Assembly: GCA_902762305.1 (NCBI GenBank)
Contig: CACWNW010000004.1
Span: 1 to 64,000, forward strand
Reading direction: 5' to 3'
Origin: Fibrobacter succinogenes
GTDB taxonomy: Bacteria; Fibrobacterota; Fibrobacteria; Fibrobacterales; Fibrobacteraceae
Length of the DNA: 64,000 bases
The notes beneath the pieces were generated by a model, which was not told the origin of the DNA, did no database searches, and saw nothing but the letters and a program-made list of their open reading frames with translations. The position numbers and the translations under genes are program-made. Every line of letters starts with the position of its first letter. Positions within the stretch are counted from its first letter, which is position 1. This document shows positions 1 to 64,000 of this stretch, in pieces.

Positions 1-1677
1 TTCGCTGTGCGTTCCGCGTTCGGCGATTTCGCCATCTTCGACAACGATAATCTGGTCGGCGTTCACCACGCTTGTAAGCCTGTGGGCGATCATCAGCACA
101 GTCTTGCCTGCGGCCAGTTTGTGCAATGCTTCTTGAATCAAGCGTTCGTTTTCGGGGTCAGCAAAGGCGGTCGCCTCGTCTAGCACCACGATGGGGGCGT
201 TCTTCAAGATAGCGCGCGCAAGCACCACTCGCTGCTGCTCGCCACCCGAAAGATAAGTTCCCTTGCTCCCGATAACGGTGTCGATACCGCCCGGCAGCTT
301 GTCAATGATTTCACGGCACTGCGCAAGGTCAAGAGCCTTGTTTACCTGCTCGAAAGTCGCATCGGGCATGCCGTAGCGAACGTTATCCAAAATGCTCATC
401 TTGAAAAGGCGCGTATTCTGGAACACGAACGAAACGTTCTTCATCAGTTCCTTCGGGTCAATCTGCTTTACGGAAACACCGCCAATAGTAATTTCGCCGC
501 TATCGACGTCGAAAAAGCGCGGCAGGAGCTTTGCGATTGTGCTCTTGCCTCCGCCCGATGGTCCGACAAGTGCGACCGTATGGCCTGCCGGCACCGAGAG
601 AGAAATATCGCTCAGCACCTGCTTGTCGGTATCGGGGTAGGTGAAATTCACATTCCGGAATTCCACATCATACTTTTTCATGGGAACGGGATTTGCGCAA
701 ATTTCCAGATCCTTGGTGCGGGCGATATCGTTGATACGGTCAACCGCGATTCCCGCCTGGTTCGTGGCATTGCTCAGGTACATGCTGCGCATTACGCACT
801 GCGAGAACAGCGGCGTCACCAACACGTAAATCATCATGTTTACAATGGTGAGTTTTACATCGCCGTCGTTACCGATGATGAGCGCTGCTGTCGGCACCAG
901 GAACAACACGAATCCGTTCACGAGAATCGTGTAGATGCAGTAAGGGACCTTCCAGTTGTTGGAATAGGCCGTCACCATCTTGTGGTAAGTCACGATGCTG
1001 TTGTAGAAACTCTTGAACGAAAAAATCGTCTGCTGGAAAACCTTGACTACGGGAATCCCGCGCACGTATTCCACCGCTTCGGAGTTCATCTCTTCGAGTG
1101 CCTGCATGTAGCGTTCCATGAACTTGGTTCCCCTGCGGCCAAGGGTGCCCAAAATGAACAAAGCGTATGCAATAGGCACCAAAGAGGCAAGGCCGAGTCG
1201 CCAATCGAAAACGAACATCATCACAAGCGCCACGATGGGAATCAAGATGGTGCCCGAAATATCGGGCATTTCGTGCGCGACGAAGGTGTGCGTAATTGCA
1301 GCATTGTCGTCAATAATCTTGCGGAGTTTGCCCGTCGGGTTCTTGTCGAAAAATCCAAGCGGCGCGCTCATCAGTTTTTTCATGGCGAATCGACGCAGGT
1401 CGCCTTCGAGCCTGAATGCTACCATGTGCGAGCAGGCGAGGGCCGCAAAGTAGAGCAATACGCTTGTGACCGAGGCGAGAACCGCTCCGATGGAGTAGTC
1501 GAAAATCTTGATGTTCGTCATGTCGCCGCCAGAGATAACCTCGCGGACAATGAGCCACATCAGTAAAAACGGCACGAGCCCCGCGATGGCGCTCAATGCC
1601 GAGAGAATCAAAGCTAGCGGGAACAACGGTTTTCGTGAACCCATGTATGCGTAGAGTTTTTTGAAAGTTAAGAACAT
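1..1677 (-). CDS. ABC transporter, fused permease-ATPase half-transporter (3' end missing)
   Basis: About 559 residues are present and the C-terminus runs off the window edge. The N-terminal half (residues 1-320) is a six-helix exporter-type membrane domain. The C-terminal half is the nucleotide-binding domain with Walker A GPSGGGKST, signature LSGGEQQRVVLARAI, Walker B IVVLDEATA and switch His in AHRLTS. This is the half-size architecture of the MsbA/IrtA/YbtP class, which works as a dimer, often with a second half-transporter encoded next door (here it would lie before position 1). It follows the AraC regulator gene on the same strand by about 120 bp, and a TonB receptor lies beyond. By analogy with YbtA-YbtPQ-type loci I infer import of a metal chelate, but the sequence alone does not give substrate or direction. 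Confidence 0.85.
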   Translation of the reverse strand, partial: MFLTFKKLYAYMGSRKPLFPLALILSALSAIAGLVPFLLMWLIVREVISGGDMTNIKIFDYSIGAVLASVTSVLLYFAALACSHMVAFRLEGDLRRFAMKKLMSAPLGFFDKNPTGKLRKIIDDNAAITHTFVAHEMPDISGTILIPIVALVMMFVFDWRLGLASLVPIAYALFILGTLGRRGTKFMERYMQALEEMNSEAVEYVRGIPVVKVFQQTIFSFKSFYNSIVTYHKMVTAYSNNWKVPYCIYTILVNGFVLFLVPTAALIIGNDGDVKLTIVNMMIYVLVTPLFSQCVMRSMYLSNATNQAGIAVDRINDIARTKDLEICANPVPMKKYDVEFRNVNFTYPDTDKQVLSDISLSVPAGHTVALVGPSGGGKSTIAKLLPRFFDVDSGEITIGGVSVKQIDPKELMKNVSFVFQNTRLFKMSILDNVRYGMPDATFEQVNKALDLAQCREIIDKLPGGIDTVIGSKGTYLSGGEQQRVVLARAILKNAPIVVLDEATAFADPENERLIQEALHKLAAGKTVLMIAHRLTSVVNADQIIVVEDGEIAERGTHSE

Positions 1678-1703
1678 AGTAGGTTGAGGTTGATGGTTAT
1701 GTC

Positions 1704-1724
1704 ATGCCCGATTTAGTCGGGCAT
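1704..1724. repeat. Perfect 8-bp hairpin of the TGTCATnCCCG repeat family
   Basis: ATGCCCGA-N5-TCGGGCAT, preceded by TGTC and followed by CTCC and a T-run. It matches the general plan of the dispersed hairpins at 1757-1790 and 27974-28004. It lies between the AraC and ABC genes and could act as a terminator in the plus direction, although no plus-strand gene ends here. Confidence 0.6.
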
Positions 1725-1756
1725 CTCCTTTTTATACTCAAAAAAATTTTTTGAAA

Positions 1757-1790
1757 AGGAGGTCCCCGCCTTCGCGGGGAAGACATTATG
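1757..1790 (-). terminator. GC-rich hairpin after the AraC regulator gene
   Basis: Minus-strand reading gives CCCCGC-GAAG-GCGGGG followed after a few bases by CTCCTTTT and more T-rich sequence, just past the AraC stop codon. It could end or attenuate AraC transcription before the ABC gene. It also belongs to the dispersed repeat family seen at 27974 and inside the coding region near 17.7 kb. Confidence 0.5.
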
Positions 1791-1800
1791 TTTTATAAAC

Positions 1801-2637
1801 TTAAGCTACATTCGTGAGTCTGTATTTTTTCCTGTATTCCTTCGGGGTCATGCCCATCACGTCCTGGAAGGCGTGCGCAAACTTGCTCCCGTTATTGTAA
1901 CCGACTTCGCCTGCAATCTCGAGAATCCCGCGGTCACTTTCGCGGAGTTCCTTGGCGGCGATTTTCATGCGCTCGCGGCGGGCGTAGGTAAATACCGGCA
2001 ATCCGAACACGTTCTTGAAGCAGAGTTTCATTGCGGTCACAGGCATGTCGAACTTGTCCGAAAGTTCGTCGATGGTCCAGTGATTGTCGATGTTTTCACA
2101 GATAAACGAACGGATGCAGTAAATCTTTTCAATCTGGAGCGAAGACAGGTTGCATTCGCGGCAAATGGATTCTCGCTGCGTATCCAGATTCTTCAAGGTG
2201 AGCAAAAGCTCCAAAATGGCGAGCTTGCCATATTCGGCTTGCGTGTTTTTCGACTTGTTCTCGATTTTTTCGAATGCGTTGGCCACTTCTTCCTTGGTGT
2301 GCACAATGAACGGTCGGCCCGGACGGCACATCTTTTGTGCAAGCATCTTGATGTCAATTTGGAACCCTGCAAAATGTTCGTGGATGTACTTTGCCGATTC
2401 CTCGTAGAACAAGATGCGGTCGCCACAGTAATCCGCGGAACGCGTCAGCGCCCCAGAGGTCCATGCGTCGTAAACCAGCATTTCTTCGGCATTCAACTGA
2501 TTGCAGGGGAGGGCCCCGCCGGCCCAACTGATTTGCCCCTTCCGGCAAAACTCAAGAACCAAAAGAGGATCCCTTTCAAGCGTTGTATGGTAGCATCCGA
2601 TTTTATGCAGCCATTCGATTCCGTTGATGTTTAGCAT
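1801..2637 (-). CDS. AraC/XylS-family transcriptional regulator
   Basis: 278 residues. The last 100 residues form two helix-turn-helix units typical of AraC DNA-binding domains; the second unit reads ILEIAGEVGYNNGSKFAHAF followed by GMTPKEYRKKY. The N-terminal 170 residues form a divergent sensor domain. I chose the ATG at 2637 because GAGGAAAG sits just upstream of it; an in-frame GTG at 2655 has no such site. The gene is divergent from a lipoprotein and TonB-receptor pair and upstream of an ABC transporter, the classic setting of PchR/YbtA-like siderophore regulators. It has a textbook promoter overlapped by a palindrome (2671-2725), suggesting autoregulation. Ligand unknown. Confidence 0.9.
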   Translation of the reverse strand: MLNINGIEWLHKIGCYHTTLERDPLLVLEFCRKGQISWAGGALPCNQLNAEEMLVYDAWTSGALTRSADYCGDRILFYEESAKYIHEHFAGFQIDIKMLAQKMCRPGRPFIVHTKEEVANAFEKIENKSKNTQAEYGKLAILELLLTLKNLDTQRESICRECNLSSLQIEKIYCIRSFICENIDNHWTIDELSDKFDMPVTAMKLCFKNVFGLPVFTYARRERMKIAAKELRESDRGILEIAGEVGYNNGSKFAHAFQDVMGMTPKEYRKKYRLTNVA

Positions 2638-2670
2638 TCTTTCCTCGTAAAACACTTTAGACTGGCGTTG

Positions 2671-2725
2671 TTAGTCTTGTCTTAAAAAGTAAGACAAATC
2701 TAACAAGCTGATAAAACTTTGTCAA
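2671..2725 (-). promoter_or_regulatory. AraC gene promoter overlapped by a 14-bp palindrome
   Basis: On the minus strand TTGACA (2725-2720) and TAGATT (2702-2697) are separated by exactly 17 bp. The -10 box lies in the outer part of a palindrome with arms TTAGTCTTGTCTTA (2671-2684) and TAAGACAAATCTAA (2690-2703), 12 of 14 positions paired. The predicted start point falls inside the dyad, the geometry of a repressor operator. Confidence 0.7.
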
Positions 2726-2770
2726 GGCTAATTTTATTTTGTGGATATAACTTTTTGACTACGGTTTTGC

Positions 2771-2839
2771 CTAAATGGAGTGAAAATGGGCTAATTGGAG
2801 TAATCTGTTCGGATTTTTATGCCCCCATTTGGAGTAGAA
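2771..2839 (+). promoter_or_regulatory. Three GGAGT direct repeats, candidate AraC operator
   Basis: CTAAATGGAGTGA (from 2771), CTAATTGGAGTAA (from 2791) and CATTTGGAGTAGAA (from 2826) repeat in one orientation upstream of the lipoprotein gene. The first two are 20 bp apart, two helical turns. The third continues a 30-bp block that is about three quarters identical to the block upstream of the TonB receptor at 4351-4380. AraC proteins often bind such direct repeats. Confidence 0.6.
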
Positions 2840-2916
2840 CGCCACGGAGGACATTTCTAAAATGCACCTGCAAATTCAAAAACGCGGGGTCCCCGCATCT
2901 CAATCAAGGAGTATAT

Positions 2917-4242
2917 ATGAAAACACGTTTTCTTGCGGCTCTTGCTGTATCGTTCAGCATGCTTGTCGCTTGCGGTGACGACAACTCTTCTTCTGCAAAC
3001 GGTGACGATGAAAAGGAACTTTCCTCCTCGTCGACCCAAAAGTCTAGCGACAGCAAGGACAAATCTAGCAGCAGCAAAGCCAAGTCCAGCAGCAGCAAGG
3101 ATAAATCCAGCAGTTCCAAGAAGGAAGACAAGAGCGAATACAAACGCGAATTCGCAACTTCGATTGCCTCGGGCGAAACGATGTTTATCGGCACGATGTC
3201 GCTGGACCACACCGGCGATTTGGGCAAGGACTACATTGAAGTTGGCACCCGTGCGGGCGTTGTCTATTACGATAATTCCCTGTTCATTGCTGACCTTGAC
3301 GTGGGCACCATTGCCCGTTACAGCCTTGACAAGAACAACAAGATTGGCGGCAAGACCGCGGAACTTTCGCTTGCTGGCGCATGGGCGAACCACATCTACT
3401 TTGTGAACGAAGAAAAGGCCTACTTGGGTGGCATGCTTGACTCGTTGCTCATCATCAACCCGAAGACCATGAAGCGTACAGGCGCGATTGACCTTTCTGA
3501 ATACAAGGGCGACGATGCTCTCGTAGTGAGCCCGGGTACTGGCGTGATTGTGGACGGTCGTCTCTATGTTGGCCTGTTGCAGAACGTGAGCGACTATGCT
3601 ACCGGTAATACGGCCCAGGTTGCGATTATTGACATCGAGAAGGATTCCGTGATTGCCGTGGCCGAAGATGACCGCGTTGCTGCTGTGGGCTCGCTTGACG
3701 ACTCCCAGAACCATGCGTTTATCGTTGCTGATGGCTATATCTACTGCTACAGTAACGCCTCCTGGGGCTATGCTCCGGGCCAGAAGGATGGTTTCGTCCG
3801 TATCAAGGTGGGCGAAACTGAGTTCGACAAGGATTACGTGTGGAATGTGTCGGATGAACTCGCAATCAAGGACATCACTGAGAAGGGCAATTTTAAGTAC
3901 CTTGGCGTGATCAGCCTGCCTCAGGGCGATGTCATCTATTCTTTCTTGAACGTGATGGTTGACTTGCAGAAGGTCTGGACCGATATGGACAGCTACCACA
4001 ATAACACGTGCAAGCCGGTTGAAATTGACCTTGCCAAGAAGACGATGAAGGCAACCCCGATTGGCTATTCCTCTAGCTGGGCAAGCTATGGCGTCTATGT
4101 CGAAGAAGACGGCAATGTCATTTTCGCGGTCTCGACCGAAGAGGATGGCAACGCCTACTTCCGTTATGACCCGAAGAAAGAAAAGGCCGAAAAGATCGCT
4201 ACGGTCGAGCCCATCCCGATGTGGATTGTGCCGCTCAAGTAA
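2917..4242 (+). CDS. Beta-propeller-like surface lipoprotein with Ser/Lys linker
   Basis: 441 residues. A lipoprotein signal peptide ends in the lipobox LVAC, followed by an acidic then Ser/Lys-rich linker (residues 20-75) with the SSSK repeats typical of Fibrobacter lipoproteins. The remaining 365 residues have repeated GxxxxDxxLFIADLD/GxxxYxxLLQ-type strands suggesting a beta-propeller, and resemble the DUF4374-like lipoproteins that accompany TonB receptors in FCB bacteria. That family link is my recollection and untested. Start chosen at the ATG after AAGGAG. The gene lies just before a TonB receptor and shares a promoter-proximal element with it, so I infer a surface accessory role in the same uptake pathway. 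Confidence 0.75.
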   Translation: MKTRFLAALAVSFSMLVACGDDNSSSANGDDEKELSSSSTQKSSDSKDKSSSSKAKSSSSKDKSSSSKKEDKSEYKREFATSIASGETMFIGTMSLDHTGDLGKDYIEVGTRAGVVYYDNSLFIADLDVGTIARYSLDKNNKIGGKTAELSLAGAWANHIYFVNEEKAYLGGMLDSLLIINPKTMKRTGAIDLSEYKGDDALVVSPGTGVIVDGRLYVGLLQNVSDYATGNTAQVAIIDIEKDSVIAVAEDDRVAAVGSLDDSQNHAFIVADGYIYCYSNASWGYAPGQKDGFVRIKVGETEFDKDYVWNVSDELAIKDITEKGNFKYLGVISLPQGDVIYSFLNVMVDLQKVWTDMDSYHNNTCKPVEIDLAKKTMKATPIGYSSSWASYGVYVEEDGNVIFAVSTEEDGNAYFRYDPKKEKAEKIATVEPIPMWIVPLK

Positions 4243-4295
4243 GCGAAATCGCCGCAAATCTGCGGTGTACTCTTTGTCCTCATAAACACGATGGT

Positions 4296-4330
4296 CCGTT
4301 CCCGCCTAACGGTGGGAGCGGATTTTTTTT
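4296..4330 (+). terminator. Rho-independent terminator between lipoprotein and receptor genes
   Basis: CCGTTCCCGCC-TAAC-GGTGGGAGCGG followed by A and eight T residues. The TonB receptor therefore probably uses its own promoter, consistent with the operator-like block just downstream. Confidence 0.75.
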
Positions 4331-4350
4331 GAAAACAGGACAAATCCATT

Positions 4351-4380
4351 CGGGTTTTTCAAGGCCCGTTTGGAGTAGAA
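4351..4380 (+). promoter_or_regulatory. Second copy of the TTTGGAGTAGAA element, upstream of the TonB receptor
   Basis: The block ends in TTTGGAGTAGAA (4369-4380), identical over those 12 bases to 2828-2839, and shares the CGGnTTTTT and CCC segments further upstream. It lies 33 bp before the receptor start codon. Candidate binding site for the adjacent AraC regulator. Confidence 0.55.
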
Positions 4381-4412
4381 TTTTTGCGTAAAAATTGCTC
4401 AATTGCGCTGCG

Positions 4413-6659
4413 ATGAAAAAGATGTTTTTTTACAAGGCGACAACGCTTGCAATTATTATGGTGGCGTTCGGTGCGATGGCGGCCCGCGCGCAGGATGACG
4501 AAATTACCTCGATAGATGATTTCCTGGAAGAATCTGCTCCGGAAAGCGCCTCGACAAATAACGACGAGAATGCAACGGCGTCCGTGCAAACAAGTACGTC
4601 GGACGTCACGCAGTTGGACGAACTTTCGGTAGAATCTGATGTAGAGGCAGAACAAGCCAAACAGGCCAAGAAGGCAGAATCTGTCGCGACGATTGACGCG
4701 GCCGAAATGCAGAATACCAGCAAGACCGTCTCGAAGGCTGTCAATTCCGCTTCGGGCGTGAAGGTGCGCAAGTCTGGCGGCATGGGAAGCGAAGGCAAGG
4801 TCAACATCCGCGGCATGGAAGGCAAGAATATCAAGGTGCTGGTGAATGGTGTTCCGGTCGAGACGCAGGGCAACTTGGGCCTCGACGACATTCCTATCGA
4901 CCAGATTGCAGATATAGAGATTTACAAGGGCTACGTCCCCGCGCGTTTTGCGACGGACGGAGCAGGCGGTGCCATCAATATCATTACCAAGAAGCGCCCT
5001 GCCAATTCGCTGGATGCGTCTTACAGCCTTTCGAGTTTCAATACGCACAAGGCGTCGGTAAGTGTGAGCCATGTAATCGACAGCATCATGGGAGGCTCAA
5101 GCCTGGAAGTTGGCGTGTCGGGCTATTTCAACCATTCCGACAACGATTATGAATTCACGTCTCCCTACATGAAGAGCTCTACGGGCAAGGACACGAGCGT
5201 CGTTCGTGACCATGACCATTATACTTCGTATAATGTGCAGGCCTTTGCAAATTTGATGAACGCTTGGTTCGACCAGATTTCGCTTGGCGCAAGCTACGGC
5301 GCGTTCGATAAGGAAATTCAGGGCGATGCGAACCGCATTGTGGAAGCGACTGCCGAAGGCTATAGTTTTGGCGCTACATTCGGATTGGATAAGAAGAATA
5401 TTTTCGTGAACGGCTTGAATTTCGGCAACCATTTTTCATTCGGTTATAACGAAAATAAGATTATCGATACGAGCCGTGTGCATTGCCGCAACTGGTACAG
5501 CTGCGATACCGCCAAGAAGAACGTGGGGGAGCTTTCTTCGATGGGACTCCCGAAACTTAGAACAGTACAGGCGTACGATTTTAACGATTTGCTGAATCTC
5601 GATTACCAGTTCTACAAGAATCAGGTTATTTACTGGAATACGCTTTTCAGGTATCATAAAGAAGATCCTGAAGATGACGTGGGTTCCGAAATGGTTGGCT
5701 TTAATACGGCAGGTTACCCGGGAAAGGCGATTTCTGTAACGACGGGCCTTTCGCTTGAAGATAATTTCTTTGATTCCAGGTTGCAGAACCTGCTGGGTTT
5801 CAAGTTTCATTACCTGACGGCCGATATTTCCAATACCTCCACAAGTATGATTCAGCAGGCCAAAGTAGAATCGAATGATTATACAGATTTTAGCTACGAC
5901 GAAAGCATTATGTTCCGCATCGTGAAGCCGCTCGCGGTCAAGGGCTCCTACCAGCATGCGGTGCGCTTGCCTACGCCCGAAGAACTCTTTGGCGATGGGG
6001 TGCGCGTGAGTGCAGCCACAAGCCTCAAGCCTGAAGAAGCGGACAATTTCAACGTCGGACTATCGCTTGATTTGCAGGAAATTCCGCTGGTGGCACGCTT
6101 CCGTTTTGATGGCGACGTTTTCTATTCCTACTACAAGAACCGCATCCATTATATGGGTACGGCGCAGATGTCGGTGCCGTACTTCAACATGGACCCGATT
6201 CGAGGCTGGGGCTACGAAGGCGACGTGAAACTCGATGTGAATGAATGGGTGCTGCTTGGGACGAACTGGACTTTCCAGGATTTGCGCAACATAGATTACA
6301 ATGCGAAGCAGGGCATTCTCGAAAATGCGATTATCCCGAATATCCCGCGATTCTTCATGAACTTCCTTGCCGAATTCCACATGGGCGATATATTCAATAA
6401 GAACGATTTTGTCAAGTTCTGGTGGGCCGCAAACTACACCGGGGAATACTATTATGGCTGGAAAGTCAGTTCTCGCCAGAGCAGGAAAATTGATGCCTCG
6501 TTCATGCAGGACCTAGGCGTAGAATACTCCGTGTGGGATAATAAACTCGCCTGGAGTTTTGAGGTCGACAATTTTATGGATGAAACTGTTTACGATAAGT
6601 ATGGCGAAAGTAAACCCGGTCGCACTTTTGCTACAAAAATCAGGTATAGTTTCAGGTAG
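4413..6659 (+). CDS. TonB-dependent outer membrane receptor
   Basis: 748 residues. An N-terminal signal peptide (cleavage likely near AARAQ) is followed by an acidic, low-complexity stretch, then a plug domain (about residues 85-200) with the diagnostic runs VNIRGMEGKNIKVLVNGVPV, DIPIDQIADIEIYKG and GGAINIITKK. The rest is a 22-strand-type barrel rich in aromatic-ended strands. The C-terminus FATKIRYSFR is a plausible last strand, although it ends in Arg rather than Phe. I prefer the ATG at 4413 (MKKMFF) because an upstream TTG would precede a poor leader. With the AraC regulator, lipoprotein and ABC transporter this makes a chelate-uptake locus; the substrate is not visible. Confidence 0.93.
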   Translation: MKKMFFYKATTLAIIMVAFGAMAARAQDDEITSIDDFLEESAPESASTNNDENATASVQTSTSDVTQLDELSVESDVEAEQAKQAKKAESVATIDAAEMQNTSKTVSKAVNSASGVKVRKSGGMGSEGKVNIRGMEGKNIKVLVNGVPVETQGNLGLDDIPIDQIADIEIYKGYVPARFATDGAGGAINIITKKRPANSLDASYSLSSFNTHKASVSVSHVIDSIMGGSSLEVGVSGYFNHSDNDYEFTSPYMKSSTGKDTSVVRDHDHYTSYNVQAFANLMNAWFDQISLGASYGAFDKEIQGDANRIVEATAEGYSFGATFGLDKKNIFVNGLNFGNHFSFGYNENKIIDTSRVHCRNWYSCDTAKKNVGELSSMGLPKLRTVQAYDFNDLLNLDYQFYKNQVIYWNTLFRYHKEDPEDDVGSEMVGFNTAGYPGKAISVTTGLSLEDNFFDSRLQNLLGFKFHYLTADISNTSTSMIQQAKVESNDYTDFSYDESIMFRIVKPLAVKGSYQHAVRLPTPEELFGDGVRVSAATSLKPEEADNFNVGLSLDLQEIPLVARFRFDGDVFYSYYKNRIHYMGTAQMSVPYFNMDPIRGWGYEGDVKLDVNEWVLLGTNWTFQDLRNIDYNAKQGILENAIIPNIPRFFMNFLAEFHMGDIFNKNDFVKFWWAANYTGEYYYGWKVSSRQSRKIDASFMQDLGVEYSVWDNKLAWSFEVDNFMDETVYDKYGESKPGRTFATKIRYSFR

Positions 6660-6668
6660 TTCAATCTA

Positions 6669-6740
6669 ACTAAGTTATTTGAACGGAAACTAAGTTGTGT
6701 AGCGTGAACTAAATTGGATTTTTGCAACAATGTTAGTTGC
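6669..6740 (+). promoter_or_regulatory. Three AACTAAGTT direct repeats upstream of the metal-ATPase pair
   Basis: AACTAAGTT at 6669, AACTAAGTT at 6689 and AACTAAATT at 6708, spaced 20 and 19 bp, then an inverted GCAAC-N7-GTTGC at 6724-6740. They lie 115-190 bp before the first gene of the metal-transport pair. The helical phasing suggests cooperative binding of a regulator; none is encoded nearby. Confidence 0.5.
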
Positions 6741-6855
6741 TTGGAAAGCTTATGGGACTTGGGTTTGAAGTCTGTTTGTTAATTTGTTTGTAAGTTGCTC
6801 TTTGATGAAATTTTAGGTAAATTTTTTAGCAAACATTCAACAAAAGGAGTAAACT

Positions 6856-7080
6856 ATGTCCGTATGGAAAAATGAAAAGTTCTGGTGTGTGGTGGCCGGT
6901 GTCGTTGGCCCGACAATCATCAAGAAGATTCTCAAGGCCCCGAAGACACGCGAATATGCGGTCAAGGGACTTGCCGAAGGCATGAAGATTACTGCCGACG
7001 CCAAGGCCGCCTTCCAGGATATGAAGGACGAAGCCGCAGACATCTGCAACGACGCGAAGAAAGAAGCAGAAGCGAAGTAA
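6856..7080 (+). CDS. Small membrane-associated protein paired with a metal P-type ATPase (DUF6110-like)
   Basis: 74 residues, preceded by AAAGGAG. An N-terminal hydrophobic segment (VVAGVVGPTIIKKIL) is followed by a charged, helical tail of the DAK/DEAA type. Length, layout and position directly before a heavy-metal P-type ATPase match proteins I know as DUF6110, which sit beside HMA_2-type ATPases. The assignment is from memory and the sequence similarity is modest. Its stop codon is only 3 bp from the ATPase start, so the two are surely co-transcribed. Function unknown; a regulatory or metal-delivery subunit is plausible. Confidence 0.65.
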   Translation: MSVWKNEKFWCVVAGVVGPTIIKKILKAPKTREYAVKGLAEGMKITADAKAAFQDMKDEAADICNDAKKEAEAK

Positions 7081-7083
7081 TCC

Positions 7084-9165
7084 ATGAACTTCCGAATTGT
7101 TTACGATAAGCCGGGGCGAATCCGCTTTCGGGCGGGGGCCTATGCATTTGAACGAGTGCACGAATCGCGCATCCACAAGGCATGCGTGAGTGAACCTTAT
7201 GTCCAGAAAGCGGTAGTCCATTCGGAAAACGGCGGTATTTTGCTGGAATACGAAGACGGCTATCGTGAACAGGTGATTGATTTCGTCCGGAATCTGAATG
7301 TCGCAAATCTCCCCGAAAGCGAACCAGAAACGGAATACCAGCTTCAGGAACTCGATACGCGCTTCAAGAATCGGCTTGCGTTCATGATTGCGAGGCGCTA
7401 CCTTTCGAAGTTGCTGATTCCGGCCCCCATCCGCACGGTGCACCTGATTTACAGGGGCCTCAAGTTCGTGGCGAAGGGCCTGAACTGCCTTGGCGAAGGG
7501 AAACTCTCTGTCGAGGTGTTGGACGGAGCCGCCATCGGGGCGAGCATCCTGCAACGCAATTACGAATCGGCGGGGACCATCATGTTCTTGCTGAACGTAA
7601 GCAGCCTTCTGGAAGATTACACCAAGGCGCGCACCCGCACGGCCCTTACCGCAAGCCTTGCTGTGAAGGTGGACCGCGTGTGGGTTGTCCGCGAAGGCGT
7701 CGATGTCCAAGTTCGCATGCAGGACGTTCAGGTGGGCGATCTCGTGCGCGTGCGTTCCGGTAGCATGATCCCGGTAGATGGTTCCGTTGCCGAAGGTGAT
7801 GCGTTTGTGAACGAGGCGACCATGACGGGCGAATCGCAGGCGGTTCATAAGACTGTCGGGAAGTCCGTTTTTGCTGGCACCGTCGTGGACGAAGGCTCGA
7901 TTGTCGTGTCGGTACGAGCCGTGAGCGGCAATACCAAGATTCAGAAAATCATCGAGCTTATCGACCGCTCCGAAGACCTTAAGGCCTCTATCCAGAGCAG
8001 GGCCGAACGCCTTGCCGATGGAATCGTGCCGTTCAGTTTCCTCGGTTTCGGGCTCACGCTCTTGTTTACGCGCAACATCACCAAGGCGGTCTCGATCCTG
8101 ATGGTGGATTATTCTTGTGCCATCAAGCTTTCGACCCCGATTTCGGTGATTTCGGCACTTCGCGAGGCGGCCGACCGCAACATGACCGTAAAAGGTGGCA
8201 AGTATCTCGAAGAATTTGCGCTTGCCGACACGATTGTTTTCGACAAGACCGGAACGCTCACCAAGGCGGAACCGAAACTTGAACGCGTCATCCCGTTCGG
8301 CGACCGCAACGAAGAAGAGGTGCTTCGCATTGCAGCCTGCATCGAGGAACATTTCCCGCATAGCATGGCGCGCGCCATTGTGCGCGGGGCCGCCGAACGC
8401 GGAATCGACCACGAAGAAGAACATGCCGATGTCAAGTACATCGTGGCGCACGGAATTGCAACGACTCTCGACGGTGAACGCGCCGTTATCGGAAGCAAGC
8501 ATTTCGTGGTCGAAGACGAAAAAATTGCGGTGGGTGAGGCGGAACAGAAAAAGATTGATGAACTCGCCGGAGCCGCTTCCGTGATTTATCTGGCCATTGG
8601 CGGGAACCTCGCGGGCGTGCTTTGCATTAGCGATCCTCCGCGTGATGAGGCTGCCGAAGCCATCCGCATGCTCCGTGAACGTGGAATTAAGCATGTGGCG
8701 ATGATAACCGGCGATAGCCAGAAGGCTGCAGAACGAACCGCTCAGCTTTTGGGTATCGATACCTTTTTTGCGCAGGTGCTGCCCGAAGACAAGCATCGCT
8801 ATGTCGAAAAAATGAAGGCCGAAGGCCACCGCGTGATTATGGTGGGCGATGGAATCAACGATGCTCCCGCTTTGGCTGCGGCGAATGTGTCGGTCGCCAT
8901 GAGCGATGCGAGCGACATTGCCCGCGAAACAGCCGACGTGACCCTTCGCAGCGAAGACCTGCGCGACCTTGCGGAACTCCGTACGCTGAGCGTTCAACTC
9001 ATGGAACGCATCCAGGCGAATTACCGCTTTATCGTTGCCTTCAACACGTCGCTACTCGCGGCTGGCTTCTTCGGCTTGCTCGCCCCTTCAACTTCGGCCC
9101 TGCTGCACAATCTCTCGACCATGGGCATCTGCGCCAAGAGTATGACCGCATTGAAGCGGGTGTAA
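7084..9165 (+). CDS. P1B-type heavy-metal translocating ATPase
   Basis: 693 residues. Visible P-type ATPase landmarks are MTGES in the actuator domain, the phosphorylated Asp387 in DKTGTLT, an HP-like motif (HFPHSMARA), MITGDS and GDGINDAPALA. The N-terminus (residues 1-85) looks like an atypical heavy-metal-associated domain without CxxC. The usual CPC/SPC intramembrane metal motif is replaced by Ser344-Cys345-Ala346 in DYSCAIKLSTP, so the Pro that defines CPx ATPases is absent. This places it in a divergent subgroup whose metal I cannot state. It is translated with the small protein immediately upstream. Confidence 0.9.
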   Translation: MNFRIVYDKPGRIRFRAGAYAFERVHESRIHKACVSEPYVQKAVVHSENGGILLEYEDGYREQVIDFVRNLNVANLPESEPETEYQLQELDTRFKNRLAFMIARRYLSKLLIPAPIRTVHLIYRGLKFVAKGLNCLGEGKLSVEVLDGAAIGASILQRNYESAGTIMFLLNVSSLLEDYTKARTRTALTASLAVKVDRVWVVREGVDVQVRMQDVQVGDLVRVRSGSMIPVDGSVAEGDAFVNEATMTGESQAVHKTVGKSVFAGTVVDEGSIVVSVRAVSGNTKIQKIIELIDRSEDLKASIQSRAERLADGIVPFSFLGFGLTLLFTRNITKAVSILMVDYSCAIKLSTPISVISALREAADRNMTVKGGKYLEEFALADTIVFDKTGTLTKAEPKLERVIPFGDRNEEEVLRIAACIEEHFPHSMARAIVRGAAERGIDHEEEHADVKYIVAHGIATTLDGERAVIGSKHFVVEDEKIAVGEAEQKKIDELAGAASVIYLAIGGNLAGVLCISDPPRDEAAEAIRMLRERGIKHVAMITGDSQKAAERTAQLLGIDTFFAQVLPEDKHRYVEKMKAEGHRVIMVGDGINDAPALAAANVSVAMSDASDIARETADVTLRSEDLRDLAELRTLSVQLMERIQANYRFIVAFNTSLLAAGFFGLLAPSTSALLHNLSTMGICAKSMTALKRV

Positions 9166-9340
9166 AAAGCGAATGCCCATTTGGGGAAATTCGGAAAAGT
9201 GGTTTTAAGTTTGCTTAAAATCATGACCGAGACGTAGACATTGACGCCAAAGGCGTCCATCGAATACACTATCTGCAGGATTGATACAATCTATGGGGGA
9301 GAATATGCGTGATTTGAAGGTTTGTATTCAAGCTTTTTTC

Positions 9341-9348
9341 TATCTTTG
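9341..9348 (+). promoter_or_regulatory. TATCTTTG promoter box of lysS
   Basis: CTTTTTTCTATCTTTG lies 46 bp upstream of the lysS start codon. The same T-rich run plus TATMTTTG occurs before cimA, leuC and the giant repeat gene. No good TTGACA is found 17 bp upstream, but TTTG occurs at 9321-9324. Confidence 0.5.
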
Positions 9349-9393
9349 CATTGTTCAAAATTTCACGTGACTATGTCACAGGATTAGATAAAC

Positions 9394-10902
9394 ATGGCAA
9401 TGCAAGACATGAATGACCAGGTGCAGGCTCGTTTGGCGAAGCTTGCGAAGTTCAAGGAAATGGGCATCGAGGCCTATCCGCACAAGTTCAACCGCACGCA
9501 CGATTCCAAGATGCTCAAGGAAAACAAGGAAGCCCTGATGGCATCGGGCGAGGAAGTCGCTTTCGCGGGCCGCGTTGTTCGCTTCAACCGCAAGGGAAAG
9601 ATGTGCTTTATGCACCTGAAGGACCGCTATGGCCGCCTGCAGGTGGTTTGCGCCCGCGACGAGGTGGGCGAGGAGAACTACGAAGTCGTCAAGATGACCG
9701 ACCTCGGTGACTTTATCGGCGTAAACGGCTTCATGTTCGAGACGCAGACGGGCGAATACTCCGTGCACGTGAAGAAGGTGACGATGCTTTCCAAGGCCGT
9801 GCGCCCGCTTCCGGTGGCCAAGGAAAAGGTGGACGAAAACGGCAACAAGGTGGTGTTCAACGAATTTGCCGACGTGGATACCCGCTACCGTCAGCGTTAC
9901 ATTGACATGGCCTTGAACGATGATGTGAAGGACGTGTTCATCAAGCGTTTCAAGATTCTGCAGGCTATCCGCGAATACCTCATCGAAAAGGGATTCATCG
10001 AAGTCGAAACTCCAACGCTGCAACCGATTTATGGCGGCGCGAACGCCCGTCCGTTCACCACGCACCACAACGCCTGCGACATGACGCTCTACCTGCGCGT
10101 GGCTCCGGAACTCTACCTGAAGCGCTGCATCGTGGGCGGCATGGAAAAGGTTTTCGAATTCTCCAAGAACTTCCGTAACGAAGGCATGGACCGTACCCAC
10201 AGCCCGGAATTCACCGGCCTCGAGTTCTACGAAGCCTACGCCGACTACAACGACATGATGGTCCACTTCGAGAACATCTACGAACGCGCATGCATTGCGG
10301 CGAACGGCACTACCAAGATTGACTACCAGGGCAAGGAAATAGACTTCAAGGCTCCGTGGCCCCGTTACAGCATGATCGAGGCTATCGAGAAGTTCGGCGG
10401 TCTCAAGGTGAACGAGATGAGCGACGACGACATCAAGAACAAGATGGAAGAACTCGGCGGCCACCTCGACGGCGAATTCAGCCGCGGCCGCGGTATCCTC
10501 GAACTGTTCGAGCTCACCGTGGAAGACAAGCTCATCCAGCCGACGTTCATCAAGGACATGCCGACCGAGAGCACCCCGCTCTGCAAGAAGCACCGCACCA
10601 TCGAAGGGCTCATCGAACAGTTCGAGCCCTACGCTAACGGATGGGAGCTGGGCAACGCCTATACCGAACTTAACGACCCCATCCGTCAGCGTGAGCTCCT
10701 GGAAGACCAGGTGCGCCGCGGCCGCGGTGGCGAAGGTGAAACGCACCCGATGGACGAAAACTTCATGCACGCGATCGAGTCCGGCCTGCCTCCTACCGGC
10801 GGTGTCGGTTTCGGCATCGACCGCATGGTCATGCTCCTTACGAACCAGCAGACCATCCGCGACGTGCAGTTGTTCCCGCTGATGAAGCCGGAGACCTGCT
10901 AA
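9394..10902 (+). CDS. lysS: Lysyl-tRNA synthetase, class II
   Basis: 502 residues, the normal length for bacterial LysS. An N-terminal OB-fold anticodon-binding domain (about residues 55-150) is followed by the class II core. Motif 2 is seen as FRNEGMDRTHSPEF around residue 260 and motif 3 as GVGFGIDRMVMLL around residue 470. It charges tRNA-Lys in the cytoplasm. The next gene (lolC) starts 3 bp after its stop, so lysS-lolC-lolD-clpC probably form one transcription unit. Confidence 0.97.
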   Translation: MAMQDMNDQVQARLAKLAKFKEMGIEAYPHKFNRTHDSKMLKENKEALMASGEEVAFAGRVVRFNRKGKMCFMHLKDRYGRLQVVCARDEVGEENYEVVKMTDLGDFIGVNGFMFETQTGEYSVHVKKVTMLSKAVRPLPVAKEKVDENGNKVVFNEFADVDTRYRQRYIDMALNDDVKDVFIKRFKILQAIREYLIEKGFIEVETPTLQPIYGGANARPFTTHHNACDMTLYLRVAPELYLKRCIVGGMEKVFEFSKNFRNEGMDRTHSPEFTGLEFYEAYADYNDMMVHFENIYERACIAANGTTKIDYQGKEIDFKAPWPRYSMIEAIEKFGGLKVNEMSDDDIKNKMEELGGHLDGEFSRGRGILELFELTVEDKLIQPTFIKDMPTESTPLCKKHRTIEGLIEQFEPYANGWELGNAYTELNDPIRQRELLEDQVRRGRGGEGETHPMDENFMHAIESGLPPTGGVGFGIDRMVMLLTNQQTIRDVQLFPLMKPETC

Positions 10903-10905
10903 AAG

Positions 10906-12136
10906 ATGAACAAACTGGAATGGCTTATCGCTTGGCGCTACCTGGGGGCTCAACGCAAGAGTCTCTTCGTATCGCTTATCGGCATTTTCAGTATGCTCGG
11001 CGTGAGTATCGGCGTGTTCGCGCTGGTGGTCGCCCTTGCCGCGGTTAACGGTTTCGAGGAAGAAGTCACCGCCCAGATGATAGGGAAGGACGCCCACCTC
11101 GAAATCATGGGGTACAATGGCGAACCGATTGCTAACTACGACAGCCTCATCAACGAGGCGAGAACCCGCGAATCTAGCATCGTGTCGTCTTCGCCGTTCA
11201 TCATCTACAAGGTGGGCATCAGCTCCAAGAAGGTGAACGACGGTATCGTGATTTACGGTATCGATCCCGCGACGGCGAAGGAAGTGACCGACATTCACAA
11301 GTACATCAAGTGGGGCGAGTATTCCGTCGACAGTCTCGAAGATTTGACGGGCAAGGTCCGCCCGGGGATCATCCTCGGTTCGGGGCTTGCGAACCGCCTG
11401 CGCGTGGTCGTGGGCGACAAGCTCGTGCTCCAGCTTTTCCAGAGTCCGGACGAGGCCCTCGGCTCGGGTCCCAAGATGATGATGTGCGTGGTTAGCGGCA
11501 TCTTCGAGACGGGCACTTACGAATACGACGGGAACCTCGCGTACATCGGCCTTGCCGAATTGCAAAAGCTGCTCGGTATGGGCAATGCGGTCACGGGTAT
11601 CCAGTTCCGCATCAAGGACCACTGGCAGGCGGGCGATGTTGCTGTCCGCATGCATGATTGGCTTAGGTACCCGTATTACGCGATGGACTGGAAGTCGAAG
11701 AATATCACGCTCCTCAAGTGGATGAACTACGAGAAGTTCATCGTGGCGGCGGTCATCTGCCTCATCATCCTCGTGGCGGCGTTCAACATCATCAGCTCCC
11801 TCCGACAAGACGAAGGAAATCGGCATCCTGCGCAGCATGGGCTTCAGCAAGGCGGGCATCATGCGCGTGTTTATGCTCATGGGCAGCTTCATCGGCGTGG
11901 GCGGTACGATTGTGGGTGGAACCATCGGTCTCGTGCTCTGCAAGTTGCAGGAGGCCTACCACTTCATCACGCTTCCGGGCGATGTCTACGTGATTCCCTA
12001 TTTCCCGATTTCTGTGCACCTGGTCGATGTCGTTCTTATTTTCGTTATTGGCATTGCGCTTTGCGTGCTGGCGACGCTGTTGCCGGCCTGGAAGGCGAGC
12101 AGGCTTGACCCCGTAGGAGCGATTAGGCATGAGTAG
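10906..12136 (+). pseudogene. lolC: LolC/LolE-family lipoprotein-releasing permease, frameshifted
   Basis: The reading frame from ATG 10906 encodes an FtsX/LolC-type permease (N-terminal helix, periplasmic domain, then a second hydrophobic segment VICLIILVAAFNIISSL). After TCC CTC near 11802 the family sequence DKTKEIGILRSMGFSKAG continues in the +1 frame from 11804 to the stop at 12136, while the original frame runs on as nonsense. Relatives have a few residues between the SSL and DKTKEI positions, and these are also missing, which looks more like a small deletion (about 14 nt) than a single-base slip. LolCDE extracts lipoproteins from the inner membrane and is normally essential, so an assembly error is quite possible. 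It overlaps lolD by 8 bp. Confidence 0.85.
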
Positions 12137-12809
12137 TTTATTGCAGACAGTCGACCTCCGCCGCGTTTTCTCCGAGACGGGAGAAAAGCTCGAAATATTG
12201 AAGGGCGTAAATTTCGCGATGGAAGAAGGCGAACTCGTGGCGCTCACGGGTTCTTCGGGTTCCGGCAAGTCGACGTTCCTCAACCTGGTTGGGATGCTCG
12301 ATACCCCGACTTCCGGCGAAATCCTCTTCAAGGGCAAGGCCCTTTCGAAGTTCAATAGCGAAGAGCGCGATGAATACCACCGCTTCAAGGTGGGTTTCGT
12401 GTTCCAGTTCCACCACCTGCTCAGCGAATTTACCGCCATCGAGAACGTGTGCGTCCCGGGCCGTATTGCGGGCAAGTCCGACAAGGAATGCCGCGAACGC
12501 GCCGAGATGCTCCTGGAAACGGTGGGCCTTAAGGAACGCCTTAAGCATCTGCCGCGCGAACTCAGCGGCGGTGAACGCCAGCGTATCGCGATTGCGCGTG
12601 CGCTCATGAACAACCCGGATTTGGTGCTGGCCGACGAACCGAGCGGCAACCTCGACGAGGCGAATTCCGCGAAGCTGAACGAACTTTTCGGTGAACTCAA
12701 CGAGATGTTCAAGCAGGCCTTCTTGATCGTGACGCACGACGAGAAACTGGCGAGCTTCGCAAGGCGCCGCGTGGTGATGCATAACGGATTGATTCAGGAT
12801 ATCGGATAG
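12129..12809 (+). CDS. lolD: Lipoprotein-releasing system ATP-binding protein
   Basis: 226 residues. Walker A is GSSGSGKST (Lys47), the signature is LSGGERQRIAIARAL and Walker B is LVLADEPSGNLD, with the switch His in VTHDEKL. Length and the MacB/LolD-type signature fit the ATPase of the LolCDE complex, which powers release of outer-membrane lipoproteins. It starts inside the last codons of the permease gene (ATGAG overlap), implying translational coupling. Lipoproteins are abundant in this window, consistent with a busy Lol pathway. Confidence 0.95.
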   Translation: MSSLLQTVDLRRVFSETGEKLEILKGVNFAMEEGELVALTGSSGSGKSTFLNLVGMLDTPTSGEILFKGKALSKFNSEERDEYHRFKVGFVFQFHHLLSEFTAIENVCVPGRIAGKSDKECRERAEMLLETVGLKERLKHLPRELSGGERQRIAIARALMNNPDLVLADEPSGNLDEANSAKLNELFGELNEMFKQAFLIVTHDEKLASFARRRVVMHNGLIQDIG

Positions 12810-12819
12810 GAGATTTGGT

Positions 12820-15330
<2,511 letters not shown>

Positions 15331-15332
15331 TT

Positions 15333-15392
15333 AGTAGTGTGTGATGTGTAATGAAATTAATTTCACATTACACACTACACATTCCACATTTT
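15333..15392. repeat. GTGTAATG/CACATTACAC inverted repeat after clpC
   Basis: The left arm (AGTGTGTGATGTGTAATG) and right arm (CACATTACACACTACAC) pair imperfectly around AAATTAATTT, followed by ATTCCACATTTTTT. A closely related inverted repeat occurs upstream of the SOD gene at 31850-31916. It can act as a terminator for clpC because of the trailing T-run. A TATATTTA box for adk begins at 15394. Confidence 0.6.
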
Positions 15393-15441
15393 TTATATTT
15401 ACACGCAAATTTTTAACAACACACAACCCAAGAGGTTAACA

Positions 15442-16095
15442 ATGGCTAAAATTCCTGCAGTTCTTATCTTCGGCGCACCGGGTTCCGGAAAGGGTACCGT
15501 CGGCGCGAAGCTCGCTGCTACCACTTCCCTCAAGCACATTTCCACGGGCGACATCTTCCGTGGCATTGCGCCTTCCAGCGAATCCGGCAAGCTCCTCGCT
15601 TCTTACTCCAGCAAGGGCCTGCTCGTTCCGGACGAAGCCACTGTCGAAATTTTCGGCCGCTTCATCGAAGGCCTCGTGAATACGAACAAGGTCAACCCGG
15701 ATAAGGACACCCTCCTCCTCGATGGTATTCCCCGCACGGTTGCCCAGGTCAAGCTCATCGAATCCGTCGTCGACGTGAAGCACATTTTTGTGCTCGACAT
15801 CAAGGACGAGAAGACTATCGTGGCCCGCCTCCTCAACCGCGCCAAGATCGAAGGCCGCAAGGACGACGCCGACGAAGCCGTTATCAAGAACCGCCTCAAG
15901 GTGTACAAGGAATCCACCGCCAAGGTGCTCGGCAAGTACAGCAAGTCCATCATCAGCCGCATCAACGGCGACAACACCCCGGACGAAGTGTTCTGCGACA
16001 CCCTCGCTGCCTACGTGAAGTTCTGCAAGGCTTCTGCCAAGAAGCCCGCTGCCAAGAAGTGCGGCTGCAAAAAGGCTTGCAAGAAAGCCAAGTAA
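15442..16095 (+). CDS. adk: Adenylate kinase
   Basis: 217 residues. The P-loop GAPGSGKGT is at the N-terminus, then STGDIFRG (AMP site), LLLDGIPRT (usually DGFPRT) and an RxxxRxDD-like lid, which is short with no zinc-finger insert. It interconverts ATP, ADP and AMP in the cytoplasm. The C-terminal 20 residues are an unusual Lys/Cys-rich tail (SAKKPAAKKCGCKKACKK) not found in standard Adk. The start follows AAGAGG. The gene is flanked by the clpC-side repeat and a strong bidirectional terminator. Confidence 0.9.
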   Translation: MAKIPAVLIFGAPGSGKGTVGAKLAATTSLKHISTGDIFRGIAPSSESGKLLASYSSKGLLVPDEATVEIFGRFIEGLVNTNKVNPDKDTLLLDGIPRTVAQVKLIESVVDVKHIFVLDIKDEKTIVARLLNRAKIEGRKDDADEAVIKNRLKVYKESTAKVLGKYSKSIISRINGDNTPDEVFCDTLAAYVKFCKASAKKPAAKKCGCKKACKKAK

Positions 16096-16130
16096 GGCGA
16101 GCGTCGCGACGGCGACTAGGTAAAGCCTAT

Positions 16131-16164
16131 AAAAGTCCCCGACTCGACCGAGTTGGGGACTTTT
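16131..16164. terminator. Bidirectional terminator between adk and the Rpn-like gene
   Basis: AAAAGTCCCCGACTC-GACC-GAGTTGGGGACTTTT is a near-perfect 15-bp stem with A-run and T-run on either side. It therefore serves both converging genes. Confidence 0.9.
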
Positions 16165-16175
16165 GGCATTTAGAA

Positions 16176-17138
16176 TTACAGTTTTCCGAGATCGCGAAGT
16201 ATCTTCTCGTACTTGTCAGCACGAGCTTTTTCTTCGTCAGCACGGGCTTTCGCTGCATCAGCTTGCTTCTGAATTTCATTTGCTCGTGCTTCCGCTGCAT
16301 CGGCTTGCTTCTGAATTTCATTTGCTCGTGCTTCCGCTGCATCGGCTTGCTTCTGAATTTCATTTGCTCGTGCTTCCGCTGCATCGGCCAACTTCTGGAT
16401 TTCGTCTGCATGTTCAATCGCCTCAAAGAGGCGATTTTCTGCATCGTCTGCACGCTGGCGTTCAAGGTCAACGGCGATGTCTATTTCCTCTTGCCATGTC
16501 ATGTAGCGTATCCTCGTTTCGTTGTCTGTCTGGTACCACTTCACCAGCCTGTCGATATTCTCGGTTTCCGGGGAAATCGGCTTGCTGGTGGCGAAATACT
16601 CCAGGTATTCCCTGATGGATTTCTCGGCGACCTCGCGGTACTTTTTAAAGATATAAAAATTTTTGAAGGAGAGGTCTCCCATCTCTATTTTCGGGTCGTC
16701 GGCTTCAAGATTTTTGAACCTGTACACGGCACGGCCATGCCCGAAAATGTCTTCGGGACAAATAAAGATGATATAGAGTTCCTTCAGGTTGTAGTATTTT
16801 TCGCCCTTGTTCAGGGCCTCGCTGTCGCACATGGCCTGGTAGTAACGGGCGCGTTTCGGGATGTCCTTGGTATCTTCCATCTGCATCTCGATGTCGAAAC
16901 TGCGGATGACCTCTCCGTCGGGGCCAGTTTCTTTTGTGAATACGTCGTAGCGGATTCCCTTGAAGACCGGGCTGACGTCAATCGTCTTTTCCGGCTCGGG
17001 TTCGCGTAGTTCGTGAATCTTTATGCCGAGAACTGCCTCCAAGAAGGGCTTGGCAATCTCCTTGTGGCTGAACACCATGGCAAACATGAACCTGTTTGTA
17101 ATGGGCAGTTCTTCGAACGGCACGCGGTTTCTTTCCAT
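16176..17138 (-). CDS. Rpn/PD-(D/E)XK nuclease-family protein with tandem-repeat coiled coil
   Basis: 320 residues from the ATG preceded by AAAGGAAA. The first 230 residues match the Rpn-like PD-(D/E)XK family often annotated as transposase-derived: TNRFMFAMVF near the start, KGIRYDVFTK, and SFDIEMQ with the candidate catalytic Glu. The last 80 residues are a coiled coil built from a 14-residue unit (ADAAEARANEIQKQ, exactly two heptads) repeated about three times plus degenerate copies; in DNA this is a 42-bp tandem repeat at about 16254-16400. Rpn proteins promote RecA-independent recombination in E. coli; here activity is not proven. The repeat number is likely to vary between strains. Confidence 0.8.
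   Translation of the reverse strand: MERNRVPFEELPITNRFMFAMVFSHKEIAKPFLEAVLGIKIHELREPEPEKTIDVSPVFKGIRYDVFTKETGPDGEVIRSFDIEMQMEDTKDIPKRARYYQAMCDSEALNKGEKYYNLKELYIIFICPEDIFGHGRAVYRFKNLEADDPKIEMGDLSFKNFYIFKKYREVAEKSIREYLEYFATSKPISPETENIDRLVKWYQTDNETRIRYMTWQEEIDIAVDLERQRADDAENRLFEAIEHADEIQKLADAAEARANEIQKQADAAEARANEIQKQADAAEARANEIQKQADAAKARADEEKARADKYEKILRDLGKL
16254..16400 (-). repeat. 42-bp tandem repeat inside the Rpn-like gene
   Basis: About three and a half copies of a unit containing GCATCGGCTTGCTTCTGAAT and then TTCATTTGCTCGTGCTTCCG (plus strand), almost identical to each other. It encodes two coiled-coil heptads per unit, so expansion or contraction keeps both frame and heptad phase. Confidence 0.9.
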
Positions 17139-17387
17139 TTGGTTTCCTTTCCGCCGGACTGCGCCGACGGGGATAGGCGACATCCCGGAATTGGAATGCC
17201 CCTATCCTTAAAACGATTTCGCGGCCAAAATCAGCCGAAAAAGTTTGTTTACGTAGCGTTTTTTACAAAAAATGCTTAATGGAATAAGCAAATCTTTATG
17301 AAAATTGCTTGTTTGATTAAGCAAAATTATGTATGGGGTAGATAAGACTATTTTCTATATTTCCTTGAAAAGGAAGTTGGAGGATAT

Positions 17388-18597
17388 ATGATATACGAAA
17401 CTACACGCTTTTGCGGAAAAGTTGAGTTATCCACTATGTGGAAGAGATTTGTATTGACCACGGCATTCGCCTGCCTGTTCCTTGTTCTTGCAGCTTGCGA
17501 TGACGATGAAAGTAGTTTTGTCCGTCCCCGGTGACGATTCGTCTTCCAGTAGCGTCATCCTGAGCGGTAGCGAAGGATCCAGTCCTTCATCTTGTTCCGG
17601 CACAGACAATAAATCTAGTAGCAGTACGAAGTCTTCTGGCAGCGTCACACCGAAGTCGAGCGAATCAGCGAAGTCTTCTTCTTCTGTCATCCCCGCCTCG
17701 AGCGGGCGGACAGCACTTGACGATTCATCGTCTAGTGCGCATGGCCACCAAGGTGGGGATCTCCAGTCCTCTTCAAGCAAAAAAGAATCCAGTAGCAGTG
17801 CAAAATCTTCCAGCAGCTCTGCGAAATCCAGCAGCAGCGCGAAATCGAGTTCTAGCGTCACACAACAGTCCAGCAGCAGTGAATATGTGCCGTTTGACCA
17901 CTCTAAGGCTTTAGCTGAAGATTGGCGTATAGGTGAAAATCGTTATAAGACATTCACGGATCCGCGTAATGGCCGTAGCTATTACTATATAACAATAACG
18001 GGGCATCCGTTAACAGGAACCGGTAATGTGTCTGTGACCGTGATGGCAGAAAACTTGAATATCGGCGAGATGGTGCTCGGCGAAAACGACCAGAACGACG
18101 ATTCCAAAATCGAACGCTACTGCTACAACAATGATACTACCAAGTGCGATGAATTCGGTGGCCTCTACCAGTGGGCCGAGATGATGCAGCTGCCGAGCCG
18201 CTGCAATACTGAAAGTTGTGCCGATTTGATCCAGCCGAACCACCAAGGAATCTGTCCCGATGGTTGGAGGCTGTTTACATATGAAGATTATATTGTAGTT
18301 CGTACAGCCGAAGGAAATGATGATGGCATCAAGGGCTTGCGTTCAATGCATGGTTTTAGCGGAACGAATAGCAGCGGATTCTCCCTGACCGGAGCGGGTC
18401 AGAGAACGAAAAAGGGTGGGTTTGATCGTTTGAAAAAAACTGTTTATTGGTTTTATCCGCAAGAACATGAATATGATGAAAAATTGTATGTACGTAACGG
18501 GTATATATCTGCGGTAACGGATCATACCCCGTCTGCAGATGATGGGGATGAAAAAGTTTTTGGCTTCTCCGTCCGCTGTACTAAACTAGAAGAATAA
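17388..18597 (+). pseudogene. FISUMP-domain lipoprotein with frameshift after the lipobox
   Basis: From the ATG after GGAGG at 17388 (or an internal ATG at 17436) the frame encodes a lipoprotein signal peptide ending LAAC-DDDESS and then stops near 17532. The Ser-rich linker and the C-terminal Fibrobacter major paralogous domain (TNGxxYxW-like GGLYQWAEMMQLP, ICPDGWRLFTYEDY, FGFSVRC end) continue in the +1 frame to 18597. A single inserted base or a two-base loss between about 17500 and 17530 would explain it. The linker DNA contains copies of dispersed intergenic repeats. Intact, it would be a surface lipoprotein of unknown function. Sequencing error versus true mutation cannot be decided here. 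Confidence 0.8.
17554..17769 (+). repeat. Dispersed repeats embedded in the Ser-rich linker coding region
   Basis: GTCATCCTGAGCGGTAGCGA then AGGATCCAGTCC (17554-17586) matches the intergenic repeats at 27828, 37119 and 41623. TGTCATCCCCGCC (17685) and GTGGGGATCTCC (17753-17764) match the hairpin repeat at 27974-28004. Here both are translated, giving SVILSGSEGSS and SVIPASSGR. Confidence 0.7.
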
Positions 18598-18615
18598 TCA
18601 AAATTTTTGAAAATA

Positions 18616-18645
18616 ATTACAACGCACCTTGAGGTGCGCTGTAAT
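18616..18645 (+). terminator. Terminator after the FISUMP lipoprotein
   Basis: ATTAC-A-ACGCACC-TTGA-GGTGCGCT-GTAAT hairpin, followed by TGTTTTAT. Confidence 0.8.
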
Positions 18646-18711
18646 TGTTTTATCCTAAATGGAATTTTTCAGAAATTCCACACGAAAAGTTTTAACTAAA
18701 AAGGCAAAAAC

Positions 18712-18969
18712 ATGTCCAAGAACGTCAAGTCCAACAACAAGAACACCAAGAAATCCGCTTCCAAGTCCAAGAAGTCCACCCGCAATATCTATAAAATGGA
18801 CGCCGAGCCGCTTGATTCGGCCCTCGAACCCAACCTTGACATAGAGCAGTTCGACAAGATTGATTTTACCCAGTTCCATTTGGCGGACAAGGCCAATGCC
18901 GCTGTTGTAAACATCTTCCTGCAGTTTAATGCGGACCCGCTTTTCGTGAAGGCCGATGGGACTAACTGA
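18712..18969 (+). CDS. Small hypothetical protein with Lys/Ser-rich basic N-terminus
   Basis: 85 residues, family not recognised. The first 27 residues are strongly basic and low complexity (SKNVKSNNKNTKKS), and the remainder is acidic and amphipathic (LDIEQFDKIDFTQFHLAD). No signal peptide or membrane segment is visible. It is bounded upstream by a terminator and downstream by repeat-rich non-coding DNA, so it is monocistronic. The codon pattern and clean start after AAAAAGGC make it a likely real gene; no function is suggested. Confidence 0.6.
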   Translation: MSKNVKSNNKNTKKSASKSKKSTRNIYKMDAEPLDSALEPNLDIEQFDKIDFTQFHLADKANAAVVNIFLQFNADPLFVKADGTN

Positions 18970-19562
18970 TGCGACCGTTCGCGCTACACTCTGTTTTTTA
19001 TACTCTGGTATGCGCTCACTCTCGCCACCACGCCTCGTTGATACAAGGCGCTTGTGGCTCACACACGAGGCTTTCGCAGTACCCGCTTCGAAACGTTCCC
19101 GTGATAAACAGTCTTATTCCGGAGCCACTCTCGTGTTTTTTTGCGGAGAGAGGGCGTTTTGCAAAGCAAACACTTAAACGAAGTGAATGTTGTGAGCCAA
19201 AAGCGGCACTGCGCAAGCGTGCCGTGTTGGCGAGAGCGAGTGAGAAACCGGAGGTTTTTAAACCGAGACGACGAACGAGCGGTCTGTAAAAAGAGTGCGA
19301 AATGCCCCTCGAAGCAAACATTTTTACAAAGAGCGGTCTTGGACCCTATCCCCTATCGTTTCACTCCAGGGTCCAGGGTGACACCGGCATGAGAAGCCGG
19401 GGCGTTGCGGGGCGGCGAGCGCCCGCTAGAGAGGGTAGCGGAAGATGCGAGGAGATGGCGGCTCGAGGCCGCCATGACGTTCTTACTGCAGATGGGCCTC
19501 GATGCCGCTACGACGATGCAGCTGGAGCGAGGGGGAGGCTTCCCCCCTTGGGTATAATTTTC
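18970..19562. other. Repeat-rich region without a convincing gene
   Basis: About 590 bp between the small hypothetical gene and cimA. It holds a partial copy of the GAGAGCGAGTGAG...GACGAACGAGCGGTC repeat (19228-19286; fuller copies at 22733 and 50549), an inverted GCGACCGTTCGCGCTA fragment at its start, a GGCGGC-TCGA-GGCCGCC hairpin and a GGGGGAGG-CTT-CCCCCC hairpin next to the cimA promoter. Short open frames on both strands show no protein-like composition. Confidence 0.6.
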
Positions 19563-19570
19563 TATCTTTG
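19563..19570 (+). promoter_or_regulatory. TATCTTTG promoter box of cimA
   Basis: TATCTTTG ends only 5 bp before the ATG at 19576. If it is the -10 region, transcription would begin at about the start codon and the mRNA would be leaderless. An alternative TATAAT lies at 19553-19558. Confidence 0.45.
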
Positions 19571-19575
19571 TGCGC

Positions 19576-21297
19576 ATGAAAGTTTTTTTATACGACACCA
19601 CCCTCCGCGACGGTAACCAAGACCGCAAGATAAGCCTTTCTCTCGCCGACAAGTTGCAGATTGCGCGAATTCTTGACCATTTCGGTTTTGACTACATCGA
19701 AGGGGGCTGGCCCAATCCGAGCAACCCGACCGACGAGGAATTCTTCCAGAAGATCAAGGAAGTCAAGCTGAAGCACGCGAAGATTGCGGCTTTCGGTTCC
19801 ACGCGCCGCCCGAAGGTGCTGCCCGAGAAGGACCCGCTGCTGCAGGCGCTTGTGAAGTCGGGCGCTCCGGTCAAGACGATTTTTGGAAAGAGCTGGGATT
19901 TGCACGTCACGGACGTCATCCGCACGACGCTCGAGGAGAACCTCGACATGATCGAGTCTTCCATCGACTACCTCAAGGACCATTCCGAAGAGGTGATTTA
20001 CGATGCGGAACATTTCTTTGACGGTTACAAGGCGAACCCGGAATACGCTCTCGAGACGCTGAAGGCTGCTGAACGCGGCCGCGCGGACTTTATCGTGCTT
20101 TGCGACACGAACGGCGGCACGATGCCGTGGGAACTTGAGAAAATCGTGAAGGACGTGAAGAAGGTCGTTTCGACGCCTATCGGCATCCACGTGCATAACG
20201 ATGCGGGCCTCGGCGTGTGCAACAGCCTGTTTGCCGTGAAGAGCGGCGCTACCATGGTGCAGGGCGTGGTGAACGGTTACGGCGAGCGTTGCGGAAATGC
20301 GAACCTCACGACGATTGCTGCCGACCTGCATTTCAAGATGGGCGCGAAGTTTTTTGCCGCCAAAAAGATTGCTAGGCTCCGCCAGCTGAGCAGCAATGTG
20401 GACCAGATTGTGAACCTGCCGAGCGACGTGCATGCCCCGTACGTGGGCGATGCGGCGTTTGCGCACAAGGGCGGTGCCCATATCGACGGCGTGATGAAGG
20501 TCAGCCGTAGTTTCGAGCATATCGACCCGCACGAAGTCGGCAACGACCGCGTGTTCGTCACGAGCGACCAGGCGGGCGGTTCCCTCGTCGTGGAAAAGCT
20601 CAAGGCCATCAAGCCGGGCATCGACAAGAAGGACCCGGTGGTGGGCAAGCTCCTCACGCTCATCAAGGAACGCGAGAATGCCGGCTGGCACTTTGACAGT
20701 GCCGAGGCGAGCTTCAAGCTGCTCGTGTACCGCCACCTGGGCATGGTGCAGGAGCCGTTCAAGGTTTTGAACTACCGCGTCATTGAAGACAAGACCCCGC
20801 AGGGCGTGTCCGTTTCGCAGGCGACCGTCAAGCTCCAGATTGGCGACAAGATAAGCCATCAGGTGAGCGAGGGCGACGGCCCGGTGAACGCTCTCGACGC
20901 GGCTCTCCGCAAGGCCCTCCTGCCGTTCTTCCCGAACATGGCGAAGGTCAAACTCGACGACTACAAGGTGCGCGTGCTCGGGAGCAAGGTGGCTTCCGAC
21001 GCTACGGTGCGCGTGTGGACGACGTTTGGCGACGAGAAGGGCTATTGGAACGTGGTCGGTGTCTCGAGCAATATCATCGAGGCGAGCTGGATGGCGTTTG
21101 TCGACGGCCTTACCTACAAGATTCTTGTCGATAACAAGGTTATCGAGAGCGCGTACAAGCATATCGACGTGAAGCCGGTTGTCGCGAAGTCTGCCGTGAA
21201 GGAAGAAGAACCCGCTCCCGAGAAGGCCAAGAAGTTGAGTGCCCGCAAGGTGAGGAACCTTGCCGATATCACTCGCTCTGCGAAGAAGAGGAAGTAG
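19576..21297 (+). CDS. cimA: (R)-citramalate synthase
   Basis: 573 residues. A DRE-TIM-type barrel begins LYDTTLRDGNQ, with HVHNDAGLG (metal ligands) and GYGERCGNANL, followed by a LeuA-dimer-type allosteric domain (about residues 390-530) and a Lys-rich tail. Length and the PxxxEGGWPxSNPxD region fit CimA rather than the shorter 2-isopropylmalate synthase LeuA. It condenses pyruvate and acetyl-CoA to citramalate, the threonine-independent route to isoleucine; LeuC and LeuD encoded at 46-48 kb would then act on citramalate. hisD begins 3 bp after the stop. Confidence 0.9.
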   Translation: MKVFLYDTTLRDGNQDRKISLSLADKLQIARILDHFGFDYIEGGWPNPSNPTDEEFFQKIKEVKLKHAKIAAFGSTRRPKVLPEKDPLLQALVKSGAPVKTIFGKSWDLHVTDVIRTTLEENLDMIESSIDYLKDHSEEVIYDAEHFFDGYKANPEYALETLKAAERGRADFIVLCDTNGGTMPWELEKIVKDVKKVVSTPIGIHVHNDAGLGVCNSLFAVKSGATMVQGVVNGYGERCGNANLTTIAADLHFKMGAKFFAAKKIARLRQLSSNVDQIVNLPSDVHAPYVGDAAFAHKGGAHIDGVMKVSRSFEHIDPHEVGNDRVFVTSDQAGGSLVVEKLKAIKPGIDKKDPVVGKLLTLIKERENAGWHFDSAEASFKLLVYRHLGMVQEPFKVLNYRVIEDKTPQGVSVSQATVKLQIGDKISHQVSEGDGPVNALDAALRKALLPFFPNMAKVKLDDYKVRVLGSKVASDATVRVWTTFGDEKGYWNVVGVSSNIIEASWMAFVDGLTYKILVDNKVIESAYKHIDVKPVVAKSAVKEEEPAPEKAKKLSARKVRNLADITRSAKKRK

Positions 21298-21300
21298 TTT

Positions 21301-22590
21301 ATGAAGATTGTAAAGGTTACTCCGAAATCTGCTGAAATTGAACGCATCTGCGGGCGCGAAGTCGCCCCGAGCAAGGAAATTCACGACAAGGTGATGCAGA
21401 TCCTTGCCGACATCAAGCAGGGCGGCATCGCGAAGGCGACCGAATACGCCCAGAAGTTCGACGGCCTGAAGGGCAAGAACATCCGCGTGCCGGTATCGGC
21501 TATCGCAAAGTCTGCCGCCAAGTGCCCGAAGGAACTGCAGAAGGCCCTGAAGCAGGCCATCAAGAACGTGCGCGATTTTCACCAGAACCAGATGGAAGAA
21601 TCCTGGCTCATGGAAGGGAAGGACGGCGTGGTTCTTGGCCAGCGTATTCGTCCGATGAAGCGCGTGGGCCTCTATGTGCCGGGCGGTGCGGGCATCTACC
21701 CGAGCACCGTCATCATGAACGCGGTCCCGGCTCTCGTGGCCGGCGTGGAAGACATCGTGGTCGTGACTCCCATCAAGGGCGAAATCAACCGCGCTGTCGC
21801 ATTCGTGCTTCAGGAACTCGGCATTACCGAAGTTTACCACATCGGCGGCGCTCAGGCTATTGGCCTGCTTGCCTACGGCGCGAAGGATGCGAAGGGCAAG
21901 ACCGTCGTGGAACGCGTTGACAAGATTGTGGGCCCGGGCAACGTGTTTGCGGCCATCGCCAAGAAGGAAGTCTTCGGCGTCGTGGATATCGACATGGTGG
22001 CTGGTCCTTCCGAAGTGCTCGTGATGGCCGATAACACCTGCGATCCGGATTTTGTGGCTGCGGACTTGCTTAGCCAGGCGGAACACGGTTCCGGCTTCGA
22101 GGCGGCCATCTGCATTACCGACAACATGGAAACCGCCCAGATGATTAGCGCCTGCGTGGATATCCAGGTCGAAAATTCCCCGAAGCGCGAACTCCTCGAG
22201 AAGGTGCTCGGCAACTTCGGCCGCATCCTCCTGGTGAAGGACTGGTTCGACGGCGTGGAAATCGCGAACCGCATCGCTCCGGAACATCTGGAAGTGATGA
22301 CCAGCGAAGCCGAATCCATGGCTGCGCAGATTGAGAATGCGGGCGCCGTATTTATCGGCCCGTGGTCCTCTGAGCCGGTGGGTGACTACTTTGCAGGCCC
22401 CAACCACGTGCTGCCTACGAACGGTACGGGCCGCTTCTTCAGCCCGCTCGGCGTGTACGACTTTCTGAAGCGCATGAGCATCATCCGCTACAGCGAAAAG
22501 GCCATCAAGAAGAACGCGAAGGCGATTGCCGCCGTCGCGAACGAAGAAGGCTTTATCCACCACGCTGCCGCGGTTCTCAAGCGTCTCTAA
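21301..22590 (+). CDS. hisD: Histidinol dehydrogenase
   Basis: 429 residues, standard length. Recognised by RVGLYVPGGAGIYPSTVIMN, GGAQAIGLLAYG, GPGNVF, the zinc-site region DLLSQAEHGSG and IAPEHLEVM. It catalyses the last two oxidation steps of histidine synthesis in the cytosol and is normally a zinc-dependent homodimer. It follows cimA by 3 bp and is therefore co-transcribed with it, an amino-acid operon that mixes two pathways. An imperfect terminator lies about 100 bp downstream. Confidence 0.96.
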   Translation: MKIVKVTPKSAEIERICGREVAPSKEIHDKVMQILADIKQGGIAKATEYAQKFDGLKGKNIRVPVSAIAKSAAKCPKELQKALKQAIKNVRDFHQNQMEESWLMEGKDGVVLGQRIRPMKRVGLYVPGGAGIYPSTVIMNAVPALVAGVEDIVVVTPIKGEINRAVAFVLQELGITEVYHIGGAQAIGLLAYGAKDAKGKTVVERVDKIVGPGNVFAAIAKKEVFGVVDIDMVAGPSEVLVMADNTCDPDFVAADLLSQAEHGSGFEAAICITDNMETAQMISACVDIQVENSPKRELLEKVLGNFGRILLVKDWFDGVEIANRIAPEHLEVMTSEAESMAAQIENAGAVFIGPWSSEPVGDYFAGPNHVLPTNGTGRFFSPLGVYDFLKRMSIIRYSEKAIKKNAKAIAAVANEEGFIHHAAAVLKRL

Positions 22591-22629
22591 TGTCGTGCGC
22601 ATCTCGCGCGTGCATCTCGCGAGCACCTG

Positions 22630-22671
22630 TAGTGTCATTCTGGAGGCCTCAAAGAGGCCGATTGAATCTAA
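22630..22671 (+). repeat. TGTCATTCTGGAGG dispersed repeat
   Basis: TGTCATTCTGGAGGCC followed by a short stem and GATTGAATC, the same plan as 47946-47982. Two copies in the window, both in intergenic DNA after biosynthetic genes. Confidence 0.6.
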
Positions 22672-22688
22672 AGAATAAGTACAAATTA

Positions 22689-22714
22689 AAAGGCTCCTCC
22701 GGGAACCTTTTTTA
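22689..22714 (+). terminator. Terminator of the cimA-hisD operon
   Basis: AAAAGGCTCC-TCC-GGGAACC followed by TTTTTT; the stem has small mismatches. Confidence 0.65.
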
Positions 22715-22732
22715 TATGCGATAAACGCGTCT

Positions 22733-22848
22733 TTAGCGCGAACGGTTATCGCTGTGAGCAACAAAGCCCCAGTTATTAAACTGGGGCGGTTGCGAGAGCG
22801 AGTGAGGAACCGGAGGTTTCAATACCCTAGACGACGAACGAGCGGTCG
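22733..22848. repeat. Long dispersed repeat with CCCCAGTT hairpin, copy A
   Basis: Begins with AGCGCGAACGGTTATCGC, then AGCAACAAAGCCCCAGTT-ATTA-AACTGGGGCGG, then GAGAGCGAGTGAGGAACCGG and ends GACGAACGAGCGGTC. Copy B is at 50549-50662; a partial copy is at 19228-19286. It ends next to the alr stop codon. Confidence 0.8.
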
Positions 22849-22849
22849 C

Positions 22850-24073
22850 TTACCTCAACGGGTATTCCTTATAGTCCTGCACGCCGAATTCCTGCTTCAA
22901 GTAATCCCAGCGCACCAGGCGGTTCTTCCAGAAGTACTTGCGGTACAGGCGGCGTGCCACACGGCTTGTTAATTCGTACGGAATCGTGTGGTGGTCGTCG
23001 GCAACGCTTTCCATCGAGATGCGGAAGTCCAGTTCGCCGTTCACTACGTCGACTGTCTCTCCGACCTGCACGTCGGGGATGTGGCTCACGTCGACCATCG
23101 TCGCGTCCATGCAGACGCGTCCGAGAATCGGACAAATCTGGTTACGGATCATCACGAAGCCCTTGTTGTATTCGCCACGCAGGTAACCGTCGCCGTAACC
23201 GATGGCGATGGTGGCGATGCGCGTGGGCTGCTGAGCCATCCAGTAGCCACCGTAGCTCACCGTCTCGCCGGGCTTCACATCGTGAATGTGGCGGATGGTG
23301 CTCTTGATTTTCATGACAGGCTTGATGGGCCACGGGGAAGGTGCTGCACCCATGCAGTTGTAACCATAGAGGGCGAGGCCCGGGCGGACCATGTCGAAGT
23401 GGCTCTCGGGGTGCGTGAGCGTGCCTGCGGAGCTACTGCAGTGGCAGATTTCGGGGCGGAGGCCTTCGGCTTCGAGCACGTCTACGAGTCGCGTGAATCG
23501 CTGGATTTGAATTTCCGTCTTCGGGTTCCCCGGCATGTCGGCTGTGGCGAGGTGCGTGAACATGCCTTCGAAATGCAGGGACTTGAGGGAGAGCGCCGCG
23601 CGGATGTTGTTGAAGTCTTCGGCATCGAAACCGTAGCGGTTCATGCCGGTATCAATTGCGAGGTGCGCCTTGCAGGTCGTTCCCGTTTCGCGCAGGAACT
23701 GGTCGAACGCCATTGCGGTACGGATGTCCGTGATGGCGGCTGTAAGCTGGAATTCCACGAAGTAGGCGAAGTCTGCCGGAGTGCATGGGCCGAGCACGAG
23801 AATCGGCAGGTCCATGCCGTACTGGCGAAGCAGCATGCCTTCGCTGATGTGGGCTACACCCAGGTAGTCCGCGCCGCCGAACTTCGCGGCAAACGAGCAG
23901 GCGAGGCTCCCGTGCCCGTAGGAGTCGGCCTTCACCGGCAAGAGGATCTTCGTGTTCGCCGGAATCTGGCTGCGGATAAATTGGATGTTGTTGCAGAGGG
24001 CGTCCAGGTTGATTTCAATCCAGTTCGGGCGTGCGATCTTGTTCAAGTCGGGAGGGGTAGGTAAAAGCTTCAT
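22850..24073 (-). CDS. alr: Alanine racemase
   Basis: 407 residues. The pyridoxal-phosphate Lys48 is in LLPVKADSYGHG (usual form VKANAYGHG). The second catalytic residue, a Tyr from the other subunit, lies in VSYGGYW, and RVCMDATMVDVS is the typical C-terminal domain motif. It makes D-alanine for peptidoglycan. I chose the ATG at 24073; a longer frame extends upstream but the family begins here. A TATATTTT box lies on the minus strand at 24088-24081, which would give a very short leader. The C-terminus is about 35 residues longer than in compact Alr proteins. Confidence 0.93.
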   Translation of the reverse strand: MKLLPTPPDLNKIARPNWIEINLDALCNNIQFIRSQIPANTKILLPVKADSYGHGSLACSFAAKFGGADYLGVAHISEGMLLRQYGMDLPILVLGPCTPADFAYFVEFQLTAAITDIRTAMAFDQFLRETGTTCKAHLAIDTGMNRYGFDAEDFNNIRAALSLKSLHFEGMFTHLATADMPGNPKTEIQIQRFTRLVDVLEAEGLRPEICHCSSSAGTLTHPESHFDMVRPGLALYGYNCMGAAPSPWPIKPVMKIKSTIRHIHDVKPGETVSYGGYWMAQQPTRIATIAIGYGDGYLRGEYNKGFVMIRNQICPILGRVCMDATMVDVSHIPDVQVGETVDVVNGELDFRISMESVADDHHTIPYELTSRVARRLYRKYFWKNRLVRWDYLKQEFGVQDYKEYPLR

Positions 24074-24642
24074 AGTGAGTAAAATATAACAAACAGCTGT
24101 GTCTACGGCCCACAACAGGCCTGGTTGGGCGCTCCCGAGCCCCTTAAATAATCGGAAAAGTAAACAAAAAGTGCGTCTAATATGGAATAGATTTACTTGG
24201 GCTAATTTTTTGTAAAGTTTGGTGCCTTAAACAATTTGAAAAAATGCGCGCAACCCTTGTGTTTATTGGTACTGCCATTTTATGTCGGAGTTTACAATTG
24301 TAATGTTGAAAATTTGTTTACTCGTTTGGGTGATTTCGTTCCGATTTTTCTTTGTAGTTTAAAATTCAGAGAGAACAATTTGTCTTAAACTTGAGTGAAG
24401 GAACGAGCTTAGGACAGGTGTTGTGGATAAAGTAATTCCTTCGATGATTGTCGTCTAAAATTCCCGAACATTGTTGCATTGAGTGCAGGGCTTAACTGCT
24501 AAGCCCCGTTCACGAGAGTTGCTTTTTGCAAAAAACAAACCTTGACCGCAAGGTTATTGGTCCCCTTTTACCCCCAGAAAAAATACTCCCAGAAACAAAA
24601 CATAAACCATCAATTCCCTCGAAAGAGGGGGAGGATAAAATC
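24074..24642 (+). promoter_or_regulatory. Long intergenic leader before the AgmX-like gene
   Basis: 570 bp with no convincing gene. Close to the downstream start it has three perfect hairpins: GGGCTTA-N5-TAAGCCC (24488-24506), AACCTTG-ACCG-CAAGGTT (24538-24555) and CCCTC-GAAA-GAGGG (24616-24629). The last, with a GNRA tetraloop, abuts the Shine-Dalgarno GGGGGAGGA. This may control translation; no known riboswitch was recognised. Confidence 0.4.
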
Positions 24643-25599
24643 ATGAAACCGATCAAAAAAACACCAAAAGAAACCGATGCACTCGTGGTTTCGCTCATGC
24701 CCGATTCCGACGAGAAACTGAGGAACATTACAGGAGTTTCTCTGCTCGTCGCTCTTGCGCTGAGTTTCTGGGCCACGACATATGAGGTTGTTATCAACGA
24801 TATGATGTTTGAGAAAACCTCCAGTTTGGAAATCGAAACAAAGATTGAAATCGCTGATAAGAAAGAAGAGAAAAAGCAGGAAAAGAAACAGGATAAGAAA
24901 CCGAAAGACATCGCAAAAAAGAACAACAGGCCCGGCGGTGGCAAGCCCAAGAATCATGGGAAACCGAACGCGCCCAAGACAAGGGGCGTCCTTAAGGAAC
25001 TCGCGTCAATGACCAAGAACGCGTCAGCTTCGGCATACAACCTCATGAACGACCAGAAGTTCGCGAGAGACATAGATAAAATCCTCAAGAACACGAACGG
25101 CTTGCAGACTACGGGAAAGACGCATATTGGCGTGAGGGCCGGAAAGGTCGATGGAGCCTTTAACGAGGAAGTCGCCTCTGGGGGTGGCGGCGGAATCGGA
25201 GGAGCCTTCGGAAACCTGTTCGGCGGCTCGGGTGGTGGAATCAATACGAAGTCCATGAAGGGAAATATGAAGACCCCTTCCGTGCGCGATATCGACATGG
25301 GTGCAGGGAACTCCTCGCGTTCTGCATCCGATATCATGAAGGTCGTGCGCACACGTACACCCGGGCTACGCCATATCTACAATAAGTACCTGAAGAAAAA
25401 ACCGGGCCTGGAAGGCAAGGTGACGCTCAAGTTCACGATTGCCCCGGGCGGCGAGGTCATCAGCATCGCGGTAGCCTCTTCCACCACGGGTCATGGCGAA
25501 TTTGACGACGAAATCAAGAATGCAGTCGGTCGCTGGACTTTCAGCAAGGTCAAATCCGGAAATACTACGGTGACCATACCTTTCACGTTCACCGAGTAA
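24643..25599 (+). CDS. AgmX/PglI C-terminal domain (TonB-like) membrane protein
   Basis: 318 residues from the ATG after GGAGGATAAAATC. A short cytoplasmic N-terminus, one membrane helix (about residues 30-48), a Lys/Glu-rich then Gly-rich periplasmic linker (residues 60-215), and a C-terminal domain of about 95 residues with LRHIYNKYLKKKPGLEGKV and TLKFTIAPGGEVISIAVA. This TonB-like fold is known as the AgmX/PglI C-terminal domain, seen in myxobacterial gliding and adventurous-motility proteins and elsewhere in cell-envelope energy-transducing complexes. No ExbB/ExbD genes are adjacent. Monocistronic, with its own terminator. Confidence 0.8.
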   Translation: MKPIKKTPKETDALVVSLMPDSDEKLRNITGVSLLVALALSFWATTYEVVINDMMFEKTSSLEIETKIEIADKKEEKKQEKKQDKKPKDIAKKNNRPGGGKPKNHGKPNAPKTRGVLKELASMTKNASASAYNLMNDQKFARDIDKILKNTNGLQTTGKTHIGVRAGKVDGAFNEEVASGGGGGIGGAFGNLFGGSGGGINTKSMKGNMKTPSVRDIDMGAGNSSRSASDIMKVVRTRTPGLRHIYNKYLKKKPGLEGKVTLKFTIAPGGEVISIAVASSTTGHGEFDDEIKNAVGRWTFSKVKSGNTTVTIPFTFTE

Positions 25600-25624
25600 A
25601 ACCCTAAAATCCTGTAAATGATAC

Positions 25625-25662
25625 CATTCCGGTGGCCATACGGCTGCCGGAATTCCTTTTTT
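25625..25662 (+). terminator. Terminator after the AgmX-like gene
   Basis: ATTCCGG-TGGC-CATACG-GCTG-CCGGAAT hairpin followed by TCCTTTTTT. Confidence 0.75.
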
Positions 25663-25744
25663 CCTTGTGGAATAGGCCTACGCATTTGTGGATGCCAAAA
25701 AAATATATAGATTATCTGGAAAAATTTCTGGTAGAGGTTAGGTT

Positions 25745-26587
25745 ATGCTAAAAGCGAAACATGGATTTTCTTTTGTTGCGGCTGTTTTCGTTCTGCTGCT
25801 TGTCGCCTGCGGCGATGACGATAGCGATTTTGCGACTCGCCCGTCGGAAGGTTCGTCCTCCAGCGTCACACCGAAGTCGAGCGATAGCGAGACAAGTGTG
25901 TCCAGCAGCAGTTCAGTGACTGGAAGAACATCGTGCGATGTGAACACTGATAAGAACTGCTTTATGGATTCCCGCGACGGTCGGACTTACAAGACGGTCT
26001 CCATCGGCACTCAGACTTGGATGGCGGAGAACCTCAACTACGCATACACTGGTGTACCCTATAAAGTTTATAGCTATACCTCTGATTCCACCAGTTGGTG
26101 CAACAATGACGCCGCAAACAACTGCTCCAAGTACGGCCGCCTTTATACATGGGCTGCAGCGATGGACAGCGTGGGCACATGGAGCACGAACGGCAAGGGC
26201 TGCGGCTATAAGAAGACATGCTCTCCGACTTATCCTGTTCGCGGTGTTTGCCCAGAGGGCTGGCATCTGCCAACAAAAGCGGAATTCGAAACTTTGTTCA
26301 CTGCAGTCGGCGGTCAATCAACCGCAGGGAAGGTGCTCAAGTCCACATCCGGATGGAATAGTGGTGGCAATGGCTCGGATGCCTTCGCCTTCTCCGCGCT
26401 CCCTGCCGGCCACAGGGACTACTACGGGAATTACAACAGCGAGGGCGACTACGCGCTCTTCTGGAGTTCTACAGAGAGCAATAGCGACGACGCGTACAGC
26501 ATGTACTTGTTCTATAGCGTCGGCGATGCGTGCCTGGACTACGACGGCAAGTTCACCGGATTTTCTGTTCGTTGCCTCAAGGACTAG
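25745..26587 (+). CDS. FISUMP-domain lipoprotein
   Basis: 280 residues. The signal peptide ends in lipobox LLVAC, followed by GDDDSD and a Ser-rich linker (residues 33-60), then a complete Fibrobacter succinogenes major paralogous domain: DSRDGRTYKTVSIGTQTWMA, CSKYGRLYTWAAAMD, GVCPEGWHLPTKAEFE, LPAGHRDY, WSSTESN and the terminal GFSVRCLKD. These domains form large paralogous families of predicted outer-surface lipoproteins in Fibrobacter; their function is unknown. The linker shares 22 identical bases (CAGCGTCACACCGAAGTCGA and the next two) with the linker of the frameshifted lipoprotein at 17.6 kb, hinting at exchange between linkers. Confidence 0.88.
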   Translation: MLKAKHGFSFVAAVFVLLLVACGDDDSDFATRPSEGSSSSVTPKSSDSETSVSSSSSVTGRTSCDVNTDKNCFMDSRDGRTYKTVSIGTQTWMAENLNYAYTGVPYKVYSYTSDSTSWCNNDAANNCSKYGRLYTWAAAMDSVGTWSTNGKGCGYKKTCSPTYPVRGVCPEGWHLPTKAEFETLFTAVGGQSTAGKVLKSTSGWNSGGNGSDAFAFSALPAGHRDYYGNYNSEGDYALFWSSTESNSDDAYSMYLFYSVGDACLDYDGKFTGFSVRCLKD

Positions 26588-26642
26588 TAGTGAGGCGAGT
26601 GCAGTAGTCCCTCTTCGATTTTTTTTGAGCGGGTCCCTGTTC

Positions 26643-26671
26643 TTGCGTTTGTTTCTCCTTTTTGCTATATT
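26643..26671 (+). promoter_or_regulatory. Promoter of the M29 aminopeptidase gene
   Basis: TTGCGT (26643-26648) and TATATT (26666-26671) with a 17-bp spacer, 30 bp before the start codon. The initiation site is GGAGAATTTAAAATG. Confidence 0.7.
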
Positions 26672-26700
26672 CTCATGCGGAATAAAATGGAGAATTTAAA

Positions 26701-27819
26701 ATGACTGATCCGCGCATTACAAAACTTGCCGAAAACTTGATTAACAACGCACTTGCCCTCAAGGCGGGCGAGAATATCCTTATCGAAACCACCGACACGC
26801 CCGACGAAGTTTCTACCGAGCTCATCAAGGCTGTCGAGAAGGTGGGCGGAAACGCCTTCGTGCGCAATTCCAAGAGCCGCGTGCGTCGCCAGATGCTCCT
26901 TTCTGCAAGCGAAGCCCAGATGAAGGTCGAGGCCGAACTTGCCCTTGCCGAAATGAAGAAGATGCAGGCCTACATCGCGATTCGCGGGGCCGACAACTTC
27001 ATGGAAAATTGCGACGTGAGCGATGAGAAGATGCTCATGTACCGCAAGATGACTAAGGAAACGCTCGACTACCGCGTGAACAAGACGCGCTGGTGCGTAC
27101 TCCGCTGGCCGAACGCCTCCATGGCGCAGGGCGCGAAGATGAGTACCGAGGCGTTCGAGGACTTCTACTTCCAGGCATGCCTTGCGGATTACCCGCGCAT
27201 GGGCCGTGCCGCGCAGAATCTCGTGAACCTCATGAACAAGACGGACAAGGTGCGCCTCGTGGCAAACGGCACCGACATCACGTTCAGCATCAAGGATATC
27301 CCCGCGATCCCGTGCTGCGGCAACATGAATATCCCGGATGGCGAAGTCTATACGGCACCGGTGCGCAACAGCATCAACGGCGTGATTCACTACAATACTC
27401 CCACGCTTTACGAGGGCAAGCAGTTCAGCAATATCCGCCTGGAATTCAAGGACGGGAAGATTGTGAACGCTACCTGCGAAACAGGCGACAACGCGCAGCT
27501 CAACGCCATTCTCGATACCGACGAGGGCGCACGCTATGTGGGCGAGTTTGCCATCGGTTTCAACCCGTTCGTGAACGCTCCGATGTGCGACATCCTCTTC
27601 GACGAGAAGATTGCGGGCAGCATCCACTTTACGCCCGGCATGTGCTACGAGGAAGCCCCGAACGGCAACAATTCCGCCATCCACTGGGATCTGGTGCTCA
27701 TCATGCGCCCGGAATACGGCGGCGGCGAAATCTGGTTCGACGACAAGCTTATCCGCAAGGACGGCCTGTTTGTGATTGACGAACTCAAGTGCTTGAATCC
27801 AGACCAGCTCGGGAAGTGA
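26701..27819 (+). CDS. M29-family aminopeptidase
   Basis: 372 residues, the usual length for AmpS/AmpT-like enzymes. Family landmarks are NIPDGEVYTAPVRNS (metal-binding Glu), GEFAIGFNPFVN, the IHFTPGMCYEEAP region and the C-terminal IHWDLVLIM with GGGEIWFDDKLIRKDG. It is a cytosolic co-catalytic metallo-aminopeptidase that removes N-terminal residues from peptides. It stands alone behind its own promoter, and a strong terminator lies about 115 bp downstream. Confidence 0.9.
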   Translation: MTDPRITKLAENLINNALALKAGENILIETTDTPDEVSTELIKAVEKVGGNAFVRNSKSRVRRQMLLSASEAQMKVEAELALAEMKKMQAYIAIRGADNFMENCDVSDEKMLMYRKMTKETLDYRVNKTRWCVLRWPNASMAQGAKMSTEAFEDFYFQACLADYPRMGRAAQNLVNLMNKTDKVRLVANGTDITFSIKDIPAIPCCGNMNIPDGEVYTAPVRNSINGVIHYNTPTLYEGKQFSNIRLEFKDGKIVNATCETGDNAQLNAILDTDEGARYVGEFAIGFNPFVNAPMCDILFDEKIAGSIHFTPGMCYEEAPNGNNSAIHWDLVLIMRPEYGGGEIWFDDKLIRKDGLFVIDELKCLNPDQLGK

Positions 27820-27826
27820 CGCTTCG

Positions 27827-27864
27827 CGTCATCCTGAGGAGCGTTGTGACGAAGGATCCAGACC
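27827..27864 (+). repeat. GTCATCCTGAG...GAAGGATCCAGACC repeat
   Basis: Copy of the dispersed element also found at 37119-37157 and 41623-41659, in inverted form at 45861-45900, and translated at 17554. Starts 8 bp after the aminopeptidase stop. Confidence 0.75.
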
Positions 27865-27932
27865 TGCGTGAATGAACGTGCCTGGATGTTTCGGCCAGGG
27901 GCCTCAGCATGACGTTAGAATGATATCATGCG

Positions 27933-27964
27933 AAAAAGCCGTCCTTTTTGCGGGACGGCTTTTT
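27933..27964. terminator. Strong bidirectional terminator
   Basis: AAAAAGCCGTCC-N8-GGACGGCTTTTT. Serves the M29 gene and can also stop the converging asd operon. Confidence 0.9.
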
Positions 27965-27973
27965 GCATGATGC

Positions 27974-28004
27974 ATTATGTCATCCCCGCGGAGGCGGGGA
28001 TCTC
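27974..28004 (+). repeat. TGTCATCCCCGCGGAGGCGGGGATCTCC hairpin repeat
   Basis: CCCCGC-GGA-GGCGGGG stem inside TGTCAT...ATCTCC, the same family as 1704-1724 and 1757-1790 and partly present within a coding region at 17685-17764. Confidence 0.7.
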
Positions 28005-28114
28005 CATTACATCTTGAGCAAGATTTGGACTCCTTCGGAGTCCGATGCTCGGCTGCTCGGTCATGCCCGTGCAAGCACGGTCGCGACTCTCGCCTTAGGA
28101 GCATCTCACCAATC

Positions 28115-29134
28115 TTACATCTTCAAGAGAATTTCACCAATTTGAACTGCGTTCAGAGCGGCGCCCTTGCGGATCTGGTCACCGGTGAGCCACAGCGTGT
28201 TGCTGTTCTCGTCGGCGAGGTCCTTACGGATACGGCCCACGAAGACGTTGTCCTTGCCGGCGCTTTCGAGCGGCATCGGGTACACGTAGTTCTGCGGATC
28301 GTCCTTGAGGGTCACGCCCGGAGCGTTCTTGAGGGCGTTGCGGATTTCTTCGACAGAAACCGGACGCTCGGTCTCGAACCACACGGATTCGGAGTGGGAG
28401 CGCAGAGAGCTCACGCGCACGCAGGTAGCGCTCGTACGGACGTCGGAGTGCATGATCTTGCGTGTTTCGTTGAACATCTTCATTTCTTCCTTCGTGTAGT
28501 CGTTTTCCGTCATCTTGTCGATCTGCGGAATCACGTTGTACGCGAGCTGGAACGGGAACTTGTTGATGTGCGTGGTAGAACCGGTCTCGAGGATATCCTT
28601 GTACTGCTGCTTGAGTTCTTCCATGGCGACGGCACCTGCACCGCTAGCGCTCTGGTAAGAAGAAATGTGGATCTTCTTGATGTGGGAAATCTTGTTGATC
28701 GGGTTGAGCACCACGACCATCATGATGGTCGTGCAGTTCGGGTTGGCGATGATGCCCTTGCCGCCGAGTTCAGCCTTGTAGAGCTTGATGTCTTCGGGGT
28801 TCACTTCCGGAACGACCAGCGGAACAGCCGGGTCCATGCGGAAGAAGCTCGTGTTGTCGACGACCACGGCGCCGTTTTCGACGGCGATGGGGGCGAATTC
28901 CTGGGAAATCGCGGCACCGGCGGAGCTGAGAACCAGGTCGATACCCTTGAAGGAATCCTTGTTCAGGACTTCGCACTTGAGGGTTTCGCCCTTGAACTTG
29001 AATTCGCGCCCTGCGCTGCGTTCGGAGGCGAGGAGCTTCAAGCTCTGCAGCGGGAAGTTGCGTTCCTCGAGGATGGAGAGGATTTCTTGGCCCACGGCGC
29101 CAGTGGCACCCATGATGGCTACGTTGCGGATCAT
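28115..29134 (-). CDS. asd: Aspartate-semialdehyde dehydrogenase
   Basis: 339 residues. NADP-binding GATGAVGQE at the N-terminus, catalytic Cys134 in NPNCTTIMMV, the SASGAGAVAMEEL loop and RVSSLRSHSESVW with the general-base His. It reduces aspartyl phosphate, supplying lysine/diaminopimelate, methionine and threonine synthesis in the cytosol. It starts 10 bp after the upstream membrane protein gene stops, so it is the last gene of a ssb-orf-asd operon, an unusual grouping. Confidence 0.95.
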   Translation of the reverse strand: MIRNVAIMGATGAVGQEILSILEERNFPLQSLKLLASERSAGREFKFKGETLKCEVLNKDSFKGIDLVLSSAGAAISQEFAPIAVENGAVVVDNTSFFRMDPAVPLVVPEVNPEDIKLYKAELGGKGIIANPNCTTIMMVVVLNPINKISHIKKIHISSYQSASGAGAVAMEELKQQYKDILETGSTTHINKFPFQLAYNVIPQIDKMTENDYTKEEMKMFNETRKIMHSDVRTSATCVRVSSLRSHSESVWFETERPVSVEEIRNALKNAPGVTLKDDPQNYVYPMPLESAGKDNVFVGRIRKDLADENSNTLWLTGDQIRKGAALNAVQIGEILLKM

Positions 29135-29144
29135 AGTTTAACCT

Positions 29145-30107
29145 TTAATTTGCTTCTTGTTGAGGTTGATAGTTTGTTTTTAAATTCTCGATATCGTTCC
29201 AGAATCGTGCCAGGAAGTTCTTGGCCTGGGCAATCTGGTTTCTGCACTGCGAGTACTGCTTGACTTGTTCGCTGGCATCTTCTTGCAGTGTGTACGTGTA
29301 AAGCGAATAAGCGGCCAGCCGGAGGCTTTCGGTCGCCTGTATGATTTCGGAATGCGCCTCGCTCGATTCGTGCGGATGGAACAGACCGAGGGTTTTCTTG
29401 TTGAGAGAAGTCGCCTTGTTGTTGATGGCGAGCGCCTGCTGGCTTCTCGTCTCGCGTTCCGATTCGCTGATGTTTGCGGGGAGCAGGTCGAAGTTCTCGA
29501 TGCTTGCGATGATGGCGTTCATGCGCTCGACGACCTTGTTGCATTCGTCGATGTACTTCTCGAGGCGCGAGAACGAAGCATCGGACATCGGGCTCTTGGG
29601 CGCGTGGTTGTCGCCTTGGCCTGCATTTTCCCTTCTGCTAGCCTTGCGTGATTCGACCCATTTACCGCCTTCGCCGTTCTGGAACGAGGCGATGTAGTCC
29701 TGGTACTGGGCGTTCTGCGCAGCGATGTCGGAGGGGGAATAGTCACTGGTGACTAGGAGGGTCGGTCGTTCCCAGTAGGCGATTCCGATGAATGCGGCAA
29801 TCATCAGGGCGGTGAACAGGCTGTTCGCAACTTTTGCGGGCATATCCTCGCTACGGATGGTATAGAGGACTCCGAAGAATACGAGGCTCGCGAATGTGAG
29901 AAGGAGCCCTCCGTCGGCGTTGTAGCTGACGAAGGAATTCTTTGCGAAGTAGAACAGGCAGTCCATCACGATGATGAAGAACGAGAGGATCGCGCCTGCG
30001 ATCTTGTGCGTATTGCGCGGTGCAGCCGCCGACTGGAGAATAGTTATAAACGTAATCCCCAGCGGGAGCACGAACATCAATGCAATATTGGCTATGTCCT
30101 GGTTCAT
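29145..30107 (-). CDS. Membrane protein of unknown function in the ssb-asd operon
   Basis: 320 residues. Four hydrophobic segments in the first 115 residues (ALMFVLPLGITFITIL, AGAILSFFIIVMDCLFYFA, LLLTFASLVFFGVLYTI, SLFTALMIAAFIGIAYW) are followed by a long soluble, helical C-terminal region rich in Gln, Asn and Ser. No family recognised. It lies 12 bp after ssb and 10 bp before asd, so co-expression is likely, yet it shares no obvious function with either. Confidence 0.8.
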   Translation of the reverse strand: MNQDIANIALMFVLPLGITFITILQSAAAPRNTHKIAGAILSFFIIVMDCLFYFAKNSFVSYNADGGLLLTFASLVFFGVLYTIRSEDMPAKVANSLFTALMIAAFIGIAYWERPTLLVTSDYSPSDIAAQNAQYQDYIASFQNGEGGKWVESRKASRRENAGQGDNHAPKSPMSDASFSRLEKYIDECNKVVERMNAIIASIENFDLLPANISESERETRSQQALAINNKATSLNKKTLGLFHPHESSEAHSEIIQATESLRLAAYSLYTYTLQEDASEQVKQYSQCRNQIAQAKNFLARFWNDIENLKTNYQPQQEAN

Positions 30108-30119
30108 AGGACTGTGCTG

Positions 30120-30590
30120 TTAGAACGGCAGGTCGTCGTCGCCCTCGGGCATCGGGGCGTCGTAGACCGGCGTGGAATTCTGTGCGGGAGCGTAGCTGTT
30201 GGACTGGCCGTAGGAGTTGCCCTGGCCGGCACCGGGGGCGCCGCCCTGGCCGCGCGGGGTCAGGAGCTGGAACGTGTCCATGTTGACTTCGGTGGCATAG
30301 CGCTTCTGGCCGCTGGTCTGGTCGGTCCAGCTGCGGTTGGTGAGGGAGCCTTCGACATAGAGGCTCATGCCCTTGCGAATACCGAGCTGCTCGACGATGT
30401 CGGCAATCTTGCCCCAGCCCACAATGTTGTGCCAATCCGTCTGTTCCTTCTGTTCGCCGTTGTTGTCGCGGTAGCGGCGGCTTGTTGCGAGCGAGAACGA
30501 GACGCGCTTGCGTCCGCCGGTCTGGCTCATGCGGATTTCAGGGTCTTTACCGATATTACCAATGAGCATCACTTTATTCAAATATGCCAT
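30120..30590 (-). CDS. ssb: Single-stranded DNA-binding protein
   Basis: 156 residues. An OB-fold domain (residues 1-108) starts AYLNKVMLIGNIGKDPEI and contains WHNIVGWGKIADI and GSLTNRSW. A Gly/Gln/Asn-rich linker follows, then the acidic tail DDDLPF that docks SSB partners. It acts at replication forks and in repair. First gene of the operon; the start follows AGGATAAGATT. Confidence 0.96.
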   Translation of the reverse strand: MAYLNKVMLIGNIGKDPEIRMSQTGGRKRVSFSLATSRRYRDNNGEQKEQTDWHNIVGWGKIADIVEQLGIRKGMSLYVEGSLTNRSWTDQTSGQKRYATEVNMDTFQLLTPRGQGGAPGAGQGNSYGQSNSYAPAQNSTPVYDAPMPEGDDDLPF

Positions 30591-30745
30591 AATCTTATCC
30601 TATTGTTTTTTGTTTTCTGTCGGTAAAAATAAAAAATTCCGTTTGTCATTTTGTGCCATTTTTGGAAAAATTTTTCGTTTTGGAATAATGTTTGGCAAAA
30701 TATTTATATTTTCCTAAAAACAAACATTCCCAATGACCAACAACT

Positions 30746-31843
30746 ATGGTTTCACTCGCTCTTACACGTTTTGAAAAAGTCTTCCCCGCAAATCTCAAGG
30801 GCAAGCGCCTCGGTGCGGTCCTTCACCCGGCATCAGTCCTGCCCGATCTGCGCTACACCCTCGACCTCCTCAAGGAATACGACGGCAAGCTATTCAAGCT
30901 CTCTGCCCTCTTCGGCCCGCAGCACGGCATCAAGGGGCACACCCAGGACAACATGATCGAGTGGGAAGGCTATACCGACCCCGAACTGGGCATACCCGTC
31001 TATAGCCTCTACGGCGAACACCGCGAACCCACTCCCGAGATGCTCAGTCACGTGGACATGATGCTCGTGGACCTGCAAGATGTCGGCGCGCGCTACTACA
31101 CGTTCATCTGGACGCTCTTCCTTTGTATGAAAGCCTGCGAGAAGGCCGGAATCCCCGTCATTGTGGTGGACCGCCCGAATCCCATCAACTGTATCGACGA
31201 AGAAGGCCCGGTGCTGGACCTCGACTATACGAGTTTCGTGGGCCTGCACAGCATCCGTACGCGCCACGCGAAAACCATCGGTGAACTCGCGGTGCAGTTC
31301 AAGGAAGAACGCTTCCCCAAGTGCGAACTCTACGTGCTCGGCATGGAAGGCTACGATAAGAAGATGTGGTACGACCAGACCGGACTCCCGTGGATTCTGC
31401 CGAGCCCGAACATGCCGACGCTCGATACCGCCGTAGTTTACCCTGGCATGTGCCTGTTCGAGGCCACCAACGTGAGCGAGGGTCGCGGCACTACGCGCCC
31501 GTTCGAAATTTTCGGTGCGCCGTTTATCGATGCCGTCAAGCTCTGCAAGTACATGAACGGGCTCAAGCTTCCTGGCGTGTATTTCCGCGAGAATTACTTC
31601 CAGCCCACGTTCCACAAGGGTGCGGGCCAGATTTGCGGCGGTGCGCAGATTCACGTGCTCGACCGCGACAAGTTCCGCAGTTTCGACATGGCGGTGAAGT
31701 TGCTGCAGTACATCTTCAACGAGTACCCGAACGATTTCGCCTGGAAGCAGCCGCCTTACGAATATGAATTTGAAAAACTCCCGATCGACATCCTGCTCGG
31801 CAACGGCACGTTTAGGCGAGACTATATAGAGACAAGCATCTAA
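30746..31843 (+). CDS. NamZ-like exo-beta-N-acetylmuramidase (DUF1343)
   Basis: 365 residues. Recognised by FGPQHGIKG, GIPVYSLYGEHREPT, DMMLVDLQDVGARYYTFIWT, VVDRPNPIN and LPSPNMPTLDTAVVYPG with EATNVSEGRGTTRPFE, all typical of the DUF1343 family that includes Bacillus NamZ. Such enzymes remove terminal MurNAc from peptidoglycan fragments. No signal peptide is evident at this start, so it may be cytosolic and act in wall recycling. Divergent from ssb; TATATTTT at 30705-30712 may be its -10 region. Confidence 0.87.
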   Translation: MVSLALTRFEKVFPANLKGKRLGAVLHPASVLPDLRYTLDLLKEYDGKLFKLSALFGPQHGIKGHTQDNMIEWEGYTDPELGIPVYSLYGEHREPTPEMLSHVDMMLVDLQDVGARYYTFIWTLFLCMKACEKAGIPVIVVDRPNPINCIDEEGPVLDLDYTSFVGLHSIRTRHAKTIGELAVQFKEERFPKCELYVLGMEGYDKKMWYDQTGLPWILPSPNMPTLDTAVVYPGMCLFEATNVSEGRGTTRPFEIFGAPFIDAVKLCKYMNGLKLPGVYFRENYFQPTFHKGAGQICGGAQIHVLDRDKFRSFDMAVKLLQYIFNEYPNDFAWKQPPYEYEFEKLPIDILLGNGTFRRDYIETSI

Positions 31844-31849
31844 TTGATG

Positions 31850-31916
31850 TGTAATGTGGAGTGTGTAATGTGAAATTATAATTACTTACTACACATCTCA
31901 CATTTCACACCTCACA
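31850..31916. repeat. GTGTAATGTG inverted repeat before the SOD gene
   Basis: ATGTGTAATGTGGAGTGTGT followed by AATGTGAAATTATAATTA, then CACATCTCACATTTCACACC. Related in sequence and layout to the repeat after clpC at 15333-15392. It lies between namZ and the SOD gene and can form a long imperfect stem. Confidence 0.65.
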
Positions 31917-31945
31917 TTGCGGCGCAGCCGCGAAAAGGAGACACC

Positions 31946-32545
31946 ATGACTCAACCCATCAATGGAAAATTCGAAATGCCCGCCCTCCCGTATGCGGCGG
32001 GTGACCTTGCACCGGCGCTCAGCCAGGAAACCTTCGAGTTTCATTACGGCAAGCACCTGCAGACCTACCTGAACAACCTGAATGCGGCCCTTCCGGGTAG
32101 CGCGTTCGAAGGCAAGTCCCTTGAAGAGATCGTGAAGACGGCCGAAGGCGGCGTTTTCAACAATGCGGGCCAGTTCCTGAACCACTCTATGTACTTCTTG
32201 CAGTTCAAGGCTCCGACTCCGGCTAACGCCCCGTCGGGCAAGATTGCGGAAGCCATAGCCCGGGACTTCGGCTCCTTCGAGAAGTTCCAGGAAGAATTCC
32301 AGGCAAAGGGCGCCGGCCTCTTCGGCTCCGGCTGGGTATGGCTCTCCGCCGATGCCAGCGGCAAGCTCGTGATTACGCAGGAAGGCAACGCCCAGAACCC
32401 ACTCACCAAGGGCCTCAAGCCGCTGCTGACCTTCGACGTGTGGGAACATGCCTACTACATCGACTACCGCAACCGTCGTCCGGATTACCTGAAGGCGCTG
32501 TGGAGCATCGTCAACTGGGACGAAATCAACAAGCGTCTCGGTTAG
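31946..32545 (+). CDS. sodB: Superoxide dismutase, iron type
   Basis: 199 residues. Metal ligands His33, His80, Asp164 and His168 are visible in EFHYGKH, FLNHSMYF and FDVWEHAYYIDY. Gln76 in NNAGQFLNH sits at the position where Fe-SODs carry the active-site Gln, arguing for iron, although cambialistic use cannot be excluded. No signal peptide, so cytosolic. The gene is monocistronic after AAAAGGAG, unusual only as an oxygen-defence enzyme in an organism that is otherwise likely a strict anaerobe. Confidence 0.94.
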   Translation: MTQPINGKFEMPALPYAAGDLAPALSQETFEFHYGKHLQTYLNNLNAALPGSAFEGKSLEEIVKTAEGGVFNNAGQFLNHSMYFLQFKAPTPANAPSGKIAEAIARDFGSFEKFQEEFQAKGAGLFGSGWVWLSADASGKLVITQEGNAQNPLTKGLKPLLTFDVWEHAYYIDYRNRRPDYLKALWSIVNWDEINKRLG

Positions 32546-32577
32546 TTTGTTCCAGCAAAGACTAGTTTGTCCAATAT

Positions 32578-32612
32578 TCCTGGCAGATACGCTATATTTG
32601 CCGGGATTTTTG
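32578..32612 (+). terminator. Terminator after sodB
   Basis: TCCTGGCA-N13-TGCCGGGA followed by TTTTTG. Confidence 0.6.
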
Positions 32613-32613
32613 T

Positions 32614-33921
32614 TTATTTGTGCTGGTGCATCGAAAGGTATAGACGGATAACATCCATCTGTTGCGGCGTAAACGTCGAATTTTCCCAGTCCAGGGGTTC
32701 CTTAGGAAACATGATGTAATGACGGTCCGGGCACTTATTAATGCGCGACTCGCTATCCTGCAAGTCAGGGCATTCCGGTGTATCGTCTAGATTGTCGAAT
32801 TCGTAACCGCCAAATTCCGTGGTATGGCTGAGCCCAAAGAAATGGCCCAGTTCATGAATGGCCGTGTTCGCAATCCCTGTGCTGGAGAGGTCATCGTTCC
32901 ACCGTCTGTTTTTTATGTGTGAAGAAATGACAATAATGTCGGCGAATTTATCGGGATCCCCGTTATAAATTGCTCCGGGAGAAGCCGAGAACCCGGCAAC
33001 CGCGCCATCTTCGTCCGAATCGTCCTGTACGTAGTACCCCAGGAGGAAGTTTATCTCGCCTTCGTGACCGGGCCACTCGGCAAGTGCGTCAAGGTCATTT
33101 ACGGATGCATGCCTGTCGATGACAACCGGTTCCGATTCGGGGATGGCGTCCCCTACGAGCGGGTGATCCTTGGCGTAGAGTATGTTGAGTTCCTTTACGT
33201 TCACGCCGCCCGGGTTGAGCGCTTTGTTCAGCCGTTCCCTGATTTTTTCGACAAGTTCTTCCAGGGATGCTCCGTCGGTTGTGCCCATGTACTTTCCGGC
33301 AAGAATGATGTTTGCGCTGAATTCCAGCGAGTAGTTTTCCGGCCCCCTGTCGACCAACAGCACGTTGTTTATCGTATCCCGATAAGGCGTTCCATCCCTA
33401 TTGTACAGGCGAATACGCGAATAGACAAAACTAGGGCCCAGAATGCCGGATTCTATCGGATAAAATAGGCGACCCTCATATTCTATAGGTTCTATCAGGG
33501 CCGTTATTTCTATCATAGGTTCTTCCTCTCCATAGTAATCGGCCACAGGTGCGATTAGGGGAGGTTCCCCGTCGATCTTATCCATGCTGAGCATGTAACG
33601 GGTATCATCTTCACAACCGATGAAGAAACCTCCATAAATCTTACCGCTCGTCTCGTTCAGTTCGATGAGCCTCCAGCCGTCATCCGGAGATGGGATAATA
33701 TTCTTTTCGGGTGGGGGGAGGTATTTTATGGAATCGAAGAATTCAGCGTGGTAATATTCTGGAGTATCCCATTCCGAAAACACCCAGTCGACATCGTTGT
33801 AGTAGAAACCGTCATCGTCGAACTCGCCTTTGGCAGGGTTAGAAACGACATGCGAACAGCCTGCGACAAGCAGGCCCATGGCAAGCAAGAAGAGAAAAAT
33901 GGACAAAAGTTTCGGCTTCAT
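32614..33921 (-). CDS. Zinc metalloprotease-like lipoprotein
   Basis: 435 residues. The signal peptide ends in lipobox LLVAGC. The first 260 residues are of unknown fold. The C-terminal half contains HELGHFFGLSHT, the extended metzincin zinc signature HExxHxxGxxH, with a downstream Met (YIMFPKEP) that can serve as the Met-turn. I therefore infer a surface-anchored metzincin-like protease. The start was set at the ATG after AGGTGG; a GTG 9 bp upstream overlaps that site. Divergent from the PH-domain gene. Confidence 0.82.
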   Translation of the reverse strand: MKPKLLSIFLFLLAMGLLVAGCSHVVSNPAKGEFDDDGFYYNDVDWVFSEWDTPEYYHAEFFDSIKYLPPPEKNIIPSPDDGWRLIELNETSGKIYGGFFIGCEDDTRYMLSMDKIDGEPPLIAPVADYYGEEEPMIEITALIEPIEYEGRLFYPIESGILGPSFVYSRIRLYNRDGTPYRDTINNVLLVDRGPENYSLEFSANIILAGKYMGTTDGASLEELVEKIRERLNKALNPGGVNVKELNILYAKDHPLVGDAIPESEPVVIDRHASVNDLDALAEWPGHEGEINFLLGYYVQDDSDEDGAVAGFSASPGAIYNGDPDKFADIIVISSHIKNRRWNDDLSSTGIANTAIHELGHFFGLSHTTEFGGYEFDNLDDTPECPDLQDSESRINKCPDRHYIMFPKEPLDWENSTFTPQQMDVIRLYLSMHQHK

Positions 33922-33994
33922 GGGGACCACCTATTTTGAATATACGTTATTCAGGCCGTTTTTCAAAAAAATGATCCGATAAAAGGGACTGCCT

Positions 33995-34023
33995 TTGTGC
34001 GTTTGCTCACAATTATTTATAAT
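33995..34023 (+). promoter_or_regulatory. Promoter of the PH-domain gene
   Basis: TTGTGC (33995-34000) and TATAAT (34018-34023), 17-bp spacer, about 50 bp upstream of the start codon. Confidence 0.65.
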
Positions 34024-34076
34024 TAGGCGGTTGTACGAACTTCGTTTCATCTACGCACTTAACTTAAGGGATGCAT

Positions 34077-34709
34077 ATGGACAACGAACTGACGCTTTTG
34101 ATAGGGAAAGATGAAAAGATTCTTTACGCCGGCAAGCCGGACAAGAAATGCTTTATCTTTGAAAGTATCTTCAATCCGCTGCTCCCGTTTGCGATTGTCT
34201 GGGGACTTTTTGACTCGTTCTTTATTGGCGCTTCTTTTTCTTCGGACCAGTCGGACAAGATTGCCTTTTTTATCGTTCCATTCATGTTGCTTCACCTGAT
34301 GCCGGTCTGGCTCTATTTGGGTGGGGCGCTGCTTTCGTTCAGACGGTACCGCAATACGGCCTACATCGTCACGGACAAGGCCATCTATGCTTCCGGCGGC
34401 ATCTTCGCCAGGACATACAAGTCAAAACCGTTTGCGGAACTTTCGCATGTCGACTTGCACCGTGGCATTTTTGACCAGTGGTGTGGCGTGGGCGACATCA
34501 TTACGACCTCTGCGCAGGCCAATCCTGTGACGCTGAACGGGCGTAGGACTTCTACCAACGCGGGCATTTCCATCGACAGCATAGCCAATTATGCGGAAGT
34601 GTACAAGCTCGTGAAACAGCTGCAAGAGGACATCTACACCGACGTGATGTACCCCAACGACCTGCGCCCCAGGGAAAACCACGGGTATAAATCCAAGTAT
34701 AGAGGGTAG
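34077..34709 (+). CDS. Membrane protein with bacterial PH (DUF304-like) domain
   Basis: 210 residues. Two hydrophobic segments near residues 28-50 and 60-85 are followed by a bacterial PH-type domain (RRYRNTAYIVTDKAIYASGG, then SHVDLHRGIFDQWCGVGDI). The layout resembles YdbT/YdbS-type proteins. Function is unknown, though such domains often sit on the cytoplasmic face. I prefer the second in-frame ATG at 34077 because TAAGGG directly precedes the first. It is the last plus-strand gene before the minus-strand orphan island. Confidence 0.75.
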   Translation: MDNELTLLIGKDEKILYAGKPDKKCFIFESIFNPLLPFAIVWGLFDSFFIGASFSSDQSDKIAFFIVPFMLLHLMPVWLYLGGALLSFRRYRNTAYIVTDKAIYASGGIFARTYKSKPFAELSHVDLHRGIFDQWCGVGDIITTSAQANPVTLNGRRTSTNAGISIDSIANYAEVYKLVKQLQEDIYTDVMYPNDLRPRENHGYKSKYRG

Positions 34710-34730
34710 GGCTTCGTCTGGGGCTGCGTC

Positions 34731-35174
34731 CTAAACGCCCTTCGCGAAACATGCCTTCTTTTTAAAGAATGATTTCAGGTTGAAAATAAACGGGACTTCG
34801 ACCAATACGATGATTGGCATGTAGATGTAGTACAGCGATGAGGGAATCAGATACTCCCTGTAGCTTGCACAATACGCTATGGGAATGTAAGCGAAGAATA
34901 GAATGTCGGGAATTACGGCTACCGAAATCACTAGAATTTTTGACCAAAGCGGGCATCTTTTCAAGAGCAGAAAGAACAGCGGCAGGCTAAACGGCAGACA
35001 AAAAATTAGGGTGAGGGCAATTGTGGCGAATCCAGAAAGAAGGGGCTCGTTTAAATTGTCAAGATTCGCAGATATGATTCCGAAATATGCGAGAAAAATG
35101 ATGGCTGACAATTTGAAAAAAATCAGTTTTAACAAAGAGAGTGCCAGTTGAAGTGTTTTGTTTAGTCTTATCAT
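34731..35174 (-). CDS. Small multi-pass membrane protein
   Basis: 147 residues with four predicted membrane helices and a basic C-terminus (SFFKKKACFAKG). No family recognised. Its ATG overlaps the TGA of the upstream gene (ATGA), so the two are translationally coupled. A degenerate copy of the TAGGGC palindromic repeat lies just past its stop (34710-34738). Confidence 0.65.
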   Translation of the reverse strand: MIRLNKTLQLALSLLKLIFFKLSAIIFLAYFGIISANLDNLNEPLLSGFATIALTLIFCLPFSLPLFFLLLKRCPLWSKILVISVAVIPDILFFAYIPIAYCASYREYLIPSSLYYIYMPIIVLVEVPFIFNLKSFFKKKACFAKGV

Positions 35175-35776
35175 TTTAGACCATCCAGGCATTTTATGAA
35201 TGTGTCGATATTTTTTAAGGCATCTGCAAAATAGAACTCGCTTATATGGTTGTCTTTATCTTTTTTCAAGGTCACATGGGAGAAACAGGGCAAGGAATCG
35301 TTTTCTAGACTGCACAAACTGAGAACGTTTGCTCCGTTTGAAAGATTCCTCTCTCCAATTTGGAATGGGAATCTCTTTGGATCGGAAAGATAGTACGCTG
35401 AATCCTTTTTGTCGAAAAATCGCCCTTCTTCGGGGATCAGGTGGAAAAGCCCATGTTCCTTTGGATATTTGTCCTGCAGGAAAAAGTACATGTTCTTGCC
35501 ATAATCGTTTTTTGTTTTATACCAATAATGAATGCCTTGTGGAAGCATGTTGCACTTGGCGTATATATCTATATTTGAAAGGCCGAGTAATGCTACAAGT
35601 CGTCCCTTCGAAATTCCGGTTAATTTTGTGTTCTCGGTAGCTTCGGGCAAGAACGCTAAAAGCACCAGCAAGAAAAAGAGAAGTACGCAAACTGCCGACC
35701 GTATTTCGGAACGGACTTTTCGCTTCGAACAGAGGATTCTTATTCCTTTTTTGCTTATTAGAATTCTTGTCTTCAT
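35171..35776 (-). CDS. Membrane-anchored hypothetical protein
   Basis: 201 residues: a basic N-terminus (KKGIRILCSKRKVRSEI), one membrane helix (AVCVLLFFLLVLLAFLP), then a soluble, probably periplasmic domain. No family recognised. AT-rich codon choice differs from the surrounding housekeeping genes. Coupled to the small membrane protein downstream by an ATGA overlap. Confidence 0.65.
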   Translation of the reverse strand: MKTRILISKKGIRILCSKRKVRSEIRSAVCVLLFFLLVLLAFLPEATENTKLTGISKGRLVALLGLSNIDIYAKCNMLPQGIHYWYKTKNDYGKNMYFFLQDKYPKEHGLFHLIPEEGRFFDKKDSAYYLSDPKRFPFQIGERNLSNGANVLSLCSLENDSLPCFSHVTLKKDKDNHISEFYFADALKNIDTFIKCLDGLK

Positions 35777-35818
35777 GGTCGAAAAAAACTCTTTTGAATA
35801 TAGCTTGTTGATTTGCTG

Positions 35819-36409
35819 CTAATTGAACAGGTAGTTGTCGCCTCGTTCGTGACAGAGTTCTGTATAATCTATTTCTATGTAGTAGGTTGAGTCTATGCCG
35901 CAACCATCTTCAAGCGGAATGAATCGCTGTGCTATATAGTATGTTGAATCTTTTTCTATAGAGGCGAAATCATAGTTTGGTGATTGTGACGGTAGGCTGT
36001 CTTTGTAACCGGCTCCGAGAAGGGTGGATGCCCTTCCTTTCCGTACGTTGAATGAAACTATGGGGAATATTGTCTTCTTGTTTCCGCAAAAGACGGTTTC
36101 TGCCATGAAATACTTGCCGAATTTCCAGTTGCGGATGTTCTTGAAATCGTCGGGGTCCTTGTCTAGTCGGATCAATCTGAATGTGTCGGACGGATTGGAT
36201 TTGGGCCGAATGAGTTCATCTCGCAGCTCGAAGTATACTTCTTCGTCGTTGTATATAGATACATGGACGGAATCCACATTTTTCGGTGGGGTCATGTGAA
36301 CTACTAAGCCGCAGGGTTGGTACATATCCCACTCTGTTGTACAGAAAAATCCGCAACAAGCCCAACAACAAAGAATCAGTGCGCTGGTGATTAATGCTTT
36401 CCGTTTCAT
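35819..36409 (-). CDS. Secreted hypothetical protein
   Basis: 196 residues starting MKRKALITSALILCCWACCG, a signal peptide with possible lipobox (WACC), after GGAG. The mature part is rich in Asp and Tyr with no recognisable domain. Upstream the minus strand reads TTATTATATTC, a possible -10 region, directly beside a copy of the TAGGGC palindrome. Confidence 0.65.
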   Translation of the reverse strand: MKRKALITSALILCCWACCGFFCTTEWDMYQPCGLVVHMTPPKNVDSVHVSIYNDEEVYFELRDELIRPKSNPSDTFRLIRLDKDPDDFKNIRNWKFGKYFMAETVFCGNKKTIFPIVSFNVRKGRASTLLGAGYKDSLPSQSPNYDFASIEKDSTYYIAQRFIPLEDGCGIDSTYYIEIDYTELCHERGDNYLFN

Positions 36410-36456
36410 TTGTATGCTCCCTTCTGGCTTTACAAGGAAGAATATAATAAAAAACA

Positions 36457-36484
36457 CCTAGGGCTCCGCCCTAAAGCCTGACAT
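36457..36484. repeat. CCTAGGGCTCCGCCCTAAA palindromic repeat, copy 1
   Basis: TAGGGC-TCC-GCCCTA stem followed by AAGCCTGACAT. Begins 8 bp beyond the minus-strand stop codon at 36492. Confidence 0.8.
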
Positions 36485-36491
36485 TGTTTTA

Positions 36492-36983
36492 TTACGGCAT
36501 AAATATGCCAATGAAGGGGCCTAATGGCACATTGAGTAGGAACTGGGCGTATGTCTTGTCTGAATTGAACAAATATCCGAATTCAATATAGGCGATACTC
36601 AAAAATCCTATTCGGGCTGACCCTCCGTAGTCAAAACCGGTCTCTGTCTTCCATCCTATTTCTGGCCCTAACACCAAATCGAGGACGAACATTTTTAATA
36701 AATAATGCACGTTTGGCTGCAAGAAAACGCACTTTTGTTCTTCTTCAGAATCGTAGAAGTAGCGGGTCCTGACTGTCCACCAAAAATCGTGTGTTGGCAA
36801 CTCTTTTTCGGGGCGTTTGTTGATTCGAGAATATGAGGTTGTCCAGTCGACTCCTACGGATAACATGTCCGAACCGGCTCCACCGGAAATGCCGAAGGGA
36901 TACACTATGAAGTCCGACGCAAACGTTTTTGCGGGAATCATCAAAAGGCCGAGGGCTAGGATTATGTGTGTAAATCTTGGCAT
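36492..36983 (-). CDS. Small predicted outer-membrane or secreted beta protein
   Basis: 163 residues from the ATG giving MPRFTHIILALGLLMIPAKTFA, a cleavable signal peptide. The mature part alternates aromatic and small residues (VDWTTSYSRI, FWWTVRTRYFYD, IEFGYLF) as in a small beta-barrel and ends in GIFMP. Not assignable to a known family. Transcribed toward the next palindromic repeat. Confidence 0.6.
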   Translation of the reverse strand: MPRFTHIILALGLLMIPAKTFASDFIVYPFGISGGAGSDMLSVGVDWTTSYSRINKRPEKELPTHDFWWTVRTRYFYDSEEEQKCVFLQPNVHYLLKMFVLDLVLGPEIGWKTETGFDYGGSARIGFLSIAYIEFGYLFNSDKTYAQFLLNVPLGPFIGIFMP

Positions 36984-37024
36984 GATTCTAATATAATAAA
37001 GATATGCCCGGACACTTTTGAAAA

Positions 37025-37220
37025 GGGGAGGGGAAAGCCTTTCCACCACCTAAAGGTGGCCATGTACACTAAGGCCTAAAGGCCAAGTGTCCAAAGGTCG
37101 CTGCAGCCTTGGCTTCATCGTCATCCTGAGGCGTGAAACGGCGAAGGATCCAGACCCGCGTTATTCAGCCAAGTCTTCCGCTATCTTTCGCCTAGGGCTC
37201 CGCCCTAAAACCCGATGTCA
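37025..37220. repeat. 190-bp composite intergenic module, copy A
   Basis: Contains CCACCTAAAGGTGG, AAGGCCTAAAGGCC, the GTCATCCTGAGGCG...GAAGGATCCAGACCC element and ends with CCTAGGGCTCCGCCCTAAAA (palindrome copy 2). Nearly identical to 41526-41722 except for a few substitutions and one small length change. Confidence 0.9.
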
Positions 37221-37247
37221 TTCTGCAAATAAAAGTTCCTTAATTAT

Positions 37248-37865
37248 TCAATTCTCTCTTTTTTGGGGGGCAAACCCATGGTTCCTGAAAATTGAAAAGA
37301 TCTTGTTGTATCGCTCGTCGTTATGTGCTCCTCCTGGTGTAATGGAAAATCTGTTTAAACGTTTTTCATCCGAGACTTCGATGGACACGTTTGAGCATAG
37401 ATAAGCGATATAATATATTTCCAAATAAACACCTAGGGGCTTTGTCTCGATGGATTTTAAATCAAAAATGTTCAATTCGATAAATTCATTGTAGATGGTT
37501 TTTGCTTCTTGCAGTTCCGTAGTCTTTACCGTTCTATGTATGTTTTGGCCATCGTTCTCATAAATGGTCTTGGTGCAATTAGAAAAATCGGCTGTTTTGC
37601 ATGTAAATTCCAGAGCGAGTCCGCCCATGTCATCATTGGAGAATGCGTAGCGTAATGAGAAAAAATCGCCTGCTGAAATTGGCTCTAAATTGTATTTGCT
37701 TAAAACGTCCTTTAGGTTTCGCTCGTCATCTTCGTTGAATTCGTGAAACTCATCAATGCGAAAAACATTTGCATCGTCCAATTTACGGATGATATCTTGA
37801 TGAAAGAATATCAGTGCAACTACACACGTTGCCACAGCAATCCAAATAAACTTTTTCTTTGACAT
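37248..37865 (-). CDS. Membrane-anchored hypothetical protein
   Basis: 205 residues: MSKKKFIWIAVATCVVALIFF forms an uncleaved or cleaved N-terminal helix, the rest is soluble and acidic with a single Cys pair. No family recognised. Its start lies 15 bp after a degraded copy of the symmetric hairpin (37881-37913), and its leader TTTTTATTTAAATTTCAC is the same as that before the second L,D-transpeptidase gene. Confidence 0.65.
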   Translation of the reverse strand: MSKKKFIWIAVATCVVALIFFHQDIIRKLDDANVFRIDEFHEFNEDDERNLKDVLSKYNLEPISAGDFFSLRYAFSNDDMGGLALEFTCKTADFSNCTKTIYENDGQNIHRTVKTTELQEAKTIYNEFIELNIFDLKSIETKPLGVYLEIYYIAYLCSNVSIEVSDEKRLNRFSITPGGAHNDERYNKIFSIFRNHGFAPQKREN

Positions 37866-38043
37866 ATGTGAAATTTAAATAAAAACGCCCGAGTTTTGAA
37901 CCTGGACATCTTTGTAAAATTTTCGTAGCCCCCTGGCGCAAGCGCCAAATGCCAGGCTCAGCCATAAAAATAAGCAGGCTTATTTTTGCGACACTCGCCT
38001 TACGCATTTGTGCCAATTTTTTGAAAGTTAGGTACATCAAAAA

Positions 38044-38208
38044 ATGGCGAATCGTGAGTTCCGTCGTAAGACAAAAAATGTCCTGCGAGGTTCCGCCGAT
38101 CCCGAACGACACATGCCGGAAAAGAATCGCAAAGAAGGGGATTGTTGGGGATGGCCGTCTGAAGGTGTCAAACTGCCTATTTCCGACCCGAAGGGCATTA
38201 GGAAATAG
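38044..38208 (+). CDS. Possible 54-residue basic orphan protein
   Basis: Begins MANREFRRKTKNVLRG and ends SDPKGIRK. Basic, soluble, with GDCWGWP in the middle. An AGG lies 10 bp upstream. Nothing is recognised and a chance frame is possible; it is included because it is one of only two plus-strand frames in the island and sits 29 bp before the next small gene. Confidence 0.3.
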   Translation: MANREFRRKTKNVLRGSADPERHMPEKNRKEGDCWGWPSEGVKLPISDPKGIRK

Positions 38209-38237
38209 GGAAAATCGCGTAAAAAAGGAAAAGTATA

Positions 38238-38405
38238 ATGTTGTCTTTTAAAGAACATGCGAAAAAGTTCAATCTGGACGAAGAGGAACAAGAAATCCTT
38301 GCCGATTTCGAGGCGAACTATGCAGGCAAGCCGCAAATCACTGAAGAACGCAGGAAAGAACTCGCCTCGCTGTCAAAAGCCTCTTACGATCGCCATAAAG
38401 CCTGA
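38238..38405 (+). CDS. 55-residue protein resembling the N-terminus of CopG-type antitoxins
   Basis: MLSFKEHAKKFNLDEEEQEI then LADFEANY, similar to the LDxEEQEILxxFE start of CopG/BrnA-like antitoxins known from toxin-antitoxin pairs. The ribbon-helix-helix part that normally follows is absent and the frame ends at TGA with KASYDRHKA. The ATG follows AAAAGGAAAAG. I read it as a real short gene, possibly a truncated antitoxin. No partner toxin is recognised, unless the 54-residue frame upstream is relevant. Confidence 0.5.
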   Translation: MLSFKEHAKKFNLDEEEQEILADFEANYAGKPQITEERRKELASLSKASYDRHKA

Positions 38406-38423
38406 AATTGTGGAATCCCTATG

Positions 38424-39818
38424 CTATTTTTTTAGTGATTTGAGGAATTTTGAAGCATAATTCTTTAGTTCTGAAGAATTGGGTAAAGCGTCCATTTTCT
38501 TTTCAAATTCGGTTGATTGAAAATATGTGCTGCAGCGGTATGCGATAAGAAGTTCTAGTGTGTCGTATAATCGTGTTTCTTTTATGCCCAAAAAACGGTT
38601 TTTCCATTCATCGTCTATTTTTTCTGTAATGACTGAATTCACTTCTGTTTTGGGATCAAGGAGATTAAGGAGAAGGAATTCCTTGTTGGTAATAGGCATG
38701 GTTCCATATTTTTTTTCTAATTCCAATGCGGTGTTTAAATATATTCGTAGAGAATCGTATTTGCCAATGTCAAGGGCCCGGATGATGCTTGAACGTACTG
38801 GTATGCCGCGAAATCGTGGATATATGTTTCTTGTTTGATAGGGGTGAAGTTTCAAGTATTTTGGTGAAATGTTTCGCAATTCGTTTTGGCGCATATTTTC
38901 TGAGTAACTATCCATTATGAGCGTGTCGTTTAACATAGCATATGGTTTTAGCCTAAAAATTCGTGCTGATGTGTCTGGGAGGGATGTTTTTCCCAAAGTG
39001 ACAAGTACTCCCTTTTCTTCATTAAAGAAAAGGCCTTGGTATTCTACGAATGAGAATCTGTAGATAGAGTCCTTGGGGGCCTGTTTCCATTCTCCGGATT
39101 GTTTGTCGAAAAATTTAATGACATTGATTTCCCCTTCAATATATAGTCCTCTTGCTTTTATTCCTTTGGCATATAGGTAGTTGCTTAATGTGAATCTTTC
39201 GTTTTCAGGAAGAATATTTGATGTTTTTAGATGATAGGCAACGTCATCTAGGCTTTCGTCTATGGCAATACTGGGCCAGTTGATTTCCCAATATCCATCC
39301 CTCCCATTGTCTTTTTTTAATGCAATAAACTTTCCGTAAATAAGATTATCTTTTTTTGATGAGTCTGGGGTTATGTCTTCTTCAAGATTTGTTTCGTGAG
39401 GGCATGGAATGGGATTCTTTTGGTAGAGATTCCTGTATTTTGTATAATACTCGATAGCCTTTTTTTTGCTTCCGTTCCAACGAGCCATTTCGTATAGTGC
39501 GAAACCCATATAAATATGCGGATTTAGTGAGTCCAATAACCAGGCCTTATTGAAAGACTTGATTATATAAGGGTAGTTATGAAGACGAGAACGATCGAGT
39601 TGCGCAAACCCTTTGGCAATCAATTGATTTGCTGCCTCATGGGTCGAATCAGCTTGTTTGGCTTCTGCCAATTCTTCTTGATAAATAGAATCGGCTTGGA
39701 TTTCTTCCATGCTGTTCTCTGGAAAACCATACTGTGGAATTTCATCGATAGGAGGGTGATATGCGCACCCAAGAAACAGACATGATATGCCAAGTAGTAT
39801 AGCAAAGAATAAACGCAT
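38424..39818 (-). CDS. Hypothetical lipoprotein, helical repeat N-terminal half
   Basis: 464 residues from the ATG giving MRLFFAILLGISCLFLGC (signal peptide with lipobox LFLGC). The first 130 mature residues look TPR-like (AEAKQADSTHEAANQLIAKG, HIYMGFALYEMARWNGSKKK). The rest is soluble without known domains. AT-rich codon use. The start lies 15 bp after the symmetric hairpin at 39833-39865. Confidence 0.7.
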   Translation of the reverse strand: MRLFFAILLGISCLFLGCAYHPPIDEIPQYGFPENSMEEIQADSIYQEELAEAKQADSTHEAANQLIAKGFAQLDRSRLHNYPYIIKSFNKAWLLDSLNPHIYMGFALYEMARWNGSKKKAIEYYTKYRNLYQKNPIPCPHETNLEEDITPDSSKKDNLIYGKFIALKKDNGRDGYWEINWPSIAIDESLDDVAYHLKTSNILPENERFTLSNYLYAKGIKARGLYIEGEINVIKFFDKQSGEWKQAPKDSIYRFSFVEYQGLFFNEEKGVLVTLGKTSLPDTSARIFRLKPYAMLNDTLIMDSYSENMRQNELRNISPKYLKLHPYQTRNIYPRFRGIPVRSSIIRALDIGKYDSLRIYLNTALELEKKYGTMPITNKEFLLLNLLDPKTEVNSVITEKIDDEWKNRFLGIKETRLYDTLELLIAYRCSTYFQSTEFEKKMDALPNSSELKNYASKFLKSLKK

Positions 39819-39832
39819 ACTTATAAAATAAT

Positions 39833-39865
39833 AAAAACGCCCAGGCTTTGAACCTGGACGTTTTT
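39833..39865. terminator. Symmetric hairpin AAAAACGCCCAGG...CCTGGACGTTTTT
   Basis: AAAAACG and CGTTTTT pair, as do CAGG and CCTG, with an internal loop, so it resembles a bidirectional terminator. Degenerate relatives are at 37881-37913, 42617-42650, 44666-44698 and 45797-45833, each just upstream of a minus-strand gene. Confidence 0.7.
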
Positions 39866-39885
39866 GAAAAGGGGTGGGGGGAGGA

Positions 39886-39910
39886 GGCTCCGCCCTAAAA
39901 CCCGATGACA
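39886..39910. repeat. GGCTCCGCCCTAAAACCCGAT repeat, copy 3
   Basis: Same as the 36457 repeat but the left arm is degraded. Lies 24 bp past the stop at 39934. Confidence 0.7.
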
Positions 39911-39933
39911 TCCGGCACGTTTTTTGGTTGTTT

Positions 39934-40878
39934 TTATTCTACTAAAATCTCGATTTTTCTCGTTTCATAATTTTGCACGCAGATGCCTTCTCCGCATGGG
40001 AAAAGACGTTCCGCGGCATGACTACAGGAGCATAGACAATCATCAGCATGTAAGAAATCAATCTTGTGAGGCAAAATTTCCTCCACAAAATTGCATCCTG
40101 TCCACTTAATGCATTTAATCATTTTTTTACTGTTATCTATCTCATAATCAGTAATATAGTCAGTAATACCGCATGCAATATTTCGTGTTGAGACGCTGAT
40201 GCCAAATGAACTTGACGTTCCCCAATGCTTATTGTAGAGTGAATCAAAAAAAACTAGGTATGGCTCATGCTTTATTCTATAAACAATGAATCGTGAGCCT
40301 GTAGTTTGTTCAGTATGGTATAATCTTGCTTTGTGTAATCTTGCATTTTTCTCGAATAATGTCCATTGGCATTTATTGTCCAATAACATGATAGGGGCGT
40401 CGTCTCTTTTTTTTCTATTTAGAATTGAAACAATTAACCTGTTTTTATCTAAAAATTGGAATGCCAAGTCGTCATCTTTTTCTAGGGGGCACGACCAAAG
40501 AACTTTATTTTTCTCGATCACATAGACGGAGTCTCCGCTATCATTTTGTAGGGCTACTAATAGTCCTTTTCTCCCCATACCAGATAGTCTATTGAATTTA
40601 TTGTGGGGCTCTATATCTTCTATTTTCTTGAACCAATGTTTTTCTTCAAAAGAACAGTTCTTTTTTATTTCAAAAAACGGAGCACCATGGGTTACAACAT
40701 AACAAATGTTATTTTTTGTGCGCGAGAACCAACCTCTAGCGTATACTTTGCCGTCTATCTTTTCTACGGCGAGAACATTCATTTTTTTCTTTTCTATACA
40801 TCTTAAAGCGGCCTCAATAGAAGAGTCCATCGCAAAAGAAGTTTGTAGAAATAAAAGGACTAGGAGTATTCGGTTCAT
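39934..40878 (-). CDS. Secreted hypothetical protein
   Basis: 314 residues. The signal peptide is MNRILLVLLFLQTSFA, and the mature protein is Lys-rich with many Cys residues near the C-terminus (DDCLCSCSHAAERLFPCGEG), suggesting disulfide bonds. Blade-like strands (LLVALQNDSGDSVYVIEKNK, RLIVSILNR) hint at a propeller, but no family is recognised. AT-rich. Confidence 0.65.
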   Translation of the reverse strand: MNRILLVLLFLQTSFAMDSSIEAALRCIEKKKMNVLAVEKIDGKVYARGWFSRTKNNICYVVTHGAPFFEIKKNCSFEEKHWFKKIEDIEPHNKFNRLSGMGRKGLLVALQNDSGDSVYVIEKNKVLWSCPLEKDDDLAFQFLDKNRLIVSILNRKKRDDAPIMLLDNKCQWTLFEKNARLHKARLYHTEQTTGSRFIVYRIKHEPYLVFFDSLYNKHWGTSSSFGISVSTRNIACGITDYITDYEIDNSKKMIKCIKWTGCNFVEEILPHKIDFLHADDCLCSCSHAAERLFPCGEGICVQNYETRKIEILVE

Positions 40879-40923
40879 TATTAGTCTAATTTAGTTGTGC
40901 AATTATTATTTGGCCACCCCTTC

Positions 40924-40952
40924 GCCTAGGGCTCCGCCCTAAAAACCGACAT
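40924..40952. repeat. CCTAGGGCTCCGCCCTAAAA repeat, copy 4
   Basis: Full TAGGGC-TCC-GCCCTA stem, ending 2 bp from the stop codon of the first L,D-transpeptidase gene. Confidence 0.8.
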
Positions 40953-40953
40953 T

Positions 40954-41478
40954 CTAAGGCTTAATTGTTATCGGTGTTCCATCTTTGACGGCGTTGTAGA
41001 TTTCTTCGATTTCGTCGTTCGTGACGGCGATGCAGCCGGCTGTCCAGTCTTTCCACCTGTGCCAGAATTTAAAGAGGAATGCAGGGACCTTGTTCGGGTA
41101 GCCGTGGATCATGATGTCGCCGCCGGGCTCGTAGTTGCCTTCTTTCGCGGCCTTGATTTGCTCTGCGTTCGGGTACGAAACCTTCAGCGACAAATGAAAA
41201 ATGCTTTTGGGGTTGTGACGTTCGATGGTGTACTCACCTTCGGGCGTCTTGTTGTCACCGGACTTGACCTTCGCTCCCACGGGATTCTTGCCAAGCGAAA
41301 TCCTGTACGTCTTGACGACGTTCTCGCCGTTGCGCAAGTGCATTTGGCGTTTCGCCTTTTCTACGAGGATGTTGTCAATGGGTGAGGTGTGCATGGCTTT
41401 GGGGGTTTCCTTTTCCGATGAGCAAGAGAACAAAAGAAATGTTAGTAAAAGTAGGAGTGTTGTTCGATTGATTGTCAT
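40954..41478 (-). CDS. L,D-transpeptidase (YkuD) lipoprotein, copy 1
   Basis: 174 residues. Signal peptide with lipobox LLFSC, then a compact YkuD catalytic domain. The catalytic His lies in DIMIHGYPN and the Cys in WTAGCIAVTNDE. It would cross-link peptidoglycan or attach proteins to it, from the inner face of the outer membrane or the periplasm. A nearly identical catalytic domain is encoded at 44205-44645. Upstream the minus strand has CTATATTCG as a possible -10 region and abuts copy B of the 190-bp module. Confidence 0.88.
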   Translation of the reverse strand: MTINRTTLLLLLTFLLFSCSSEKETPKAMHTSPIDNILVEKAKRQMHLRNGENVVKTYRISLGKNPVGAKVKSGDNKTPEGEYTIERHNPKSIFHLSLKVSYPNAEQIKAAKEGNYEPGGDIMIHGYPNKVPAFLFKFWHRWKDWTAGCIAVTNDEIEEIYNAVKDGTPITIKP

Positions 41479-41525
41479 CTTGTTTCCGCGGAAATTTTTT
41501 GTGAACGAATATAGTTTTTTTTGAA

Positions 41526-41722
41526 TAGGGGAGGGGTAAGTATTCCCACCACCTAAAGGTGGCCATGTACACTAAGGCCTAAAGGCCAAGTGTCCAAAGG
41601 TCGCTGCTGCCTTGGCTTCATCGTCATCCTGAGGCGTGAAACGGCGAAGGATCCAGACCCGCGTTATTCAGCCAAGTCTTCCGCTACCCTTTCGCCTAGG
41701 GCTCCGCCCTAAAACCCGAAAT
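41526..41722. repeat. 190-bp composite intergenic module, copy B
   Basis: Second copy of 37025-37220, including the GTCATCCTGAGG element (41623-41659) and ending in the palindromic repeat copy 5 (41694-41720), which runs into the stop of the pseudogene. Confidence 0.9.
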
Positions 41723-42117
41723 CAGGAGTCGATTGATGCGCACTGTTCAGTTTTACCCCTGAACCAGAAAATCGCCTTGAAAGCAATAAAATGATAAATG
41801 GCGATGATGAATACAAAATAAACAGAATCATTATAAAGAAAAGTGTCCCTGAGCAAATAATTCTGAACCCAAAGGGGATGGTGGCTATCCGCTTTGCTGT
41901 ACCGGTGCTTAGACATCTCTTGAAAAGGAATTAATTCATCAGACTCAAAGGGATGACAAGCAGTACAGCAAATGGAGGATAGATTAATATTAGGCCTCCG
42001 TTTCCTACGTGCAAGTGTTCGACAAATACAAAATAACTTGCTACGGGAATGATTGGCATGTGCATGCAAAAAAAGCATCCAACCAAGTATGTGCTTGGCC
42101 TTTAGGTTGTTCGTCAA
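41722..42117 (-). pseudogene. Decayed tandem copy of the adjacent small membrane protein gene
   Basis: The start (TNNLKAKHILGWMLF) and end (FIAFKAIFWFRGKTEQ) match the neighbour gene at 42114-42551. A run of seven T residues after GGATGC, where the neighbour has six, shifts the frame. In the restored frame TTA (Leu) has become TAA inside the IPLSLLNL segment. The C-terminal match is again in the original frame, so a second compensating indel is present. At least two independent lesions make this a true pseudogene rather than a sequencing slip. Confidence 0.8.
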
Positions 42118-42551
42118 AAGCCTCCTTTATAAGATCTACTTTCATTTTGTTCAATTATATTTCTGAACCAGTAAATTCCCTTGATTGCTATAAAAGAATG
42201 AATGGCTGTAGTTGCCAATATGATGAAAGCCTCGAAACCATCAACAAAAGCCGAAAAACCGCATAAGAAAAGAATTCCAGAACAAACAATGCTGAATCCA
42301 GGGGGAATGGTTGCAATCCGTTTGGCTGCATTGACACTTAGATTTCTCATGAAAAGGAATAAATTCAGCAGACTCAAGGGGATGCCGAGCAGTCCTGCAT
42401 ATGCAATGAGGAAAAGCATTAGGACTAGGAAGTCTTCGTGTGTGTCCGTATGCGCCCAAGTCCAGCAAAATGTACCTGCTACGGGAATGAGTGGTATGAA
42501 CATGCAAAAAAGCATCCAACCAAGTATGTGTTTGACCTTTAGATTGTTCAT
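42114..42551 (-). CDS. Small four-helix membrane protein
   Basis: 145 residues, start after AAGGAGG. Four hydrophobic segments (LGWMLFCMFIPLIPVAG, LVLMLFLIAYAGLLGIPLSL, IVCSGILFLCGFSAFV, IILATTAIHSFIAIKGI). No family recognised. It was duplicated in tandem and the downstream copy is dead (41722-42117). The duplicated block includes the ribosome binding site. Confidence 0.7.
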   Translation of the reverse strand: MNNLKVKHILGWMLFCMFIPLIPVAGTFCWTWAHTDTHEDFLVLMLFLIAYAGLLGIPLSLLNLFLFMRNLSVNAAKRIATIPPGFSIVCSGILFLCGFSAFVDGFEAFIILATTAIHSFIAIKGIYWFRNIIEQNESRSYKGGF

Positions 42552-42895
42552 CAAAAGCCTCCTTTATGAGATCTACTTTTTGAATATACCTTTATTTATG
42601 CGAATTCGCATTACAGCAAAAGCCTTGGGTTTTAACCTGAATGCTTTTGAAAAGGGGGGTAGATGGCTCCGCCCTAAAACCCGATGTCATTCTGGAGAGA
42701 AACACTCTTTTTTTAGTATGCGAGGTCCGCGGTCGCAGCTCGCACGAAAAAAAGGACCGTCGGTCGCGACTTCACTGCGTTTGCGCTACCCTCCGGATTT
42801 TTTTCTTAGCGCCTGTGCCCGCTTCCCTCGGAATATGATAAAAGAGACGCAGGACTTGCTCCAGTCACTGCGTTCCCTCCGCAAGCCGAGATGTA
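42552..42895. other. Repeat-bearing region without a gene
   Basis: Holds a possible TATATTC -10 region for the gene at 42551 (minus), a degenerate symmetric hairpin (42617-42650), the palindromic repeat copy 6 (42664-42694, GGCTCCGCCCTAAAACCCGA), and a further 200 bp with no protein-like frame. This is the only repeat copy not next to a stop codon, suggesting a gene was lost here. Confidence 0.55.
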
Positions 42896-42924
42896 TTAAC
42901 ATTTTGTAATATACAAAATGTTAA
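42896..42924. repeat. 29-bp perfect palindrome at the 3' end of the ATPase gene
   Basis: TTAACATTTTGTA, 3-bp spacer, TACAAAATGTTAA. Its last three bases are the TAA stop codon of the ATPase gene on the minus strand. Identical to 44058-44086. Confidence 0.95.
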
Positions 42925-44045
42925 ATGGATTCCATCCAGCGACTGAGAAATACATTGTAAACGGAGTAGTTCTTGCCTTCGAGAGAAAGTGTTTCTAGCA
43001 GGAGTTCTTTCTCGATTAATGATGTGAGTACGCGTTTTACAGCGGCGCTGGTTCCTAATTTGTATTTGTTGATGAAATTACCTGCAGTCGGTTGCGACAC
43101 CGTTCCTTCTTTGGCAACTGCTTTCAGAAATAACCATTGCTTGTCGGTAAGTAAGTTGCGGCGTTCCAGGAATCCGTTTACGTTTTCGTTCAAAATCTCG
43201 GAACAGGCTTGACGAACTTCATTTATGGTGATATCCTTGCTTCCATTGCGGAAAATTCGGTGGCAAAGATATTGGACGTAAAAGGTGTGGCACCGAGTCC
43301 ATTCTAAAATAAAGTTGACAGATTCATCATCGATACGCCGTTTATCCATGCCGAAAAGCTTCTTGATGAAGGCTGCGTAGGTTTCGAGTTTGATTTTGTC
43401 AAGATAGACGATGTGCGTGCTTTCGTAGAAAGGGCTTTTTTCGTTTACGAACATATCTGCCATAACGTGCTTCTGGCTACCGCAAAAGACGAAGCGGACG
43501 TTTTTTAAAGGCTGCATATACGTTCGCAACAGGGCTTCCATGTTTACGCCCTTGAAATTCCGGATAATTTGGAACTCATCAAAGGCGATGATAAAGTGCT
43601 TTTTTTGGCTTCCTAGAAAATCAAAAATATTTTTTAATGTGGTTTGTTTCTGACCGTCATTTTGATATGTGATACTTACTTGTGGTGCTCCGGAGATCGG
43701 ATCGTAAGAAACAAGGGGACGAATTCCGCTCAAAGTTGAAAAGAATTTTTTGATGATGGATTCGGTCTTTGTGCTTGCCAAGATTGCTTCTGATAAAAGC
43801 TTGATGAATCCTTCGAGACTGTCTGCTGCGTAAATATCGCAGTAGCATAGCGTGATGGATGGGCGTGTACGGGCGATTTTGTCGAAGACATGGTAAATCA
43901 GTCCTGTTTTCCCATAGCGTCGAGGAGAAATCAACGTGACGTTGACTCCGTTCAGTAAATCGTCAATGATTTCCTTTGTTTCTTTTTCGCGGTCGCAAAA
44001 AAGTTCTGCATTTTTGTATGGTTGCAAGACAAATGGATTTTCCAT
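42921..44045 (-). CDS. AAA/STAND-type ATPase (archaeal-ATPase-like family)
   Basis: 374 residues. Walker A is SPRRYGKTG (Lys46), Walker B HFIIAFDEFQ, and GSQKHVMADMF follows as the sensor region. The C-terminal 110 residues look like a winged helix (LLTDKQWLFLKAVAKEG, RVLTSLIEKELLL). This is the ATPase_2/COG1672-like group of the MNS/STAND class, widespread orphan ATPases of unknown role, with links to mobile or defence DNA. The promoter TTGACT-N17-TATATT (44098-44070) has its -10 box at the centre of the palindrome at 44058-44086, so the gene is probably autoregulated. ATG after CGGAGGCG. Both ends of the gene carry the same palindrome. Confidence 0.85.
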   Translation of the reverse strand: MENPFVLQPYKNAELFCDREKETKEIIDDLLNGVNVTLISPRRYGKTGLIYHVFDKIARTRPSITLCYCDIYAADSLEGFIKLLSEAILASTKTESIIKKFFSTLSGIRPLVSYDPISGAPQVSITYQNDGQKQTTLKNIFDFLGSQKKHFIIAFDEFQIIRNFKGVNMEALLRTYMQPLKNVRFVFCGSQKHVMADMFVNEKSPFYESTHIVYLDKIKLETYAAFIKKLFGMDKRRIDDESVNFILEWTRCHTFYVQYLCHRIFRNGSKDITINEVRQACSEILNENVNGFLERRNLLTDKQWLFLKAVAKEGTVSQPTAGNFINKYKLGTSAAVKRVLTSLIEKELLLETLSLEGKNYSVYNVFLSRWMESI

Positions 44046-44057
44046 AAACGCCTCCGT

Positions 44058-44098
44058 TTAACATTTTGTAATATACAAAATGTTAAATAGATAGTCAA
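44058..44098 (-). promoter_or_regulatory. ATPase promoter with 29-bp palindromic operator
   Basis: Minus strand: TTGACT (44098-44093), 17 bp, TATATT (44075-44070). The -10 box sits in the middle of the perfect palindrome 44058-44086 (TTAACATTTTGTA arms), 12 bp upstream of the start codon. Confidence 0.8.
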
Positions 44099-44204
44099 GT
44101 AAGGAATTGATGTTTTTGAAGTTTGGTGTAAAATCTGCTAATATATTGGCGTTTTTGTTAGAATTTAAGCGAAAATCGCTAATATTTGAGCATGTGGGTG
44201 AAAT

Positions 44205-44645
44205 CTAAGGCTTGATGGTTATCGGCGTGCCATCTTTGACGGCGTCGTAAATTTCTTCGATTTCGTCGTTCGTGACGGCGATGCAGCCGGCAGTCCAGTC
44301 CTTCCACCTGTGCCAAAATTTAAAGAGAAATGCGGGAACCTTGTTCGGGTAGCCGTGGATCATGATATCGCCGCCGGGTTCGTAGTTGCCTTCTTTCGCG
44401 GCCTGTATCTGCTCCGCATTCGGGTACGAAATTCGGAGCGATAAGTGAAAGACGCTTTTGGGGTTGTGAAGCACGATGGTGTACTCACCTTCGGGTGTCT
44501 TGTTGTCACCGGACTTGACCTTCGCTCCGACCGGATTCTTGCCCAAAGAAATTCTGTACGTCTTGACAACTGTCTCGCCGTTGCGCAAGTGCATTTGGCG
44601 CTTCGCTTTTTCTACGAGAATGTTGTCGATGGGTGAGGTAAGCAT
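44205..44645 (-). CDS. L,D-transpeptidase (YkuD), copy 2, without signal peptide
   Basis: 146 residues. The catalytic domain is nearly identical to copy 1 (same HGYPN and WTAGCIAVTNDE). The first 28-30 residues that form the signal peptide and lipobox in copy 1 are missing: homology starts at TSPIDNILVEKAK and upstream DNA is instead the TTTTTATTTAAATTTCAC leader and symmetric hairpin. Without export it should be inactive in peptidoglycan cross-linking, so I read it as a truncated duplicate. Alternative: a cytosolic product expressed by chance. Confidence 0.75.
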   Translation of the reverse strand: MLTSPIDNILVEKAKRQMHLRNGETVVKTYRISLGKNPVGAKVKSGDNKTPEGEYTIVLHNPKSVFHLSLRISYPNAEQIQAAKEGNYEPGGDIMIHGYPNKVPAFLFKFWHRWKDWTAGCIAVTNDEIEEIYDAVKDGTPITIKP

Positions 44646-44665
44646 GGGTTTTGTGAAATTTAAAT

Positions 44666-44698
44666 AAAAACGCCCAGGCTTTTGACCTGGACATTTTT
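44666..44698. terminator. Symmetric hairpin, second good copy
   Basis: AAAAACGCCCAGGC-TTTTG-ACCTGGACATTTTT; terminator-like on both strands, between the membrane protein stop (44704) and the truncated transpeptidase start. Confidence 0.65.
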
Positions 44699-44703
44699 GA
44701 ATC

Positions 44704-45729
44704 CTATTTATCTGATTCTTCGGTGTTTTGGCTGTTTTCTACGCTTTGGGGCTTAAACTGTTCCCAATAATCGAGATAGAAAATAGCTTCTTTTAAAATT
44801 TTTGTGGCTTTGGGAACGCGTTCGTGTGCAAAGGGAAGGAGCAGTCTCTTTTGCTTATTGTTATTGTAATCAAGAAGGATTATTTCCGTCGGTTGGAAAT
44901 AGAGTGGTGTGTTGCTGATGAAATATTCCTTTTCGTAAGATCGAATGTGTTTCGCCAAGTTCTTTACGCCATTCGCTTCTTCGGTATCCTTGGCAATCCA
45001 TTTGCAAGTTCCGGAGTTTGATGTTGACGATATTATTTCTCTGTCGGGAAGGAGGCTTCGGAGCTCTTCTTGTCCGATAAGGCAAACCGAGTCACCCTGT
45101 ACACGCAAGTTTAGGGATGTTTTTTTTGTAAATGGTGGTACATCATTATCCCTTGGGAAAAAAATGTCTTCCGTGTTGACGATGATTTCATAGTCGTAGT
45201 ATTTTCCCATTGATTTTAATCTGTCGTCAAGAGAAGATGTCTTGATGTCCCCATATTTACAATCGGTTTCCCAATAGAGGGCCGCTGTTGCAAAGAAGAG
45301 TATTGGTAGCTGGACCACAATAAAAAGAGGGATAAATATCCATTTTTTCCATTGGAGCTTTGTAGAGATGCCTTTGGCATAAAACAGCAATAACAAACTT
45401 ATAAATAGAAGGGTGCTTCCAAAGCATGTTGCAAAAAAACTGCTTTCGTCATTGAATAATTTTATTTGATCAGTGTATTTATCGATCTGCAGGTTCGTAT
45501 AGAATTTAAAAATCAAAAAAACGAAAGTCATGAACAGTGCAAGACAGGCTTTTTTGGATGATCCAAGTTTTTGTTTGATCCAGTTGCCAAAGCGTCCATC
45601 TGTAAAATTGGTTGCTAACAAGTAAGAAAAAACGCATATTCCCAAATATGCCCATAAGGGGAAAAGGAGCCATGTTAGTGGTTTGTCGCCGATAAAGATT
45701 TCTTTCCCGAATTCAAGGAAATATTGCAT
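44704..45729 (-). CDS. Membrane protein of unknown function
   Basis: 341 residues from the ATG after AAAGGACC. Four membrane segments in the first 175 residues (PLTWLLFPLWAYLGICVFSY, ACLALFMTFVFLIFKFY, CFGSTLLFISLLLLFYA, WIFIPLFIVVQLPILFFATA) precede a soluble domain of about 150 residues. No family recognised. First gene of the island on the leuD side. Confidence 0.7.
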   Translation of the reverse strand: MQYFLEFGKEIFIGDKPLTWLLFPLWAYLGICVFSYLLATNFTDGRFGNWIKQKLGSSKKACLALFMTFVFLIFKFYTNLQIDKYTDQIKLFNDESSFFATCFGSTLLFISLLLLFYAKGISTKLQWKKWIFIPLFIVVQLPILFFATAALYWETDCKYGDIKTSSLDDRLKSMGKYYDYEIIVNTEDIFFPRDNDVPPFTKKTSLNLRVQGDSVCLIGQEELRSLLPDREIISSTSNSGTCKWIAKDTEEANGVKNLAKHIRSYEKEYFISNTPLYFQPTEIILLDYNNNKQKRLLLPFAHERVPKATKILKEAIFYLDYWEQFKPQSVENSQNTEESDK

Positions 45730-45796
45730 AAATGGTCCTTTGTTGAGGTTTCCTTGTTTTAATATATCTTTTTTTTCTGTTTTGCGGACGTTCGAT

Positions 45797-45833
45797 AAAA
45801 AAATCCGGCTCACGATGTGAACCGGACGTTTTT
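45797..45833. terminator. Hairpin with A/T-runs on both sides
   Basis: AAAAAAATCCGG-N13-CCGGACGTTTTT; same design as the symmetric hairpins in the island but with different stem bases. Separates the island from the leu genes. Confidence 0.65.
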
Positions 45834-45860
45834 GAATTGCTTGTGTATCCTATCGCCGCA

Positions 45861-45900
45861 CCCTTCGACAAGCTCAGGGACCTGCGGCTCCAGGATGACA
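45861..45900 (-). repeat. CTTCGACAAGCTCAGG...AGGATGACA repeat
   Basis: Inverted relative of the GTCATCCTGAG element. Ends 8 bp from the leuD stop codon. Confidence 0.65.
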
Positions 45901-45907
45901 ATCCGAA

Positions 45908-46510
45908 TTACTTCAAAAAGTTCATATACGGCAGCTTGCTGGCGAGTTCCTGCACCTTGTCGGCGTTGGCCATGAGGGCGGAACGTGCGTGCCAGGAGCC
46001 GTCGAGGAACTGACCGCGGGGGCCGTCGGCAAGCGTGAGCTCGATGGTTTCGTCACCCATCTTGAGCGTGCGGCTTTCGGTGCTCGTCACGAGTTCTTCG
46101 CTCGGGTGAGCTTCGATCCAGGCGAGAATCTTGTCTGCGACTTCGTGGCTCACCTTGTAGCAAGGCACGCCAATGGCCACACAGTTACCGAAGAAGATTT
46201 CGGAGTAGCTTTCGGCGATGATGGCGCGGATGCCCCAGCGCTTGAGAGCCTGCGGAGCGTGTTCACGGCTGGAACCGCAACCGAAGTTCTGGTTCGAAAC
46301 GAGAATGGAGCCGTTCTTGTAGGCCGGATCGCGGAACGGGTGAACCTTGCCCTGAGCGGCGAGGCCTGCGATATCGTCGGCAAAGGCGTTGTCGCCGAGG
46401 CCTTCGAACGTGACGCACTTGAGGAAGCGTGCCGGGATGATACGGTCAGTATCGATGTCGTTGCCGCGTACAGGAACGCCGGAACCTTTAACAATGTCGA
46501 TAGAATTCAT
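45908..46510 (-). CDS. leuD: 3-isopropylmalate (citramalate) dehydratase small subunit
   Basis: 200 residues from the ATG after GGAGATT. GNDIDTDRIIPARFLK and GCGSSREHAPQALKRWGIRAIIA are the swivelling-domain hallmarks of LeuD. It binds LeuC to isomerise 2-isopropylmalate and, with CimA present in the window, probably citramalate as well. Lies 19 bp after leuC in one operon. Confidence 0.95.
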   Translation of the reverse strand: MNSIDIVKGSGVPVRGNDIDTDRIIPARFLKCVTFEGLGDNAFADDIAGLAAQGKVHPFRDPAYKNGSILVSNQNFGCGSSREHAPQALKRWGIRAIIAESYSEIFFGNCVAIGVPCYKVSHEVADKILAWIEAHPSEELVTSTESRTLKMGDETIELTLADGPRGQFLDGSWHARSALMANADKVQELASKLPYMNFLK

Positions 46511-46529
46511 TTTTTTAATCTCCTTAGCG

Positions 46530-47922
46530 TTACTTGATGTACTTGCGGACGTCGGTGACACAGCCTTCGATGGCGGCGGCGGCCACCATGGCGGGGCTCA
46601 TGAGGATGGTGCGGCCCGACGGGCTGCCCTGACGGCCCTTGAAGTTACGGTTGCTGGAGCTTGCGCTCACCTGGCGACCCTTGAGCTTGTCCGGGTTCAT
46701 GGCGAGGCAGAGCGAGCAGCCCGCTTCGCGCCATTCGGCTCCGGCTTCCTTGAAAATCTTGTCGAGACCGAGAGCTTCGGCTTCCACCTTGATCTTCATG
46801 GAGCCAGGCACCACCCACATCTTGACGGTCGGGGCGACCTTGTGGCCCTTGATGATTTCGGCGGCGGCCTGCAAGTCGCTGAGGCGGCCGTTGGTGCAGC
46901 TACCCACGAATGCGATGTCGATGGGGCGGCCAATCATCTTGGAACCTTCTTCCCAGCCCATGTATTCGTAAGCTTCGGAGATGACCTTCTTTTCGCTGCC
47001 GGTAAATTCGTCAATCTTCGGCATGTTGCCGTTCAGCGGGATGGCCTGAGCCGGAGTGATACCCCAGGTAACCATGGGTTCCAGGTTGTCGCAGTTGATT
47101 TCCACTTCGTCGTCAAACTGGGCGTCGGCGTCGGTAGCCACGGACTTCCAGTAGGCAACGGCCTCGTCCCACTTGTCGGCCTTCGGGGCGTACGGACGGC
47201 CCTTGAGGTATTCAAAAGTCTTTTCGTCGGGGTTGCAGTAACCGACGCGGGCGCCGCCTTCGATAGCCATGTTGCAGACCGTCATACGGCCTTCCATGCC
47301 CATTTCTTCGATGACCGGGCCAGCAAATTCGTAAGCGTAGCCAACGCCACCGTTCACGCCGAGCTTCGCGATGTAGGCAAGTGCCACGTCCTTGGCGGTC
47401 ACACCCGGCTTCAGCTTGCCGGTGAACTTGATGCGGCGAGTCTTGAGTGGGCTCATGGCGAGCGTCTGGGTGGCCAAAACGTCGGCCACCTGGCTGGTAC
47501 CGATACCGAATGCGATTGCACCGAAAGCACCGTGCGTTGCCGTGTGAGAGTCACCGCAAGCGACGGTCATGCCCGGCTGGGTCACGCCTTCTTCGGGGCC
47601 CACGATGTGGATAACGCCCTGTTCGGCGGTGCTGGGGCCAAAGAACTTGATGCCGTTGTTCTTCGTGTTGTTTTCAATGTGGGAGAACATCTCTTCGGAA
47701 ATGCCGTCCTTGAGCGGGCGGTTACGTTCCGGGAACGTGGTCGGAATGATGTGGTCGACCGTGGCGAACGTGCGTTCCGGGAACAGCACCTTCTGGCCTT
47801 CTTCGCGGAGCTGCGCAAAAGCCTGCGGGCTCGTGACTTCGTGGCAGAGGTGGAGCCCGATAAAGAGCTGGCTTAGCTACCGTGTGGCTTTCAAAAATCT
47901 TCTGATAGAGTGATTTTCCCAT
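46530..47922 (-). pseudogene. leuC: 3-isopropylmalate dehydratase large subunit, frameshifted near the N-terminus
   Basis: The start [18 protein letters not shown] (from 47922) is in one frame; [17 protein letters not shown] and the rest of LeuC ([37 protein letters not shown] with Fe-S Cys ligands) is in another. The break is at AAGCCAGCTC near 47867; one extra base or two missing bases would explain it. Apart from this the gene is intact. Because leucine and isoleucine synthesis would both fail, a sequencing or assembly indel is the more likely cause. Promoter box TATATTTG lies at 48023-48016. Confidence 0.9.
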
Positions 47923-47945
47923 GATTTTGTCTCTTTTTTTTCCCG

Positions 47946-47982
47946 CTGTCATTCTGGAGGGCCGAAGGCCCGATAGAATCCA
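47946..47982 (+). repeat. TGTCATTCTGGAGG dispersed repeat
   Basis: TGTCATTCTGGAGGGCC-GAA-GGCCCGATAGAATCC, the partner of 22630-22671, in the leuC leader region. Confidence 0.65.
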
Positions 47983-48015
47983 TTGGGATTTGTTTTTGGC
48001 GTTTTATTGCGGGCA

Positions 48016-48023
48016 CAAATATA
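48016..48023 (-). promoter_or_regulatory. TATATTTG promoter box of the leuCD operon
   Basis: Minus strand GTTTTTTCTATATTTG, directly after the GH5 terminator hairpin, about 95 bp before the leuC start. Confidence 0.5.
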
Positions 48024-48028
48024 GAAAA

Positions 48029-48050
48029 AACCTCGGCAATTGCCGAGGTT
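48029..48050 (-). terminator. Terminator of the GH5 gene
   Basis: Perfect AACCTCGGC-AATT-GCCGAGGTT stem followed by TTTT on the minus strand. Its T-run continues into the leuC promoter region. Confidence 0.92.
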
Positions 48051-48082
48051 CTCCCATGCACAAACGCTATAAATGGCTCCAT

Positions 48083-50410
48083 CTAGAGGTATTTCTTGAA
48101 CACGTCCAGGAGCTCGGTAATCCAATTGCCGTTATAGGCCTCGAATCCTCCCACGCCAGTGAATCCCCAGTACTGCCACGACATCCCGTGGCTTTTCGCC
48201 GCCTTGATGACCGCGTCTGTCCATTTGGCTCGGTCGGCGTCGGAGGGGCCGTTCCCGCCGCATGTCGAGACTCCGAATTCGCTCATGTTCATCGGAATGT
48301 GCCCGCCATTTATGTCGGGATAGTGGGCGAGAGCGGAATCTGCGTAGGCCTTGAAGTTGCCCGGAATCTGCGAAATAATGTTGTCGCCGATTTTGTACCC
48401 GCAGTCATAACCATGGCCCTGGTGCGTGAATTCGTACGGTTCATAGTAATGGCCTGTGAAGATGATGTTCCCGTCGGCGGGAAGTTTCACTTTTGCAATC
48501 TGCGCGAACTTGGCATAACCGTTGCCTTCGAACATGATGGTCTTTCCCGGGGCGTTCTTGCGGATGACTTCATATGCCGAGAGCATCAGGTCGTCCATGA
48601 AACTATTCTTCATGTCGTGCGGCTCGTTCAGGATTTCGAGAACCACCTGGTCGTCGCCGTAGGCGTCCATTTCCTTTGCCACCTGTTCCCACATTCCGAG
48701 GAATCGGGTCTTTTCTTTGTCGTAACCGCCAGGATTTTTGTCGTAGTAGACGGCATAGTTATTCAGTTCCAAGTAATGGTGGAAGTTTACGATGACCACG
48801 AGTCCCTGCGCGAGAGCGAGTTCGATATCGGCCTTAACGCCTGCGAGTCGGCCAGCGTCGAGCGTGTAGGGGGCTTCCTTTGCCGCATCGTAGTTCCAGC
48901 GGACGGGGAGGCGTACAGATTGGAAACCGGCATCCTTGATAATCTTGAAGTATTCGTCCTTGATGCAGTTGCTCCATCCGCAGTCGCCACTGGAGCCCTT
49001 CTGGCCTTGGGATTCCCAAGCGTTGCCGAGGTTGATGCCTGCACCGAGTTTCTCGTTCATGGCGCGTCCCTTGCTGTAGTCGACAGGGACTGTGCTCAGT
49101 TTTTTCCAGGTGGAATTTTGGCATAGCACGTAGTCGGATTCGTACTTGACTACGCTTCCGTTTTTCTCTGCAGTGCATGCGCCGTTCTTTTCTATCACGG
49201 CGATGTTCAGGAGTTCATCGTCGCTGGCGTATTTCCATTTCGACTTTTTGCAGAGGAACTTCTTGTCGCCCGATTCCTTGAGCGTTCCTTCTTGAGCTTC
49301 GGTGCATTCTCCGAAAAGTTCTGTTCCTTCGCGGTTCTGGAGTACGGCTGCGGACGCGATGCGCCATATGGAATCGCCGCATACGAAATCCTTCGCGTTG
49401 TATTGGCTGAATTCGTTGACGACTTTCTTGATTTCGTTCTGGTTTGTGGAATCGCATGTGCCGAGGGCGAAAGTCTCGAACCAGAATGTGCGAATTTTCT
49501 GATCGAAGCTCGGGAGGGACATGGATATGTTTTCGAGATAGTACAAGAGGTCGTCTATCCTTTGCATGTAGGCCCAGTCCGCAATTGTCGCCTTCGTCTT
49601 GGCATCATCCCAGGTGCCGTCTTTCTCGATGTCGGCTGCGACGGCGTCGATGATGCCCTGTATTTCGGAAGATGCGTTCTCGGCGGTGAGCAGGAGCGAA
49701 ATTGCAATCAGGTTCCCGTCGGCATCGCGGTTGCCGAACATGGAAATGCTGCGCGCCGGGACAAGGTAATTCTGCAAGTGAAACGCCCGCAGGACTTCGC
49801 CTTCAGCCTTGCCCTGAGCATCGGCGTAGCTCATGGATTTTTCCTTCATCAGGTAGGCGATGCGCGGAGCCTCGAGATGGGTAAGCATGTTGATGTTCGC
49901 GGTATCGCCATCGGCCCCGCGTATGAACGAGCGGAGTGTCAGGGATGTGGCGGCATCGCCCATGATAAGGTTTTGGAATGCGCCTGAGACCTCTTGCATG
50001 GCGAAGGAGGGGAGGCCCGAATACGGAAGTGTGTATTTGCCGGAATTGTCGGAAACATCCGATGTCATGACCACTCCGGACGGTGTAAGTTCTTCTTCTG
50101 TGAGGTATTGCAGTTTTACCGATGCTCCGGCTTTGAACGGGCCTTCGCATACGCCGGTGAGGGTACCCGTGTAGCCGCCTTCGGGAGTGGGAACGTCGGG
50201 GGAGAGGATGGTCGTGTCTTTGGGAACGGCCGAAGATGAACTCGCGTTTTGCTGGCCGCTTGAGGAATCTCCATTGCCGGATTCGCCGATGATTTCATCA
50301 TCGACAGAGTCCGAGTTGCTGGGGTCATCGGAACAGGCGATAAAGGAGCCTGCCGGCAGCAAGACTGCCGAAAGGATTAGCGCAGGGATAGAAATTTGGC
50401 GAATAGACAT
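48083..50410 (-). CDS. GH5 endoglucanase-like lipoprotein with unknown N-terminal module
   Basis: 775 residues. Signal peptide with lipobox FIAC, a Ser/acidic linker, then a module of about 230 residues that I do not recognise (residues 75-310), three Cys-pair repeats (about 315-440, each C...[FY]xC...W[RK]), and a C-terminal GH5 domain (about 445-775). The catalytic acid/base is Glu596 in EILNEPHD and the nucleophile Glu711 in MSEFGVST; INLGNAWE and NFHHYLELN are family marks. Outer-membrane anchoring with an extracellular catalytic domain is the likely topology in a cellulolytic Fibrobacter; substrate range is not defined. Start after GAGGAATCT. Single gene. Confidence 0.9.
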   Translation of the reverse strand: MSIRQISIPALILSAVLLPAGSFIACSDDPSNSDSVDDEIIGESGNGDSSSGQQNASSSSAVPKDTTILSPDVPTPEGGYTGTLTGVCEGPFKAGASVKLQYLTEEELTPSGVVMTSDVSDNSGKYTLPYSGLPSFAMQEVSGAFQNLIMGDAATSLTLRSFIRGADGDTANINMLTHLEAPRIAYLMKEKSMSYADAQGKAEGEVLRAFHLQNYLVPARSISMFGNRDADGNLIAISLLLTAENASSEIQGIIDAVAADIEKDGTWDDAKTKATIADWAYMQRIDDLLYYLENISMSLPSFDQKIRTFWFETFALGTCDSTNQNEIKKVVNEFSQYNAKDFVCGDSIWRIASAAVLQNREGTELFGECTEAQEGTLKESGDKKFLCKKSKWKYASDDELLNIAVIEKNGACTAEKNGSVVKYESDYVLCQNSTWKKLSTVPVDYSKGRAMNEKLGAGINLGNAWESQGQKGSSGDCGWSNCIKDEYFKIIKDAGFQSVRLPVRWNYDAAKEAPYTLDAGRLAGVKADIELALAQGLVVIVNFHHYLELNNYAVYYDKNPGGYDKEKTRFLGMWEQVAKEMDAYGDDQVVLEILNEPHDMKNSFMDDLMLSAYEVIRKNAPGKTIMFEGNGYAKFAQIAKVKLPADGNIIFTGHYYEPYEFTHQGHGYDCGYKIGDNIISQIPGNFKAYADSALAHYPDINGGHIPMNMSEFGVSTCGGNGPSDADRAKWTDAVIKAAKSHGMSWQYWGFTGVGGFEAYNGNWITELLDVFKKYL

Positions 50411-50548
50411 AGATTCCTCGCTTACACGAGTAAAAAATAGATTCGCCCTGGCTCAAAATCCCCTTTTATTAGATATAAAGCGTTTACCGCTGTTACCAGT
50501 GACCATCGGCTGCTTTTGACGAAAAAATACATGAACAGAACTTTTTTA

Positions 50549-50662
50549 TTAGCGCGAGCGGTCTTCCGTGAGCAACAAAGCCCCAGTTATTAAACTGGGG
50601 CGGTTGTGAGAGCGAGTGCATACCGGAGTAATTTAATACTGGTATCTAGCGCGAGCGGTCTT
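50549..50662. repeat. Long dispersed repeat with CCCCAGTT hairpin, copy B
   Basis: Bounded by a 15-bp direct repeat AGCGCGAGCGGTCTT (50551-50565 and 50648-50662). Between them AGCAACAAAGCCCCAGTT-ATTA-AACTGGGGCGG and GAGAGCGAGTG match copy A at 22733-22848. Confidence 0.85.
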
Positions 50663-51095
50663 AATTCGTTTCGAATTTGTAGGCTTCGCGGTAGTACGCC
50701 ATCATCTCGTCCGTACTTCCGAACGCCCTGCGGGCGGCGGCGCCGACCTGGCGGTCCTTACGCACGAGGTCCGTAATCTTGGTGTTCACGTCCTTGAAGA
50801 AGAGGTCGTTGCTGGCCATGTCCACGTGGTTCTGCGTGTAGTTCATGTGGTAGCGGCGTTCGAGCATCTGGAAGAGTTCCGTCTGGCAGGCGTTGACGGG
50901 CGGTTCCCTCTTGGCAACGGGCATGTAGCATGCCTGGATGTAGTCCTGCTTCATATCGACGATCATCTGGTCGATAGCAGGGATGTCATGACGAGAGTCA
51001 TGGCTGGCGAGATCCGCCGTCGGTGTCTTGATGCCTGAGCAGCCGGCCAACATTGCTGCAGAGAAGAGGAGAGAGGCCACAAATCCAGATTTCAT
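50661..51095 (-). CDS. Small hypothetical lipoprotein
   Basis: 144 residues. Signal peptide with lipobox LAGC, then a helical soluble domain with a Cys pair (YIQACYMPVAKREPPVNACQT). No family recognised. It ends at the repeat copy B, and 150-200 bp upstream of its start lie two CRP-like dyads (51243-51292). Confidence 0.7.
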   Translation of the reverse strand: MKSGFVASLLFSAAMLAGCSGIKTPTADLASHDSRHDIPAIDQMIVDMKQDYIQACYMPVAKREPPVNACQTELFQMLERRYHMNYTQNHVDMASNDLFFKDVNTKITDLVRKDRQVGAAARRAFGSTDEMMAYYREAYKFETN

Positions 51096-51242
51096 TATTT
51101 ATAAACTCCTTGGTTTTTACTCTAAAGTTCTCTTCGTCCCTAAAACTGGTTACAAAGTTATTTAAATGTTTATACCTTGGCGATGGTGGTTTTGTAATTA
51201 TTTACTTACTTCAGGCGAAAATAAGCAAAAAAATGCCAAACT

Positions 51243-51292
51243 TGTGACCTGTGTCACCAAGAATTTTGGAACCTTTGGTGACATCAGTCACA
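51243..51292. promoter_or_regulatory. Twin CRP/FNR-like dyads
   Basis: TGTGA-CCTGTG-TCACC (51243-51258) and GGTGA-CATCAG-TCACA (51277-51292), each close to TGTGA-N6-TCACA, 34 bp centre to centre. The two 20-bp arms also pair with each other (17 of 20 positions), so a hairpin is an alternative reading. They lie between the M23 gene and the lipoprotein gene. Confidence 0.5.
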
Positions 51293-51341
51293 AGGTGGTT
51301 TGAACAGGCTTCGAAGCATCTTGTGGGTGCCCGAAAATCGC

Positions 51342-52847
51342 TTATGGCATGTTCGGCTTGAACTTGTAGTACCAGGCGATAGGGTCTATTACTTTGTACG
51401 AAACGTTGCCGATGCGGTTCGTTCCGCGTTTGTCGATGACGCCTGTAACGATGTGCGCGTGCGGGCCTGTCGTGTGTCCAGTCATGCCGACCGTCGCGAT
51501 CGGGTCGCCCTGCATGACTTCTTGGCCATCGAGGTACAGGAGTTGGTCGCAGTGCATGAATATCAGCACGTCCTTTTCGCGCACGAGCCCGATCATCACG
51601 CCGCCGCGTTCGTTCTTGCTGGTGTAGGCTTTCGCCGAGAACGGGGCTAGGATTCGCGCGCCCTGTCTCGATGCAAGGTCGATGCCGTTGTGCTTGCGCC
51701 CGCCGATGCCTCTTTCGTTGTAGAACTCGGTGATGTAGGCAACGCTGTCCGAAAGTATCGACGTCCAGTACTTCCATGCGGCGCCGAGGGAATCGGCTGC
51801 GGTGCGGGGGAGGTTGCTCGGTCGCGAGAACTTGATGACCGTGCCTTGGGGCGGTACGGCAAGGGCGTTCGTTTCCCAGCCCTGTCCCTTGTAGCCGTTC
51901 TCGCTGACTGTTTCTTCGATGTACTGTCGCACCATCTTGTCGTCGGAGATGACGGCGTTGAAGCGCCCGATGGCATAGCGCGCGATACGGCGCAGGTTCT
52001 CCTTGCCGTCGAATGTGTAGTCGAATGAAGGCGCCACAGAAAGCTTGTTCCTTTCGGGGATGCGGTCGCGCATGTTGGAGTGGCTGCTTTCGATGCTGGT
52101 CGGGTAGATGAAGGGTACGAGCAGCGCGATAAGAAGGAATAGCGGGAACAGGTTGCGGAAAAGCCTAGAGAGGCCTTCCATCGGGTTCTTGCGCAATATG
52201 CCTTCTTTCAGGATAAGCTTGACGCTGTCGGCAAGGACCTCGGGCGCATCTGCGAGTTTGTCCCTGGCGGCGACATCCTTGGAAGCCCCGCTCTTGATGG
52301 CTTTGGCCGCCCGCGGGAAGCGCTTCTTGTCGGGGAACTTTGTCTGTAGCCAGAGGATGTTCTTCTTCTGCAGTTCCGTGCAATCCTCGATGAACGCTGC
52401 GGCCTCGTCCTCCTTGTCCGACGAGACTATCACGAGCTTCGTGATTTCGAGAATGTTCTTGTCGAGCGCCGTCGGGTCGTCAGCGGGCATCACGCATATG
52501 GTGTGCGGGACAATCTTCTTGATGGATTCGAGGTTGTGGTAGAACCTGCGGAACGATTCTTCGGAGGAATCTGCGGTGGCAAATCCGCCGAACACGAGCC
52601 CGCCCTGCTTGCATGCCTCAATCTCTTGCAGCTCCGCATTCGTGAGCGTGCGCGCGAACAGGTCCGCGAGCGTGAGCGGAGCCTTCTCCTTCATGGTGCG
52701 GGTGAAGTCGAATATTACAAAACACGCGCCAGCGTTCATTGCTAGCGCGAATTTTTCAAGGGCTTCCTGGGGGACAGGGTTTCCGGGGAAAACCGCCATC
52801 ACCAGTTCGCCTTGCGCATACAGGTAATCGAGGACCTGCCGCTGCAT
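51342..52847 (-). CDS. Membrane-anchored M23-family peptidase with cytoplasmic N-terminal domain
   Basis: 501 residues. The N-terminal 230 residues are soluble and of unknown family (GACFVIFDFTRTM, GLVFGGFATADSSEESF), a membrane helix spans about 236-255 (LFPLFLLIALLVPFIYP), and the C-terminal periplasmic part ends in an M23 (LytM-type) domain. Candidate zinc ligands are His386 and Asp390 in HNGIDLA and His465 in GPHAH, so it may be an active peptidoglycan endopeptidase. It starts 6 bp after the upstream gene stops. A cytoplasmic domain tied to an M23 domain suggests inside-out control of wall cleavage, which is an inference. Confidence 0.8.
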   Translation of the reverse strand: MQRQVLDYLYAQGELVMAVFPGNPVPQEALEKFALAMNAGACFVIFDFTRTMKEKAPLTLADLFARTLTNAELQEIEACKQGGLVFGGFATADSSEESFRRFYHNLESIKKIVPHTICVMPADDPTALDKNILEITKLVIVSSDKEDEAAAFIEDCTELQKKNILWLQTKFPDKKRFPRAAKAIKSGASKDVAARDKLADAPEVLADSVKLILKEGILRKNPMEGLSRLFRNLFPLFLLIALLVPFIYPTSIESSHSNMRDRIPERNKLSVAPSFDYTFDGKENLRRIARYAIGRFNAVISDDKMVRQYIEETVSENGYKGQGWETNALAVPPQGTVIKFSRPSNLPRTAADSLGAAWKYWTSILSDSVAYITEFYNERGIGGRKHNGIDLASRQGARILAPFSAKAYTSKNERGGVMIGLVREKDVLIFMHCDQLLYLDGQEVMQGDPIATVGMTGHTTGPHAHIVTGVIDKRGTNRIGNVSYKVIDPIAWYYKFKPNMP

Positions 52848-52853
52848 GGGCGG

Positions 52854-53264
52854 TTAGACCCTCCTGGAACCTCTCGGGTACGTAAAGCCGGAAGGAGGAG
52901 CGGCGACGAACTTGTCGACCTGCAGGTAGAGTTCCTCGGGGCTTGCGGAGGGGTTGAAATAGATTTCCTGGTTCCTGTTCTGGCTTCTGCCCTTGAGGGG
53001 TTCGCCGCGGCGGCCGCGGGAAACGACTCCGAGCGGGAGCACTTCAAGAAGCGGGAGGAGACCGAAGTAGCGGAACAGGCTGAAGTTCTTTTGCCAGGTG
53101 GCGCGTTCGGCGAGAATCGCGAATGTACCTTCGATGACGGACTTGGACTGCAGCAGGTCGTCGGAAGTCATCGTCACCAGCTCGTGGTTGGTGGGGAAGT
53201 TATTGACGAAGTTGACCAGGTCGCCCTTGAGGTAATTGGCGTCGCAGAGAAATACGAATTTCAT
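52854..53264 (-). CDS. Small hypothetical protein coupled to the M23 peptidase gene
   Basis: 136 residues starting MKFVFLCDANYLKGDLVNFV, with an alpha/beta pattern like a receiver or Rossmann domain but no phosphoacceptor motif I can point to. The C-terminal part is Arg/Asn/Pro-rich. Its stop is 6 bp before the M23 gene, so the two form an operon; a regulatory partner for the N-terminal domain of that peptidase is plausible but untested. Confidence 0.65.
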   Translation of the reverse strand: MKFVFLCDANYLKGDLVNFVNNFPTNHELVTMTSDDLLQSKSVIEGTFAILAERATWQKNFSLFRYFGLLPLLEVLPLGVVSRGRRGEPLKGRSQNRNQEIYFNPSASPEELYLQVDKFVAAPPSGFTYPRGSRRV

Positions 53265-53495
53265 GTTTTGTCCCAACGTTGAAGGATTTTTGGTATTATA
53301 CGAGCCAATATTAGTATTTTTACGCGATTTTGTCATTTGACCCTAAAAAATGGGGCATTATACCAATTTGGACGATATTTTGTTTGAAATGCGTAAGTCG
53401 TTGATACTCAATGAGTTACGAGATTTCTCTCAAAAAAAAATAAAAAAAATGCCGATTTTTTGCTAAAAATGCCGATTTTTCGTGAGTAAAAGCAT

Positions 53496-53503
53496 TATAT
53501 TTG
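53496..53503 (+). promoter_or_regulatory. TATATTTG promoter box of the giant repeat gene
   Basis: AGCATTATATTTGAG, about 90 bp before the start codon. No clear -35 hexamer; the preceding 60 bp are T-rich with two copies of AAAATGCCGATTTTT (from about 53446 and 53466). Confidence 0.45.
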
Positions 53504-53594
53504 AGCGCATAACACGCATGTAGCAAGCGTGCCTGTTTTTGTTTTTTGGCAAAATTCATGATGCTTGTGGCAGTATTATGGGAGACAGTAAAAG

Positions 53595-56500
53595 ATGAAT
53601 AAAATGAAATGGCCTGTTACAGCGCTTTTGGCATCGGCTGGAGTTCTAGCCTCTGTCGTAATTGCGCAGGAAAATTCCGGAAATTCTCCGTCGGTTGAAA
53701 ACAACGCTCCGTCGGTGAATGGGATCCCTGGAGAATCCATTAACGAAGGCGGCAAGTTTGCACCGATCAAGCTTGACAGCTATGTCTCGGACGACATGGA
53801 CAAGCCCGCCCAGCTGAAGTGGTCAGTATCCGGCAACAAGAGCATCAAGGTGTCTATCTCGAATGACCATGTGGCCACCTTGCAGGTCCCTGACCAGTAT
53901 TGGAACGGTTCCGAAGACATTACGTTTGCGGCAACTGACTCCAAGGGTGCTGTTGGTTCCGAGACGGTCAACTTCTCTGTTGAATCCGTGAACAACCCGC
54001 CTGTCATGAAGGCCATTCCCGACCAGACTATCGACGAAGGCAAGCAGTTTACCAAGATTAAGCTCGACGAATTCGTGACCGACCCTGACCACCCGAAGGA
54101 CCAGATCCTGTGGGAATTCGACATCCAACCGGTGGGCAAGGATCAGGCTGAAGGCGACCTCAACGTGGAAATCGATCCGAAGCGCGTCGCCACCATCATC
54201 ATCCCCGATACCAACTGGTACGGTTCTGCAAAGATTACATTCACTGCGACCGACGGCGAGTACGCGTCCGACAAGAAGACGGCTCTCTTCACGGTGAAGC
54301 CGATTAACGATGCGCCCGTGCTGCAGAAGATTCCCGACCAAACCATCGAAGAAAAGAACGAGTTCGAATCTATCTCCCTTACGGACTTCGTGAGCGATGT
54401 CGATGATGACGTCTCGAAAATCAAGTGGGCCATTACAGGCAACAAGGACCTGAAGTTCGACCTCGACAAGTACGGTACCGCGAACATCAAGATCCCGAAC
54501 GAATTCTGGAATGGTTCCGAAACCGTTACCTTTACTGCGACCGACCCCGCTGGTGCGTCGGTGAGCACGAAGGCGAACTTCACGGTGAAGTCCATCAACG
54601 ACCCGCCGGAGTTCACGAAGGATGTGCCTGAACAGACCATCGAAGAAAAACAGGAATTCAAGCCGATCGAGCTCTCGCAGCTCGTGAAGGACCCGGACCA
54701 CAAGATGGAACAGCTCAAGTGGGAAGTTTCCGGCAACAAGGACCTGAAGGTCAAGATCGCTGGCGGTACAGCTACTATCGCCATCCCGAGCAAGTTCTGG
54801 AACGGTTCCGAAACTCTCAAGTTCAAGGTTTGCGACCCGGCGGGCGCCTGCGCTACCTCCGAAGCCACATTTACTGTCAACTCCGTGAACGACAAGCCTG
54901 AATTCACGAAGACCATCCCGAACCAGACCATCGAAGAAAAGAAGCAGTTCGCCAAGATCAAGCTTGACGAATATGTCAAGGATGCCGACCACAAGAATTC
55001 CGAACTCTCCTGGGATGTGGACGTGAAGCACCAGGGCAAGGAACCTGAAACCGGAACGCTCGTTGTCAATATCGACGAGAACCGCGTCGCTTCTATCGAA
55101 ATTCCCGACACCTACTGGAACGGCTCCGCAGTGGCTACGTTCTCCTGCTCCGACCCGGAAGGTGCTTCCATCAAGCAGGCTGTCACCCTTACGGTAAGCT
55201 CCATCAACGACAAGCCGGTGTTCAAGAAGATTCCTGACCAGGAAGTCGAAGAGAAGACTGAACTTTCTTCCATCGTTCTCGACGAATTCCTTTCTGACCC
55301 GGACCACGACATCTCGAAGCTGAAGGTCGAAGTCGCCGGCAACAAGGACATCAAGGTCAATATCAACCAGAAGACCCGCGAAGTCACGTTCAAGACCCCG
55401 AACGAACTCTGGAACGGTTCCGAAACGCTCACGTTCACTGCGACCGACCCCGAAGGCGGTGTCGCGAAGACCACGATGAAGCTCTCCGTGAAGTCCATCA
55501 ACGACCCGCCGGTCATGAAGGACATTCCGGAACAGTCCATCAAGGAAAAGGGCCAGTTCAAGGATGTTGAACTCGACAAGTATGTCGATGATCTCGACCA
55601 CGGTAAGGACAAGCTCAAGTGGACGATTACCGGCAACCGCGAACTCAAGGTTGTTGTCGATGCCAACCGCGTGATGAAGGTGACTCCGCCGAGCCCGCAG
55701 TGGAACGGCTCCGAGACGCTTACCATCAAGGTGTCTGACCCGGAAGGTGCTTCTGACGAACGCTCCATCGCCTACACGGTGGAATCCGTGAACGACGTGC
55801 CCGAATTTACAAAGCAGATTCAGCCGCAGACCATCAAGGAAAAGGCTCAGTTCCAGCCCATCAAGCTTGGTGAAATGGTCCGCGACCTCGACAACAAGCT
55901 CTCTGACCTCACGTTCACTGTCGATGTGAAGCCGACGGTGAAGGGCAAGGACGGCGATCTCTCCGTGGAAATCGACGCCCAGCATGTCGCCAAGGTGAAT
56001 ATCCCGAACAAGTTCTGGAACGGTGCCGCCGAGATTACGTTCACGGTTACCGACCCCGAAGGAGCTAAGGCTTCTTCGAAGGCCCTCTTCACGGTGCAGT
56101 CCGTGAACGATGTGCCCGAACTCAAGAAGATTCCGGACCAGATGATTGAAGAAAAGCAGCAGTTCAGCCCGGTGAACCTTGCCGAACTCGTGCACGATGC
56201 CGACCATGAATTTGCAAAGCTCAAGTGGACTGTCACCGGCAACAAGGACTTGAAGATCGATATCGACAAGAACGGTGTCGCCACGATCAAGACTCCGAGC
56301 CCGAAGTGGAACGGTTCCGAGAAGGTCTCCTTCTCCGTTGCCGACCCGGAAGGCGCCACGGCCAAGAGCGATGTGGTGTTCACGGTGAAGTCCATCAACG
56401 ACTCTCCGGTGATGAAGGATATCGCAAGCCAGAAGATCAAGGAAAAGGAACAGTTCAAGCCCATCGCGCTTGATGATTTCGCGAAGGACGAGGACCACGA

Positions 56501-59500
56501 CAACTCCAAGCTCAAGTGGACGTTCTCCGGCAACAAGGACCTGAAGGTCCAGATGGATGCCAAGCATGTCGTGACTGTTACCGCCCCGAACAAGTTCTGG
56601 CATGGTTCCGAGACGATTACGTTCACCGTTACTGACCCGGAAGGCGCTTCCGATTCCCGCAAGGTCACCTTCACGGTGGAATCCGTGAACGACCTGCCGG
56701 TGTTCACCAAGCCCATCAAGGACCAGACCATTCCCGAAAAGCGCGAATTCGCGATTATCAACCTCGCGGACATCGTGACCGACCCGGACCACAAGCCCGA
56801 ACAGCTCACCTGGAGCTTCGACGTGAAGCCTGCTAAGGGCGCTCCGAAGACCTATATTCCGAAGCTGTCCGTGAAGGTGGAAAACCGCATGGCACGCATC
56901 ATCATTCCGGACAAGAACTGGAACGGTGCCGAAGAGATTACCTTCAAGGTGGAAGACCCGGAAGGCGGCAAGGCTAGCTGCACGGCCCTCTTCACCGTGA
57001 CCTCCGTGAACGACGCTCCGACCATCGGCAAGATCGATGACCAGATTGTCGAAGAAAAGCAGGAATTCACTCCGATTGATCTCGCTGCTATCATCAAGGA
57101 CCCGGATCATCCGTACGAGAAGCTGAAGATTGAAGTGACTGGCAACAAGGACCTCAAGGTCGACATCAGCAAGGACGGCAAGGCGATTGTCAAGGCCCCG
57201 AGCAAGATGTGGAACGGCACCGAGAAGCTCACGTTCGTCGTGACCGACCCGGAAGGCGCCGCTGCCAAGACCCAGGTGTCCTTCACGGTGAAGTCCATCA
57301 ACGACCCGCCGATCATGAAGGATATCGCGAACCAGACCATCAAGGAAAAGGGCCAGTTCAAGCCTATCGAACTCGACAACTTCGTCGACGACCTCGACCA
57401 TGCGAAGAACAAGCTCAAGTGGAAGATCGAAGGTGCTAAGGAACTCAAGGTGCAGATGGACGGCAGCCACAAGGTGACTGTCACGCAGCCGAACCCGCAG
57501 TGGAACGGTTCCGAGACCATCAAGTTCACCGTTACCGACCCGGAAGGCGCCTCTGACAGCAGGAACGTGACCTTCACCGTGGAATCCGTGAACGACGCTC
57601 CTGAATTCGTGCGCGAACTCAAGGACCAGTCCATCGACGAGAAGAAGCAGTTCCAGACCATCAGGCTTGCTGACCTCGTGAAGGACCCGGATCACAAGAC
57701 TTCTGATATCAAGTGGAGCTTCGATGTGAAGCCCGCCAAGCTCGCTTCTGCCGAACCGGCTCCCAAGAAGGGCAAGAAGGCCAAGGCTGAACCCGAAGCC
57801 AAGGCTCCGGCAGTCGAAACGCTCAAGGTCAAGGTGGATGCGAACCAGGTCGCGACCATCGAAATCCCGAACAAGTTCTGGAACGGCGCTGCGAACATCA
57901 CGTTTACCGCAACCGATCCGGAAGGTGCCAAGGCTTCCAAGACGGCTCGCTTCGAAGTGCGCTCCATCAATGACGCTCCGAAGATTTCCGATAAGGCCCC
58001 GCAGGGCGAGACCATCCGCGAAGGTGGCCGCTTCAAGACTATTGACCTTGCGAACCTCGCTGTTGACCCGGACCATCCGGCTTCCAGCCTCAAGTGGACC
58101 GTCTCCGGCAACAAGCAGCTGAAGGTCGATATCCGCAAGGACAACACCGTTATCGTTTCTGTGCCCGATCCGCAGTGGTCCGGCCGCGAAATGCTCACGT
58201 TCACCGTTACTGACCCGGAAGGTGCTTCTGCCAACCACAGGATGACCTTCGAAGTGACCCGCGTGAACGACCCGCCGACGCTTGCCAAGAAGATTCCTGA
58301 CCAGAAGATCAAGGAAAAGGAAACCTTCAAGCAGATTAAGCTCGATGAATTCGTGAAGGACCCGGACAACAAGCCGAACGAACTCGTTTGGACTGTTACG
58401 GGCAACAAGAAGCTCAAGGCCGAAATTTCCCCGAGCCGCATCCTTACCGTCTCCGCTCCGGATAAGTACTTCTGGTGCGCACCCGAGACGATGGTTCTCG
58501 AAGTCAAGGACCCGGATGGTGCCGCGACTTCGCAGACTGTGACCTTCGAGATTACCTCCGTGAACGATGTGCCCGAGATGAGGGACATTCCGGGCCAGAG
58601 GATCAAGGAGAAGGGCCAGTTCAAGGAAATCGACCTGAACAAGTTTGTGCGTGACCCCGACCACCCGAACGAACAGCTCACCTGGACGGCGACTGTCGCG
58701 AAGGTCGGCCCTGTCGCTGCACCGAAGAAAGAAGTCAAGCCCAAGAAGCCCGCTAAGAAGGGCAAGAAGGGTGCTAAGGAAGAGAAGGTCGAAGAGGCCG
58801 CTCCGGCACCGGTTCCTGTTGACGAATTCCAGGTGGAAATCGACAGCAAGAACATCGCCCGCATCAAGATTGCTGACAAGTTCTGGAACGGCGAACGCAA
58901 CGTGACCTTCACGGTCACCGACCCGGAAGGCGCGAAGGCCTCCAAGACGGTGAACTTCCTCGTGGAATCCGTGAACGACGCTCCGGTCATCAAGCCGATT
59001 CCGACCCAGTCTATCCAGGAAAAGGAACACTTCAAGCCTATCGATCTTTCTCAGTTCGTGTCTGATCCGGACCATCCATTCGCATCGCTCAAGTTCGAAG
59101 TGGGCTCTACCCGCGCACTCAGGGCTTCTGTGAACGCTAAGAAGGAACTGGTTGTCGCCATTCCGGACAAGTTCTGGAGCGGTACCGAGAAGGTCAAGCT
59201 CGACGTGATTGACCCGGAAGGCGCAAAGGGAACCGTGCAGGTCACCTTCGAAGTGACTCCGGTCAACGACCCGCCGGTTGTGAAGTTCATTCCTGGCCAG
59301 AAGATCAAGGAAAGGGAAAAGTTCGCTCCGGTCGACCTCTCGAAGGCTGCCGAAGACCCGGACAACAAGCCTGCCGAACTCCGCTGGTCTGTTTCTGGCA
59401 ACAAGGATCTGAAGGTGGATATCAAGGGTAGCCGCGCCATGGTGGTGACCCCGAACCCGAACTGGTTCGGCAAGGAAACCCTCACGTTCACCGTGAAGGA

Positions 59501-60935
59501 CCCGTCTGGTGCATCCGCTTCCAAGAATGCAACCTTCGAAGTGACTCCGGTCAACGACCCGCCGGTACTCAAGCCGGTGCAGCCGTTCGTAATTGACGAA
59601 AAGAAGCAGTTCCAGCCGTTCGACTTCAGCAAGGTCGTGAGCGACCCGGACAACAAGCTCGAAGACCTTAAGTGGTCGCTCGACAACGACATGCCGGGTG
59701 CCAAGGCCGCTCCTGCCAAGAAGGGCAAGAAGGCAAAGGCCGTCGATCCTGAAGATGGTCCGGTAAAGCATGAAATGAAGTTCGAAATCAGCGACAAGGG
59801 TGTGCTTACCGCCGAAACCCCGAACAAGTTCTGGTACGGTACCGAAACCGTTACGGTGAACGTGTTTGACCCGGCCGGCGAAAAGGCCTCCGTGAAGGTT
59901 AAGTTCACCGTGCGTCCTGTGAACGACCCGCCGGTCGTGCAGGAAATCCCGGGCCAGGAAACCCTCGAAGGCAAGTCCTTCAAGGCTATCAAGCTCGACC
60001 AGTACGTGACTGACCCCGACCACAAGCCGCACGAAATCAAGTGGAAGGTTTCTGGCGCTAAGAACCTCGACGTGATGATTTCCGGTGGCCGCGAAGCCGT
60101 CGTGAAGCCCAAGAGACAGGATTGGTTCGGCGAAGAAACCCTCGTGTTCATGGCTCAGGACCCGGCAGGCGGAATGGACAAGACTGTCGTGAAGTTCGTC
60201 GTGAAGCACGTGAACTCCGCTCCGGTGATGCGCGATATCCAGGACTTCACCATCAGGGAAGACGACAATGAAGGCGTGATTGCCACCATCAAGACTGACC
60301 TGTACGCTCGCGACAAGGACCACAGGCCCGAAGAGCTCAAGTGGAGCTGGACCGGCAACAAGTTCTTGCAGGTGAAGTACGACAAGTTCAAGAGGATTCT
60401 CACCGTATCTCAGCCGCACGAAAACTGGAACGGCAAGCCGGAACGCATCACGTTCACGGTCACCGACCCGGAAGGCGCCAAGGCCCAGAAGACTGCAACC
60501 TTCACGGTCATTCCTGTGAACGACCCGCCGGTTGCGAAGTCCCAGACCTACATGACGCAGGAAGGCGAAATGCTCAAGGTGAACGCATCCGAAGGCCTTA
60601 TGAATGGCGTGTCTGATGCCGATGGCGAAAAGCCCGTGGCCGTGCAGCTGGTGCAGCGCCCGCGCAACGGCAAGATTGACCTGAACGAACGCGACGGTAG
60701 CTTCACCTACACGCCGAACCGCGGATTCTCCGGCCTCGACGAATTCACCTTCAAGGTGAAGGACCCGGGTGGAGTCTACTCCAAGGTCGAGACTGCCGAA
60801 GTCAACGTCACCTTCAAGATGAAGGACCTGCGCGGCAACGCTCCGAAGCCGGCTCCGAAGGTTGAAGAACCGAAGGAAGAAGAAAAGCCCGCCAAGGAAG
60901 ACCGTAAGGGCAAGAAGAAAAAGAAGAAAAGGTAG
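53595..60935 (+). CDS. Giant secreted Ig/cadherin-like tandem repeat protein
   Basis: 2446 residues. A signal peptide (MKWPVTALLASAGVLASVVIA) precedes 22 related domains of about 92-120 residues, each of the form IPxQxIxEKxxFxxIxLxxFVxDPDH...LKW...WNGSETxTFT-DPEGA...FTVxSVNDPP. A last, different cadherin-like domain (DGSFTYTPNRGFSGLDEFTF) and a Lys-rich tail (KGKKKKKKR) end the protein. Domains 2, 5, 8, 11, 14, 17 and 20 have an insertion at the same loop, so the real repeat is a three-domain block. The insertions in 14, 17 and 20 are Lys/Ala/Pro-rich (KKGKKAK). No autotransporter, LPxTG or OmpA anchor is visible. Probably an envelope scaffold or adhesin; function unknown. Upstream GGGAGACAG may serve as ribosome binding site. 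Confidence 0.88.
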   Translation: MNKMKWPVTALLASAGVLASVVIAQENSGNSPSVENNAPSVNGIPGESINEGGKFAPIKLDSYVSDDMDKPAQLKWSVSGNKSIKVSISNDHVATLQVPDQYWNGSEDITFAATDSKGAVGSETVNFSVESVNNPPVMKAIPDQTIDEGKQFTKIKLDEFVTDPDHPKDQILWEFDIQPVGKDQAEGDLNVEIDPKRVATIIIPDTNWYGSAKITFTATDGEYASDKKTALFTVKPINDAPVLQKIPDQTIEEKNEFESISLTDFVSDVDDDVSKIKWAITGNKDLKFDLDKYGTANIKIPNEFWNGSETVTFTATDPAGASVSTKANFTVKSINDPPEFTKDVPEQTIEEKQEFKPIELSQLVKDPDHKMEQLKWEVSGNKDLKVKIAGGTATIAIPSKFWNGSETLKFKVCDPAGACATSEATFTVNSVNDKPEFTKTIPNQTIEEKKQFAKIKLDEYVKDADHKNSELSWDVDVKHQGKEPETGTLVVNIDENRVASIEIPDTYWNGSAVATFSCSDPEGASIKQAVTLTVSSINDKPVFKKIPDQEVEEKTELSSIVLDEFLSDPDHDISKLKVEVAGNKDIKVNINQKTREVTFKTPNELWNGSETLTFTATDPEGGVAKTTMKLSVKSINDPPVMKDIPEQSIKEKGQFKDVELDKYVDDLDHGKDKLKWTITGNRELKVVVDANRVMKVTPPSPQWNGSETLTIKVSDPEGASDERSIAYTVESVNDVPEFTKQIQPQTIKEKAQFQPIKLGEMVRDLDNKLSDLTFTVDVKPTVKGKDGDLSVEIDAQHVAKVNIPNKFWNGAAEITFTVTDPEGAKASSKALFTVQSVNDVPELKKIPDQMIEEKQQFSPVNLAELVHDADHEFAKLKWTVTGNKDLKIDIDKNGVATIKTPSPKWNGSEKVSFSVADPEGATAKSDVVFTVKSINDSPVMKDIASQKIKEKEQFKPIALDDFAKDEDHDNSKLKWTFSGNKDLKVQMDAKHVVTVTAPNKFWHGSETITFTVTDPEGASDSRKVTFTVESVNDLPVFTKPIKDQTIPEKREFAIINLADIVTDPDHKPEQLTWSFDVKPAKGAPKTYIPKLSVKVENRMARIIIPDKNWNGAEEITFKVEDPEGGKASCTALFTVTSVNDAPTIGKIDDQIVEEKQEFTPIDLAAIIKDPDHPYEKLKIEVTGNKDLKVDISKDGKAIVKAPSKMWNGTEKLTFVVTDPEGAAAKTQVSFTVKSINDPPIMKDIANQTIKEKGQFKPIELDNFVDDLDHAKNKLKWKIEGAKELKVQMDGSHKVTVTQPNPQWNGSETIKFTVTDPEGASDSRNVTFTVESVNDAPEFVRELKDQSIDEKKQFQTIRLADLVKDPDHKTSDIKWSFDVKPAKLASAEPAPKKGKKAKAEPEAKAPAVETLKVKVDANQVATIEIPNKFWNGAANITFTATDPEGAKASKTARFEVRSINDAPKISDKAPQGETIREGGRFKTIDLANLAVDPDHPASSLKWTVSGNKQLKVDIRKDNTVIVSVPDPQWSGREMLTFTVTDPEGASANHRMTFEVTRVNDPPTLAKKIPDQKIKEKETFKQIKLDEFVKDPDNKPNELVWTVTGNKKLKAEISPSRILTVSAPDKYFWCAPETMVLEVKDPDGAATSQTVTFEITSVNDVPEMRDIPGQRIKEKGQFKEIDLNKFVRDPDHPNEQLTWTATVAKVGPVAAPKKEVKPKKPAKKGKKGAKEEKVEEAAPAPVPVDEFQVEIDSKNIARIKIADKFWNGERNVTFTVTDPEGAKASKTVNFLVESVNDAPVIKPIPTQSIQEKEHFKPIDLSQFVSDPDHPFASLKFEVGSTRALRASVNAKKELVVAIPDKFWSGTEKVKLDVIDPEGAKGTVQVTFEVTPVNDPPVVKFIPGQKIKEREKFAPVDLSKAAEDPDNKPAELRWSVSGNKDLKVDIKGSRAMVVTPNPNWFGKETLTFTVKDPSGASASKNATFEVTPVNDPPVLKPVQPFVIDEKKQFQPFDFSKVVSDPDNKLEDLKWSLDNDMPGAKAAPAKKGKKAKAVDPEDGPVKHEMKFEISDKGVLTAETPNKFWYGTETVTVNVFDPAGEKASVKVKFTVRPVNDPPVVQEIPGQETLEGKSFKAIKLDQYVTDPDHKPHEIKWKVSGAKNLDVMISGGREAVVKPKRQDWFGEETLVFMAQDPAGGMDKTVVKFVVKHVNSAPVMRDIQDFTIREDDNEGVIATIKTDLYARDKDHRPEELKWSWTGNKFLQVKYDKFKRILTVSQPHENWNGKPERITFTVTDPEGAKAQKTATFTVIPVNDPPVAKSQTYMTQEGEMLKVNASEGLMNGVSDADGEKPVAVQLVQRPRNGKIDLNERDGSFTYTPNRGFSGLDEFTFKVKDPGGVYSKVETAEVNVTFKMKDLRGNAPKPAPKVEEPKEEEKPAKEDRKGKKKKKKR

Positions 60936-60960
60936 CCCTTAGGCAGTAATGCAAATTTGA

Positions 60961-60986
60961 AACCCGCGCTTATGGCGCGGGTTTTT
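60961..60986 (+). terminator. Terminator of the giant repeat gene
   Basis: AACCCGCGC-TTATG-GCGCGGGTT plus TTT. Confidence 0.92.
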
Positions 60987-61011
60987 CTGTATATGGAAAT
61001 CGTGGCTTGAT

Positions 61012-61152
61012 ATGATTGAGCGTGTATTCCTGTTCATTGCTTGCTTCATGGCGCTGTCGCATGCTGCATGCCCCAAGCAGTTGACGCCGGCGGACTTGTT
61101 CGCGATTCGGGATTCAGGGAAACAGCGCAACCCCCGCTCCGAGGCGGTTTAA
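61012..61152 (+). pseudogene. 46-codon frame with signal peptide, possible remnant of a secreted S9-type peptidase
   Basis: Encodes MIERVFLFIACFMALSHAAC, then PKQLTPADLFAIRDSG, and stops after RSEAV. The segment LTPADLFAIRDxG looks like the first residues of the mature part of secreted prolyl-oligopeptidase-like enzymes, which continue for several hundred residues. I read it as the preserved 5' end of a lost gene. A genuine small secreted peptide is the alternative. Confidence 0.4.
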
Positions 61153-61230
61153 TGCGTTGCACCTACTACAGTAACTCTGGACCCGAAATCAGAAGCAGAG
61201 TTTTGGCTTAAAGAAGAGTAAACAGAAGGG

Positions 61231-61376
61231 TAAACGAAAAGTCCTCTCTTTCGAGAGGATGTATTTTGTTTATTTCGCTTTGCTCAATAAACGAAAAGTC
61301 CTCTCTTTCGAGAGGATGTATTTTGTTTATTTCGCTTTGCTCAATAAACGAAAAGTCCTCTCTTTCGAGAGGACTT
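61231..61376. repeat. 57-bp tandem repeat carrying triplicated terminator hairpins
   Basis: Units begin at 61231, 61288 and 61345 (exact 57-bp period). Each has TCCTCTC-TTTC-GAGAGGA, and the first two also carry GTTTATTTCGCTTTGCTCAATAAAC, a second hairpin. On the minus strand the unit nearest the tRNA (AAAAAGTCCTCTCGAAAGAG then AGGACTTTT) is a clear terminator for tRNA-Asp; the other two repeat it. Confidence 0.88.
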
Positions 61377-61381
61377 TTTCG

Positions 61382-61457
61382 CGGGATAGACGAGGCTTGA
61401 ACTCGCAACCTCCGGCGTGACAGGCCGGTGCTCTAACCAAAATTGAGCTACCACCCC
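61382..61457 (-). tRNA. tRNA-Asp (GTC)
   Basis: 76 nt. Acceptor GGGGTGG pairs with CTATCCC (two G-U pairs), D arm GCTC/GAGC, anticodon stem CCGGC/GCCGG with loop CTGTCAC (anticodon GTC), T arm GCGAG-TTCAAGC-CTCGT and discriminator G73, all consistent with Asp. The 3' CCA is not encoded. Followed by tandem terminators and preceded by a strong promoter. Confidence 0.95.
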
Positions 61458-61493
61458 AGAGTGGTTGTGACTGATTTCTCAATCAACGTGCCA

Positions 61494-61522
61494 AATATAC
61501 AAATGTATTTCGTTCTTGTCAA
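61494..61522 (-). promoter_or_regulatory. tRNA-Asp promoter
   Basis: TTGACA (61522-61517), 17-bp spacer, TATATT (61499-61494) on the minus strand, 37 bp before the mature tRNA. The -10 box continues as TATATTTGG, the same extended box seen at protein genes. Confidence 0.85.
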
Positions 61523-61585
61523 GTGAAATTTGGCTTTTTTTGAAATTTTTTTAGGAAAAATTCAGGATGACACCGCTTCGCTACG

Positions 61586-63871
61586 TCATTTCTGGCCGGG
61601 GTACTTGACGCGGGTATGGAACGTTCCGTCCAGGCTGTGCAGGAAGGCCTTCTCGAGCTTGAACAGTTCCTTGATGGAAAGGTCGCATTCGCTGAACTGG
61701 CCTTCGTTGAAACGTCCCTGGATGGTATTGTGGATCATGTCGGCGAGGCTTTCCTGGTTCTGGTCGGTCATCGAGCGGCTGGTGGCCTCGATGATGTCGG
61801 CGAGCATCAGGATTGCGGTTTCCTTGGTCTGGGGCTTGGGGCCCTTGTAGCGGAAATCGGCCTCGTTCACGGTCTTGCCCTCGGCTGCCGCCTTCTCGAG
61901 CGCCTTGTGGTAGAAATACTGGATGAGCGTCGTGCCGTGGTGTTCGTTGATGCCCGCGGTGACGATGTCGGGGAGCTTGTATTCCTTGGCGAGCACGTTG
62001 CCTTGCACCACGTGGCCCACGATAATCTTCACGGAATGTTCCGGATCGATGTTGTTGTGCGGGTTCACGCCCTGCTTCTGGTTCTCGGTGAAGTATTCCG
62101 GGCGCATGGTCTTGCCGATGTCGTGGTAGAGCGCCATGACGCGCACCAGGAGCGAATTGGCGCCGATGCTGTCGGCGACCTTTTCGGCGAGGTTGGACAC
62201 CTGGATGCTGTGGTGGAACGTGCCGGGCGAAAGTTCGGAGATGCGCTTGAGTGCTGGGCGGTTGAAGTCGGACATTTCCATGAGCGTAAGGACGGTCGTG
62301 ATACCGAATAGGCGCTCGACAAGGTGGATGAAGAACACCGACGCGACTGCCGTGCATATCATGATGTTCACGGAGCCTGCGATGAGCGTCTGGTAGAACG
62401 GGGTGAGTCCCATGCGGTTACGCAGCAGGAACATGATGCAAATGGCGCAGGCGAGCCCGAGCACGCCCGCCATCATGGACCATACGAACTGGATACGGTA
62501 GCGGATACGGATAAGCGGGTAGGTGAGGACGGAGAGGACTCCGAATACGGTGACTGTGGCCGCGAGGTCGTAGCCGTTGAGGATGCCGAAGAATATGGAG
62601 GAGAATGCCTCGAAGGCGATTCCGATGCGCTGCTCGTAAAGCACCATCGCGATGACGGGCGTTATGGCGAACGGGTACAGCCACATGATGTCGATTCCTT
62701 CGGGGAGCGGCATCACGTTGAGCTTGTTGAGGCTGTCCGAGAAGTTGTGCATGAGCCAGAAAGCGATGAGCTGCAGGGCGATGAGCGCCATGAGGCTCCA
62801 GAGCTGGCGTGGCGTGCGCAGCGTCTTGGTGGACGAAGAAAACGCGAAGAAGCAGAAGAGGATGGTAATGCACACGAAGAACACGAGCGCCTGGCCGTAG
62901 GGTGCGGTAAGCGTGCGTGCGTTCTCTTCTTTCTGCTGTGCCTGCTGGAAGGCTTCGAGCTTTTCGAGGATTTCCTTGGTCACCGGGGTGCCCTGCGTGA
63001 CGATTTCGACTCCGCGCGGGACCATGCCCTTGATGAGGGTGACCTTGTCGCGGGCTTCCTGCTTGCGGGCCTGCGTCTCCTTTTCGAGGTAGAATACGTT
63101 GGGGAGCGTGAAAACGTAGAGGATTTCGTAGAAGGCGCTCTGGAGGCCCTGATCGGAGGGGAACGCGCGCTGCAGCTGGCTGAAGGCTTCCTCGATGCGG
63201 CGCTGTATAGGCTGGATTTCGCCTACTTCGAGCGTGTTCTCTTCGCTGTCCTTGATGAGCGAGACGTTGGGCTTGTTGTAGATGATGGCCTTGGTGTTCT
63301 GCAGGTTGTAGTTGTTGCTGAACAGCTGCACCTCGGTCTCGGTCTTGGCAATGAGCGTGTTGGAGACGCCCTTCTCGAGCATGCTGTTGAAGGTGGCGAG
63401 CAGGGAGTCGCGCGCCTTGGAATTCTGGCTCAACGGGCGGATGGCGGTGACGGAGACGCGCTGCTTGAGGGTCTCGTAGATGCGGCTGGCCTGCTGCACC
63501 TTGCGCTGCAGGGAGTCGTTGTTTTCGGCGCTGCCGCCGTTTGCGCTGATTTGCGCCTGGAGGTGGCCGTACTGTGCGAGTTTCTGCAGGTACTGCTTGA
63601 GGTCCTCGCTGATGCGGTTGGTCTCGTCGGTATTGTACCCGAAGATGGCGTTCACCTTCTCTTCGGCGCGCTGGCGTTCGACTTCGATTTCCTGCTTGGA
63701 CTTGGGAATGTCGAACTTGAGCGTCGAGACGATGGTACGCGTGCTCAGCTGGCCCAAATGCGGCTGTTCTGCCTGCAGGGCGATGTTCTTGTCGGGGAAA
63801 AGGAGTATGGTCAGCACCGTGATAAGTATCCACCCGATGGCGAGATGGATTCTTTTCTGTTTCTTCTTCAT
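61586..63871 (-). CDS. 7TM-HD family phosphohydrolase (PgpH-like)
   Basis: 761 residues. N-terminal membrane helix, a large extracytoplasmic region (about residues 45-310) of the 7TMR-HDED type, seven closely spaced helices (about 325-530), and a cytosolic HD domain with [27 protein letters not shown] and the INEHHGTT region. Relatives such as Listeria PgpH hydrolyse c-di-AMP; I infer a cyclic-dinucleotide phosphodiesterase without proof of substrate. Its ATG follows the phoH stop by one base, with AAGGAAAAG as ribosome binding site inside phoH, so the two are coupled. Confidence 0.9.
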
Positions 63872-63872
63872 G

Positions 63873-64000
63873 TCACTTTTCCTTGTTTTCGTATGCTTGT
63901 AGGATGTCCTTTACCAGGTGGTGGCGGAGTACATCCGTCTTGTCGAATTCGATTTGCGCGATGCCGCGTATGCCCGATAGTATGCGCATGGCATGCTTCA
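63873..64000 (-). CDS. phoH: PhoH-family protein, C-terminal end
   Basis: Only the last 42 residues are present ([36 protein letters not shown]). They match the end of PhoH-like P-loop ATPases (GIxGIxFxxFxxxDVVRHxLVxxIVxAYE). The same phoH-then-7TM-HD gene order is common in other phyla (PhoH, PgpH, YbeY), and YbeY would be expected downstream; here the order ends at the 7TM-HD gene. Moderate confidence because so little is visible. Confidence 0.75.

Follow-up and report, generated by a model that had tools for sequence, protein, structure and literature searches.

The window analysed here is a 64,000-nucleotide stretch of Fibrobacter succinogenes DNA. It contains an ATPase gene on the minus strand, and both ends of this gene carry the same palindromic array. 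The features of the locus, all on the minus strand, are as follows:

42896..42924, minus strand: 3' array over the stop codon, with two units (42899-42907 and 42913-42921) identical to those of the promoter array
42921..44045, minus strand: PF01637 (ATPase_2) ATPase of 374 aa, AAA+ domain and C-terminal winged helix-turn-helix (ORF, Pfam, AlphaFold2/Foldseek)
43011..43049, minus strand: codons of the predicted winged-helix recognition helix, residues 333-345 (model and covariation of 334-337)
43569..43595, minus strand: Walker B region, ending in DEFQ (D156, E157, F158 and Q159 invariant in the alignment)
43899..43928, minus strand: Walker A, SPRRYGKTGL (R42, G45, K46 and L49 invariant in alignment A1)
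44051..44055, minus strand: Shine-Dalgarno-like GGAGG (direct sequence reading)
44058..44086, minus strand: promoter array of two dyad units with a 14-bp period, its centre overlapped by the -10; the units, in plus-strand letters, are ACATTTTGT (44061-44069) and ACAAAATGT (44075-44083)
44070..44075, minus strand: -10-like hexamer TATATT within the promoter array (promoter prediction)
44093..44098, minus strand: -35-like hexamer TTGACT (promoter prediction)

The original prediction described two identical 29-bp palindromes, and TTAACATTTTGTAATATACAAAATGTTAA is indeed found exactly at 42896-42924 and at 44058-44086. The two copies match even in the asymmetric 3-bp centre and so form direct repeats at a distance of 1162 bp. 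The chance expectation for this sequence is 0 (100 dinucleotide shuffles, 3 mismatches allowed), and the window pair is all that a search of the 3.6-Mb genome returns when up to 3 mismatches are permitted. A looser two-unit pattern, ACAWWWTGT-N5-ACAWWWTGT with at most one mismatch, gives the same two sites and no others in this genome. The 29-mer is no more than a pair of ACA-type units with a 14-bp period. The proposed promoter was also recovered, with TTGACT, a 17-bp spacer and TATATT at 44098..44070 on the minus strand and TATATT lying inside the palindrome. A dyad operator-like site overlaps the ATPase gene's own promoter, which is the arrangement of an autoregulator. The other copy, which had been said to supply the stop codon without a promoter around it, does contain the ATPase TAA, and there is no promoter-like match at that position. 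We also considered this 3' array as the promoter of the downstream gene and rejected it, the neighbour being co-directional or convergent with no promoter predicted.

The surroundings of the gene contain other repeats. Two copies of an L,D-transpeptidase gene (YkuD), at 40954-41478 and 44205-44645, flank the ATPase region and are about 90% identical over 450 bp; the second copy is without a lipoprotein-like signal peptide. Two tandem small membrane-protein-like genes (41722-42117 and 42114-42554) share 75% nucleotide identity, and the one that was scanned has no Pfam match. Genome G006 has three YkuD copies, two of which enclose a HipBA-like pair, so the region looks like a duplication or insertion hotspot. 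In G014, G070, G082 and G083 (loci L033, L114, L117 and L118) the palindrome stands just upstream of YkuD with no intact ATPase there, and in these genomes it may have been co-opted.

The predicted protein passes the Pfam gathering cut-off for PF01637 (37.8 against 33.2 bits). Its AlphaFold2 model (pLDDT 92) has an AAA+ core and a C-terminal winged helix, in which predicted secondary structure places the putative recognition helix at 333-345 and the wing at 349-362. Foldseek ranks 2qen (PABY2304) and 2fna (SSO1545) first and then Cdc6/Orc1 on origin DNA (2qby), and the sequence matches to SSO1545 and PABY2304 are 9.8e-8 and 3.2e-6, respectively. STAND NTPases are marked by an hhGRExE motif before Walker A and a GxP motif after the ATPase core. 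The ATPase has FCDREKE at 16-22, a loose fit to the first, and at the position of the second a degenerate CHT, which is GHP in homolog L027. The label STAND-like given to it earlier is fair, with SSO1545 and PABY2304 as the nearest solved folds, followed by Cdc6/Orc1. No family among the PADLOC anti-phage defence models was matched, and the PHROG matches are of unknown function. Plasmid and phage homologs are of low identity only, and in the two plasmid records examined the homolog lies among ordinary chromosomal-type genes. The viral contigs that we searched contain 7 distant ATPase relatives and 0 exact matches to the palindrome. Another PF01637 ATPase, with a 518-aa frame, is encoded elsewhere in the window's genome (L229, G000:C38:3603-4244).

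The operator-like array extends far beyond this one gene. We collected 143 homologs, about 57 from the phylum of the window and the rest mostly from Bacteroidota, which gave 87 non-redundant upstream regions. In these, the sequence before the start codon has a 14-bp period (z 24.9, with lag 28 at z 12.2 and no other lag above 4); the period was first spotted by eye in the same data, and the independent comparison is with 343 control genes taken from these loci, of which 4.1% passed the array threshold, against 76% of 86 non-redundant ATPase genes. In the Fibrobacter and Bacteroidota homologs that passed, the arrays consist of two to four short dyad units at a strict 14-bp period just upstream of the start codon, the array centre lying at a median of 42 bp before it. 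The units are short dyads whose centres are rich in A and T, with ACATTTTGT in the window and CGCATTTTGCG, CCTATTTTAGG, ACTTTTAGT and others in other homologs. Each ATPase lineage has a private unit sequence of its own, and the 14-bp spacing is constant. At 25-30% identity, the distant homologs have repeats that are arranged differently; for example, L024, L025 and L066-L071 have upstream clusters of GGTACAC/GTGTACC at a different spacing, perhaps another operator grammar. A motif that varies at a constant 14-bp spacing looks like a self-recognition code, judging from the sequences, and not like a mobile cassette. Our search of the open-access literature, with subscription papers outside its range, found no description of such arrays.

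The original prediction had also offered a minimal mobile cassette. It would be a one-gene element with the palindromes as recombining ends, moved by the ATPase or by a recombinase of the host or element. We searched 80 genomes of the genus, of which 11 have the ATPase at 78-100% amino acid identity, and all 11 have the array at both ends. A 25-bp core, AACATTTTGTATATTACAAAATGTT, is invariant in both copies in each of them, despite the roughly 26% difference in ORF DNA between the two ATPase clades. The clades lie at unrelated loci: in seven genomes (91-100%) the gene neighbours an L,D-transpeptidase, beside leuD where the contig reaches, and in four (78-79%) it lies between lysA and a beta-lactamase-like gene. 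Such a distribution favours movement, as do close relatives whose flanks are about 92-95% identical and which have no ATPase gene, the end of downstream homology between G000 and G018 at the palindrome edge, and the solo palindromes that gene loss leaves behind. The comparison of filled and empty sites, however, puts the boundaries elsewhere. At the lysA site, G066 and G084 have 138-175 bp of unrelated filler in place of the gene, and the four filled genomes share about 20 bp beyond the 3' palindrome and about 25 bp, including the -35, beyond the promoter palindrome. The boundaries of the stretch that was gained or lost therefore do not coincide with the palindromes. This comparison shows no target duplication, no recombinase was matched by Pfam among the neighbours scanned, the unit being a single ATPase gene, and the 80 genomes have one copy of each ATPase subfamily and no multiple near-identical copies. 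Nor is the palindrome always a border of this ATPase family, because the genus search found it without the ATPase in about 16 genomes. Several of these are clear loss scars: those of G008, G013 and G087 keep the promoter, the Shine-Dalgarno sequence and the first codons, and that of G098 keeps the last codons and the 3' flank of the window. Since the scars retain gene pieces, loss was not precise; precise excision between the palindromes was likewise rejected, as the outer flanks are not joined. A copy at both ends is also not general among relatives, for G088, G070 and G010 (74-75% and 69% identity) have the promoter array alone, with three or two units. In addition, a 5'-truncated ATPase in G030 (L058) is fused directly to its promoter palindrome and is a decaying copy. 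On these comparisons the palindromes do not act like transposon ends, and we regard the cassette as distinctly improbable. The ATPase gene is an accessory gene all the same, one that is often lost and whose locus changes over evolutionary time.

The protein that reads the arrays is suggested by their covariation with the ATPase. A unit finder made for this analysis was used to call the operator arm classes ACA, GCA and CTA, and about 340 protein columns were ranked by mutual information with arm class, in three-class tests at redundancy cut-offs of 70-80%. Column 334 ranks first, and 335, 336, 337 and 330 are within the top eight; the wing columns 356/357 also rank high. All 12 GCA operators go with S334 and with S or T at 335, and all four CTA operators with N335. 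ACA operators go mostly with A334 or S334, and residue 335 is varied there, with A, V, L, I, M and T as the main residues. When the covarying columns are left out of tree building, arm class changes seven times on the tree, and the independent pairs are concordant in direction (for against counter, 4.6/0 at 335, 5.2/0.1 at 337 and 2.7/0 for N335), but with median p of 0.06-0.25 there are too few pairs to reach p<0.05. We infer that the ATPase's own winged helix probably reads the array.

This covariation bears on two other explanations. The first is that a different regulator, whose gene lies elsewhere, binds at the palindromes and has the ATPase as a mere target. Solo palindromes that persist without a cognate ATPase would suit such a regulator. 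For example, in L034, L045, L086 and L095 (G036, G020, G079 and G022) the same palindrome, with TAC at its centre, covers the stop codon of a putative WYL-domain-like gene; it is missing from most other genomes with that gene, and in G022 the downstream context diverges just past it. However, the motif tracks the ATPase lineage, and best its own recognition helix, the window's genome has sites at the ATPase only, and the ATPase paralogs within G006 each have a different motif. We therefore give a regulator from elsewhere little credence. The second explanation places the function in RNA, taking the 3' palindrome to be an mRNA hairpin that terminates transcription or stabilises the 3' end, and the promoter copy to be a coincidence. 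The 29-mer can fold as a 12-bp hairpin of -10.5 kcal/mol, but it has no U tract and no terminator-like signal is predicted at 42896-42924. The promoter copy contains the -10 and so is not transcribed whole, and the tandem units of the homologs, with their fixed 14-bp DNA spacing, covary with a DNA-recognition helix. An RNA element is extremely unlikely.

The second array, at the stop codon, is not peculiar to the window. In eight lineages (clade A, G011, G006:C23, L145, L151, L166, L167 and L171) the gene's own private array lies no more than about 25 nt from the stop codon, with a sequence that differs per lineage. The both-ends trait changes eight times on the tree. Of own upstream and downstream pairs, 8/85 score at least 15, six of which are arrays and two (L214 and L195) other repeats, against 1/251 mismatched pairs; L166 and L171 were left out of this test for their redundant upstreams. 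The direct repeats that flank the ATPase genes of L214 and L195, TTTCTTGCGAAGCAATCA for example, have no relation to the 14-bp array. Recurrence in separate lineages argues for a function of the stop-codon array. A 3' array is absent from most homologs, so that the family can do without the second site. The two arrays are 1162 bp apart in the window, or 83 x 14, and 1190 bp apart in L167, or 85 x 14. A filament register was nevertheless rejected, because the distance is not a multiple of 14 in the six other lineages. Across lineages the spacing has no constant phase, whether modulo 14 or helical, which makes a flexible bridge or a roadblock likelier than a filament; neither a rigid bridge nor a continuous filament is favoured by these spacings.

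Taken together, we consider it likely that the gene encodes an autoregulatory Orc1/Cdc6-like ATPase that acts through its C-terminal winged helix on its own 14-bp operator arrays, with the 3' array as a second site. An AAA+ ATPase of the SSO1545/PABY2304 type would bind dyad units every 14 bp. Because each lineage has a private unit and, in the window's genome, the sites are at its own gene only, the protein would be mainly self-regulating. With the -10 lying inside the promoter array, ATPase bound there should keep RNA polymerase out and so autorepress the gene. The stop-codon array would be a second binding site of the same ATPase. Its most likely role, we infer, is that one ATPase oligomer holds both gene ends in a bridge of about 1.16 kb, which would tighten repression; alternatively, it could block read-through. 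The cognate stop-codon arrays in eight lineages make bridging of the two ends a plausible possibility. Thus the original prediction stands in part: the private arrays, the helix covariation and the eight lineages agree with a regulator that would bind its gene at either end, with looping as a conditional step, and the mobile cassette is not supported.

Two further readings retain the pairing of array and ATPase. In one, which we think rather unlikely, array, ATPase and array form a self-contained unit, in which the Orc1/Cdc6-like ATPase works on the two arrays that flank it. Such a unit would be a private replicator or a module for DNA bridging or segregation, and diverged codes would keep paralogs in one cell orthogonal. 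The other is a private Orc/Cdc6-like replicator, the array and ATPase being a dormant or former origin-initiator pair. The fold is similar to Cdc6/Orc1 on origin DNA, iteron-like arrays adjoin the gene, and there is a parallel in origins adjacent to haloarchaeal orc/cdc6 genes (PMC3528665). However, the NCBIfam ORC1 match is weak (NF001623, 21.1 against a cut-off of 311 bits) and TIGR02928 is also missed (12.8 against 181.3), so that no ORC1/Cdc6 family model reaches its cut-off. The arrays are within the promoter and not beside a separate unwinding element, and the genes are chromosomal and often lost, the plasmid-record homologs examined lying among chromosomal-type genes. A replicator is very unlikely.

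Self-regulation through private arrays would give PF01637-type ATPases, which are widespread and of unknown function, a first functional handle, in the form of an operator grammar whose 14-bp spacing is constant and whose unit sequence varies and covaries with the ATPase. This grammar predicts the DNA site of each protein from gene-adjacent sequence, names specificity residues and offers orthogonal regulator-operator pairs. The archaeal PF01637 proteins SSO1545 (2FNA) and PABY2304 (2QEN) share the AAA+ domain and C-terminal winged helix with the ATPase of the window. We know of no operator or cognate DNA repeat for either, and unlike them, as they are known, the bacterial family has phased private arrays. 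Autorepressors such as LexA, TetR and HTH regulators generally have a dyad operator over the -10 of their own promoter. The likeness is that a dyad operator encloses the promoter of the putative regulator's own gene; in contrast, the candidate binder here is AAA+/STAND-like, the operator consists of tandem units at a 14-bp period and is present once more at the stop codon. Another relevant protein is IniR, a mycobacterial signal-transduction ATPase of 818 aa and a DNA-binding regulator, which has MalT-like and SdiA-like domains and an ATPase domain predicted to be SSO1545-like, and which binds the iniBAC promoter (PMC5760070). That paper does not describe IniR as a protein that binds its own gene at both ends. 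Haloarchaeal orc/cdc6 genes are linked to specific ORB elements, mostly upstream and occasionally on both sides of the gene, and resemble the present case in that an Orc-like ATPase adjoins repeats specific to itself (PMC3528665). Those repeats are replication origins (PMC3528665), whereas the arrays here overlap the gene's promoter and the ORC1 cut-off is missed. In bacteria, the arrays and their ATPases would thus parallel the way in which haloarchaeal Orc/Cdc6 proteins are privately paired with their own boxes.
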